The position numbers were made by a program, and so were the translations under genes. From Actinomycetes bacterium (GTDB lineage Bacteria; Actinomycetota; Thermoleophilia; Solirubrobacterales; Solirubrobacteraceae), in NCBI GenBank assembly GCA_021820105.1, contig JAKAED010000016.1, positions 1 through 40,212 on the forward strand: a stretch of DNA of 40,212 nt, read 5' to 3'. Positions within the stretch are counted from its first letter, which is position 1, and each line of letters starts with the position of its first letter. Positions 1 through 40,212 of the stretch are shown one piece after another. The notes beneath the pieces were generated by a model. That model was given only the letters and a program-made list of their open reading frames with translations, was not told the DNA's origin and did not search any database.

Positions 1-621
1 TTGTGACGCAACTGGCGGCCCGCTGGCCGCCAGTGCGGCCTGAACGTGTGTGGGTGTCGCCCTGAGTGTGTTCACGCGCACGGCGCTCTCCGCAGGCGTG
101 TTGACGCTCGCCAGCAGTGCCCGCGCCTGCTCGGGCCCCAATTCCCGCCACCACAGTTCGGCCAGCCAGTCCGGCACCGAGTGCAGGACCGCGGCGCGCC
201 CGGGAGTCCGATCATCGAGTTCCGCCAACCGTGCCGGCGCCTCTCGGCTCGCTCGACGCAGCACCGCATTGACCAGCTGCGCGCCGCCGCGGCTCTGCTG
301 CTTGGCCAGCTCGACGCTCTCATTGACGGCCGCGTAGGTGCTGATGCCACCGGTGTAGAGCAACTGATACAGCCCCAGCCGGAGCGCGGTGAGGACGGCA
401 GGCTCCAGACGCTCGAGCGGGCGCGACACATAGCCTTTCAGAAGGTGATCGAGCGTGCGCACACGCTGCACCGTGCCGTATGCGAGCGCCATTGCCAGTG
501 CCCGGTCGCGGGCTCCCAGGTCAGCGGCGGCACTGTGCAGCGCGCGGTCCGCGAAGGCACCCTGCTCAAACACGCGTCGGATGACGTTGTAGGCCGCCCG
601 CCGGGCGGGAGTGACGCTCAT
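1..621 (-). CDS. rsmB: 16S rRNA (cytosine-967-C5)-methyltransferase RsmB, N-terminal part (cut by window edge)
   Basis: RsmB methylates C967 of 16S rRNA using S-adenosylmethionine. The 207 visible residues read unbroken to the first base of the window. They match the NusB-like RNA-binding domain that opens RsmB (about residues 5-130; key stretch LTALRLGLYQLLYT, then a conserved NESVELAK) and the start of the RsmF/RsmB linker with PDWLAELWWRELG. The catalytic Rossmann domain and its cysteines lie outside the window. The ATG overlaps the fmt stop as ATGA (618-621), so it is probably translationally coupled to fmt. A free-standing NusB is the alternative, but the sequence after residue 130 is RsmB-like. 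The family call is secure. Confidence 0.88.
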   Translation of the reverse strand, partial: MSVTPARRAAYNVIRRVFEQGAFADRALHSAAADLGARDRALAMALAYGTVQRVRTLDHLLKGYVSRPLERLEPAVLTALRLGLYQLLYTGGISTYAAVNESVELAKQQSRGGAQLVNAVLRRASREAPARLAELDDRTPGRAAVLHSVPDWLAELWWRELGPEQARALLASVNTPAESAVRVNTLRATPTHVQAALAASGPPVASQ

Positions 622-1439
622 CCTCGATGACCGCGCTGGTAATCCGCCCACGACATCGGCCGCTTTCCAGGAGGTTGCACGGTCAGCAGCTCTAGCCGCC
701 CGTCGACGACCCGAGCACTCCAGACGCCGAGGCGACTGCCGTCAGGCTGCTCCAAATATGCGCCGATATGCGGGCTCAGCGCGCGCACCCGCCGTGCCTG
801 CAGCTCAGGGGGCTCGGCCGGATCCAGGCGCCTGTCCTCCGGGCCGAGCTTCTCTGCGTATGTCACTCCGTCATCGGGCTGCTCGCGGAACTCCAGCCGC
901 TGCTCGAGCGCGCGTACCAGCAGCTCGCCGCCAAGCTCCTCGAGGCGGCCCGCCAGGACGCCATAGTCATCGTCGGAGGCGATCGGGACATGCTCCTGCA
1001 GACAGACCGGGCCGCTGTCCAAGCCAGCCGTCAGACGCATGATCGAGACACCGGTCTGCTCGTCTCCGGCCAGGATCGCGCGCTCGATCGGTGCTGCTCC
1101 CCGCCAGCGCGGCAGCAGCGACGGGTGCACGTTCAGGATCGGGACACTCGAGAGCAGCGGCTCCTTGATGAGCGCACCAAAGGCGCACACGCAGATGGTC
1201 TCCGGCTTTGCCGCCTCGATCTGAGCGAGCGCCTCGGCCGTATTCACGGACTGCGGCTGGTAGGTCTCGATCCCAAGCTCGCGAGCCACGGTCACAGTCG
1301 GTGGAGGTGTCAGCCTTCGCCCCCGGCCCTGGGGGCTGTCGGGACGGCTGACGACCAGCTCCGGGCGGTGGGAAGAGGCGCTCAGGCGACGCAGCACGCC
1401 CGCGGCAAAGGCCGAGGTCCCGAGGTAGACGGTTCTCAT
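618..1439 (-). CDS. fmt: Methionyl-tRNA formyltransferase
   Basis: Fmt transfers a formyl group from 10-formyl-THF to Met-tRNAi for translation initiation. The 273-residue protein begins MRTVYLGTSAFA (Rossmann start). It carries the family signature NVHPSLLPRWRGAAPI at about 103-118, with catalytic Asn103, His105 and Asp141 (in TAGLDSGP). A shorter C-terminal OB-like domain (from about 205) binds tRNA; 273 residues is at the short end for Fmt (about 300-315 usual). It starts at ATG 1439, 21 bases after the def stop, and overlaps rsmB by 4 bases. The def-fmt-rsmB order is a common bacterial translation cluster; Def later removes the formyl group that Fmt adds. Confidence 0.95.
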   Translation of the reverse strand: MRTVYLGTSAFAAGVLRRLSASSHRPELVVSRPDSPQGRGRRLTPPPTVTVARELGIETYQPQSVNTAEALAQIEAAKPETICVCAFGALIKEPLLSSVPILNVHPSLLPRWRGAAPIERAILAGDEQTGVSIMRLTAGLDSGPVCLQEHVPIASDDDYGVLAGRLEELGGELLVRALEQRLEFREQPDDGVTYAEKLGPEDRRLDPAEPPELQARRVRALSPHIGAYLEQPDGSRLGVWSARVVDGRLELLTVQPPGKRPMSWADYQRGHRG

Positions 1440-1460
1440 GTGTTTGCAAACACGCGGCGC

Positions 1461-2087
1461 TCAGGCCGAGTGCTGCTGTTCCTGCCACTCGCGCAGCGCG
1501 CGCATCGCCTGCTTGCGCTGATCTCTGGATGTCCGGTCCAGGATCAGGACTCCCTCCAGATGATCGAACTCGTGCTGGATCACGCGCGCCTCCAGACCCG
1601 AGGCCTCGATCAGGATCGGCTCACCGAACTCATCCTGGGCGCTGACACGCACATGTACCGGACGTTCCACATCCACATGCACCATCGGCAGGCTGAGGCA
1701 ACCCTCCTCTGCGATCTCCTCCTCCTTGGAGGACCACTCGATCACCGGATTGGCAAGCGCGGCAAGCGGCGCGTCGGGTTGCACGCGATAGACGAGCAGC
1801 CTGTGCAGCACACCCACCTGTGTGGCCGCCAATCCGATGCCCAGCGCGTCATCCATCAGCAGGCCCATGCGCTGCACCTCGTCGCGAAGCGCATCGTCAA
1901 AACGCTCGATCGGGCGAGCCCTGGTCTTGAGCACCGGGTCGCCGAACTTCCGGACGTGGGCAAGCGCAGCCTCCCGACGGGCAGCCACCTCGGGATCGAG
2001 TGGCCGCTCCGACTCGGTCTCCTCAAGCTCCGCTTCCTCCTGAAGCTGGTCTGTGTCACTCACACTTCTGAGTCTATTCGGGCTCAC
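1461..2087 (-). CDS. def: Peptide deformylase
   Basis: Def is a metal-dependent hydrolase that removes the N-formyl group from nascent proteins. All three family motifs are present: GIGLAATQVG (motif 1, about 83-92), EEGCLSLP (motif 2, metal-binding Cys) and QHEFDHLEG (motif 3, the HExxH zinc/iron site). The product is 208 residues from GTG 2087. That GTG overlaps the priA TGA as GTGA, the coupling style used throughout this operon. A second in-frame GTG at 2063 would remove 8 residues and cannot be excluded. The first 40 or so residues are an acidic, Glu-rich extension ahead of the catalytic core (VRKFGDPVLKTRARPI), which is longer than in E. coli Def. Confidence 0.95.
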   Translation of the reverse strand: MSPNRLRSVSDTDQLQEEAELEETESERPLDPEVAARREAALAHVRKFGDPVLKTRARPIERFDDALRDEVQRMGLLMDDALGIGLAATQVGVLHRLLVYRVQPDAPLAALANPVIEWSSKEEEIAEEGCLSLPMVHVDVERPVHVRVSAQDEFGEPILIEASGLEARVIQHEFDHLEGVLILDRTSRDQRKQAMRALREWQEQQHSA

Positions 2088-4285
2088 TGCGGATCCACAT
2101 CAACGCTCAGCACCACCTCGCGGTGGCGGCGGTCAGCGCTGATGGCATCGATCGCCGCCCGCACCGCATATACCGCTGCCGCCCGCTCAACGCCCTTGAC
2201 CACCAACTGCCTTCTGGACCGGCCACGCAGCATGAACAGCGGCGCCGGGCCGAGCACTGCGAATCCTTGACTGTCAGCTGCCGCAGCGGCAGTAATCCGC
2301 TCCCGCAGGAAATCCGCGGCCACCTGCACGGCGGCCGGATCGATCGCGGCACAGATGACCCTGATGAGCGTCGTGAACGGCGGGTATCCAAGTGCTTTGC
2401 GACGTCGCAGCTCACCTCGCACAAAGGTCTCAGCGTCATGTTGCGCGGCGAGCACGATCGCGCGCGCCGCCGGCTCCAGGGTCTGCACCAGCACCCGACC
2501 ACCGCTGGCGCCACCGCGTCCCGTGCGACCGGCAAGCTGCGTGATCAGCGCGAACGTCCGCTCCTCAGAGCGAAAGTCGGGGAAGCGGAGCGTCTGGTCC
2601 GCGTCCACCACGATGCCGAGTCCCACATCCGCAAAATCGTGCCCCTTGGCGACCATCTGCGTGCCCACCAGAACCCCGCTCGGGGCGGCATGGAATCGCT
2701 CAAGGACCTCTGCTCGGGCCTCCAGACCGACCGCATCAGCATCCAGACGCAGCACCGGGAAACGCTCACTGGCCAGCGCAGTGGTCAGCTCGTACTCAAG
2801 CCGCTCAGTACCGGCGCCGTGACGCGCGACAGTCACTGAACCACAATCCGGACAGCTTCCGGGAATCCGCTCGTGATGGCCACAGTGGTGGCAGGCGACA
2901 TAACCCCCGGCCTGATGCAGCACTAGCGCAACCTCACAGTTGGGGCACATCCAGACACGTCCGCAGGATCCGCAGGAGAGGAAGTTGGACCAACCGCGAC
3001 GGTTCAGCAACACGATCGCCTTGCCTCCCTGCCGCTGGCAGTCCGCGAGCGCGAGCCGTGCGTCGGGATGTAGCGGATTGTGGAGTCCGCGCATGTCAAG
3101 GATCTCCACCGCCGGCAGCGAGCGCGCATCAACGCGCTGGCGCATGACCAGACGGCTGGCGCCAAAGACCGTCTCCGGTCGCGGCGTGGCGCTTCCCTCA
3201 AGCAGCACGGCACCGTGCTCGAGTGCTCTTCTTTGCGCGACGGTTCTGGCGTCATAGCGGGGGTCGCCCTCGTTCTTGTACGAGCTCTCGTGCTCCTCGT
3301 CAACGACGATGAGCCCGATGTCCGGAAGCGGCGCGAACACGGCTGAGCGGGGTCCCACGCAGACGCGCGCCTCTCCCCGTGCCACGCGCAGCCACTCATC
3401 GTGACGCTTACCGGTGCTCATCCCGGAATGCATCACCGCGACCACATCCCCAAACCGCGCCTGGAAGCGCGAGAGCGCCTGGGGGGTGAGCGCAATCTCC
3501 GGCACGAGGATCAGGACGGTTCGTTGCCGGCTGAGGGTGGCCTCGGCTGCCCGCAGGTACACCTCGGTCTTGCCGGAGCCGGTGACGCCGTGGAGGAGAA
3601 ACTCACGCGGTTGCGCCCCGCCGCCCAAAGCTTCAGCGACGTTGAGGGCCTCCAGAATGGGCCGCAGTGCCGACTGCTGTTCGGCTGTGAGCGGGGGCGC
3701 GGACGCAGAGGCGGACGAGACGTTGAAGTGCGGAGCCCGGCGCGGTTGCACGGTGAGATTCAGTGAGACCAGCCCTCGGGTCTCGAGGCGTCGGAGGAGC
3801 TGCGTGCCGAGCGTCGCGGCCTGTGTAGGACCATGTGCGGCGAGCGTCTGAAGGGCACGTAACTGGCCAGCCGTGGTGCGTTCAGCGGGCCCCCCAGGAC
3901 CTTCGCGTAGAGCCGCCTGGCCCGCAGGCGTGATCGTGGCCACAAGCACCTGCTTCTCCCGCAGGCCCTGTGTCGCCCCAGGCGGCAGCATGATCTGCAG
4001 TGCCCGCGCGGGCGTCGAGCAGTATTCGTCAGCGATCCATGTGGCCAGCCGGACCAGATCCTCCGGTAGCCGCGCATCCAACGAGCCTGCGACGCCGGCC
4101 AGTCTCTCCGGCGGCAGCTCGGAGGTCTCGGCGAGTTCCGCAAGGACCGCCAGCAGGGTACGTCCGGCGAACGGAACTCTGAGCAATGAGCCGACGCCGA
4201 CAGCCTCCAGTTCGACTGGCAACAGATAGTCGAACAGACCCCTGATCGCGCGCGTCTGCGTCAGCGGGATGACGCGCGCGATCAA
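2084..4285 (-). CDS. priA: Primosomal protein N' (PriA replication-restart helicase)
   Basis: PriA recognises stalled forks and reloads the replisome. The 733-residue protein has an N-terminal DNA-binding domain (RVIPLTQTRAIRGLFDYLLP), a Walker A GVTGSGKTEVY, Walker B box DEEH, and eight zinc-binding cysteines in four CxxC pairs (CGSCGRVWMCPNC and CHHCGHHERIPGSCPDC). A helicase C motif QLAGRTGRGG follows. Several actinobacterial PriA proteins have degenerate helicase motifs; here Walker A, DEEH and the late motifs look intact, so ATPase activity is plausible. The start is TTG 4285, because no in-frame ATG or GTG lies closer to the conserved N-terminus and the family usually begins just there. 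It lies 42 bases after metK and overlaps def by 4 bases. Confidence 0.95.
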   Translation of the reverse strand: MIARVIPLTQTRAIRGLFDYLLPVELEAVGVGSLLRVPFAGRTLLAVLAELAETSELPPERLAGVAGSLDARLPEDLVRLATWIADEYCSTPARALQIMLPPGATQGLREKQVLVATITPAGQAALREGPGGPAERTTAGQLRALQTLAAHGPTQAATLGTQLLRRLETRGLVSLNLTVQPRRAPHFNVSSASASAPPLTAEQQSALRPILEALNVAEALGGGAQPREFLLHGVTGSGKTEVYLRAAEATLSRQRTVLILVPEIALTPQALSRFQARFGDVVAVMHSGMSTGKRHDEWLRVARGEARVCVGPRSAVFAPLPDIGLIVVDEEHESSYKNEGDPRYDARTVAQRRALEHGAVLLEGSATPRPETVFGASRLVMRQRVDARSLPAVEILDMRGLHNPLHPDARLALADCQRQGGKAIVLLNRRGWSNFLSCGSCGRVWMCPNCEVALVLHQAGGYVACHHCGHHERIPGSCPDCGSVTVARHGAGTERLEYELTTALASERFPVLRLDADAVGLEARAEVLERFHAAPSGVLVGTQMVAKGHDFADVGLGIVVDADQTLRFPDFRSEERTFALITQLAGRTGRGGASGGRVLVQTLEPAARAIVLAAQHDAETFVRGELRRRKALGYPPFTTLIRVICAAIDPAAVQVAADFLRERITAAAAADSQGFAVLGPAPLFMLRGRSRRQLVVKGVERAAAVYAVRAAIDAISADRRHREVVLSVDVDPQ

Positions 4286-4327
4286 CTGCTGCTCGCGGTG
4301 ATGGGCTGTCGGTGCGCGCGGCGCGCG

Positions 4328-5542
4328 CTACTGGGCCCCGACCACGGCGCCCAAACCGGCCGCCTCTCGCAGCGCCTGCGCCTTATCTGTCGCCTCCCAG
4401 GTGAAGTCAGGATCCTCGCGCCCGAAGTGGCCGTAGGCAGCGGTCTGCTGATAGATCGGGCGGTGCAGCCGGAGGTCTCTCCGGAAGGCCGCCGGCCGCA
4501 GGTCGAAGTGCTGCTGAACGAGCTCCAGGATTCGTGCCCGTCCGAGCTTCTCCGTCCCAAATGTCTCAATCATCACCGAGACCGGACGGGCAACGCCGAT
4601 CGCGTAGGCGACCTGCACCTCAGCTCGGTCGGCCAGTCCGGCGGCGACGATGTTCTTGGCAACGTAGCGGGCGGCGTAGGCGGCCGAGCGGTCGACCTTG
4701 GACGGGTCCTTACCGGAGAACGCACCGCCGCCATGACGGGCGAACCCCCCGTAGGTGTCGACGATGATCTTGCGGCCGGTCAGGCCACAGTCGCCCATCG
4801 GTCCACCGATCACAAAACGTCCGGTGGGGTTGACCAGGAAGTTCTGTGCCAGTTCGTCCTCGTCGAACATCGGCGGCAGGGTCGGCAGCACCACGTGCTC
4901 CCAGAGGTCCTCCCGGATCAGCGACTCGGACCCGGCCGCGTGCTGGCTGGAGATCAGCACCTTGACGATCTCCACGGGCCGGCCGTCGACATAGCGCACG
5001 GTCACCTGAGTCTTGCCGTCCGGTCGCAGGTAGGGGACCAGACCACCTTTGCGAACCTCGGCCAGGCGCTTGGCGAGCTTGTGCGCGAGAGAGATCGGAA
5101 GCGGCATCAGCTCGGGCGTCTCGTTCGACGCATAGCCGAACATCATCCCCTGATCGCCGGCGCCCGCCAGGTCGAGCTCGTCACCTGAGTCGACGCGCAC
5201 CTCGTAGGCCTGATCAACCCCCTGAGCGATGTCGGGTGACTGCTTGTCGATGGTGTTGAGCACCGCGCAGGTCTTGTAGTCGAAGCCAAAGGCTGCGTCG
5301 GTGTAGCCGATCCGCTGGATCGTCTCGCGCGCGATCTCCTGGATGTCCACATAGGTGGAGGTGGTGATCTCGCCGGAGACCACGACCAGTCCGGTGTTCA
5401 CCAGCGTCTCGCAGGCGACCCGTCCGTCCGGGTCGTCACGCAACACCGCGTCCAGGACGCCGTCTGAGATCTGGTCGGCAACCTTGTCAGGGTGTCCCTC
5501 GGTGACAGACTCCGAGGTGAAGAGGAATTCGTTATCAGCCAT
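4328..5542 (-). CDS. metK: S-adenosylmethionine synthetase (methionine adenosyltransferase)
   Basis: MetK makes S-adenosylmethionine from methionine and ATP. It supplies methyl donors such as those used by RlmN and RsmB in this window. The 404-residue protein starts [20 protein letters not shown], the invariant N-terminus. It carries the signatures [12 protein letters not shown] (ATP site) and [19 protein letters not shown] (P-loop-like metal and phosphate site). ATG 5542 is chosen over an upstream in-frame start at 5584 because homology begins exactly there. The ATG sits 8 bases inside the 3' end of der, so translation is probably coupled. No SAM riboswitch is possible in front of it, since der runs up to and past the start. 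Confidence 0.97.
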
Positions 5543-6896
5543 TGCGGGAAGCGTACCGGCCACGGCGCTCGTTGCGTTCCACAAAGTCGATCATGAGCGG
5601 GATTCCCTCCATCCTGTAGCGCTCGCGCATCCGGTTCTCCAGGTAGTAGGCGTAGTCCCTGGTGACCAGCGCATGCGAGTTGACCTGGATGGAGAAACGT
5701 GGTGGCCGCTCACCCGTCTGCGTCATGTAGATCAGCTTCAGGCGCTGGTTGCCGTGGCGGCGGTTGTTGCTCGACGGTGGCTGGCGCTGTGCGACTACAT
5801 CAGCAATGAAGCGGTTGAGCTGTGGCGTGGGGATCCGCCCGCGGCTGCGGTCGGCCAGACCCACGGCCTCGACCAGGATGCGCTCGATGTTGCGCCCCGT
5901 CTTGGCGCTGGCCGTCAGCACGCGCGGGCGCAGGCGCAGCTTGCGGTTTACGCGGATCCGTTCACCGTCCAGCTCATCGGGTCCCACGGCGCCGGTTCCG
6001 TCCGCCTGCAGATCCCACTTGTTGAGCACCAGCGCGGTGGCGCAGCCAGACTTCATGGCGAGCTCCGCGATCCGGAAGTCCTGGGCGGTGACGCCGTCCG
6101 TCGCATCACAGATGACGAGCGCCACGTCCGCACGTTCCGCCGCGCGCTGAGAGCGCAGCGCTGTGTAGTACTCAAGCGACTCTCCCACCTTCGCCTGCCG
6201 TCGCATACCCGCGGTATCCACCAGCACGATCGGGCGCCCCTCGAACGTCATGGGCAGATCAATCGCGTCACGTGTGGTTCCCGCCAGGTCAGAGACGATC
6301 ACGCGGTCTGATCCGAGGAAGCGGTTGACGAGTGAGGACTTGCCGACGTTCGGTCGGCCGATCAGGGCAAGTCGGATCGGATCCTCCGGCGCCGGCTCAC
6401 GATCCTGCTCGGGGCCGACCTCGACGATGCGGTCCAGAAGGTCACCCGTCCCCAGACCCTGTGCCGCGGACACGGCGATGGGCTCACCCAGCCCAAGCTG
6501 GTGGAACTCATGCGCGAGCGGGAGGTCGCGTACCGAGTCGATCTTGTTGGCCGCGACCAGCACCGGGATCGTGACTCTGCGCAGCAGATCTGCCATATCC
6601 AGATCACCTGGCCGCACCCCTGCCCTGGCATCCACCACCAGCACCGCCACGTCCGCCTCCGTCAGAGCCTCACGCGACTGCTGTTGGATCTGACGCGCAA
6701 GGTCGTCCTGCTCCTCCAGGTCCACCCCGCCGGTGTCGATCAGGGTGAGCGGGCGCCCGTTCCACTCGGTGTCAAGCTCCTTGCGGTCCCGCGTGACGCC
6801 GGAGAGCTCGTGTACGACCGCCTCACGCGACTCGGTCAACCTGTTGACCAGCGAGGACTTGCCGACGTTGGGATATCCGACTATCGCGACTTTCAT
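5535..6896 (-). CDS. der: Ribosome biogenesis GTPase Der (EngA)
   Basis: Der is an essential tandem GTPase that helps mature the 50S subunit. The 453 residues hold two G domains. The first starts [15 protein letters not shown] with DTGG and NKID motifs; the second has [19 protein letters not shown] and NKWD. A C-terminal KH-like domain follows, ending in the conserved stretch [13 protein letters not shown]. Length and domain order are normal. It starts at ATG 6896, 62 bases after the stop of the small unknown gene, and overlaps metK by 8 bases. The cmk-der neighbourhood is conserved in many bacteria; here one small gene sits between them. Confidence 0.97.
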
Positions 6897-6958
6897 GGAG
6901 CCACGAGCCTAGCGTGTGGCCTCCGCAAGCCCATGAGCGGCCGGCCAGTGGTTCGTGC

Positions 6959-7423
6959 TCAGTACTCGCCCTTGATCACAAAGAACGAGCCGCGAATGGT
7001 GCCGGCGAGCTTGGAACGCTGCCTGGCGAACTTGAAGCTGGAGGCCAGTTCCTCGGGGATCTCCATCCCATCCGCCAGCTTGAAGCCGACAGCCCGTTTA
7101 CCGCCGTCGTCCAGGGTGTACATGACGTTGATTGAGAGGCCGCTCTCATAAAAGACGTAGGCCATCCGGATGTTCGCAACCTGGAAGGCAGTCGCCTCCA
7201 GCGGTGGTGAGGTGATGACCAGGTCACGTTCCTGCTTGAGGATTCCGTGTACCCAGTCGATCGTCGCCTGAGCCTCGCCGGCCGGCTCGACCGTGAACAC
7301 ATGGTCGTACTTGTTCTTGAAGTAGCGGGCCTCATTGGCACGCAGGCCGGCGAGCGCTTCGGCAACGGGCGAGGACTCGAGCCCAACTGTTGAGACGGTG
7401 TTGAAGTCGACGGCATAGGACAT
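6959..7423 (-). CDS. Conserved-looking protein of unknown function, 154 aa
   Basis: I do not recognise this protein. It is read as a real gene because ATG 7423 is preceded by a strong Shine-Dalgarno (GAGGAGAA, 9-16 bases upstream), codon use matches the neighbours, and it fills the gap between cmk and der on the same strand. The 154 residues start MSYAVDFNTVSTVGLESSP and end GTIRGSFFVIKGEY. There is no signal peptide, no membrane segment and no cysteine. The composition suggests a small soluble alpha/beta protein, with a helical N-terminal half (AEALAGLRANEARYFKNKY) followed by probable strands. The in-frame upstream extension to 7561 lies inside cmk and is rejected. Function is unknown. Confidence 0.75.
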   Translation of the reverse strand: MSYAVDFNTVSTVGLESSPVAEALAGLRANEARYFKNKYDHVFTVEPAGEAQATIDWVHGILKQERDLVITSPPLEATAFQVANIRMAYVFYESGLSINVMYTLDDGGKRAVGFKLADGMEIPEELASSFKFARQRSKLAGTIRGSFFVIKGEY

Positions 7424-7466
7424 GTGGTGATTCTCCTCGGATCGGCGTTGGCCGGCTTCCGCAGTT

Positions 7467-8096
7467 TCAGCCGCCAGCGGCTGAGCCGGCGACGCGGCGC
7501 GCCTGAGCGCTGATCTGCGCCACCACCTGCTCCAGCGCAAGACCGGTGGTGTCCAGCACAACCGCGTCTGCCGCCGGGCGCAGCGGCGAGTCGGCGCGGG
7601 CGCTGTCGCGCTCGTCCCGTACCGCCTGCTCCGCCAGCACCGTCTCCGGATCGGCGCCCAACTGCGCGGCGCGCCGGCGCGCGCGCTCAGCTGGATCGGC
7701 GGTCAGAAAGATCTTGAGCGCCGCGTCGGGCGCGACAACGGTGCCGACGTCGCGCCCCTCCGCGACCCAATCACCGTCGCGTAGAAGTCGCTGCTGCTGC
7801 CGGACCAGAGCCCGCCTGACAGCCGGATCGGCGGCAACCTTTGATGCCTGCTCGGAGACCTCAGGAGCGCGGATCGCATCAGTCACGTCGGTCCCGTCAA
7901 GCACAACCCGCTCAGCCAGAGCGATCTGGAGCTGTTCTGCCAACTCCGCGACCGGCGCCGGTGAGGTGAGGCTGGCCAGCGCCACACATCGGTACATCGC
8001 TCCGGTGTCAAGGTAGGTGTATCCCAGGGCGGTGGCCACCGCCCTGGCCACGGTCGACTTGCCGGCCCCCGCCGGGCCGTCGATCGCGATCACCAT
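7467..8096 (-). CDS. cmk: Cytidylate kinase
   Basis: Cmk phosphorylates CMP and dCMP in pyrimidine salvage and RNA turnover. The 209-residue protein opens MVIAIDGPAGAGKSTVAR (P-loop). It has the CMP-binding stretch YTYLDTGAMYRCVA, the conserved WVAEGRDVGTVVAPDA, and the lid region TADPAERARRRAAQ. ATG 8096 overlaps the aroA stop as TGATG, so the two are translationally coupled. The aroA-cmk order is a long-known conserved pair in bacteria, although the enzymes work in different pathways. Length is near the family norm (about 220). Confidence 0.96.
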   Translation of the reverse strand: MVIAIDGPAGAGKSTVARAVATALGYTYLDTGAMYRCVALASLTSPAPVAELAEQLQIALAERVVLDGTDVTDAIRAPEVSEQASKVAADPAVRRALVRQQQRLLRDGDWVAEGRDVGTVVAPDAALKIFLTADPAERARRRAAQLGADPETVLAEQAVRDERDSARADSPLRPAADAVVLDTTGLALEQVVAQISAQARRVAGSAAGG

Positions 8097-9388
8097 CAGC
8101 TCGCCGCCTCCAGCGACTCAACTCGCGCGCCGGTCACCGGCCAGACGTCAAAGAAGTCGGGGAAGGTCTTGGCCACGACCGTCGGCTCCTCAAGCACCAC
8201 CGGGACGCGCGTGCCGATCACCGAAAACGCCATCGCGATGCGATGGTCCTCAAAGGTGGGAAGACGCACGTCCGTCAGCGGCACACCGGGATGTACGCGC
8301 AGGAAGTCAGACCCCTCCTCCACCTCGATGCCAAGGCGACGGAGGTTCTCGGCGCAGGCCGCGATCCGGTCGGACTCCTTCACGCGTGCGTGGCCGATGC
8401 CCTCGATCGTGGTCGGCCCGTCGGCAAACACAGCCGCGCAGGCGAGCGTCATGAACACGTCCGAACTGTTGCCCATGTTGACATGGACCCCTCTGAGTCG
8501 ATTGGGGCCGCTCAGCTCGAGCGCGTCACCATCACGAACCTCGCACCCCATCTGCGCCAGGAAGTCCGCGAGCTCAATGTCGCCCTGCGCGGTGCCGCGT
8601 CGGTCCAGCCCCAACAACCTGACGGTAGTGCCGGTGACAGCGGCGGCGGCCAGGAAGTAGGAGGCGGTGGACGCGTCCGGCTCAACGTTGAAGCGGCTCC
8701 CCCGATAGTGCCCGCGCTGCACGTGCAGGCCGTCAGCGCGCACGGATACGTCAACTCCGAAAGCACGCATCGCATCGACCGTGAGCCTCAGATAGGGGGC
8801 CGACACAAGCGCCCCAAAGGCGAGCGTCGTCTCCTGCCTCGCAAGCGGTGCCGCCATCAGCAGACCGGATAGGAACTGGCTGGAGACCGATGCGTCAACC
8901 GCCACCGTGCCGCCCGCCAACCCCGACGCGACCAGCGTCAGCGGGAAAGCCTCACCATCGATCTTCGCCCCCTGCGAACGCAGCGCAGCCAGCACCGGTC
9001 CCAGCGGCCGACGGCGCAGTTGCGGATGCGCATCCACCGCGAAGTGTCCCTCCCCGGCGGCCAGCAGCGGCAGCAGGAAGCGTCCCACGGTGCCGGCCAT
9101 CCCACAGTAGAGCTCAGCGTCGCCGCGGGGGGCTCCACCGATGCCGTGCACGACCCAGCGCTCAAGTCCGTCGACGTCCTGCAGCTCCTCCACGTGGGCC
9201 CCGAGTGCTCGCAGCGCCGTTGCCATCACCTCCGTGTCATCGGAGCGCAGCGGCCGCACGAGCGTCGACTCACCCACGGCCGCGCCGGCCAACAGCAGCG
9301 CGCGGTTGGTGATGCTCTTGGAGCCTGGCACTCGCACCTGCCAGTGGGCGGGCGGCTTGCCGGGGCTCACACGCGCGAGCCGGCTCAT
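8096..9388 (-). CDS. aroA: 3-phosphoshikimate 1-carboxyvinyltransferase (EPSP synthase)
   Basis: AroA joins phosphoenolpyruvate to shikimate-3-phosphate, the sixth step of the chorismate pathway. From ATG 9388 the protein has 430 residues. Family motifs are PGSKSITNRALLLA near the N-terminus, RRRPLGPVLAAL, SSQFLSGLLMAAPLA, EPDASTASYFLAAA, RVKESDRI and FEDHRIAMAFSVIG. The active-site loop reads YCGMAGTVGRFLLPLLA, where most Gram-negative enzymes have LGNAGTAMRPL; actinobacterial enzymes share this variation. The start is fixed by the ATGA overlap with the tyrA stop (9385-9388); an upstream in-frame GTG would add 14 unrelated residues. Confidence 0.96.
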   Translation of the reverse strand: MSRLARVSPGKPPAHWQVRVPGSKSITNRALLLAGAAVGESTLVRPLRSDDTEVMATALRALGAHVEELQDVDGLERWVVHGIGGAPRGDAELYCGMAGTVGRFLLPLLAAGEGHFAVDAHPQLRRRPLGPVLAALRSQGAKIDGEAFPLTLVASGLAGGTVAVDASVSSQFLSGLLMAAPLARQETTLAFGALVSAPYLRLTVDAMRAFGVDVSVRADGLHVQRGHYRGSRFNVEPDASTASYFLAAAAVTGTTVRLLGLDRRGTAQGDIELADFLAQMGCEVRDGDALELSGPNRLRGVHVNMGNSSDVFMTLACAAVFADGPTTIEGIGHARVKESDRIAACAENLRRLGIEVEEGSDFLRVHPGVPLTDVRLPTFEDHRIAMAFSVIGTRVPVVLEEPTVVAKTFPDFFDVWPVTGARVESLEAAS

Positions 9389-10203
9389 CGGCCGAGCCTC
9401 GCGCGGTCGGCCGCCGCCCGTTCGCACCACTGGCGCACCGCCTCAGAGTCACCTGAGTGCAGAAATCCGCTGAACTCCTCAAGCAGCTGGACGGCGTCGT
9501 CAATGGCCGCCGCCACCTCAGCGCGGTTATCGACAAAGATCGAACTCCACATCGCTGGATTCGAGCCCGCGACTCGAGTCGCGTCGCGGAAGCTGGGTCC
9601 CGAACTGCCATCGACCCCTGCGCGCAGAGCGTGCGCCACCAGCACATTTGCAAACACATGCGGCAGATGAGAGACGGTCGCCATCAGCCGATCGTGCAGC
9701 TCAGCGTCCAACTCGACAGGCTCGGCACCAAGGGCGGTGAGCAGATCGCGCACGCGCTGAGCACACCAGGCGGCGGTCTGCTCGGACGGGCACAGGTACC
9801 AGGTGCTGCCGGCGAACAGGTCGGCGCGTGCGTTTCTGACGCCGCTGCTCTCGGCACCGGCCAGCGGGTGGCCACCGATGAATCTGGGATCGCCGATCGA
9901 GTCGACGATGGTCTGCTTGGTGGAGCCGACGTCTGTGACCACGCAATCCTGCGGTGCGGCCGCCAGTACCTCCCTGACAAGCCGCGGCACGCTGTCCACC
10001 GGAGCCGCGACGAAGACCGCCTGCGCGGTGGCGACGGCGCCGGCAAGCGAGCCGGCGCCGGAGGAGATCGCACCGCGGTCGAGCGCCGTCCGGACCGCCA
10101 CCGGATCGGAGTCCCAGCCGCCCACCTCAGCCTGCAGCCGCTCCCGCGCTCCCAGCGCGATCGAGCCCCCGATCAGACCCAGACCGACGATCGCTACGCG
10201 CAC
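9385..10203 (-). CDS. tyrA: Prephenate (or arogenate) dehydrogenase
   Basis: TyrA oxidatively decarboxylates prephenate or arogenate toward tyrosine using NAD(P)+. The 272 residues start MRVAIVGLGLIGGS, a dinucleotide-binding GxGxxG. They contain the family stretches TDVGSTKQTIV and FIGGHPLAGAESSGV, and the conserved histidine segment MATVSHLPHVFAN. There is no fused chorismate mutase and no C-terminal ACT domain, so Tyr feedback through ACT is not expected; chorismate mutase is encoded separately by aroH. The start is GTG 10203, 6 bases after the aroF stop. Substrate and cofactor choice cannot be read from the sequence alone. Confidence 0.93.
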   Translation of the reverse strand: MRVAIVGLGLIGGSIALGARERLQAEVGGWDSDPVAVRTALDRGAISSGAGSLAGAVATAQAVFVAAPVDSVPRLVREVLAAAPQDCVVTDVGSTKQTIVDSIGDPRFIGGHPLAGAESSGVRNARADLFAGSTWYLCPSEQTAAWCAQRVRDLLTALGAEPVELDAELHDRLMATVSHLPHVFANVLVAHALRAGVDGSSGPSFRDATRVAGSNPAMWSSIFVDNRAEVAAAIDDAVQLLEEFSGFLHSGDSEAVRQWCERAAADRARLGR

Positions 10204-10209
10204 CGGAGC

Positions 10210-11391
10210 CTAACTGTGGTGTGCGCGACGCCGGCGAACCGCCGCCGCCAGTTCCTCGAGGACCTCAACCGTCGCATCCCAACCCATGCAGCCATCGGTG
10301 ATCGACTGGCCGTAGGTCAGCGACTCCAGCGGTCCGGGCGATTGGTTGCCCGCCACCAGGAAGGACTCGATCATCACGCCGGTGATCGTGCGGTCGCCTG
10401 CTGCCACCTGCTCACCAACGACACGCGCGACCTCAGGCTGACGTTCCGGGCGCTTACCGCTGTTGTCGTGGGAGAGGTCGATCACAACCCGCTCGGGCAG
10501 ATTCGACTCACGCAGCAGCGCATTGGCGCGAGCCACTGACTCAGCGTCATAGTTCGTGCCGGACTTACCGCCGCGCAGGATGATGTGGCAGTCGTGGTTG
10601 CCGCGCGTGTGCAGGATCGCCGAGCGGCCGTCCGCGTCGATGCCGGCAAATGCGTGCCGTGCCGCGGCGGCGCGGACGGCGTCGACCGCCACCTGCAGGT
10701 TGCCGTCGGTGCGGTTCTTGTAGCCGACTGGCATCGACAGGCCCGAGCCGAGCTGGCGGTGGATCTGGCTCTCCGTGGTACGGGCACCGATCGCGCCCCA
10801 GGAGACGAGGTCGGATATGTACTGCGGGGTGATGGGATCAAGGAACTCGCAGCCCACCGGCACGCCGAGTCCAAGCACCTCCAGCAGGAAGCGGCGCGCC
10901 ATCCGCAGGCCGGTGTTCACGTCGCCGGAGCCGTCAAGGTGCGGATCGTTGATCAGCCCCTTCCAGCCGATCGTCGTGCGCGGCTTCTCAAAGTAGACGC
11001 GCATCATCACGAGCAGATCCTGCCCAAGGCGCTTGGCCTCAACGCTGAGCCGCTCCGCGTACTCCCGCGCGGCGTTCACGTCGTGGACGCTGCAGGGACC
11101 CACCACGACCAGGAGGCGGTCATCTTCGCGGTCAAGGACAGCGTGAGCTTCAGCGCGGCCTCGCAGGAGCACGTCAACGCGCTCGCCGGTGAGCGGCAGC
11201 TCATCGAACAGCTCCTGTGGCGTGATCAGCGGAACAAGTCGCTCGATCCGCTGATCGCGGACGGCATCACCCTGGTTTGCACGGACCACGGTCATCACGC
11301 TCGGCACTTCCTCTGGCGGTTCATCGTTGAAATCCTCATCGGCTACATGGACTGTACGGAAACAGCCGCGAGGGGTTACGCCACGCGGCAT
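10210..11391 (-). CDS. aroF: 3-deoxy-7-phosphoheptulonate (DAHP) synthase, AroG/AroF/AroH type
   Basis: This enzyme makes DAHP from PEP and erythrose-4-phosphate and commits carbon to aromatic amino acids. It is a class I (E. coli-like) enzyme. Key stretches are DDRLLVVVGPCSVHD, YFEKPRTTIGWKGLINDP, RTTESQIHRQLGSGLS, KNRTDGNLQVAVDA and VIDLSHDNSGK. ATG 11391 gives 393 residues and has an excellent Shine-Dalgarno (GGAGGTGA, 7 bases upstream). An alternative ATG at 11295 (361 residues) has a weaker site (AGAGGAAG) but is where homology to E. coli AroG begins, so the first 32 residues may be an extension or untranslated. An aromatic leader peptide and an RNA stem lie upstream. tyrA, aroA and cmk follow directly. 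Confidence 0.94.
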   Translation of the reverse strand: MPRGVTPRGCFRTVHVADEDFNDEPPEEVPSVMTVVRANQGDAVRDQRIERLVPLITPQELFDELPLTGERVDVLLRGRAEAHAVLDREDDRLLVVVGPCSVHDVNAAREYAERLSVEAKRLGQDLLVMMRVYFEKPRTTIGWKGLINDPHLDGSGDVNTGLRMARRFLLEVLGLGVPVGCEFLDPITPQYISDLVSWGAIGARTTESQIHRQLGSGLSMPVGYKNRTDGNLQVAVDAVRAAAARHAFAGIDADGRSAILHTRGNHDCHIILRGGKSGTNYDAESVARANALLRESNLPERVVIDLSHDNSGKRPERQPEVARVVGEQVAAGDRTITGVMIESFLVAGNQSPGPLESLTYGQSITDGCMGWDATVEVLEELAAAVRRRRAHHS

Positions 11392-11398
11392 GGCGTGC

Positions 11399-11491
11399 TC
11401 ACCTCCGGCGCTCGGCTCCGCTTCAAACGCCCGCACGCCTGACGGACGAAAAGGGATGTGCCAGCCGAGCGCCTAGCTAAATCGCCAGGCG
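11399..11491 (-). promoter_or_regulatory. Predicted switchable RNA leader before aroF
   Basis: On the minus strand GGCGCTCGGCT (11463-11473) pairs perfectly with AGCCGAGCGCC (11407-11417), an 11-bp stem with a 45-base loop. The 5' arm starts at the last base of the leader-peptide TAG. The 3' arm directly touches the GGAGGTGA ribosome site (11399-11406) of aroF. A competing hairpin pairs CGCCT (11487-11491, over the last Ala-Trp codons) with AGGCG (11470-11474), sharing 4 bases with the 5' arm. A ribosome stalled at the Tyr/Trp codons would therefore change which stem forms. There is no U-tract, so translational control is as likely as transcription attenuation. The mechanism is inference. Confidence 0.6.
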
Positions 11492-11544
11492 TAGTAGCGC
11501 GCGTAGAAGGACCAGCCGATGGTGTTGGGGCGAGATCCGTTCAT
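11473..11544 (-). CDS. Putative aromatic leader peptide controlling DAHP synthase
   Basis: A 23-codon ORF from ATG 11544 to TAG 11473. Its last 13 residues are WSFYARYYAWRFS: two Trp, two Phe and three Tyr, the three end products of the pathway that the next gene begins. Leader peptides of this kind sense charged tRNA by ribosome stalling in trp, phe and his operons (established knowledge). No clear Shine-Dalgarno precedes the ATG. A possible -10 box TAGCCT (11561-11566) would give a 5' end only a few bases upstream, so translation may start near the mRNA end. The ORF is short and evidence is compositional plus positional; conservation was not tested. Confidence 0.72.
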   Translation of the reverse strand: MNGSRPNTIGWSFYARYYAWRFS

Positions 11545-11560
11545 ACGCGTCTGACGTGGA

Positions 11561-11566
11561 AGGCTA
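11561..11566 (-). promoter_or_regulatory. Candidate -10 box for the aroF leader transcript
   Basis: TAGCCT on the minus strand fits the actinobacterial TANNNT pattern. It lies 16 bases before the leader-peptide ATG, so a transcript would start about 9 bases upstream of it. No convincing -35 is visible. This is weak, motif-only evidence. Confidence 0.3.
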
Positions 11567-11613
11567 CCACCAGTGATGAGCAGCCGCAGAACGAAAGCCC
11601 GGAGCGCGTCGCC

Positions 11614-11643
11614 GGTCCGGGCCTCCAACCGGCGGCCCGGACC
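11614..11643 (-). terminator. GC-rich hairpin after the secreted Cys-repeat gene
   Basis: A perfect 10-bp inverted repeat (GGTCCGGGCC / GGCCCGGACC) with a 10-base loop lies about 38 bases beyond the stop of the secreted protein gene. It precedes the aroF leader on the same strand. There is no T-tract on either side, so it is a hairpin terminator candidate of the U-less kind often seen in high-GC genomes, or a structural element in the aroF upstream region. Confidence 0.45.
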
Positions 11644-11681
11644 ACAGAGGCGAGCGTCGGTGGCGAACGCGCCAGACGCTT

Positions 11682-13805
11682 TCAGATCCTGGCGTGCAGC
11701 GTTGAGCTGTTGCCGCCGGCCGCCCGCGCAACCACCGTCACCGACAACTTCGCATGCCGGCTCGACGCCAGCGCATGCCGACCATTGCCCGACAGCCTGA
11801 CCTTCACCTGCCCGGTGTGCCCCGCCCGGACCGAGTAATGCGCGGACGCGATCACAACCATCCGCCTACGACGCACCCGCCTGCCGTGAAGCTTGACCAC
11901 CACGAACTCAGCCGTCCGCAACTTCACGGTCCCATGACAGGGCCTCACCGAACAGCGCAACCCAACATCCAGGCGCCCACCGCGCACCAGCTTTGCCCCC
12001 AACACCCGCACGTGCGGCCTCACCACGTGCTCCGGCGAGACCGAGGTCATAGTCGTGGTCGTTGGTGTCGGCACCGCCGGAACCGTGATCGACAGAGACC
12101 GCGTCGCCGTCTGCACCGGCACCCCCGTACCCGTCACCTGCACCGTGAAGGACCCCGACGCAGCAGCCGTGGGCGTGCCCGAGATCACACCCGTCTGCGT
12201 ATCCAAACTCAAACCCGCCGGCAGCTTGCCCGACACCACAGACCACGAATACGAGCCCCAGGCACCCGACGCCACCAACGATGCCGAATACGAGGAACCA
12301 ACCACACCACCGCCCAAACTTGTCGTCGTCACCGCCAGCGGCGCCTGAATGTCGAGCACGTAAGGACCGTAACTGCCATTGCTGTTCTGGTATTGACCAA
12401 CCGCCACGCACGAACCCGCCGTCCCGCACCCGACACCCTCAAGCGAGGGCTGTGCCCCAGCCGCCAGGGAGTCAGCCGGCACCGGGGCCAGTAGCCCTGT
12501 GCCCGGGGTGCCGCCGCTGACCGGCACCAGCAGCGAGTCAGAGTTGAACGCTGTGCCCACGGAGAGGCAGAACCCGGCATCCGGGCAGGCAACGCTCGCG
12601 AGGAGGCTGCGTGGTGCGGAGGTCGGGTTTGCGGGCAGCGTCACGCCGGCGAGAACCGGCGTTGCAGCGGGCGCCACCGTGGCCACGGCCGCCAACGGCA
12701 GGTTCGCGTTGTTGGTGTACTGCCCCACCGCCTGGCAGGAGCTCGTGTCGCAGGCAACGTCGTGGAAGGAGCTCCAGCGCGATCCTCCCGAGGGCAGGGC
12801 GATCTCAGTCGCCGGCGCAGGCTGCCCACCGGTGATCTGGACGACGATCGGCCAGATCACGTTGACACCGGTCGCCCCCGAGTAGGCCTCGCCGGCCGCC
12901 ACGCACGGGCCGTCCGGCCGGCAGCCGACGGCGTCGAGTGTCGCCGCGCCGACATTGGTCGGCAACTTGACCTCAAGACCAGAGCCGACCGTGGCACCCG
13001 CGATGGGCACCACCAACGCCTGATAGTCGACGCCGCTGCTGTCAAGGTAAGACCCGACGGCCACACATGACGCGGCGGCTGAGCAGGCCACCTTCGTCAG
13101 GCTCGCGTCCTGGGTGTTTCCCCCTGAAGCAGGGAACGCGTTTGCGGGCTGTGTGGCACCGACACCCTGCCCGGCCACGCCGTTGATGATCGGTACCACC
13201 AACGGCTGGTTGCCTTCGGTGTTTGAGTAATAGCCGGCGGCGACGCAGTATCCCGCCACCGGACAGCTCACGCTGTACAGCTGCGAGCTCTGTGCACCCT
13301 GCGGCAGCTTCACCTCCTGACCTTGGCCCGGCACGCCATTCTGGATCGGCACGACCAGCGCGTGCACGGTCTTGGAGGCGTCCGTGTAGTGGCCCACGGC
13401 TACGCAGGCGCCGCCCGCCGTGCAACTGGCCTGCGTCAGGTCGACAGACCGCATGCTTGGCGCCGCGTCCTTGGGCAACGCGACGTTTGCAGCGGACCCT
13501 GGCAGGCCGTCTGTGATCGGCACGACCACGCCCTGCTCGGTCGTGGTCTGGTCAAAGTAGTGGCCGACGGATACGCAGTTGCCGGCTGACCAGCAGCTGG
13601 GCGCAGACAGCGCGAAGAATCTGGTTGAGTTCGCGCCCGCCGGCAGCCTTGCCGCCACCGCGCCTGTCACGAACTGCGGTGGCGCCTGGGCGCCTGCCCG
13701 CGGGGCACCCAATGTCATGCTGAGCGACAGAACCGCAAGCGCCAGGATCGCGCTCCGCGGCCTCCCCTGTCCGCCCAACCATCGATTGAGTTTCAAACCG
13801 ATCAC
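11682..13805 (-). CDS. Secreted Cys-repeat (propeller-like) protein with Ig-like domain
   Basis: Function unknown. The start is GTG 13805, with a strong Shine-Dalgarno (GGAAGGAG, 5 bases upstream); the upstream ATG at 13850 has none. The 707 residues begin with a signal peptide (basic start, hydrophobic 19-32, probable cleavage after AGAQA near 41). Eight repeats of about 50-60 residues follow (about 65-490). Each has a Cys pair, C-x5-C in seven and C-x4-C in one (Cys 71/77 to 460/466), usually followed by VAVGxY. A putative Ig (He_PIG-type) domain spans about 490-575, with PAGLSLDTQTGVISGTP. A basic C-terminal domain contains CSVRPCHGTVKL, a motif style common in secreted actinobacterial proteins. 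There is no catalytic motif, no sortase signal and no C-terminal anchor. It probably works outside the cell in binding or structure. Confidence 0.85.
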   Translation of the reverse strand: MIGLKLNRWLGGQGRPRSAILALAVLSLSMTLGAPRAGAQAPPQFVTGAVAARLPAGANSTRFFALSAPSCWSAGNCVSVGHYFDQTTTEQGVVVPITDGLPGSAANVALPKDAAPSMRSVDLTQASCTAGGACVAVGHYTDASKTVHALVVPIQNGVPGQGQEVKLPQGAQSSQLYSVSCPVAGYCVAAGYYSNTEGNQPLVVPIINGVAGQGVGATQPANAFPASGGNTQDASLTKVACSAAASCVAVGSYLDSSGVDYQALVVPIAGATVGSGLEVKLPTNVGAATLDAVGCRPDGPCVAAGEAYSGATGVNVIWPIVVQITGGQPAPATEIALPSGGSRWSSFHDVACDTSSCQAVGQYTNNANLPLAAVATVAPAATPVLAGVTLPANPTSAPRSLLASVACPDAGFCLSVGTAFNSDSLLVPVSGGTPGTGLLAPVPADSLAAGAQPSLEGVGCGTAGSCVAVGQYQNSNGSYGPYVLDIQAPLAVTTTSLGGGVVGSSYSASLVASGAWGSYSWSVVSGKLPAGLSLDTQTGVISGTPTAAASGSFTVQVTGTGVPVQTATRSLSITVPAVPTPTTTTMTSVSPEHVVRPHVRVLGAKLVRGGRLDVGLRCSVRPCHGTVKLRTAEFVVVKLHGRRVRRRRMVVIASAHYSVRAGHTGQVKVRLSGNGRHALASSRHAKLSVTVVARAAGGNSSTLHARI

Positions 13806-13993
13806 AGATGCTCCTTCCGGGGCCGTTTCACACAGAACGACCGTGAGCATGCAGCTAAGACCCCACCCCGCACATCGGGCAACCGCCCATCGTTAGCAGC
13901 CCTGAGCGCGTCTTAGGCTCCGGGCCGACGCCTTAGCGATGTCCCGCATCCGGCGATCCACCGGCAACTCAGGTTGCGCTGAGAGACGGTCCC

Positions 13994-15073
13994 TCAGCGG
14001 TCGCCGAGCGCTGACAGGAAACGGCTGTTCTCCGCCTCCGTGCCGAGCGTGACCCTGATAAAACCGGGGCCGCCCAGCGCACTTCCGGCCCTGACGAGCA
14101 CTCCGCGATCCTTCAGGGCGGCCACCACGGGCCCGTCCTGGTCGTCGTCCGCGACCCGTACCCAGAGGAAGTTCGCGTCACTCTGCGCCACCCAATAGCC
14201 CCGAGCCCGGAGTTCCTCGGTCACGCCGGTACGGGCAGCAACCGTCGCCACCACGCGGCGCTCGACCTCATCCTGGTACTTCACCGCCTCCACCGCCGCG
14301 GCCTGCGCTGCGCCGGTCAGATAGAACGGCTGGCGCACCTGGTCCACGGCCACGCGGAACGACTCGCTGCCGCACAGCCCGTACCCGACCCGCAGACCAG
14401 CAAGTCCGTACACCTTGGAGAACGTGCGCAGAATCACGAGGTTCGGGAAGCGCGCGAGCAGCGGCAGCGATGCCAGCGGATCCCCGACCGTAAGCGAGAA
14501 CTCAACGTAGGCCTCGTCCAGGATCACGCACACGTGCGGAGGCACCCGCTCGAGGAAGGCTTCGATCTGCTCCAGCGGGAGCGCCGTGCCAGTCGGATTG
14601 TTGGGGTTGCAGACCAACACAAGCCGGGTGGCGACCGTGATCTCAGCGAGCATCGCCTCCAGGTCAAGGCTCGCATCGGCCCTCAGCGGCACCTCGATCG
14701 CGCGGGCACCACTGGCGGCCGCCAGGTGCGGATAGATGCTGAACGAGGGCCAGGCATAGACCAACTCGGCACCTGGCTCGAGCAGCGCCTCGCCGGCGGA
14801 GAGCAGCAAATCGCAGGAGCCGGAACCGAGCGCGATCCTCTCCCACGGGATGCCGTAGCGCTCGGACAGCGCCCGACGCAGCTGCATGTAGGAGGGGTCG
14901 GGGTAGCGGTTGGCACCGAGTACAGCGTGTCGGGCCGCCTCCACCACGGGTTCCAGCGGGCCGAACACAGCCTCATTGGAGGCCAGCATCGCGACATCTG
15001 CACCCAGGTCATACCCGGCGGCCACAGGGTAGACGGGGATCCGACGGGTCTTCTCGGCGAACTCCAGGGACAT
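13994..15073 (-). CDS. hisC: HisC-family PLP aminotransferase (histidinol-phosphate or aromatic)
   Basis: A class I/II PLP aminotransferase of 359 residues. The PLP lysine is Lys220 in TFSKVYGLAGLRVGYG. NPNNPTGT (156-163) and DEAYVEF (186-192) are the family cofactor-binding signatures, and an Arg near the C-terminus (GFIRVTLGT) would bind the carboxylate. By sequence it is HisC-like. By position, between chorismate mutase and the DAHP synthase-TyrA-AroA genes, it may instead transaminate phenylpyruvate or hydroxyphenylpyruvate, a role some HisC-family enzymes have. It starts at ATG 15073, 16 bases after aroH. The symbol reflects the family, not a proven substrate. Confidence 0.85.
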   Translation of the reverse strand: MSLEFAEKTRRIPVYPVAAGYDLGADVAMLASNEAVFGPLEPVVEAARHAVLGANRYPDPSYMQLRRALSERYGIPWERIALGSGSCDLLLSAGEALLEPGAELVYAWPSFSIYPHLAAASGARAIEVPLRADASLDLEAMLAEITVATRLVLVCNPNNPTGTALPLEQIEAFLERVPPHVCVILDEAYVEFSLTVGDPLASLPLLARFPNLVILRTFSKVYGLAGLRVGYGLCGSESFRVAVDQVRQPFYLTGAAQAAAVEAVKYQDEVERRVVATVAARTGVTEELRARGYWVAQSDANFLWVRVADDDQDGPVVAALKDRGVLVRAGSALGGPGFIRVTLGTEAENSRFLSALGDR

Positions 15074-15089
15074 CAGAGCGAGGCTACCG

Positions 15090-15458
15090 CTACTGGGCAG
15101 AATCGAGGTCGGAGCGGAGCGCTCGGGCCTCTCTCAGGTAGACGTGGCGCGGGACATGGGACTCCTCCGCGTAGTAGTGCAGGAGCGTCCTGACCACGCG
15201 CGGCAGCGACCCGGGCACCGGGACCTCCCTGGTGCAGAGCAGTGGCACGCGACTCAGCCCGAGCTGCCGAGCAGCCACCGCGGGGAACTCGGCATCAAGG
15301 TCGTCCGTCAGCGTGAAGATGCAGCTGACCATGGTCTCCGGACTCAGCTCATTCCGTGCGATCAACTCGCGCATCAGCTCATCGGTCGCGGCTAGTATCG
15401 ACTCCGCGTCGTTGCGCTCCACGCTATTGGCGCCCCTGAGCGCAAACAACCGCTGCAT
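15090..15458 (-). CDS. aroH: Chorismate mutase, AroH (monofunctional) type
   Basis: AroH converts chorismate to prephenate, the branch toward Phe and Tyr. The 122 residues match the Bacillus AroH fold rather than the helical AroQ class. Family stretches are LRGANSVERNDAESIL at the N-terminus, FTLTDDLDAEFPAVAAR, VPLLCTREVPVPGSLPRVVR (active-site Cys, Glu and Arg region) and HVYLREARALRSDL at the end. It is free-standing. No Shine-Dalgarno is obvious before ATG 15458. It lies 16 bases before the aminotransferase gene and is divergent from the first glycosyltransferase gene across a 68-base gap. Confidence 0.94.
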   Translation of the reverse strand: MQRLFALRGANSVERNDAESILAATDELMRELIARNELSPETMVSCIFTLTDDLDAEFPAVAARQLGLSRVPLLCTREVPVPGSLPRVVRTLLHYYAEESHVPRHVYLREARALRSDLDSAQ

Positions 15459-15482
15459 AGGGGCCGCATTCTGCCAGAGCCG

Positions 15483-15507
15483 GGTTCCCGCCGCTTTGTT
15501 GGGAACC
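15483..15507. promoter_or_regulatory. Inverted repeat in the aroH / glycosyltransferase divergent gap
   Basis: A perfect 7-bp inverted repeat GGTTCCC / GGGAACC with an 11-base spacer sits in the 68-base gap between two divergent genes, followed on the plus strand by TTTATCTAAACC. It could be an operator or a short hairpin. No -35/-10 pair is convincing on either strand. Confidence 0.3.
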
Positions 15508-15526
15508 TTTATCTAAACCTGACATC

Positions 15527-17053
15527 GTGCCGCGCGTGCCAATCCTCCTGCTCACCGCAATCGGTGCCCTTCTGCGCTTCTACGCGATCGGTCGGCAGGG
15601 CTTCTGGTACGACGAGTCCTACACCGTATACCTGGTTCATCACTCGCCGGGAACCATGCTGGGCCTGATCCCGTCGACCGAGTCAACGCCCCCGCTCTAC
15701 TACTGCGTTGCGTGGGTCTGGGCACGCATCTTCGGCTTCGGTCCGGCCGGCCTGAAGTCGCTCTCCGCGCTCTGCGGAACCCTGACGATCCCCGTCGCTT
15801 ACGCCACCGCCCGCAAAATGCTTGGCAACCGACGTTCAGCGCTGATCGTAGGTGCGCTGACCGCCTTCAACCCCCTCCTGATCTGGTACTCCCAGGAGGC
15901 GCGAGCCTATGAGATGCTGGTGCTGTTTTCCGCGCTCACGCTGCTGATGTTCGCCTACGCGCGGGAGCGCCCACGACCGCCGGCGGTGGCGCTGTGGGGA
16001 CTGGCCTGCGCGCTGGCGTTGCTTACGCACTACTACGCCGCGATCGTGATCGTGCCCGAGGCTGCGTGGCTGCTCTACGAGCACCGCCACAGTCGCGCGG
16101 TGCGGTTGGCACTCGGAGGACTCGTCCTGGTGACGCTTGCGCTCGCTCCCCTTGCACTCAAGCAGAGCGGGAACGTCAGCAACCATTGGATCGCCCACGC
16201 GTCGTATCTGAGGCGGCTCCGACAGATCCCGGCGCTGTTCCTGATCGGGCCCGAGACGCATCTGCGGACGGTGCTCAAGTTCCTGGCGTTTGCGATGGTC
16301 GCGGTCGCCGTTGGTCTGCTGATCTGGCGCACTCGCAGACGCGAACGCCAGGGGGCACTGCTGCCCGGCGGCCTGGCACTGGCGGGCTTTCTGATCGCGG
16401 CAATCCCGGGCTACAGCACGTTCCTGGGCCGCAACGTACTCCCGCTGTGGCTGCCCGCCGCGCTGCTCCTCGCCGGCGGTCTTGGTGCGGCGCGAGCACG
16501 GCTGGCCGGTATCGGCGCTACCGCGACACTCTGCGCAATCGGCGTCGTCGGCGTGGTCAGCGTCGACACGACACACGCGTTCCAGCGCCCGAACTGGCAA
16601 CTCGTGGCCGATACGATCGGCCGCTGGCCGCCGCGCCACACCGCAGGCGCGGACGCGCGCATCGTCGTGGTTCAGGACAACCCGGGGGGCATGCCGCTAA
16701 GTCTGTATCTGGCTAATCTGCGCTACCTGAAGGCGTCCTCAGTGGCGCGGGTTTCGGAGATCGACATCATCGCCGCGCTGCCGCACAAGGGCCTCGGGGG
16801 CTTCTGCTGGTGGGGCTCAGAGTGCAACCTCGTACCCTCGCGCCTTGACCGCAACTACCACATTCCCGGCTTCCAGATAACGCTGCGAACGCGCGTACGA
16901 GACTTTGGGATACTGATTCTGCGCGCCCGGCACCCGACCACGGTCACTACGGCCGCCCTTCCGGCTGCCGTGGCCGACGAACGCCTCCGGCGCAGACGGC
17001 CAAACCACGACCCGGCACACGACGGCCAGTTTGTGCAGCAGTTCCCGGCCTGA
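15527..17053 (+). CDS. GT39-like polytopic membrane glycosyltransferase (first paralogue)
   Basis: A 508-residue integral membrane protein with about 10 hydrophobic segments, resembling the dolichol/polyprenyl-phosphate sugar-dependent transferases (PMT/ArnT, GT39). The conserved acidic pair in the first external loop is visible as Asp29-Glu30 (GFWYDESYTVY), the catalytic motif of the family. Other landmarks are STPPLYY (53-59) and FNPLLIWYSQEARAYEMLVL (about 114-133). The C-terminal extracytoplasmic part has CWWGSEC (427-433) followed by NLVPSRL. It probably moves a sugar from a lipid carrier to a cell-surface acceptor; donor and acceptor are unknown. It starts at GTG 15527 without a clear Shine-Dalgarno. 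The next gene is a paralogue, 18 bases downstream. Confidence 0.82.
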   Translation: MPRVPILLLTAIGALLRFYAIGRQGFWYDESYTVYLVHHSPGTMLGLIPSTESTPPLYYCVAWVWARIFGFGPAGLKSLSALCGTLTIPVAYATARKMLGNRRSALIVGALTAFNPLLIWYSQEARAYEMLVLFSALTLLMFAYARERPRPPAVALWGLACALALLTHYYAAIVIVPEAAWLLYEHRHSRAVRLALGGLVLVTLALAPLALKQSGNVSNHWIAHASYLRRLRQIPALFLIGPETHLRTVLKFLAFAMVAVAVGLLIWRTRRRERQGALLPGGLALAGFLIAAIPGYSTFLGRNVLPLWLPAALLLAGGLGAARARLAGIGATATLCAIGVVGVVSVDTTHAFQRPNWQLVADTIGRWPPRHTAGADARIVVVQDNPGGMPLSLYLANLRYLKASSVARVSEIDIIAALPHKGLGGFCWWGSECNLVPSRLDRNYHIPGFQITLRTRVRDFGILILRARHPTTVTTAALPAAVADERLRRRRPNHDPAHDGQFVQQFPA

Positions 17054-17071
17054 GTCTGTCACGCTGAGCGC

Positions 17072-18652
17072 GTGCTAGGCGAGGTCACCGTCCGCAGCGC
17101 AACCGCTTCCCGAGCGTCGCGCGCCTCCGCAGCCGTTGCGGCGGGACGGGCCCTGATCTTGTTGACGATCGTGGCCGCCGGGCTGCGCCTCTACGGCATC
17201 GGTCATCAGGGGCTCTGGTTCGACGAGGCGTACACGGTGATGCTCGTCAAGCTTCCGTTTGCGCGCATGCTCAGCACAATCGCGCATACCGAGTCGACAC
17301 CCTACCTCTACTACATCCTCGCCTGGACCTGGACACACATCCTCGGGCGGGGCGCCACTGAACTGCGCGCGCTCTCAGCACTGTTCGGCATCGCCGCGGT
17401 GCCGATCATGTACCTGGCTTGTCTGCGGCTCACCGAGCGTCGAGCTGCCGCGCTCACCGTGGCGGCATTGGCCGCGTTCAACCCGCTGCTGATCTGGTAC
17501 TCCCAGGAGGCTCGTGCGTACGAGCTGCTGGTGCTCCTGAGCGCCGCCAGCCTGCTGGCCTTTGCCCATGCTCGCACGCAACCTACGGCGCGCTCCCTGA
17601 CCGCCTGGGGAGCGACATCCGCCCTGGCCATGGCGAGCCACTACGACGCGGCACTGCTAGTCATCCCGGAGGCCGCCTGGCTGCTGGCCGCCCACCGTCG
17701 GCGTCGTGGTCCGTGGCTCGCAAGCGGCTTTGTCGCAGCCTGCGGCGCCGGGCTGTTGCCGCTGCTGATCGCACAGAGCAACCGCAACAACGCGGCCTGG
17801 ATCAACAAGGCTCCGCTCAACGACCGCCTTGGTCAGATCCTCCCCCAGTTCGTGTTGGGCACCGGCTCGCACGCCTACACAGCCCTCATGTGGATCGGGT
17901 TCGGGTCTGCGGCCGCCGCGCTCGTGCTGCTGGCCCGCTTTGCCAGCAGCACGGAACGGAGCCGTGCAGCAGTCGCCGGCGCGCTGGGCCTGGGAGGTTT
18001 TGCCCTGGTGATGTTCCTTGCAGCGGTCGCCACCGACACGGTGCTGACCAGAAACCTGCTGGCGCTCTGGTTGCCGGTGGCAATCGTGATCGCGGCTGGG
18101 CTTTCAACGCCCAGGGCGAGAGGGCTCGGGCTCGGCCTGACAACGGCGCTGTGCACGATCGGGCTGACGGCGACCCTCAGCGTCGCAACCGACAGGAGCC
18201 TGCAGAGACCCGATTGGGCGGCCGTCGCGCGGGCGCTCGGTTCCTGGCCGAGCGCGGCCGGGAACCGAGCGGACAATCGCCTGCTCGTGTTCCAGCGCAA
18301 CCTCTGGCTTGAATCGCTCACCCAGGTCTACATGCCGCGCACCCACAAACTCGGCGACCGCCGAGCCCGCCGCATCACGGAGATCGACATCGTCGCCAAC
18401 TCCTCGCCACGCGGCGCCAACCAGCACTGGCTGTGCTGGTGGGGCGCCGGCTGCAATCTCTACCCATCGCGACTGCAGAGCCGTTATGCGCTTGCAGGGT
18501 TCCGGGTTGCTTCACGCACCGAGGTCAGGCAGTTCACAATCGTGCGCCTCATCTCCTCGGAGCCGCGTAACGTGCCGCGCGCGGAACTTCACCGCGGTAT
18601 CACATCCGCGCACTTCTTCGGTCTGCTGATCCAGCGGCCCGGAGCAGGCTGA
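17072..18652 (+). CDS. GT39-like polytopic membrane glycosyltransferase (second paralogue)
   Basis: The 526-residue paralogue of the gene before it, sharing most landmarks: acidic pair Asp51-Glu52 in GLWFDEAYTV, HTESTPYLYY, AAFNPLLIWYSQEARAYELL (about 133-152), and the C-terminal CWWGAGC (455-461) with NLYPSRL. It carries an extra N-terminal stretch of about 22 Ala/Ser/Arg-rich residues. The role is transfer of a lipid-linked sugar outside the membrane, as for the first copy. The pair looks like an operon made by tandem duplication and then divergence. The start is GTG 17072. The 3' end overlaps the convergent rluB gene by 53 bases. Confidence 0.82.
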   Translation: MLGEVTVRSATASRASRASAAVAAGRALILLTIVAAGLRLYGIGHQGLWFDEAYTVMLVKLPFARMLSTIAHTESTPYLYYILAWTWTHILGRGATELRALSALFGIAAVPIMYLACLRLTERRAAALTVAALAAFNPLLIWYSQEARAYELLVLLSAASLLAFAHARTQPTARSLTAWGATSALAMASHYDAALLVIPEAAWLLAAHRRRRGPWLASGFVAACGAGLLPLLIAQSNRNNAAWINKAPLNDRLGQILPQFVLGTGSHAYTALMWIGFGSAAAALVLLARFASSTERSRAAVAGALGLGGFALVMFLAAVATDTVLTRNLLALWLPVAIVIAAGLSTPRARGLGLGLTTALCTIGLTATLSVATDRSLQRPDWAAVARALGSWPSAAGNRADNRLLVFQRNLWLESLTQVYMPRTHKLGDRRARRITEIDIVANSSPRGANQHWLCWWGAGCNLYPSRLQSRYALAGFRVASRTEVRQFTIVRLISSEPRNVPRAELHRGITSAHFFGLLIQRPGAG

Positions 18653-19325
18653 CCTCCTCAGCGCTCAGCCGCCGGTGCGCCCCCGGCGGCAGCTCACCCA
18701 ACCGCAGCGGCCCAAAGCGGATGCGCTGGAGCGACAGCACTCGGTGTCCCACGTGCTCGCACATGCGCTTGACCTGACGCTTGCGCCCCTCGTGGATCGT
18801 GATCTCCAGTGTGTCCGTTCCCACCCTGCGTACGCGCGCCGGAGCAGTCATACCGTCCTCCAACTGGACACCGGTCCGCAGCGACCGCAGCGCCGCCTCG
18901 CCCACCGGGCCCCCCGAGACAACGGCCCGGTAGGTCTTGTCCACCTCGAAACTCGGGTGCGTCAGCCGGTGAGCAAGCTCCCCGTCATTGGTCAGCAGGA
19001 TCAACCCAGTGGTGTCGGCATCAAGCCGACCCACCGGGTACAGACGCTGAGGTACTTCAACCAGCGCGACCACCGTGGGCCTCCCCTGGGGATCGCTCGC
19101 TGTGGAGACAACACCGGCGGGTTTGTGCACCGCATAGACGACCAGCTCCGGCGCCTTCACTCCCACAGGCCGGCCGTCCAGCGCAACGCCGCTGCTCGAA
19201 TCGACGTCGCGCGCCGGATCGACCACCGTCTGACCCGCGACGGTCACCCGACCGGCGCGGATGATCTCCTCAGCCGCGCGGCGCGAGGCGATGCCTGAGT
19301 TTGCGAGGAACTTTGCCAGCCGCAT
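18600..19325 (-). CDS. rluB: 23S rRNA pseudouridine synthase, RsuA/RluB family
   Basis: Pseudouridylates rRNA; RluB modifies 23S U2605 and RsuA modifies 16S U516. The 241 residues start MRLAKFLANSGIASRRAAEE, an S4 RNA-binding domain (about 1-60). The catalytic domain follows, with the family signature GRLDADTTGLILLTNDGEL carrying the catalytic Asp, and then HEGRKRQVKRMCEHVGHRV. Placement next to scpA/scpB in the ancestral order favours the RluB assignment, since scpA-scpB-rluB is a common trio. ATG 19325 is chosen because the S4 motif begins there. The gene is 23 bases from and divergent to rlmN. Confidence 0.93.
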   Translation of the reverse strand: MRLAKFLANSGIASRRAAEEIIRAGRVTVAGQTVVDPARDVDSSSGVALDGRPVGVKAPELVVYAVHKPAGVVSTASDPQGRPTVVALVEVPQRLYPVGRLDADTTGLILLTNDGELAHRLTHPSFEVDKTYRAVVSGGPVGEAALRSLRTGVQLEDGMTAPARVRRVGTDTLEITIHEGRKRQVKRMCEHVGHRVLSLQRIRFGPLRLGELPPGAHRRLSAEEVSLLRAAGSADRRSARM

Positions 19326-19348
19326 TGGCGTGTCACCATAGGGCTTCC

Positions 19349-20368
19349 ATGGATCTGGACCTTCTCTCACAGACACTCACCGATATGGGACAGCCGGCCT
19401 ACCGGGCACGCCAGGTCTGGGACTGGACTGCCAAAGGTGTTGCCTCCTACGAGCAGATGACGAACCTCCCGCACCAGTTGCGCGAGACGCTGAGCGAGCA
19501 GGTGCCATTCTCGACGTTGACCGTTGAGAATGAGGCGCGCGCCAGCGACGGCACGATCAAGCTGCTCATGCGCACAGCTGATGGGCGACCGCTCGAGGCG
19601 GTGCTGATGCGTTATCGGGACGGACGCCGCTCCCTGTGCCTCTCATCGCAGTCAGGCTGCCCGCTCACATGCGCCTTCTGCGCCACCGGCCAGATGCGGT
19701 TCGGGCGCAACCTGACCGCCTCGGAGATCCTGGATCAGGCCCTTCACTTCCGGCGCATCACGGAGGTCGATCACTGCGTGTTCATGGGCATGGGCGAGCC
19801 GCTCATGAACCTCGACAATGTGCTTGCGGCCAGCCGGCGTCTGCCGGACATCGGCATCACCCATCGCCGCACCGCCGTCTCGACCGTCGGCTGGATCCCG
19901 GGTATCGACCGGCTGACGGAAGACCCGATGCCGTTGCGCCTGGCGCTCTCATTGCACGCCGCAGACCCGGCTCTGCGGTCGCAGCTGATGCCGGTCAATG
20001 ACCGCTATCCACTAGCTGACGTGCTGGCGGCCTGCGAGCGCTTCTACGCCCGCAAGCGCCGCATGATCTTTGTGGAGTACGTGATGCTCGATGGGATCAA
20101 CGACTCTGTGGGACAGGCTCGTGAACTGGCGCAGATCCTTGATCCCCGGATCTACAAGGTCAACCTGATCCCCTACAACCCGACGGACGTCGGTATGCGG
20201 GGATCCACAAGCAGAGCGATTGAGGCATTTCGTGCAGAACTCGAGCGTCTTGGACTTGGAGCCACCGTCCGCCTGACGCGCGGGCGCGACATTGCCGCCG
20301 CCTGTGGCCAACTCGCCGCCGGGGCGTTGAGCGCGGACGCCGCCGTAGCCGTTGGCATCGGCTCCTGA
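19349..20368 (+). CDS. rlmN: Dual-specificity RNA methyltransferase RlmN (23S A2503 C2)
   Basis: A radical SAM enzyme that methylates C2 of A2503 in 23S rRNA (and A37 of some tRNAs). The 339 residues show the 4Fe-4S cysteines Cys104, Cys108 and Cys111 (GCPLTCAFC), GMGEP (147-151) for SAM, and the methyl-carrier Cys near the C-terminus (Cys319 in RDIAAACGQLA). The family SLCLSSQSGC strand precedes the cluster. ATG 19349 follows from the homology start; an upstream in-frame GTG (19301) would run into rluB. RlmN and Cfr are close relatives; the context and absence of any transfer sign favour RlmN. Confidence 0.95.
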   Translation: MDLDLLSQTLTDMGQPAYRARQVWDWTAKGVASYEQMTNLPHQLRETLSEQVPFSTLTVENEARASDGTIKLLMRTADGRPLEAVLMRYRDGRRSLCLSSQSGCPLTCAFCATGQMRFGRNLTASEILDQALHFRRITEVDHCVFMGMGEPLMNLDNVLAASRRLPDIGITHRRTAVSTVGWIPGIDRLTEDPMPLRLALSLHAADPALRSQLMPVNDRYPLADVLAACERFYARKRRMIFVEYVMLDGINDSVGQARELAQILDPRIYKVNLIPYNPTDVGMRGSTSRAIEAFRAELERLGLGATVRLTRGRDIAAACGQLAAGALSADAAVAVGIGS

Positions 20369-20468
20369 CTGACGAATCAGCGGTCGCAGGGCTGCGCGGG
20401 CTTATTCGGATCAGCTTCGAGGTTAGTTACGGATCTGCTGACGGAGGGGTCGGTGCAAGGCTCTGAGC

Positions 20469-22394
20469 ATGTCCGGGGCCAACGTGCTCTCGAGCCAAGC
20501 GCGGGACCGCCATCCTGCTCTGGCGGCGGCCAGGAGCCTGTTGGCTCGGATCGCTGCCCGCCGGGCCCTACCTCTGTTCTCGATCGCCGTTGCAGCGCTC
20601 CTGATAGGGGCGCTGCTGCACGTGGCCGGAGCGAGCATCGCCGGCGACGACGTTTGGCGTGCTGCGGTCGCGATCCTTGCGCTTGAGTTGGCCGCCGAGA
20701 TCCTCCGCGCGATCCTGGTAGAACACAGCCTGGGCGTCGACACGATCGCGCTGGTGGCGATGGTCGGAGCGCTCGCCCTGAACGAGGAGCTTGCGGGTGT
20801 CGTGATCGGCCTCATGTTCTCCGGTGGCGCGCTGCTGGAGGACGTGGCTTCCCGTCGCGCCCGGAGGGAGTTGACGGCGCTTGTGCAGCGCGCTCCCAAG
20901 GTCGCGCAGCTGAGAATCGACGGCGGTCTGGAGGAGGTGCCGGTCGAGCGGGTCCAGATCGGTGATGTCGTCCTGGTCCGCACCGGCGAGGTGATCCCGG
21001 TCGACGGCACCGTGTTGGCGTCAGAGGCCGTGGTTGATACGAGCACGCTCAGTGGCGAGCCGCTCCCGGAGACACTCACCCGCGGCATGTCCGTGCTCAG
21101 CGGCTCCGTGAACGCCGGTAGTCCGTTTGATGTCCGCGCCGATCACCCCGCCCAGGAGAGTGCCTATGCCGCTCTGGTCAGACTCGTCCAGCAGGCGCAG
21201 GCACAGCGGGCGCCGTTTGTGCGCATGGCGGATCGCTACGCCGGCTTCTTCCTGCCGGCCACGCTGGTGGTCGCGGCCGCCGCTTGGGTGATCAGCGGGG
21301 ACGCTGTCCGTGCCTTGGCGGTGGTGGTGGTGGCCACACCCTGCCCGCTGATCCTGGCAGCGCCGATCGCGCTTGTCTCCGGGCTCTCTCGCGCCGCCCG
21401 GATGGGTGTGATCGTGAAGGGCGCCGCATCGGTTGAGACGCTCGGACAGGCGCGCACGGTGGTTTTCGACAAGACCGGCACCGTGACCGTCGGGGTGCCC
21501 GAGGTCAGAGAGATCCATCCGCGTGGAGGTATCGACGAGCGCGAACTTCTGCGCGTGGCGGCCTCGCTGGATCGGCTCTCAGCACATGTGCTGGGGACGG
21601 CACTTGTCGCTGCGGCCAAGGACGAGGAGATCAACCTGAGTGTCCCGGACGACGTCGTCGAGCAGCCGGGACAGGGGATCGCCGGTGTTGTGGACGGTCG
21701 CCGTGTGCTCGTCGGCAGCCGGGCCTTCATGGCCTCCGGTGGTGTGCCGGCCGAGGAGGTCGAGGCGTCACGACTCCTCTCCACCAGGGGCTCGGGTGAG
21801 GCTCACGTGCTGGTGGCCATCGACGGGCACCTGGCCGGGGTGATCGTGATGGCGGACGAGCTGCGTGGCGACGCAGGCGACCTGGTGAGACGGCTCCGTT
21901 CCCAGGGTGTCCGCCACATCGCGCTCCTTTCCGGAGACCGCCGCTCAGTCGCTGAACGCGTTGGCCGTGAGCTTGGGGTTGACCGCGTCTATGCCGAACA
22001 GGCTCCCGAGGACAAGCTCGAGGTCATCCGCACGCTCCGTGCGAATCCCGAGCTCCAGCCGGTGATCATGGTCGGTGACGGCATCAACGACGCCCCGGCG
22101 CTGGCGCTCGCCGACCTCGGGATCGCAATGGGCGCAGCCGGGGCGACCGTCTCCTCAGAGACAGCCGATGCAGTGATCATGGTCGACCGCGTGGATCGTG
22201 TCGCTGACGCTCTGCACGCTGGTCGCAGGGCGCTTTACATAGCTCGCCAGAGCGTTCTGACGGGCATGGGCCTCAGTCTGACCGCGATGGGAGTCGCCGC
22301 CGCCGGCTACCTGCCGCCAATTGCGGGAGCCGTCACCCAGGAGTGGATCGACCTGGCGGTCATCCTGAACGCCCTGCGCGCCCTGCGAGGCTGA
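20469..22394 (+). CDS. P1B-type (heavy-metal) P-type ATPase, TPC class
   Basis: A 641-residue ATP-driven metal exporter or importer. Phosphorylation motif DKTGTVT has Asp334, the actuator loop is TLSGEP (193-198), and the hinge is GDGIND (536-541). The transmembrane metal-site motif is TPCPL (290-294) rather than the CPC of ZntA/CopA. No N-terminal HMA domain or Cys/His-rich tail is seen. The usual P1B His-Pro locus reads SAHVLG (about 371-376), with Val where Pro is normal. These features mark an unusual P1B subgroup whose metal cannot be assigned from sequence. ATG 20469 is chosen with AAGG 8 bases upstream. A hairpin candidate follows the stop. Confidence 0.88.
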   Translation: MSGANVLSSQARDRHPALAAARSLLARIAARRALPLFSIAVAALLIGALLHVAGASIAGDDVWRAAVAILALELAAEILRAILVEHSLGVDTIALVAMVGALALNEELAGVVIGLMFSGGALLEDVASRRARRELTALVQRAPKVAQLRIDGGLEEVPVERVQIGDVVLVRTGEVIPVDGTVLASEAVVDTSTLSGEPLPETLTRGMSVLSGSVNAGSPFDVRADHPAQESAYAALVRLVQQAQAQRAPFVRMADRYAGFFLPATLVVAAAAWVISGDAVRALAVVVVATPCPLILAAPIALVSGLSRAARMGVIVKGAASVETLGQARTVVFDKTGTVTVGVPEVREIHPRGGIDERELLRVAASLDRLSAHVLGTALVAAAKDEEINLSVPDDVVEQPGQGIAGVVDGRRVLVGSRAFMASGGVPAEEVEASRLLSTRGSGEAHVLVAIDGHLAGVIVMADELRGDAGDLVRRLRSQGVRHIALLSGDRRSVAERVGRELGVDRVYAEQAPEDKLEVIRTLRANPELQPVIMVGDGINDAPALALADLGIAMGAAGATVSSETADAVIMVDRVDRVADALHAGRRALYIARQSVLTGMGLSLTAMGVAAAGYLPPIAGAVTQEWIDLAVILNALRALRG

Positions 22395-22403
22395 GCTGTG
22401 GTT

Positions 22404-22431
22404 GCCGCCGATCGACCCGATCGCGGGCGGC
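22404..22431 (+). terminator. Hairpin just after the P1B ATPase gene
   Basis: GCCGCC (22404-22409) and GATCG (22410-22414) pair with CGATC (22418-22422) and GGCGGC (22426-22431) across a 3-base loop and a GCG bulge. The hairpin sits 9 bases after the TGA. No T-tract follows, so it is a possible terminator only. The remaining 148 bases before the DUF4389 gene hold no gene or clear promoter that I can see. Confidence 0.4.
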
Positions 22432-22579
22432 AGCAGGTCGGCTCGGTGCTCGGCTGGGCGTGGTACTTCACGGCAGCCTGCAGCGGCCAAATGCGGATGG
22501 CAGCCGGCCCCTCGCCAGCCACGCTAGGTGCACCGTCGCGTCGTGTGCGCGACGCTCATATCGGAGGCAGGTGAGTCTG

Positions 22580-23977
22580 ATGCAGTTGACTCTGTCGACA
22601 TTCCCCTCGCCCTATCCGGTTCGGCTCGAGGGCCACCTGGAGCGACCATCCCGTGGCCTCTGGCTGATCAAATGGCTGCTCGTGATCCCGCACGCCGTGA
22701 TCCTGATGTTCCTGTGGATGGGTTTTGCGATCAGCGCGCTAGCCGCGTTTGTGGTGATCCTCTTCACGGGACGCTATCCGCGCGCTCTGTTCGACTACAA
22801 CGTCGGAGTGATGCGGTGGTCGTGGCGGGTGCGGTTCTACTCGTTTGCCGCCAACGGAACTGACCGGTATCCCCCGTTCTCCCTGGAGGACGTGCCCGAC
22901 TATCCGGCACGTCTGGAGATCGACTACCCCGAGCACCAGCGTCGGGGCTGGTCACTCATCGGGTGGTGGCTCGCTGGGATACCCCAGTACATCGTCGCCG
23001 GCGTTTTCATCGGCGGTGGCGGCGTGGCTGGCTGGACCGCCTCGACTCGATCCTGGGGTGGAGCGACCTGGATGGGGCTGATCAGCCTACTCGTGTTCTT
23101 CGCGGTCCTTGTGCTGCTGGTTCGCGGACAGTACCCGCGATCGATCTTTGACTTCGTGCTGGGCCTGAACCGCTGGGTCATGCGCGTGATGGCCTATGCG
23201 GCTCTGATGACACCGGAGTACCCGCCGTTCAGGGTGGATGCCGGCGAGTCTGACCCGGCCGGCACACTGACGGTCGGCCGGACCGAGACTCAGCCGACGG
23301 TCAGCGCCGCCGAGCCCCGGCCGTGGGGCCCGGGACGGATAGTGGGACTGGCGCTTTCCAGCCTTGGCTGCCTGATCGCCGCCGGGCTGATCGCCGCTGG
23401 CGGCACCGGCATCGCGCTCGATCAGAGTGCGCGCAACCCCCAGGGCTACCTGATGACTCCCACCGGAACGTTCTCCACCGGCACCTATGCGCTTGTGTCG
23501 GCCAGCTACAGGGGCGGCGGCTCAGGCGACTGGTTCGTGATGAGAGAGATCCTCGGCAAGGTTCGCATCCAGGCGCAGAGCGCTCATCCGCTGTTCGTCG
23601 GGATCGCGTCAGAACGGGCGGTGAATGCCTATCTCGCGACCACCGCCTATGCGCACGGCAGTCGATTTGAGACGCCCAGCTCCGACTTCCGCGTGCATCA
23701 GGGAGGCGCACCGAGCGCACTCCCGGCATCCCAGACGTTCTGGGCAGCCAGCGCAACTGGGAGTGGCACGCAGACGCTGACGTGGACGCCCAGCCAGGGT
23801 AACTGGCGGATTGTCGTGATGAACGCGGATGCTGCTTCAGGCGTCAGCGCTGACGTCAGCGTCGGCGCAACGATTCCACACCTGCTGACGATCGCGGTGG
23901 CCGCCCTGGGAGGCGGCATCCTGCTGCTGATGGTCAGTGTCGGCGGCGTGGTCATGAGCGTACGTCGGGCGCGCTGA
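22580..23977 (+). CDS. Membrane protein with two DUF4389 domains
   Basis: Function unknown. The 465 residues carry two tandem copies of the DUF4389 signature: GRYPRALFDYNVGVMRW (64-80) with DRYPPF (95-100), and GQYPRSIFDFVLGLNRW (183-199) with PEYPPF (212-217). Each copy is preceded by hydrophobic segments. A further membrane segment lies near 245-268, then an extracytoplasmic region of about 160 residues, then a terminal membrane helix near 435-460. ATG 22580 is preferred (AGGTGA 5 bases upstream); an in-frame GTG at 22571 is also possible. Only 23 bases separate it from the next ATPase gene, so the two are probably co-transcribed and may act together. Confidence 0.85.
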   Translation: MQLTLSTFPSPYPVRLEGHLERPSRGLWLIKWLLVIPHAVILMFLWMGFAISALAAFVVILFTGRYPRALFDYNVGVMRWSWRVRFYSFAANGTDRYPPFSLEDVPDYPARLEIDYPEHQRRGWSLIGWWLAGIPQYIVAGVFIGGGGVAGWTASTRSWGGATWMGLISLLVFFAVLVLLVRGQYPRSIFDFVLGLNRWVMRVMAYAALMTPEYPPFRVDAGESDPAGTLTVGRTETQPTVSAAEPRPWGPGRIVGLALSSLGCLIAAGLIAAGGTGIALDQSARNPQGYLMTPTGTFSTGTYALVSASYRGGGSGDWFVMREILGKVRIQAQSAHPLFVGIASERAVNAYLATTAYAHGSRFETPSSDFRVHQGGAPSALPASQTFWAASATGSGTQTLTWTPSQGNWRIVVMNADAASGVSADVSVGATIPHLLTIAVAALGGGILLLMVSVGGVVMSVRRAR

Positions 23978-24000
23978 ACGCGGGACTGAGGTTGGCGAGG

Positions 24001-26394
24001 ATGAGCCCTGCGATCACCTCCGAGGCGACACCAGCAGCGACTGCTGAGGTCGCAATGGCTCAGGGTCTCAGCAGCTCGGAGGTGTCGCAGCGATTGGCAT
24101 CGGCGGGCGCTGCCAGAGGCCGCCCGACCAGCCGCTCATACCTCAGCATCGTGCGCGCAAATGTGCTCACGGTGTTCAACCTCATCCTGGCGGGTTTTGG
24201 CGCGGTGACCTTGATCTTCGGTGATGTCAGGGATGCTCTGTTCCTGGGGATCATCGTGGCGAACTCCGGCATCGGGATCTTTCAGGAGGCACGCGCCAAG
24301 CGAGCACTCGACCGCCTCTCACTGCTGGTCGCGCCACGCGCGACGGTGCGCCGCGACGGTGAGCGCCGTGAGGTCGCGGTCGACCAGGTGGTGCTGGACG
24401 ATCTCCTGCTGCTGGCACCTGGAGATCAGGTGGTGGCTGACGGGGCGGTGCTTCAGGCCAGCGATCTGAGACTCGACGAATCGATCCTGACGGGAGAATC
24501 GGAGCCGGCCGAACGCACGGTCGGTGAGCAGATCCACTCCGGGGCCTTTGTCGTTGATGGCACCGCTGTCGTCCGCGTGACTGCGGTTGGTGAACGCAGC
24601 TTCGCCGCCGCCATCACGGGTGAGGCTCGCTCGTTCCGCCACCCCCGCTCCCCGCTCGAGCACGCCGTCAACCGGCTCCTTTATCTGCTGGTGACACTCG
24701 TGTTTGCGCTGGGCATCCTGCTCGGCTACGCCCTCTACCACCGTCATGTGGCCACGCACACGGCGGTGGCGACCGCCACGGCCGGCGTGGTGACGCTCGT
24801 GCCAGAGGGTCTGATGGTGCTTGTCAGCCTCACCTATGCGGCGGCGGCGGTCCGTATGTCTCGTAGGGGCGTACTGGCACAGCAGCTGAATGCGATCGAG
24901 TCGCTGGCGTCCGTCGATACGCTCTGCATCGACAAGACCGGGACGCTGACCGAGGGCGCCCTGCGAGTGATCGAGATTGTCCCCGTCGCCGCCGACGATG
25001 AGCTCCCCGATGCGCTGCGGATACTCGCCGCGTGCTCATCAACGCAGAACCTCACCCTGCAGGCGATCGCCGCCGCATATCCGGGTGTCTCTCAGGTGCC
25101 TCTGGCTGAGGTGCCATTCGCCAGCCGACGCCGCTGGAGCGCGGTCCAGGTGAAGGAGGGAACCTTCTATCTGGGCGCACCGGGTCGCGTTCCGATCGGC
25201 ATTCAAGGTCCGATCGTCGAGAGACGCCAGCAGGAGGGACGCCGCGTGCTGGCGGTGGCGAGAGGAACCGAGCCGCTCGCGGCCTCACCGCCGGAATTAC
25301 CACCGGCGGAGCTTCAACCGCTCGGGCTGGTTGTGCTTGCCGAGCAGCTGCGGCCGAACGTCCGCGACACGATCGCGTTTCTGCGCGAGCAGAACGTCGA
25401 GATCAAGGTCCTCTCGGGCGACGCGCCGGCGACCGTGGCCGCAATCGCACGGGATGTGGGCATCCCTGTGGACCGCGTCTCCGATGGTGAGGCGATCCCT
25501 GAGGACCCCGGTGCACTGCATGAATTCGCCGCCCATGCCACCGTCGTGGGCCGCATCTCGCCTCAGGGCAAGCGCACGATCGTGCAGGCGCTCCAGGATC
25601 AGGGGCGCTACGTGGCGATGATCGGCGATGGTGTCAATGACGTGCCCGCGCTGAAGTCCGCGCGGCTTGCGATCGCCCAGGGCAGTGGCACTCAGATGGC
25701 TCGCAGCGTCTCCGACCTGGTTCTGATCTCAGGTGATTTCGCGACGATCCCCAAACTCGTCGCCGAGGGCAGGCGAGCGTTGCGCAACCTGCAGCGCGTG
25801 GCGAAGCTCTACGTGACCAAATCGGCCTTTGCAGCGTTCATGATCCTCACGATCGGGATCAGCTCCGACGCCTATCCGTTGCTGCCGCGCCACCTATCGC
25901 TGGCTGCCAGCCTCACGATCGGCATCCCGACCTTCTTCCTCGCGCTGGCTCCAAGCTCCGGTCCCTGGAGCCCGGTCGGCTTCGTGCAGGCGGTCGCAAG
26001 ATTCGCGGTGCCCGCCGGTTTTGTCACGGGTACGGGAGTGGTCGCCTCCTACCTGTTCGCCCTGCACGACCTGAACCTCTCCGTTCCCGACTCACGCACG
26101 GTGGCGCTCACCACGCTCGTGGCCAACGGCCTCTACCTGGTGATGGCGCTCGAGGCCGGGGGATCTCGACGTCGCTCCACGCTGGTGGCGGGGATGTGCG
26201 CCGTGATGGCCGGGGTCTATGTGCTCGCCCTGCTGCTCCCCGTGACGCAGAGCTTCTTCGAGCTGACCGCACAGAATGCCGTGATGATCGTGACCTCCGT
26301 CGTTGCGGCCGGGATCTCAATCGGCGCGCTGGCGCTGTGTGGCTTCACGCTGAGCACGGGCAAAGCGCCCGCCACAGAGCAGCAGCTCAGCTGA
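24001..26394 (+). CDS. ctpE: CtpE-like cation-transporting P-type ATPase (probable Ca2+)
   Basis: A 797-residue P2-like P-type ATPase closest in pattern to mycobacterial CtpE, a Ca2+ uptake ATPase of the plasma membrane. Motifs are LTGESEPAER (TGES at 164-167), membrane site PEGL (268-271), DKTGTLTEG (Asp311), LSGDAPATVAAIA and IGDGVNDVPALKSA. The stretch RRGVLAQQLNAIESLASVDT before the phosphorylation site is typical. There is no N-terminal metal-binding domain. ATG 24001 is chosen over the in-frame TTG 23992, which sits directly against the GAGG Shine-Dalgarno. It follows the DUF4389 gene as an operon partner and overlaps convergent scpB by 8 bases. Confidence 0.87.
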   Translation: MSPAITSEATPAATAEVAMAQGLSSSEVSQRLASAGAARGRPTSRSYLSIVRANVLTVFNLILAGFGAVTLIFGDVRDALFLGIIVANSGIGIFQEARAKRALDRLSLLVAPRATVRRDGERREVAVDQVVLDDLLLLAPGDQVVADGAVLQASDLRLDESILTGESEPAERTVGEQIHSGAFVVDGTAVVRVTAVGERSFAAAITGEARSFRHPRSPLEHAVNRLLYLLVTLVFALGILLGYALYHRHVATHTAVATATAGVVTLVPEGLMVLVSLTYAAAAVRMSRRGVLAQQLNAIESLASVDTLCIDKTGTLTEGALRVIEIVPVAADDELPDALRILAACSSTQNLTLQAIAAAYPGVSQVPLAEVPFASRRRWSAVQVKEGTFYLGAPGRVPIGIQGPIVERRQQEGRRVLAVARGTEPLAASPPELPPAELQPLGLVVLAEQLRPNVRDTIAFLREQNVEIKVLSGDAPATVAAIARDVGIPVDRVSDGEAIPEDPGALHEFAAHATVVGRISPQGKRTIVQALQDQGRYVAMIGDGVNDVPALKSARLAIAQGSGTQMARSVSDLVLISGDFATIPKLVAEGRRALRNLQRVAKLYVTKSAFAAFMILTIGISSDAYPLLPRHLSLAASLTIGIPTFFLALAPSSGPWSPVGFVQAVARFAVPAGFVTGTGVVASYLFALHDLNLSVPDSRTVALTTLVANGLYLVMALEAGGSRRRSTLVAGMCAVMAGVYVLALLLPVTQSFFELTAQNAVMIVTSVVAAGISIGALALCGFTLSTGKAPATEQQLS

Positions 26395-26971
26395 CGACGC
26401 GAGCCTCCCCCGCACGGAGCAGCCGCTCTCTCAGCTCCTCCTCGAGTTCGGGTGAGGGATCAAATGCGCTGATCGGCGGCAGCTCGTCACTGCTGCCGAG
26501 CCCGAACAGGCGCAGGAAGAGATCGGTGGTGCGGTAGAGAACAGCACCAAACTGGGAACGCCCCGACTCCTCCACCAGGCCACGCTCGAGCAGCGTCGCG
26601 GCCGCCGATTCGGCGTTGACGCCGCGGATCCGAGCGATCTCCGGCCTCGACACCGGCTGCAGGTAGGCGATGATCGCGAGCGTCTCCGCCTGAGCCGGCG
26701 TGAGCGCCGGCGTACGCGGTCGGGCAAAGAGGTTGCGCGCGGCCTCCTCGGCCTGAGGATTTGAGGACAGTGACCAACCGCCGCCCAGTTCGCGCAGCAC
26801 GAGTCCCCGGTGCTGCTGCTCGTAGTAGTCGGCCAGTTCCGCGAGCGCGGCTCTGACCTCATCGATCTCAACCTCGGCAGCACCGGCCAGGGTGTCGGCG
26901 GTGAGGGGCTCAGGCGAGAGGAACAGCAGCGCCTCAATCGTCGCCGTCAGCGGCAGCGTCACGCCGCCCAC
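26387..26971 (-). CDS. scpB: Segregation and condensation protein B
   Basis: ScpB with ScpA and SMC forms the condensin that organises and segregates the chromosome. The 194 residues contain paired winged-helix domains. Family stretches are IEALLFLSPEPLTADTLA at the start, TPAQAETLAIIAYLQPVSRPEI (second domain) and SQFGAVLYRTTDLFLRLFGL. Two GTG starts compete: 26971, and 26962, which overlaps the scpA TGA as GTGA and fits the coupling pattern of this window; they differ by 3 residues. scpB is the last gene of the trpS-scpA-scpB run before the plus-strand transport module. Confidence 0.94.
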   Translation of the reverse strand: MGGVTLPLTATIEALLFLSPEPLTADTLAGAAEVEIDEVRAALAELADYYEQQHRGLVLRELGGGWSLSSNPQAEEAARNLFARPRTPALTPAQAETLAIIAYLQPVSRPEIARIRGVNAESAAATLLERGLVEESGRSQFGAVLYRTTDLFLRLFGLGSSDELPPISAFDPSPELEEELRERLLRAGEARVVS

Positions 26972-27747
26972 CCGGCCTGTCGTTGATGCCCGCCGGCCAG
27001 GTTCACGGCGGCCACCTGGATCTCCCCGAACGGCTGCTCCTGTGACCAGGTCAGCTCGCCCTGCTTGTAGAGCTCCAGCAGCGAGAAGAGCGTGACCGCC
27101 ACCGTGACACGATCAGCGTCACGCACGGCCTCATCGAAGTTGAACGACCCCCTGCGCAGCAGCTTGCGCAGATGCGCGAGCCGGTCCGCGACGGTCACCT
27201 TGGAGACCGGTATGTGGCGCACGTCAACCTCGGGCGGAAGCACCAGGAGCCGGCCAATTGCCTTCGCCAGCTGATTGGGGTCATACACCGCCGTGGCCTG
27301 TGGCATTGCCGCCCGGCGCAGGCTCGCGGGCAGTGGCGCGGAGCGGAAGCGGAAGCCGCTCTGGGCGCGCAACAGGTTCGACAGGTGCTCAGCCGCGCCG
27401 CGATAGCGGTGGGCGTCCAGCAGCCGGTCGAGCAGCTCAGCCGCCGCCTCGCCGGGATCCAGCTCAATCTCCTCCATCTCCTCTCCCGGCAGCATCAGCC
27501 GGGATTTGAGCTCGAGCAGTGAGGTGATCAGTACGAGGAATTCGGTCGCGGCCTCCAAGTCCAGCTCGCCACGCGACTCCAGGTGGTCGATGTAGGAGAT
27601 CACAACGTCCGCGAGGTCGACCTCCAGCAGATCAACCTCCTCCCGCAGGATCAGCGTCAACAACAGGTCGAAGGGACCATTGAAGACCTCGAGGTCGAGC
27701 TCGAGGTCGACCAGGCGCAGGGGCCTCTTGCTGGCGGCGATGCTCAC
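26959..27747 (-). CDS. scpA: Segregation and condensation protein A
   Basis: ScpA is the kleisin that bridges the SMC heads. The 262 residues show the N-terminal kleisin signature FNGPFDLLLTLILREEVDLLEVDLADV, then the conserved helix ATEFLVLITSLLELKSRLML. A charged linker and a C-terminal winged helix (TVAVTLFSLLELYKQGELTWSQ) follow. Length matches the family. It starts at GTG 27747. A TAACCT -10-like box ends 8 bases before that GTG, so the mRNA may be leaderless. It lies 226 bases after trpS on the same strand; that gap holds a long inverted repeat and tandem repeats. Confidence 0.94.
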   Translation of the reverse strand: MSIAASKRPLRLVDLELDLEVFNGPFDLLLTLILREEVDLLEVDLADVVISYIDHLESRGELDLEAATEFLVLITSLLELKSRLMLPGEEMEEIELDPGEAAAELLDRLLDAHRYRGAAEHLSNLLRAQSGFRFRSAPLPASLRRAAMPQATAVYDPNQLAKAIGRLLVLPPEVDVRHIPVSKVTVADRLAHLRKLLRRGSFNFDEAVRDADRVTVAVTLFSLLELYKQGELTWSQEQPFGEIQVAAVNLAGGHQRQAGWAA

Positions 27748-27755
27748 TGTCTGCG

Positions 27756-27761
27756 AGGTTA
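27756..27761 (-). promoter_or_regulatory. Candidate -10 box for scpA (possibly leaderless)
   Basis: TAACCT on the minus strand ends 8 bases before the GTG of scpA. That spacing puts the transcript start at or next to the start codon, and no Shine-Dalgarno is visible. A TTGACA hexamer (27798-27803) is too far upstream to be its -35. Motif-only evidence. Confidence 0.35.
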
Positions 27762-27807
27762 CTCGGCGGGTCGGCGGCCTCCGGGGGTTGAACCGGCCAT
27801 GTCAAGG

Positions 27808-27857
27808 CGTTCTTCCTGCCGAAAGTTCCATATACGGAACTTTCGGCAGGAAGAACG
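27808..27857. repeat. 22-bp perfect inverted repeat between trpS and scpA
   Basis: The arms 27808-27829 and 27836-27857 are perfect complements, with a 6-base spacer (ATATAC). The inner part reads GAAAGTTCC / GGAACTTTC and the outer ends CGTTCTTCC / GGAAGAACG. It is the longest perfect palindrome I see in the window and is less GC-rich than its surroundings. It could be a two-way terminator, the operator of a dimeric regulator, or a dispersed palindromic repeat. No T-tract flanks it. Confidence 0.9.
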
Positions 27858-27912
27858 GTGAGTGAGACCCTCCGAGCCGTGGATGAGCGGGCGCAGGAGC
27901 GGGCCAGACGCG

Positions 27913-27977
27913 CAGGCGAACCCAGCAGGCGAACCCAGCAGGCGAACTCAGCAGGCGAACTCAGCAGGCGAACTCAG
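27913..27977. repeat. 13-bp tandem repeat, five copies, at the trpS stop
   Basis: Five head-to-tail copies of CAGGCGAACYCAG: the first two have CCCAG and the last three CTCAG. On the minus strand the last plus-strand copy supplies the trpS stop codon (TGA, 27974-27976). The unit is not a multiple of three, so copy-number change would leave the trpS product intact but alter the 3' untranslated region. It looks like a variable-number repeat. Confidence 0.92.
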
Positions 27978-28966
27978 CGCCCGGCGCGGGCTGGCCCGAC
28001 GCCCATCGCGCGGCGAACCCGCGTCATCGTCTGCGCGGCGACGCCGCGGGCCTTGTCAGCGCCCGTAGCTAGCACCTGCTCGAGTTCATCCTCGTCCGCG
28101 CGCAACTGGGTGTAGCGCTCGCGCACGGGCGCGAGGTAATCAACGACGGCCTCACCCACCGCGAGTTTGAAGTCGCCGTACCCGGCACCCGCAAACTCCT
28201 CCTCCAACCGGCCGACGGTAGTGCCACGGATAACAGCAAGGATCTCCAGGAGGTTGCTGATGCCCGCCTTGTCATCCGCGTGGCGGATCTCGCGACCCGA
28301 GTCGGTGACGGCCGACTTGAACTTCTTGATGATCGCCGCCGGCTCATCCGTGACGTAGACGGTGCCCTGCGGCGTGCCGCCGGTGGTTGACATCTTCTTC
28401 TCGGGGTTCTGCAGATCCATGATGCGGGCGCCGACCTCGGGGATGACGCCCTCCGGCACGACGAAGGTCTCACCGAAGCGCGAGTTGAAGCGCTGAGCTA
28501 CGTCACGGGTGAGCTCGATGTGCTGGCGCTGGTCGTCGCCGACCGGGACCCGTTCCGTTCCGTAGAGCAGGATGTCGGCGGCCATCAGCACCGGGTAGCT
28601 GAAGATGCCGGCGGAGATGAACTCCTGCACGGCCGACTTGTCCTTGAACTGGGTCATGCGCGTCAGCTCGCCGTAGGCCGTTGAGCCCATCAGCAGCCAC
28701 TGCAACTCCGCGTGCTCCAGCACATCGCTCTGGCGGAAGAAGATGCAGCGTTCCGGATCGAGTCCGGCGGCCAACAGCACAGCCGCCAGGTCGTACAGGT
28801 CGGAGCGCAGCCGCGCGGGGTCGTAGGCGACTGTGGTGGCGTGCAGGTCGACGATGCAGATGATCGCCTCACCGGCCTCCTGCAGCGCAACGTACTGGGT
28901 GATCGCGCCGATGTAGTTGCCGAGGTGTTTGCGCCCCGTGGGCTGGATTCCGGAGAAGATTCGCAT
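27974..28966 (-). CDS. trpS: Tryptophanyl-tRNA synthetase
   Basis: TrpS charges tRNA-Trp. The 330-residue class Ic synthetase begins MRIFSGIQPTGRKHLGNYIGAI, where HLGN is the HIGH-equivalent. It has the tryptophan-binding region and MTQFKDKSA, and the KMSKS loop reads KMSTTGG. GDDQRQHIELTRDVAQRFN is also diagnostic. ATG 28966 is taken; an in-frame GTG at 28972 would add two residues. The stop codon lies inside a 13-bp tandem repeat, so the end of the gene is abrupt (GVGPARAGR). It is divergent from the sqr module. Confidence 0.96.
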   Translation of the reverse strand: MRIFSGIQPTGRKHLGNYIGAITQYVALQEAGEAIICIVDLHATTVAYDPARLRSDLYDLAAVLLAAGLDPERCIFFRQSDVLEHAELQWLLMGSTAYGELTRMTQFKDKSAVQEFISAGIFSYPVLMAADILLYGTERVPVGDDQRQHIELTRDVAQRFNSRFGETFVVPEGVIPEVGARIMDLQNPEKKMSTTGGTPQGTVYVTDEPAAIIKKFKSAVTDSGREIRHADDKAGISNLLEILAVIRGTTVGRLEEEFAGAGYGDFKLAVGEAVVDYLAPVRERYTQLRADEDELEQVLATGADKARGVAAQTMTRVRRAMGVGPARAGR

Positions 28967-29061
28967 CGGCACCGCAGGCTACCGCCCCGGCGAGTGGGAA
29001 CGCTCCGCCATCAGCTGACCCTCCGGCCGACCTTCCGCGTAGTTACCCGTTCGCGCTCTGT

Positions 29062-29091
29062 GGCGGGCACCCGAGGCCAGAGTGCCCCGCC
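29062..29091 (+). promoter_or_regulatory. Hairpin in the upstream region of the sqr operon
   Basis: GGCGGGCAC (29062-29070) pairs with GTGCCCCGCC (29082-29091), leaving one bulged base and an 11-base loop. It ends at the CGGAG that may serve as ribosome site for sqr. It may be an operator or an RNA structure. The rest of the 142-base divergent gap between trpS and sqr shows no clear promoter. Confidence 0.35.
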
Positions 29092-29108
29092 GGAGCGACG
29101 ATTGGTGC

Positions 29109-30362
29109 ATGAACCCGCGGATTGTGATCATCGGGGGCGGCACCGCCGGAACGATCACGGCCAACAGGCTCTCCCGCGTATACGGGGATGACGCGGCGAT
29201 CACCGTGATCGACCGCGACGACCGGCACGTATACCAGCCGGGCCTGCTGTTTCTGCCGTTCGGACTGGTCGACCCCAATAGGCTCGTGCGCTCACGCCAA
29301 GCTCAGCTGCGAGCCGGGATCAACTTCAGGCTTGGCGAGGTCCAGCGGATCGACACCGAAGCTGAGCGCGTAATGCTCGCGGGTGGTGAGGAGATCCCCT
29401 ATGACGTGCTGGTGATCGCCACCGGCGCGACGCTGCTGCCCGGGGAGACGCAGGGCCTCACCGGTCCTGGCTGGCAGGAGCGGGTATTCACCTTCTACAC
29501 GCTGGAGGGCGCGACGGCGCTGCGTGACGCGCTGCGCGGCTTTGACGGCGGCCGGCTGGTGATCAACACGGTTGACATGCCGATCAAGTGCCCGGTCGCG
29601 CCGCTGGAGTTCTCGTTCCTGGCCGACTGGCACTTCCGTGAGCGCGGGATCCGCGACCGGGTTCAGATCGAGTACGTGACCTCCCTGGACGGGGCCTTCA
29701 CCAAGGCGGTCTGCAACCGTGAGCTTTCCGGCCTGCTCGCCGGCAAAGACATCACGGTCACCACAGAGTTCAACACCGGCGAGGTGGACGGGACCGGCGG
29801 CCGCCTGGTCAGCTGGGATGACCGTGAGGTCAACTTCGACCTGCTCGTGACGATCCCCCTGCACGGCGGCGGCGAGGTGATCGGCAGCGTGCCCGGACTC
29901 GGTGACGAGATCGGTTTCGTGCGGGCGGATCGCTCGACCCTGCAATCAAGCCTCTCCCCCAACGTCTTTGCCATCGGCGACGCGGCCGACGTTCCGGCGT
30001 CAAAGGCAGGGTCGGTGGCCCACTTCGAGGGTGAGACGCTGGTCTCCAACATCCAGCGCTTCCTGCGCGGCGAGGAGCTTGAGGGCAGCTTCGACGGCCA
30101 CACCAACTGCTTCATAGAGACCGGCTTTGGCCGCGCGCTGCTGATCGACTTCAACTACGAGACCGAACCGGTTCCGGGCCTGTTCCCGGAGCCGCATATA
30201 GGCCCGCTGCGGCTGCTGCGTGAATCGCGCCTGAACCACCTGGGCAAGCTCGCCTTTGAGTGGATCTACTGGAACCTGCTGCTACCGGGCCGCCCCCTGC
30301 CAGGGATCAGTGACCAGATGCAGCTGGCGGGCAAGCAGCTGAACCTGCTTTCCACGAAGTAA
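29109..30362 (+). CDS. sqr: Sulfide:quinone oxidoreductase-type flavoprotein
   Basis: SQR oxidises sulfide to sulfane sulfur and passes electrons to quinone at the inner face of the membrane. The 417 residues open with the FAD-binding MNPRIVIIGGGTAGTITANR. They contain a late FAD motif NVFAIGDAADVPASKAGSVAHF and three cysteines, Cys161 (in MPIKCPVAPLEF), Cys202 and Cys334 (HTNCFIETG). Cys161 and Cys334 fall where SQR has its redox pair. The C-terminus has the amphipathic WIYWNLLLPGRPLPG typical of membrane attachment. It could instead be another DsrC-linked flavoprotein of the same family. ATG 29109 is chosen by homology. dsrC follows after 11 bases. Confidence 0.88.
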   Translation: MNPRIVIIGGGTAGTITANRLSRVYGDDAAITVIDRDDRHVYQPGLLFLPFGLVDPNRLVRSRQAQLRAGINFRLGEVQRIDTEAERVMLAGGEEIPYDVLVIATGATLLPGETQGLTGPGWQERVFTFYTLEGATALRDALRGFDGGRLVINTVDMPIKCPVAPLEFSFLADWHFRERGIRDRVQIEYVTSLDGAFTKAVCNRELSGLLAGKDITVTTEFNTGEVDGTGGRLVSWDDREVNFDLLVTIPLHGGGEVIGSVPGLGDEIGFVRADRSTLQSSLSPNVFAIGDAADVPASKAGSVAHFEGETLVSNIQRFLRGEELEGSFDGHTNCFIETGFGRALLIDFNYETEPVPGLFPEPHIGPLRLLRESRLNHLGKLAFEWIYWNLLLPGRPLPGISDQMQLAGKQLNLLSTK

Positions 30363-30373
30363 AGGAGCATTCC

Positions 30374-30691
30374 ATGACAACCACCACGCCGTTGGGATCG
30401 CCGATCGAGCTGGATCCGGAGGGCTTCTTCCTGCGCCCCGAGCAGTGGGATGAGACGATGGCTGAGCCGATCGCCCGGGAGAACGGGATCGGGGCGCTCA
30501 CCGAACGCCACTGGCAGGTGATCAATTTCATGCGCCACAGCTACCTGACAACCGGCAGCGCGCCCTCCATCCGGACGCTTGGTAAGGCGTCCGGTGTACC
30601 GGTCAAGGAGCTCTACCAGCTGTTCCCCAAGGGGCCGGCCAAGCTGGCCGCGAAGATCGCCGGCATCCCCAAACCGCGCGGTTGCATCTAG
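30374..30691 (+). CDS. DsrC/TusE-family sulfur carrier protein with one C-terminal Cys
   Basis: DsrC/TusE proteins carry sulfur on a cysteine in a flexible C-terminal arm. The 105 residues show the family core WQVINFMRHSYLTTGSAPSIRTLGK and LYQLFPKGPAKLAAKIAGIPKPRGCI. The penultimate Cys104 is present. The second redox cysteine of true DsrC, 11 residues earlier, is replaced by Ala93, so it cannot form the DsrC intramolecular disulfide or trisulfide; TusE-type proteins share this. The start is ATG 30374, with AGGAG 7 bases upstream. It sits between sqr and a dsrE-like gene, so it may receive sulfane sulfur made by SQR. Confidence 0.9.
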   Translation: MTTTTPLGSPIELDPEGFFLRPEQWDETMAEPIARENGIGALTERHWQVINFMRHSYLTTGSAPSIRTLGKASGVPVKELYQLFPKGPAKLAAKIAGIPKPRGCI

Positions 30692-30705
30692 AAAGCGAGC
30701 ACGTA

Positions 30706-31212
30706 ATGAGCGACACGCTGCAACAGCCAGAGCTGGCAACAGACCCATCGCAGACGATCCAGAAGGTATCGATCATCATCTCCCGTGGCTCGCTGGAGGG
30801 CATCTACCCCGGGCTGATCATGGCCAACGGCGCCCGCATGGAGGGGATCGACGCCAACCTCTTCTTCACCTTCTTCGGCCTCGACGCAATCAACAGGGCC
30901 AAACACGAGCACGTGAAGGTCGCCACAGTCGGCAATCCGGGACTTCACCTGGCCACATGGGCCGGTGGCTTCCCCGGCGTGGCCGCAATGGTCACGCACC
31001 GCTTCGCGGGTGAGATGGAGAAGCTCGACATCCCACCGATCCCCGAGTTCATCGAGCTGATCGCTGATTCCGGGGCGGGCATGTACGCCTGCAAGGCGTC
31101 GGTGGACATGTTCCATCTGAGCAAGGACGACTTCATCCCGCAGGTGCAGGACATCATCACGGTCGGCGAGTTCTACGGGCTGGCCGGCGGCGGCCAGATC
31201 ATCTTCACGTAG
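30706..31212 (+). CDS. DsrE-like (DsrE2 / peroxiredoxin-family) sulfurtransferase
   Basis: The 168-residue protein resembles the DsrE/DsrF-like and DsrE2 family, which moves sulfane sulfur to DsrC or TusE. Landmarks are KVSIIISRGSLEGIYPGLIMANGA, the hydrophobic NLFFTFFGLDAI, and a conserved cysteine Cys129 in GMYACKASVDMF, the likely sulfur carrier. There is no clear transmembrane anchor apart from hydrophobic stretches. ATG 30706 follows the dsrC stop after 14 bases. The sqr-dsrC-dsrE order makes a complete minimal path from sulfide to a protein-bound persulfide. No dsrAB, hdr or sox genes are in the window. Confidence 0.87.
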   Translation: MSDTLQQPELATDPSQTIQKVSIIISRGSLEGIYPGLIMANGARMEGIDANLFFTFFGLDAINRAKHEHVKVATVGNPGLHLATWAGGFPGVAAMVTHRFAGEMEKLDIPPIPEFIELIADSGAGMYACKASVDMFHLSKDDFIPQVQDIITVGEFYGLAGGGQIIFT

Positions 31213-31220
31213 CGGCCGAT

Positions 31221-31862
31221 TCAGGCCGAAGCAGGCAGATCGGCGGCGGCACGCTCGCGCCGCTGCCGGTCGACGGTCGACAACCTCCAGGCAACGATCA
31301 CCCCGGCGATCGCTCCGCACAGGTGTCACTGCCAGGAGATCCCAGGGTGCGGGACGAGGCTGTACAGCAGCGCCGCCCCCCAGACGACACCGACGATCAT
31401 GCCGATCGCAAGCTCCCAGATCTTGCGGTCGAAGAAACCGCGACTGAGCAGGTAGGTCGCATAACCGAAGACCACGCCGCTGGCGCCTATGGTGCTCGTC
31501 CCAGCCGGAGCGATCAGCCAGGTGCCAAGCCCACCGACCACGATGATGAAGCCCGTCACGAGCAGGAGCCGACCGGCCCCGTGAAGGGCGATCATCACGC
31601 CCAGAAAGACAAAGGGCACCGTGTTGTCGAGCAGATGCTGGAAGCTCGCGTGGATGAACGGCGCCGTCAGGATCCCCCAGAAGCGCGACACGTTGCGTGC
31701 GTAAATGCCGTCGGCGCTGAGACGGTTGGCATCAAGCGAGTTGATCGCCTCCACCAGCCACATCAGCAGCACGATCGCAGTGAGCAGCACAAGTCCCTCG
31801 CGCTGCTTCTGTGTGCGCGCCACGAGCCGCGAGCCGCGGCCCTCGACAGAACGCTCCGTCAT
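31221..31862 (-). pseudogene. Rhomboid-family intramembrane protease, interrupted by a TGA before the catalytic His
   Basis: The first 178 codons (31862 to 31329) encode a normal rhomboid core. They have several membrane segments, HLLDN with oxyanion-loop His76 and Asn80, and the catalytic Ser128 in IGASGVVFGY. At codon 179 (31326-31328) there is TGA where rhomboids have Gly in GISWQGHLFGA. The frame then continues without a stop through HLCGAIAGVIVAWRL and 34 codons in all, to TGA 31221. The residue just after the stop is the catalytic His. The truncated product would lack the Ser-His dyad. One base change (GGA to TGA) explains it; a sequencing error is the main alternative. ATG 31862 overlaps the M20 stop as ATGA. 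Confidence 0.82.
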
Positions 31863-32989
31863 ATCTGAAGGATGGCAGCTCGCGCAACGGCCATGGCGAC
31901 CGCGAGCCTTTCGCCCAGGGAGGGCAGGTGCACGAACTCATCGGGAGTGTGCGCACCTCCGCCGCGCGGTCCGAGCCCGTCAACGGTCAGGGGGATCATC
32001 GGCGCGAAGTGACTGGCGTCGCTGGCACCCCCCCTTGCACGTGGGACGATCGGCCGTCCGAGCAGGCCGGAGGCCGCCGCCAACAGCGGCGCGGCGGTTG
32101 CCTCCGAATCCATCGCCGGCCAGACCCGCTCTAGCACCGGATGCAGGGTCGCCCCACCGACCTCGTCGGGAAGCGCCGCCACCACGTGGGCGAACACATC
32201 CGTGTCGCTGGCACGCATGTCGATGACCAACTCCCCGGAGGGCGGCACCACGTTGATGGCGTCGCCGGACCTGACGATCGTCGGTACCACGGTCAGCTGC
32301 GCCCCACCGTGATCGTCAGCGACAGCCGCCGCCCGGATGGCAGCGTGCGCCAGGGCCAGCAGTGCGTTGCGGCCGTGATGGGGCGCGGAGCCAGAGTGCG
32401 ACGCGCGCCCTGCAGCCGCGACTCTCAAGGTGCCGGCACCCTTGCGACGCACTATGACTCCATCCTCACCCTGCTCGTTGACCTCGCCCGCCTCAAAGCA
32501 GAGGCAGGCATCAAATCCAGCGAAGCGCGCCGTATGCGCAAACGGTGCCACCCGCCATTCCTCGTCGCAGACCAGCAGCACCGCCAGCTCTGCGTAATGC
32601 TCCCGTAACTCCTCGCAAGCACGCGCAACGGCAAGCAGGACGGCCACGCCTCCCTTCATGTCGGCGGTGCCAGAGCCGTACAGACGCTCTCCCTGCTCAC
32701 GCGCAGGTCGGTGCTGGCTGTGTGCAACAACGGTGTCCAGGTGACCCAACAGCAGCAGGCGTCGTCGACCGTTTCCCTCCACCGTGGCCAGCATGTCCGC
32801 AGCACATGCGGTGGTGGAACACGGCAGCCGCTGGACGCGCCAGCCGGGCAGGTAGCCGGCGCACAGTCCCACGGCGCGCTCGGTGGCCTCAAGCTCACCA
32901 GACGGGGTGGAGATGTCCACGAGGCTGCGCGTCTGCGCGAGCACCTGCGGCACCAACTCGCGTGTCAACGCACTCAGGTCATGATCCAT
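31859..32989 (-). CDS. M20-family metallopeptidase (CPG2/ArgE-like)
   Basis: A di-zinc amino-acid or peptide hydrolase of 376 residues. Metal and catalytic motifs are present: LGHLDTV (His83, Asp85), GSGTADMKGG (bridging Asp110), CDEEW (catalytic Glu143, zinc ligand Glu144), CFEAG (Glu166), and GPRGGGAHTPDEFV with the C-terminal His ligand. The dimerisation insert lies in the middle (about 180-290, with SHSGSAPHHGRNAL). No signal peptide, so it is cytosolic. It is most like glutamate carboxypeptidase/ArgE-type members; the true substrate is not predictable. The start codon overlaps the GGDEF-HD-GYP gene by 11 bases, and the stop overlaps the rhomboid start. Confidence 0.88.
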   Translation of the reverse strand: MDHDLSALTRELVPQVLAQTRSLVDISTPSGELEATERAVGLCAGYLPGWRVQRLPCSTTACAADMLATVEGNGRRRLLLLGHLDTVVAHSQHRPAREQGERLYGSGTADMKGGVAVLLAVARACEELREHYAELAVLLVCDEEWRVAPFAHTARFAGFDACLCFEAGEVNEQGEDGVIVRRKGAGTLRVAAAGRASHSGSAPHHGRNALLALAHAAIRAAAVADDHGGAQLTVVPTIVRSGDAINVVPPSGELVIDMRASDTDVFAHVVAALPDEVGGATLHPVLERVWPAMDSEATAAPLLAAASGLLGRPIVPRARGGASDASHFAPMIPLTVDGLGPRGGGAHTPDEFVHLPSLGERLAVAMAVARAAILQI

Positions 32990-35222
32990 CAGCCGAAGCT
33001 AGCGCAGCGGCAAGCGGCGAGCTGTCCTGCTGAGTCTGAGCCCAGCGCTCACCACGCTCAAACCAACCCTCGTCATGCAGCTTGCGCAGCGCTCTGACCG
33101 CGCGCTCCGTGAAGTGCCTGCCGGCCATCTCAAGGCACTCCTGGTAGGCCTCACCCAGGCTCTTGGGGCGGCTGTAGCTGCGCCCCACCACCATGACGTC
33201 CCAGGCGTCGGCGAGCGCCAACAGGCCGGCTCCATCAGAGATCTCCTCCTCCGGCAGACCGCGGGGATATCCCCGACCATCGGGGCGCTCGTGGTGGGCC
33301 CGGATCCACGCGACCTGTTCGTCACTGAGAATGTTGCCGACGATCCGTGCAGACAGCTCAACGTGCGTGTTCATCTGCGCGCGCTCGGGCTCGGTCAGCT
33401 TGCCCGGCTTTGTCAGCAGCGCGTCGGGAACCCCCAGCTTGCCGACGTCATGCACCAGTGCGGCGTCACGGAGTCGTGCAACGCGATCCTCGCTCCAGCC
33501 GTCAGCCTGCGCGAGCAGACCGACGAAGTCAGCAACCCGCTGGGAATGCTCGGCAGTCACCGGATCGCGGGCGTCGATCGCGCGCGCCAGCGCTCGCAGA
33601 CCCGCGAGCGCCTGCGAGCGCTCAAACCAGGCGTCACGGGCATCCACATCGAGCGCGGCGGCCACGTCCGTGTCATACAGGGTCACCTGGTTGCGACCAT
33701 GCGCCTTGCTGGCGTAGAGCGCCACATCGGCACGGCGCACCAGCTCGGCCGGGTCGATCGTGCCGCTGGTGTCGCAGATGCCGACGGAGGTCGTGGGCAT
33801 CTCTCCGGTCCCATCGCCCTGGCCGATCAGCTCGCGTGCGCGCTCCACCGCCCGCAGCGCGGCGTTGCGCTCGGTGTCGGGGAGGATCCACATGAACTCG
33901 TCGCCGCCCAACCGGCCCACGACGTCAGAGCCGCGCACCGCCTGGCGCATACAGTCTGCGACGAACCGCAGTGCAGCATCACCGGCGGCGTGTCCGTGGC
34001 GGTCGTTGATCTCCTTGAAGTTGTCAACGTCGAGCATGGCGACTGATAATGGCGTGCGCTTGCGCTCGGCGGCCATCAGCTCTGTAGCCAGACGCTGGTG
34101 GAGCGCCCGGTGATTCGGAAGCCCCGTGAGCTGATCGGTCAGCGCCGCCGCCTCGAGTCGAGCACGCTCCTCAACGGTCTGGATCACCCTGGCGAGCGTC
34201 TCCGCAAACAGTTCCACGCGCTGCTCATCCGCCTTGGTGAAGGCCTGCATATCCATGGATGCCACGGCGATGACTCCCCACGGCTGGGCCTCGATCATGA
34301 TCGGAGCGATGATCGTTGAGCTGTGCCCCAGGACGCGCGCGCTGGACGACGGCGACAGGTTGTTGGTGCGAACCACTCGCCTTGCGGCGATCGCCGTGCT
34401 CACACCCCCATCCGGCAGATAGTTGACCGTCTCGCCGCTGCTGAACCAGCGGCTTGACTCGCCGACCCAGCTCCCGAGCACGGTCGCCTCCCGCTCGCCT
34501 GTCAAGCGCAGGACAGAAGCGGCGTCGGCTCCGACCAGAACGCCCAGGTCAGCGCTGACGAGCTGGAAGATGTGATCGGCCTGCTCTCCGCGGATCAGTG
34601 CTGTGACAGCTCGCTGCAGCGCGCCCTGCTCGGCCGCGAGCGTCTCCGCCCTGACACGCAGGCCCTCGACACGATGCTTGCCGGTGGCAACCGACGCCCC
34701 GAGCGCGACGTAGCCGGCTGCGGAAACGATCAGCTCTGCGAGGTAGCCGTTCCCAACCGCGTGCGGGTCGTAGGCCAGCGGCAGAGCCTGCGCGCACACG
34801 CAGGCCGCGAGATAGAAGACGGCCACCGGCCGCGAGTAGAAATAGCTTGAGTACAGCGCCTGCCAGAAGAGGTAGATCCACAGCATCGACCGCGAGCCGC
34901 CGGTGGCAGCCATCGCCACCACCACGGCCAGGATCGCCGATTGCGACGAGAGGTGAGCGATGTATGGATTCGCCCGACGCCAGTCGATCACCCAGAGCGA
35001 GACAACTCCCCACGCGATTGACATGCCGGCCACCGCGAGCAACACGGCGGCCTGCTCGCGGGCCGGTCGCGGCAGCAGGGCGTAGGCGATCGCCGTGAGG
35101 CCGGCGACCACGTACAGCACACCGCCCGTCCGTCCACCGATCTTGCGCTCGATCGGGTTGATTCCGATCACATCGGCCTTGCGTCCGAGCCAGACGCGCA
35201 GCCTCCGTGTGCCAGAACCCAT
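32979..35222 (-). CDS. Membrane GAF-GGDEF-HD-GYP cyclic-di-GMP enzyme
   Basis: A 747-residue membrane protein that can both make and break c-di-GMP. About six N-terminal membrane segments (35-180) are followed by a GAF domain (about 205-350). A diguanylate cyclase domain follows, with GGDEF at 439-443 and an intact RxxD inhibitory site (Arg430, Asp433) five residues ahead. A phosphodiesterase HD-GYP domain ends the protein, with HD at 591-592 and HHERPDGRGYP (643-653). Both catalytic sets look complete. ATG 35222 is chosen; a TTG at 35282, 2 bases after the gcvPB stop, would add 20 residues. The environmental signal is unknown. Confidence 0.9.
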   Translation of the reverse strand: MGSGTRRLRVWLGRKADVIGINPIERKIGGRTGGVLYVVAGLTAIAYALLPRPAREQAAVLLAVAGMSIAWGVVSLWVIDWRRANPYIAHLSSQSAILAVVVAMAATGGSRSMLWIYLFWQALYSSYFYSRPVAVFYLAACVCAQALPLAYDPHAVGNGYLAELIVSAAGYVALGASVATGKHRVEGLRVRAETLAAEQGALQRAVTALIRGEQADHIFQLVSADLGVLVGADAASVLRLTGEREATVLGSWVGESSRWFSSGETVNYLPDGGVSTAIAARRVVRTNNLSPSSSARVLGHSSTIIAPIMIEAQPWGVIAVASMDMQAFTKADEQRVELFAETLARVIQTVEERARLEAAALTDQLTGLPNHRALHQRLATELMAAERKRTPLSVAMLDVDNFKEINDRHGHAAGDAALRFVADCMRQAVRGSDVVGRLGGDEFMWILPDTERNAALRAVERARELIGQGDGTGEMPTTSVGICDTSGTIDPAELVRRADVALYASKAHGRNQVTLYDTDVAAALDVDARDAWFERSQALAGLRALARAIDARDPVTAEHSQRVADFVGLLAQADGWSEDRVARLRDAALVHDVGKLGVPDALLTKPGKLTEPERAQMNTHVELSARIVGNILSDEQVAWIRAHHERPDGRGYPRGLPEEEISDGAGLLALADAWDVMVVGRSYSRPKSLGEAYQECLEMAGRHFTERAVRALRKLHDEGWFERGERWAQTQQDSSPLAAALASADGS

Positions 35223-35284
35223 GACTTGTTTATCGGCAGCGTCGAAGACTGATTGAGGTATGGACGGATCCTCTGGACCCAAGC

Positions 35285-36799
35285 TCAGAACTGTTCACGC
35301 AATACCGGCTGGCGAGCAGCGCCCGCCTCATCGAGCCGCCGCACGGGAGTGGAGTACGGCGCGCCGCGGGCGATCTCAGGATCGTCAGCCGCCTCACGCA
35401 GCACATCGGCCACGATCGCCGCAAAGCGGTCGAGCGTCTCCCTCGTCTCCGTCTCAGTGGGTTCGATCAGGAGCGCCTCCTCCACGATCAGGGGGAAGTA
35501 CACAGTCGGTGGGTGCACACCGTGATCCAAAAGGCGCTTGGCCAGATCGAGCGTGCGGATGCCCAGCTCGTGCTTCATTGGCGCACCGGACAGCACGAAC
35601 TCATGCATGCACAGACGCGGGTAGGCCGCCGGCAGGTGCTCCAGGACGCCCTCCTCTCGCAGCCGCGCAAGCAGATAGTTGGCGTTGAGGACTGCCACCT
35701 CCGAGGCCTCACGCAGCCCGCCTGCCCCCAAAGAACGGATGTAGGCGTACGAGCGGACAAAGACACCGAAGTTGCCCTGAAAGCCGCGGAGCCTCCCGAT
35801 CGATCGTGGCCGGTCGTGGTCAAGGTCGAAGCTGCCGTCCTCGCGACGTACAACCTGCGGACGGGGTAAGAATGGCTCGATCCGGTCCGAGACGGCGATT
35901 GGACCAGCCCCCGGGCCGCCTCCACCGTGCGGCTGCGTGAAGGACTTGTGCAGGTTGAAGTGAACGATGTCAAAACCCATGTCCCCTGGGCGGCAGATGC
36001 CCATGATGGCGTTCAGGTTGGCGCCGTCGTAGTAGAGCGTGGCGCCGACGTCATGCACGATCTGCGCGATCTCCTTGATCTGAGGCTCGAAGAGACCGAG
36101 GGTCGAGGGGTTGGTGAGCATCAGACAGGCGACCTCATCGGTTGCCTTCTCCCGCAGGTCCGCCACGTCAATATTGCCAGCGGCGTCGGTGCCAATCTTG
36201 ACCAGGTCATAGCCGGCCATCGTCACCGTAGCCGGGTTGGTCCCGTGCGCGGTATCCGGCGTGAGCACCTTGGTCCGCTGCTGCCCGTGTGCCTCGTGGA
36301 ATGCGCGCGTGAGCAACACTCCCGCCAACTCGCCGTGGGATCCGGCGCTGGGCTGTAGCGATACGTGCGGTAGTCCCGAGATCTCACCAAGGGCCTGCTG
36401 CAGGCTCCACATCAGCTCAAGCGCCCCCTGAGCGGCCGCCGGTCGCTGCAGCGGGTGTAGTCGAGCATGGCCCGGCAAGGCGGCGATCCGCTCGTGCAGC
36501 TTGGGGTTGTGTTTCATCGTGCACGAACCCAATGGGTAGAAGCCCGTATCCAGATCGAAGTTGCGCTTCGAGAGCCTGTTGTAGTGGCGCACGATCTCAG
36601 GCTCTGACACCTCAGGCAGGCGCGCTGGCGTCGCACGACGCAACGCAGCCGGAATCAGCTCATCCAGCGGGCGTTCCGGTACGTCCAACGTGGGTGCGGT
36701 GAAGGCTCGCCGTCCCGGCCTTGAGCGGTCGAAGATCGTCAGGTCGTCATCAGCCGCTGCGATGAACCACGGGGAACGGCGGTCAGTTGTGACGCTCAT
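35285..36799 (-). CDS. gcvPB: Glycine dehydrogenase (decarboxylating) subunit 2
   Basis: One half of the P-protein of the glycine cleavage system; it decarboxylates glycine and passes aminomethyl to GcvH lipoate. The 504 residues contain the family stretch TGFYPLGSCTMKHNPK, the PLP-binding lysine in HFNLHKSFTQPHGGGGPG, and SIGRLRGFQGNFGV. The split P-protein (two subunits) is usual in Thermoleophilia, Firmicutes and others, while E. coli has a fused one. ATG 36799 overlaps the gcvPA stop as ATGA. Confidence 0.96.
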   Translation of the reverse strand: MSVTTDRRSPWFIAAADDDLTIFDRSRPGRRAFTAPTLDVPERPLDELIPAALRRATPARLPEVSEPEIVRHYNRLSKRNFDLDTGFYPLGSCTMKHNPKLHERIAALPGHARLHPLQRPAAAQGALELMWSLQQALGEISGLPHVSLQPSAGSHGELAGVLLTRAFHEAHGQQRTKVLTPDTAHGTNPATVTMAGYDLVKIGTDAAGNIDVADLREKATDEVACLMLTNPSTLGLFEPQIKEIAQIVHDVGATLYYDGANLNAIMGICRPGDMGFDIVHFNLHKSFTQPHGGGGPGAGPIAVSDRIEPFLPRPQVVRREDGSFDLDHDRPRSIGRLRGFQGNFGVFVRSYAYIRSLGAGGLREASEVAVLNANYLLARLREEGVLEHLPAAYPRLCMHEFVLSGAPMKHELGIRTLDLAKRLLDHGVHPPTVYFPLIVEEALLIEPTETETRETLDRFAAIVADVLREAADDPEIARGAPYSTPVRRLDEAGAARQPVLREQF

Positions 36800-38112
36800 G
36801 ACAGTGCCTCCTCTATTGCCGTGGCCAGCCTGTCTATGTCAGCCCGCGTGCGCCGTTCGGTGATTGCAACCAGGAGCTCATCCGCAGAGAGGCGGTAGCC
36901 AGGGTTGATGCCGGAGGCGTAGCAGTGCTCAAGCACGGCGTCGAGCCGGCCGGTGATGCGTACGGGGAATTCGCGCACCACTGGCTGGTGGTGCGCGAGC
37001 TCCACACCGGGAATGGACGCCAGTCTGGTACGTGCGTAAGCGGTGCGCTGCACGAGCAGTTCCGTGAGCTCGATCAGGCCTTCACGTCCGAGCCAGCTGA
37101 GGTACACGATGCCGGCCAGCGCATTCAGTGCCTGCGCGGTGCAGATGTTCGAGGTGGCCTTTTCACGCCGTATGTGCTGCTCGCGGGTCTGGAGTGTCAG
37201 CACATAACCGGTCCTGCCGTCAAGATCCCTCGTACGCCCGGCGATACGTCCTGGCATGCGCCGCATCAGCGACTCGGTCACCGCGAAGAATCCGAATGAG
37301 GGGCCACCGTAGTCCAGCCTGTTGCCGAGCGTCTGTCCCTCGCCCACCACAATGTCGACACCCTGGGCACCGGGCGCCTGCAGCAGACCGAGCGGAATCG
37401 GGTCGGCCGCACAGATCACCAGCGCGCCGGCCGCATGCGCTGCTTCGACAATCGGCTCTATCCGTTCAACGGCTCCGAGGAAATTCGGCTGCGCGACCAC
37501 GACGGCGCTGACCTGTTCGTCCACCGCCGGCATTGGAGTGGCGCCATTGTCAAGCGCAACCCGCTCAACCTCCATCTCCCAGCCGTGCGCGAGGGTCTCG
37601 AGCGATTCAATGGCGTGCGGGTGAACACCTTCGGAGACGACGAAGCGCGACCGACCGTTGTGCAGCTTCGCCAGGTAGCCCGCGGCCGCCACCGCGCTTG
37701 GCCCCTCGTACACGGAGGCGTTAGAGACAGGCAGGCCCGTCAACTCACTGATCGCGGTCTGGTACTCGAACATCGCCTGCAGTCCGCCCTGCGAGACCTC
37801 CGGTTGGTACGGCGTGTAGGGGGTCAGGAACTCAGAGCGCGAGATGATCGAATCGACCAGCGCCGGCACGTATGTGTCGTACATGCCGGCGCCGAGGAAG
37901 CTGATCTCGTCCTCAACGCTCACATTACGAGCGGCGAGTCCTGCGAGTTCGGTGAAGACTTCCTGCTCCGACATCCCCTCCGCAAGTGCAAGGGGGCGCC
38001 GCAGACGCAGCTCAGACGGCACATCAGCGAACAGGTCATCAACGGAGGCGACGCCGACAGTCGCGAGCATCTCGCGTTGATCGGCTTCCGTGACCGAGGT
38101 GTAGCGGGTCAA
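36796..38112 (-). CDS. gcvPA: Glycine dehydrogenase (decarboxylating) subunit 1
   Basis: The other half of the split P-protein, 438 residues. Family stretches are YTSVTEADQREMLATVGVASVDDLF at the start, FLGAGMYDTYVP, TPYTPYQPEVSQGGLQAMFEYQT, QPNFLGAVE and REKATSNICTAQALNAL. The start is put at TTG 38112, which overlaps the gcvH TGA as TTGA. The homology begins exactly there, and an upstream in-frame ATG (38193) lies in gcvH and adds unrelated residues. It is unusual to rely on TTG, but the overlap style matches the operon. Confidence 0.93.
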   Translation of the reverse strand: MTRYTSVTEADQREMLATVGVASVDDLFADVPSELRLRRPLALAEGMSEQEVFTELAGLAARNVSVEDEISFLGAGMYDTYVPALVDSIISRSEFLTPYTPYQPEVSQGGLQAMFEYQTAISELTGLPVSNASVYEGPSAVAAAGYLAKLHNGRSRFVVSEGVHPHAIESLETLAHGWEMEVERVALDNGATPMPAVDEQVSAVVVAQPNFLGAVERIEPIVEAAHAAGALVICAADPIPLGLLQAPGAQGVDIVVGEGQTLGNRLDYGGPSFGFFAVTESLMRRMPGRIAGRTRDLDGRTGYVLTLQTREQHIRREKATSNICTAQALNALAGIVYLSWLGREGLIELTELLVQRTAYARTRLASIPGVELAHHQPVVREFPVRITGRLDAVLEHCYASGINPGYRLSADELLVAITERRTRADIDRLATAIEEALS

Positions 38113-38495
38113 GGGAGTGTCGCCACGTACGCGGCGGCGTCCATGAGCGCGTCCGCCTCGGTCGGGTTGGAGATTCTGATACGCACGAGCCAACCCTCGC
38201 CGTAAGGATCTTCGTTGATCGTCTGCGGGTTATCACCCAGTGAGCCGTTGACCTCGATCACCTCGCCTGACAACGGAGCTACCACGTCTGAAACAGCCTT
38301 GACCGATTCAACCTCTGTGTAGGCCTCATCCTTGGTCAGCGTGGCGCCGACGGCCGGCGGCGTGAAGAAGACAACCTCGCCCAGCGTGTCCTGCGCGTAC
38401 CACGTGATGCCGAGGGTCGCCTCATCGCCGTCGATGCGCGCCCAGTCATGCTCAGCGTGGTACTTCAGGTCATCCGGGTAGTTCGGATCGGCCAT
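38109..38495 (-). CDS. gcvH: Glycine cleavage system H protein
   Basis: The lipoyl-bearing carrier that shuttles the aminomethyl group between P, T and L proteins. The 128-residue protein has the lipoyl lysine in EVESVKAVSD, and the family stretches YHAEHDWARIDGDEATLGIT and GEVIEVNGSLGDNPQTINEDPYGEGWL. Length is normal. ATG 38495 is directly next to the gcvT TAG (TAGATG), and the stop overlaps the gcvPA TTG, so the four gcv genes are a tightly packed operon. Confidence 0.97.
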   Translation of the reverse strand: MADPNYPDDLKYHAEHDWARIDGDEATLGITWYAQDTLGEVVFFTPPAVGATLTKDEAYTEVESVKAVSDVVAPLSGEVIEVNGSLGDNPQTINEDPYGEGWLVRIRISNPTEADALMDAAAYVATLP

Positions 38496-39575
38496 CTAAC
38501 GGTCCTTTCGGTACAGGGGCTTCTTTTCGACCACGGCAGTGCGGATGGTCCCGCGAACGTCGATCTCCAGCCGGTTCCCTGGAACCGCTCGATCGGCTGG
38601 AATGTACGCCAGCCCGATGCCGCGCTCCAGGCTGGGTGAGAAGGTGCCGCTGGTGACGACCCCGCCACCGACTACGACGCTGCCCTGCCGCGCGATCCCA
38701 GGCCCATCGATGATGAACGGGACGAGCTTCAGTTCGGGCCCGCTGGCCCGAACTTCCGAGATCGGCTGGGCGCCGATGAACCCGGTCTCCTCGGCACACG
38801 CCCAGGCCAGACCGGCTGAGATGGGGTCGTGCTGTTCGTCCAGATCGTTGCCATAGAGGTGGAAGCACGCCTCCAGTCGCAGTGTGTCGCGCGCCCCCAG
38901 ACCGATCGGCTGCGCGCCGGCCCGCAGGAGCGCGGACCAAAGCACCGGCGCCTGCTCTGGGGCGCACAGCAGCTCAACTCCGTCCTCACCCGTGTAACCG
39001 GTACCGCAGACGATCAGCGGCACGCCCGCGACGCTGCGCTCCATGCAGTGCAGGCGCGGGGGCAGGAGACCGTCGGAGAGCCCCTGAACGACCGCCCGCG
39101 CGCGCGGGCCCTGAACGGCGAGCATCGCGAAATCAGACTGGTGGTCGGAGACCTCGACGTCGAACTCGCGCGCATGCGTTCGCATCCACTCAAGGTCACG
39201 CATGTGGTTGGCTGAGTTGGTGACCAGCAGGAAGCGGCGCTCGCCCAGTCTGTAGCTGAAGACGTCGTCAAGCACGCCGCCGCGCTCGTTGCAGAGCAAT
39301 CCGTACTGTGCGCCGCCCTCAGGCATACGGCGCACGTCCCCGGACACAAGGTGTTGCAGGCACTCCAGCGCCTGCGGCCCGCTCACCACCACCTGCCCCA
39401 TGTGCGAGACGTCAAAGACCCCAACGTCACTGCGGACTGCCAGGTGCTCCTGGCGGATGCCCACGTACTGGATCGGCATCTCCCAACCCGCAAACGCAAC
39501 GAGCTTTGCGCCCGCGGCGACATGCTCGGAGTACAGCGGAGTGCGTCTCAGCTCATGATCAACTGCGTCATGCAT
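38496..39575 (-). CDS. gcvT: Glycine cleavage system T protein (aminomethyltransferase)
   Basis: GcvT releases ammonia from the aminomethyl-lipoyl group and makes 5,10-methylene-THF. The 359 residues start with LRRTPLYSEHVAAGAKLVAFAGWEMP (folate-binding core). They have DVSHMGQVVVSGP, GTGYTGEDGVEL, GLGARDTLRLEACFHLYGNDLDE, and a C-terminal barrel with GTFSPSLERGIGLAYIP. ATG 39575 follows ftsZ by 48 bases. That gap is too short for a glycine riboswitch. A TACGCT -10-like box ends 8 bases before the ATG, so a leaderless transcript is possible. Confidence 0.95.
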   Translation of the reverse strand: MHDAVDHELRRTPLYSEHVAAGAKLVAFAGWEMPIQYVGIRQEHLAVRSDVGVFDVSHMGQVVVSGPQALECLQHLVSGDVRRMPEGGAQYGLLCNERGGVLDDVFSYRLGERRFLLVTNSANHMRDLEWMRTHAREFDVEVSDHQSDFAMLAVQGPRARAVVQGLSDGLLPPRLHCMERSVAGVPLIVCGTGYTGEDGVELLCAPEQAPVLWSALLRAGAQPIGLGARDTLRLEACFHLYGNDLDEQHDPISAGLAWACAEETGFIGAQPISEVRASGPELKLVPFIIDGPGIARQGSVVVGGGVVTSGTFSPSLERGIGLAYIPADRAVPGNRLEIDVRGTIRTAVVEKKPLYRKDR

Positions 39576-39583
39576 CTACCGGC

Positions 39584-39589
39584 AGCGTA
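39584..39589 (-). promoter_or_regulatory. Candidate -10 box for the gcv operon (possibly leaderless)
   Basis: TACGCT on the minus strand ends 8 bases before the gcvT ATG, the same spacing as at scpA, and no strong Shine-Dalgarno is visible. No good -35 is seen. Motif-only evidence. Confidence 0.3.
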
Positions 39590-39623
39590 TAGCGCCGGGT
39601 GGCGGCATGCATGGAAGGTCTGC

Positions 39624-40212
39624 TCAGCGATCCTTCAAGAAGGAAGGGATGTCGATCTCGTCGTCGCGAATCTCGAGCGATGAGCGCTGACGGTCGTCAA
39701 ACGTGACATCGCGCCGATTCGACCGCGGGCGCGCCGGTGGCACGCTGGTGCGGCCGGCGGACGGCCTCACGCCGCGCCCGTGATCAAAGCCGGTGGCAAT
39801 CACGGTGACACGGACCTCATCAGACATCGAGTCGTCGATCACTGCGCCGAAGATGATGTTGGCGTTGGCGTCAGCGGCGCTCTGCACGATCTCCGCAGCC
39901 TCGTTCACCTCGAACAACCCAAGGTCGTGTCCGCCGGTGATGTTGAGCAGGATGCCGTTGGCACCTTCGACCGACTCCTCGAGCAGCGGCGATGAGATCG
40001 CTTCCTTTGCAGCCTCACCGGCCCGATTCTCACCACTGGAGCGTCCGATGCCCATCAGTGCCGAGCCAGCGTCATGCATGATCGTGCGGACGTCGGCGAA
40101 GTCAAGGTTGATCAGGCCCGGGATCGTGATCAGGTCCGTGATCCCCTGCACGCCCTGACGCAGGACGTTATCTGCCTCCCGGAGCGCGTCGGTGAGCGAC
40201 GCGCGGCGCTCC
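39624..40212 (-). CDS. ftsZ: Cell division protein FtsZ, C-terminal part (cut by window edge)
   Basis: FtsZ is the tubulin-like GTPase that forms the division ring. The visible 195 residues start in the GTPase domain at [22 protein letters not shown]. They continue with the typical [23 protein letters not shown] and the second domain ([40 protein letters not shown]). A short disordered linker of about 40 residues leads to the conserved C-terminal peptide [13 protein letters not shown], which binds division partners. The tubulin signature GGGTGTG lies outside the window. The gene is complete at its 3' end. Confidence 0.97.

What the first reader, a model, noticed from the sequence alone, without database searches (positions are those of the whole stretch)
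11399..11544. Aromatic leader peptide and switchable stem before DAHP synthase
Directly seen: a 23-codon ORF whose last 13 residues hold 2 Trp, 2 Phe and 3 Tyr; an 11-bp perfect stem starting at its stop codon; a competing 5-bp hairpin over the last Ala-Trp codons; and the 3' arm touching the GGAGGTGA site of aroF. Known: leader peptides rich in the regulated amino acid control trp, phe and his operons by ribosome stalling. Inference: this single leader senses all three aromatic end products and controls the first enzyme of the pathway. With no U-tract, it may act on ribosome access rather than on transcription.
Basis: partly seen in the sequence, partly recalled or inferred. Interest (0 to 1): 0.78.

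Follow-up and report, generated by a model that had tools for sequence, protein, structure and literature searches.

The report
Aromatic leader RNA before DAHP synthase
A short peptide gene rich in tyrosine, tryptophan and phenylalanine, followed by a conserved RNA hairpin, sits in front of the first enzyme of aromatic amino acid synthesis in most genomes of one bacterial order, and probably lets the cell make that enzyme only when aromatic amino acids run short.

Summary
In detail: a 23-codon ORF (11544-11473, minus strand) ending WSFYARYYAWRFS*, then an 11-bp perfect stem. Of 1130 six-frame stops in the window it alone has seven aromatic codons in the preceding 13. A covariance model finds it in 183 of 232 genomes of the window's order (E<=0.01); in a 396-genome phylum sample every match with E<=0.001 lies in that order. 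Corrected: aroF does not start beside the stem. In-frame stops in relatives put it at 11295, overlapping a 9-codon ORF. The 'competing hairpin' lacks covariation support. Instead the aromatic codon run pairs with the RNA just before the next start codon (0 of 200 partner swaps reach it; controls flat), recalling the actinobacterial LEU element; this pairing is not universal. The same leader precedes two DAHP synthase subfamilies. Best reading: a ribosome-mediated attenuator, probably acting on translation. Response, direction and the core's role are untested. Rfam has no match; nine paper searches showed no description.

The parts
11561..11569 (-). extended -10 promoter-like element of the leader (TGGTAGCCT), 16 nt before the leader ATG
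   Evidence: Sequence; TGNTA within 45 nt upstream of the leader ATG in 49 of 67 leaders, mononucleotide-shuffle mean 4.7, maximum 11
11473..11544 (-). leader peptide ORF MNGSRPNTIGWSFYARYYAWRFS*
   Evidence: in-frame aromatic enrichment in relatives
11470..11484 (-). near-invariant core CGATTTAGCTAGGCG (codons Arg-Phe-Ser-stop plus the first bases of the stem)
   Evidence: Found by protein homology first: 27 of 29 aroF loci have it within 1.4 kb upstream, 26 of them exact. In 76 loci (many of them collected by this pattern with <=1 mismatch): CGA 76, TTT 76, TAG 75
11463..11473 (-). 5' arm of conserved hairpin P2
   Evidence: covariation
11407..11417 (-). 3' arm of conserved hairpin P2
   Evidence: covariation
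11483..11505 (-). predicted 5' strand of P1: codon run, ending in CUGGCG 11488-11483
   Evidence: Minimum-energy fold, 18 interrupted pairs with 11318-11296; longest uninterrupted helix 6 bp; P1 supported as a group feature
11296..11318 (-). predicted 3' strand of P1: end of the small ORF up to the aroF start, with CGCCAG 11318-11313
11351..11356 (-). second -10-like box TACAGT between the stem and the gene
   Evidence: TANNNT 18-52 nt before the start in 26 of 40 (shuffle mean 3.75) and 21 of 28 (shuffle mean 2.7) loci
11333..11337 (-). GAGGA, likely Shine-Dalgarno site of the small ORF
   Evidence: sequence; GAGAGGA at the same place in L004-L009
11295..11324 (-). small ORF MNRQRKCRA*, its stop overlapping the aroF start (TGATG)
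   Evidence: sequence; equivalent 9-10 codon ORFs read by eye in L003-L009
10210..11295 (-). aroF, DAHP synthase of the AroFGH type, start re-assigned to ATG 11295
   Evidence: PF00793 E 4.4e-84, TIGR00034 aroFGH; start
9385..10203 (-). tyrA, prephenate dehydrogenase
   Evidence: PF02153, PF20463
8096..9430 (-). aroA, EPSP synthase
   Evidence: PF00275
7467..8096 (-). cmk, cytidylate kinase
   Evidence: PF02224

Best explanation
A ribosome-mediated attenuator for the aromatic pathway. Shown by comparison: a short ORF whose last ten codons are rich in Tyr, Phe and Trp, a promoter-like box just upstream of it, a near-invariant core at its stop codon, a covarying hairpin P2, and a specific pairing P1 between the aromatic codon run and the RNA just upstream of the next start codon (in the window's clade, just inside the coupled small ORF). 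Inferred: when aromatic aminoacyl-tRNAs are plentiful the ribosome runs to the UAG and leaves; P1 re-forms around P2 and hides the initiation region, so DAHP synthase and the tyrA-aroA-cmk genes behind it are made poorly. When an aromatic aminoacyl-tRNA is short, the ribosome stalls on the run, the run cannot pair, and initiation is free. A second -10-like box after the hairpin in most loci would give an unregulated basal transcript. The job of the core is unknown.
For: Element in 183 of 232 genomes of the order at E<=0.01 (97 of 112 good-quality genomes, 47 of 54 genera), one match each except two genomes with a weak second one. Aromatic residues per 10 codons before the near-fixed Trp: 3.08 in frame versus 0.41 and 0.09 in the other frames, n=76; concentrated in codons -10 to -1, 0-5% at codons -20 to -13. 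Tyr is written TAC 99 and TAT 52 times, so the amino acid is kept. P2 on 65 preselected loci: 94.4% of cells paired, 53 double-change cells versus at most 9 when slid, covariation score reached by 0 of 500 shuffles; further G-C to A-U compensation in L259, L261 and L262, read by eye. P1: codon run against the 38 nt before the start, longest-helix score 18.39 versus 16.23 (sd 0.39) in partner swaps, 0 of 200, n=52; three control regions flat. Second group of 28 loci: 17.80 versus 16.72, 4 of 300. The Shine-Dalgarno purines themselves are paired, by different codons, in L150 and in L019, L010 and L015. In the window the minimum-energy and centroid folds join codon run and aroF initiation region by 18 and 17 interrupted pairs. 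Leader promoter motif in 49 of 67 versus 4.7 expected. U-tract after P2 in none of 73, which argues against an intrinsic terminator.
Against: P1 is not universal: 19 of 52 reach a helix score of 20 (swap mean 7.6, maximum 13). In the window its longest uninterrupted helix is 6 bp, the minimum-energy fold has a frequency of 0.0009, and the 261-nt fold is no better than shuffles (z -0.62). Predicted accessibility of the start region falls only slightly with the native leader: 0.40 versus 0.46 shuffled (p 0.019) and 0.44 with swapped leaders (p 0.066, not significant). The distance from P2 to the gene varies widely. The second -10-like box would give transcripts without the leader. The constancy of the core is not explained by this model. 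No expression data exist here.
Confidence: 0.6

Rival explanations
1. Transcription attenuation: P2, or Rho acting on the stretch behind the leader, ends transcription unless a stalled ribosome changes the fold; the second -10-like box then gives a basal transcript.
For: Classical for trp, phe and his leaders (recalled), and reported for C. glutamicum aroR in PMC11802643 (passages). The region from leader stop to RBS has C 0.40 versus G 0.31. A promoter-like box after the hairpin fits control of the upstream transcript only.
Against: U-tract after P2 in none of 73. No covarying alternative to P2 was found; the Ala-Trp hairpin has no double changes. P1 sits specifically at the start region, not in the 38 nt upstream of that nor in the start of the CDS.
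Confidence: 0.25
2. The core CGATTT[A/C]NNTAGGCG is the main regulatory site (for a protein, another RNA or the ribosome), and the aromatic peptide is a second input or an arrest peptide ending W-R-F-x-stop.
For: CGA TTT in 76 of 76 loci and CGA 19, TTT 18 of 19 further ones, synonymous positions included, although CGA is 8% of Arg and TTT 25% of Phe codons in seven neighbouring genes. No enriched pairing partner for the core downstream, in the P2 loop or upstream. Trp-Arg-Phe before the stop is also kept as a peptide in 72 of 76.
Against: Many of these loci were collected with the core as search pattern (<=1 mismatch), so part of the constancy is by construction; the homology-first figure is 27 of 29, 26 exact. 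No binding factor was looked for. The codon run varies between Tyr, Phe and Trp, which fits tRNA sensing. A 4-bp hairpin YUGG/CUAG presenting CGAUUU is possible but varies too little to be tested.
Confidence: 0.15
3. Chance ORF and chance stem without function.
For: Short ORFs and stems are common in GC-rich DNA (general knowledge).
Against: Order-wide conservation, frame-specific aromatic enrichment and covariation.
Confidence: 0.01

Closest known systems
aroR leader of Corynebacterium glutamicum aroF (Neshat et al. 2014, paper itself not seen; known here through passages of PMC11802643, PMC4046766 and PMC7356990)
   Same: Short leader peptide with Phe-Tyr-Phe in front of a DAHP synthase gene; ribosome stalling is reported to raise transcription under Phe limitation.
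   Different: PMC11802643 describes transcription attenuation blind to Tyr; PMC7356990 calls it translational control by Phe and Tyr. Here Tyr dominates, there is no U-tract, and a near-constant core is present. The covariance model finds nothing at E<=0.001 outside the order in a 396-genome phylum sample. The C. glutamicum sequence itself was not aligned.
LEU element of actinobacterial leuA (Seliverstov et al. 2005, PMC1262725; first of three parts of the text, the Leucine section and passages seen)
   Different: Leu codons and leuA; a conserved pseudoknot, for which I made no dedicated search here; P1 here changes register between lineages. That paper states that no conserved RNA structures were observed upstream of phenylalanine or tyrosine operons in its genomes.
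uORFC-13-1 motif, Acholeplasma aroF (PMC8632094, passages)
   Same: Candidate uORF upstream of aroF with at least one Phe codon.
   Different: An intrinsic terminator follows; found only in Acholeplasma and environmental sequences; sequences not compared here.
trp, phe and his operon leaders (classical attenuators; recalled)
   Same: Leader peptide rich in the regulated amino acid.
   Different: Terminator/antiterminator pair with U-tract; one amino acid rather than a mixed aromatic run.

Membership tests
Ribosome-mediated (leader-peptide) attenuator, broad sense | Short ORF rich in codons of the pathway's end products, just upstream of the biosynthetic gene | tested here: met
Ribosome-mediated (leader-peptide) attenuator, broad sense | Conserved RNA structure following or overlapping the ORF | tested here: met
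   P2 covariation, (65 loci preselected for a good arm)
Ribosome-mediated (leader-peptide) attenuator, broad sense | Alternative structures switched by ribosome position | tested here: inconclusive
   P1 uses the codon run and is statistically supported but not universal; accessibility effect small
Ribosome-mediated (leader-peptide) attenuator, broad sense | Expression responds to charged-tRNA level | not testable with these tools
   needs reporter or RNA-seq
Classical transcription attenuator (trpL type) | Intrinsic terminator with U-tract between leader and gene | tested here: not met
   0 of 73 P2 hairpins followed by >=5 T in 10 nt; no terminator-like site in window 11200-12000
LEU element | Codon run pairs with the Shine-Dalgarno region of the gene | tested here: met
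   as a group statistic; not in every locus, and in the window only as an interrupted helix
LEU element | Located upstream of leuA with Leu codons | tested here: not met
   upstream of DAHP synthase with aromatic codons
LEU element | Conserved pseudoknot | tested here: inconclusive
   no enriched partner for the core in the P2 loop; no pseudoknot prediction was run
Any Rfam 15 family | Covariance-model match | tested here: not met
   0 at gathering score in the whole window; at E<=5 four weak matches in 11200-11700, none overlapping 11404-11544
aroR of C. glutamicum | Sequence homology of the leader | not tested
   C. glutamicum sequence not fetched; only a phylum sample searched with the model

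The most novel reading that the evidence does not exclude
A previously undescribed order-wide regulatory RNA in which a near-constant core (possibly a small hairpin showing a CGAUUU loop) is read by an unidentified factor or by the terminating ribosome itself, while the aromatic codon run doubles as the antisense strand for the initiation region. The leader transcript might also pair in trans with the short mRNA that would start at the second promoter-like box, since that mRNA would carry the P1 3' strand near its 5' end.
Probability: 0.2. Interest if true: 0.78.

Novelty: new variant of a known kind. Interest (0 to 1): 0.6.

Why it matters
It looks like an RNA switch kept in most of a bacterial order while the enzyme behind it was exchanged: by motif, the first gene is a class I alpha DAHP synthase in 26 of 76 loci and a class I beta one in 50, six of these followed by an alpha gene; in one genome a tyrA-like ORF follows it instead. 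Regulation outlasting the regulated enzyme is rarely so clear. It extends the 'codon run hides the start site' idea of the LEU element to a mixed aromatic signal, and it poses a sharp question: what reads a core that hardly varies while the peptide around it varies freely.

Tried and rejected
Pairing partners for the core CGATTT downstream, in the P2 loop and upstream: none enriched; enrichment (z above 3) was seen only downstream, for words starting at -12 to -9, -4 and -2. aroF start at 11391: rejected by in-frame stops in L004-L009. Second model matches in G081 and G067: G067's is a reverse-strand match over the same place, G081's is weak (28 bits); neither was followed further. Element outside the order: seven phylum matches at E 0.04-0.1 only; the four genomes of other orders (five places, one mismatch each) in the class pattern search were not followed up. 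Genomes of the order in which the relatives searches gave no element (G031, G036, G040, G048, G052, G063, G089): no aromatic-rich short ORF in up to 900 nt before the DAHP synthase GPC motif, except one stretch with 4 aromatic residues at -756 in one of G031's two loci; G052's contig begins close by. The other genomes of the 49 without a match were not examined for this. Three leader peptides against NCBIfam and Pfam: no match. The accessibility change on simply cutting off the run (0.43 to 0.54) was not used, because cutting any 5' sequence raises accessibility; shuffled and swapped leaders are the fairer controls.

Rows dropped and biases: one search set aside 7 core-like chance hits without the Trp codon and collapsed 91 rows to 76 distinct loci. 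Most of these loci were found with the core pattern (<=1 mismatch), so the constancy of the core is partly by construction. The search for P2 arms was itself a search for pairing: 73 of 76 loci score >=7.5 (L025, L118 and L119 do not; L117's arm, with a 116-nt loop, is doubtful). The A1 alignment used 65 of 76: nine removed for weak arms or unusual loops (L018, L021, L025, L117, L118, L119, L142, L149, L173), and L006 and L147 left out as near-duplicates; the P2 percentages are therefore for loci chosen as having a good arm. P1 statistics use 52 loci with an MMIVMK-type start (40 of the 76 plus 12 of the 20 new loci) and 28 of 33 others (5 had no recognised RBS). Of the 20 loci fetched, L275 was judged a chance hit and left out. 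Swap tests do not remove shared ancestry; the flat control regions are the guard against it. Shuffles were mononucleotide.

Full report
What is in the window. On the minus strand, 11544-11473 encodes MNGSRPNTIGWSFYARYYAWRFS*. Among 1130 six-frame stops of the window with 13 open codons before them, it is the only one with seven or more aromatic codons there; seven neighbouring genes never exceed four in 13 residues. An 11-bp perfect stem joins 11473-11463 and 11417-11407. The genes behind are aroF (PF00793, TIGR00034), tyrA, aroA and cmk; an aminotransferase (hisC-like by recall; Pfam gives Aminotran_1_2) and a chorismate mutase lie upstream. Rfam has no match, and no terminator-like site was found in 11200-12000.

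Relatives. AroF matches occur in 45 of 101 close genomes, the window's own included. Of the 29 loci so obtained from other genomes (L003-L031), 27 carry the core block within 1.4 kb upstream, 26 of them exactly, with the same leader ending. The pattern CGATTTANNTAGGCG with up to one mismatch rings in 92 of 101 relatives, some of it chance since the reversed control also rings in some; exact matches are in 76 genomes by my count of the list. They include genomes without this aroF. Fetching those places showed the same leader in front of a different DAHP synthase, class I beta (PF18152, NF006421 and TIGR01361 for one or both of two examples). In 76 distinct loci the first gene, by motif, is I alpha in 26 and I beta in 50, six of the latter followed by an I alpha gene. 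In one genome (G062) the DAHP synthase is on another contig and a diverged element (33 bits) precedes a tyrA-like ORF.

Leader peptide. In 76 loci the ten codons before the near-fixed Trp hold 3.08 aromatic residues in frame, 0.41 and 0.09 in the other frames; Tyr is written TAC 99 and TAT 52 times. The enrichment is concentrated in codons -10 to -1; at codons -20 to -13 it is 0-5%. In the 11 codons before that Trp, Tyr is present in 75 of 76 loci, Phe in 38, Trp in 33 and all three in 13; in 19 further loci 17, 13, 11 and 7. An extended -10 (TGNTA) lies within 45 nt upstream in 49 of 67 leaders with a suitable ATG, against 4.7 by shuffling, usually about 7-19 nt before the ATG, so the 5' leaders are probably very short (inference). 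In the window the box is 11569-11561.

Core. The codons CGA TTT are the same in 76 of 76; TAG in 75 and TGG in 72. In 19 further loci CGA 19, TTT 18, TAG 18. Most of these were collected with the core itself, so part of the constancy is by construction; the homology-first count above is the fair one. CGA is 8% of Arg and TTT 25% of Phe codons in seven neighbouring genes, so selection on the RNA, not only on the peptide, is likely. No pairing partner was found. Columns 9-12 and 21-24 of A1 could form a 4-bp hairpin with a loop holding CGAUUU; two loci with CAG in place of UAG (L003, L263) keep that pairing and the few loci without the Trp codon break it, but the strands vary too little to test it (and reading).

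Hairpin P2. On 65 aligned loci 94.4% of cells pair, six pairs show double changes, 53 cells are doubly changed against at most 9 in slid controls, and 0 of 500 shuffles reach the covariation score. Loci were preselected for a good arm (see Tried and rejected). Later-fetched loci show a further compensation, G-C to A-U at the fourth pair in L259, L261 and L262, while L257 and L258 have a mismatch there (read by eye).

Distribution. A covariance model finds the element at E<=0.01 in 183 of 232 genomes of the order, 97 of 112 good-quality ones and 47 of 54 genera; 49 have no match. In a 396-genome phylum sample all 12 matches with E<=0.001 lie in the order; seven others have E 0.04-0.1. Both runs used stricter filters that can lose weak matches. 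The top named AroF relatives (best 80 of 590 kept) are Actinomycetota at about 60-65% identity; that the order may be Solirubrobacterales is recall, not a result.

Start of aroF. The window frame is open upstream of 11391, but L004-L009 have in-frame stops between that place and a conserved MTV start, which is ATG 11295 in the window; L003 has no in-frame start near 11391. The aroF ATG overlaps the stop of a 9-codon ORF (11324-11295) with GAGGA before it; equivalents are read by eye in L003-L009.

P1. Words from the codon run are enriched for complements downstream, and duplex energies are better than with swapped partners (-21.5 versus -19.8, sd of means 0.3, n=73). Limited to the 38 nt before the start, duplex energy beats 200 of 200 swaps in 40 loci, and the longest-helix score is 18.39 against 16.23 in swaps (0 of 200, n=52), while the earlier leader part, the region further upstream and the start of the CDS are flat. 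Examples: L145 CUACGCCUGG/CCAGGCGUAG; L157 CGCUACGCCUGG/CCAGGCGUAGUG beside L265 AUCACGCCUGG/CCAGGCGUGAU, where a Tyr codon has become His and the partner has followed; L173 GCCUAUUUGCG/CGCAGAUAGGC, where Trp has become Leu. A second group of 28 loci, mostly I alpha, gives 17.80 against 16.72 (4 of 300). L150 and L019, L010 and L015 pair the Shine-Dalgarno purines directly, with different codons. In the window the longest uninterrupted helix is CUGGCG/CGCCAG; the minimum-energy fold extends it with interruptions to 18 pairs between 11505-11483 and 11318-11296, up to the aroF start, but that fold has frequency 0.0009 and the region folds no better than shuffles (z -0.62). Modelled accessibility of the start region over 40 loci is 0.40 with the native leader, 0.46 shuffled (p 0.019) and 0.44 swapped (p 0.066). 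P1 is thus well supported as a group feature and weak as an explanation for every member.

Second promoter-like box. TANNNT lies 18-52 nt before the start in 26 of 40 loci (shuffle mean 3.75) and 21 of 28 (2.7); in the window it is TACAGT 11356-11351. If real, transcripts from it lack the attenuator and would give basal expression.

Mechanism. Most likely the codon run hides the initiation region through P1 unless a stalled ribosome occupies it. A U-tract follows P2 in none of 73 loci, so intrinsic termination is unlikely; Rho cannot be excluded (C 0.40, G 0.31 between leader stop and RBS). Sensing by stalling, its direction and the role of the core are inference.

Known systems. C. glutamicum aroR has a Phe-Tyr-Phe leader before aroF, described as transcription attenuation responding to Phe and not Tyr (PMC11802643, passages; PMC4046766, passages) and elsewhere as translational control by Phe and Tyr (PMC7356990, passages). 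The LEU element pairs a Leu codon run with the leuA Shine-Dalgarno box (PMC1262725, first part, Leucine section and passages); the same paper reports no conserved structures upstream of phenylalanine or tyrosine operons in its genomes. A uORF candidate before Acholeplasma aroF has an intrinsic terminator (PMC8632094, passages). Searches combining leader peptide with DAHP synthase, attenuation, Solirubrobacterales, Thermoleophilia, uORF and related terms showed no description of this element in the listings; the library holds only open-licence papers, and most listed papers were not opened.

Noticed in passing
window 11682-13850, minus strand: A 722-aa ORF with a putative Ig domain (PF05345) lies between the hisC-like gene and the leader. 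In several relatives the DNA just before the leader reads like the end of the hisC-like protein (xNxRFLxAL; printout, by eye), so this gene looks inserted in the window lineage.
   Followed up: partly
window 13994-15458, minus strand: An aminotransferase (hisC-like) and a class I chorismate mutase (PF07736) precede the leader operon, making a larger aromatic gene cluster.
   Followed up: partly
L012, L014, L018, L019, L028, L136: Loci with a I beta and then a I alpha DAHP synthase behind one leader look like intermediates of an enzyme swap under a conserved regulator.
   Followed up: partly
window 11324-11295 and L003-L009: A 9-10 codon ORF (MNRQRKCRA in the window) overlaps the aroF start in the window's close relatives, which suggests translational coupling.
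   Followed up: partly
L157 and L264-L272 (genus g15): P2 carries what looks like a one-base insertion in its 5' arm in this genus (GGCGCTTCGG or GGCGCTCCGG), which made simple patterns miss it.
   Followed up: no
A1 columns 9-12 with 21-24: A possible 4-bp hairpin YUGG/CUAG presenting CGAUUU; the codon before the stop nearly always ends in C (73 of 76), as this pairing would need.
   Followed up: partly
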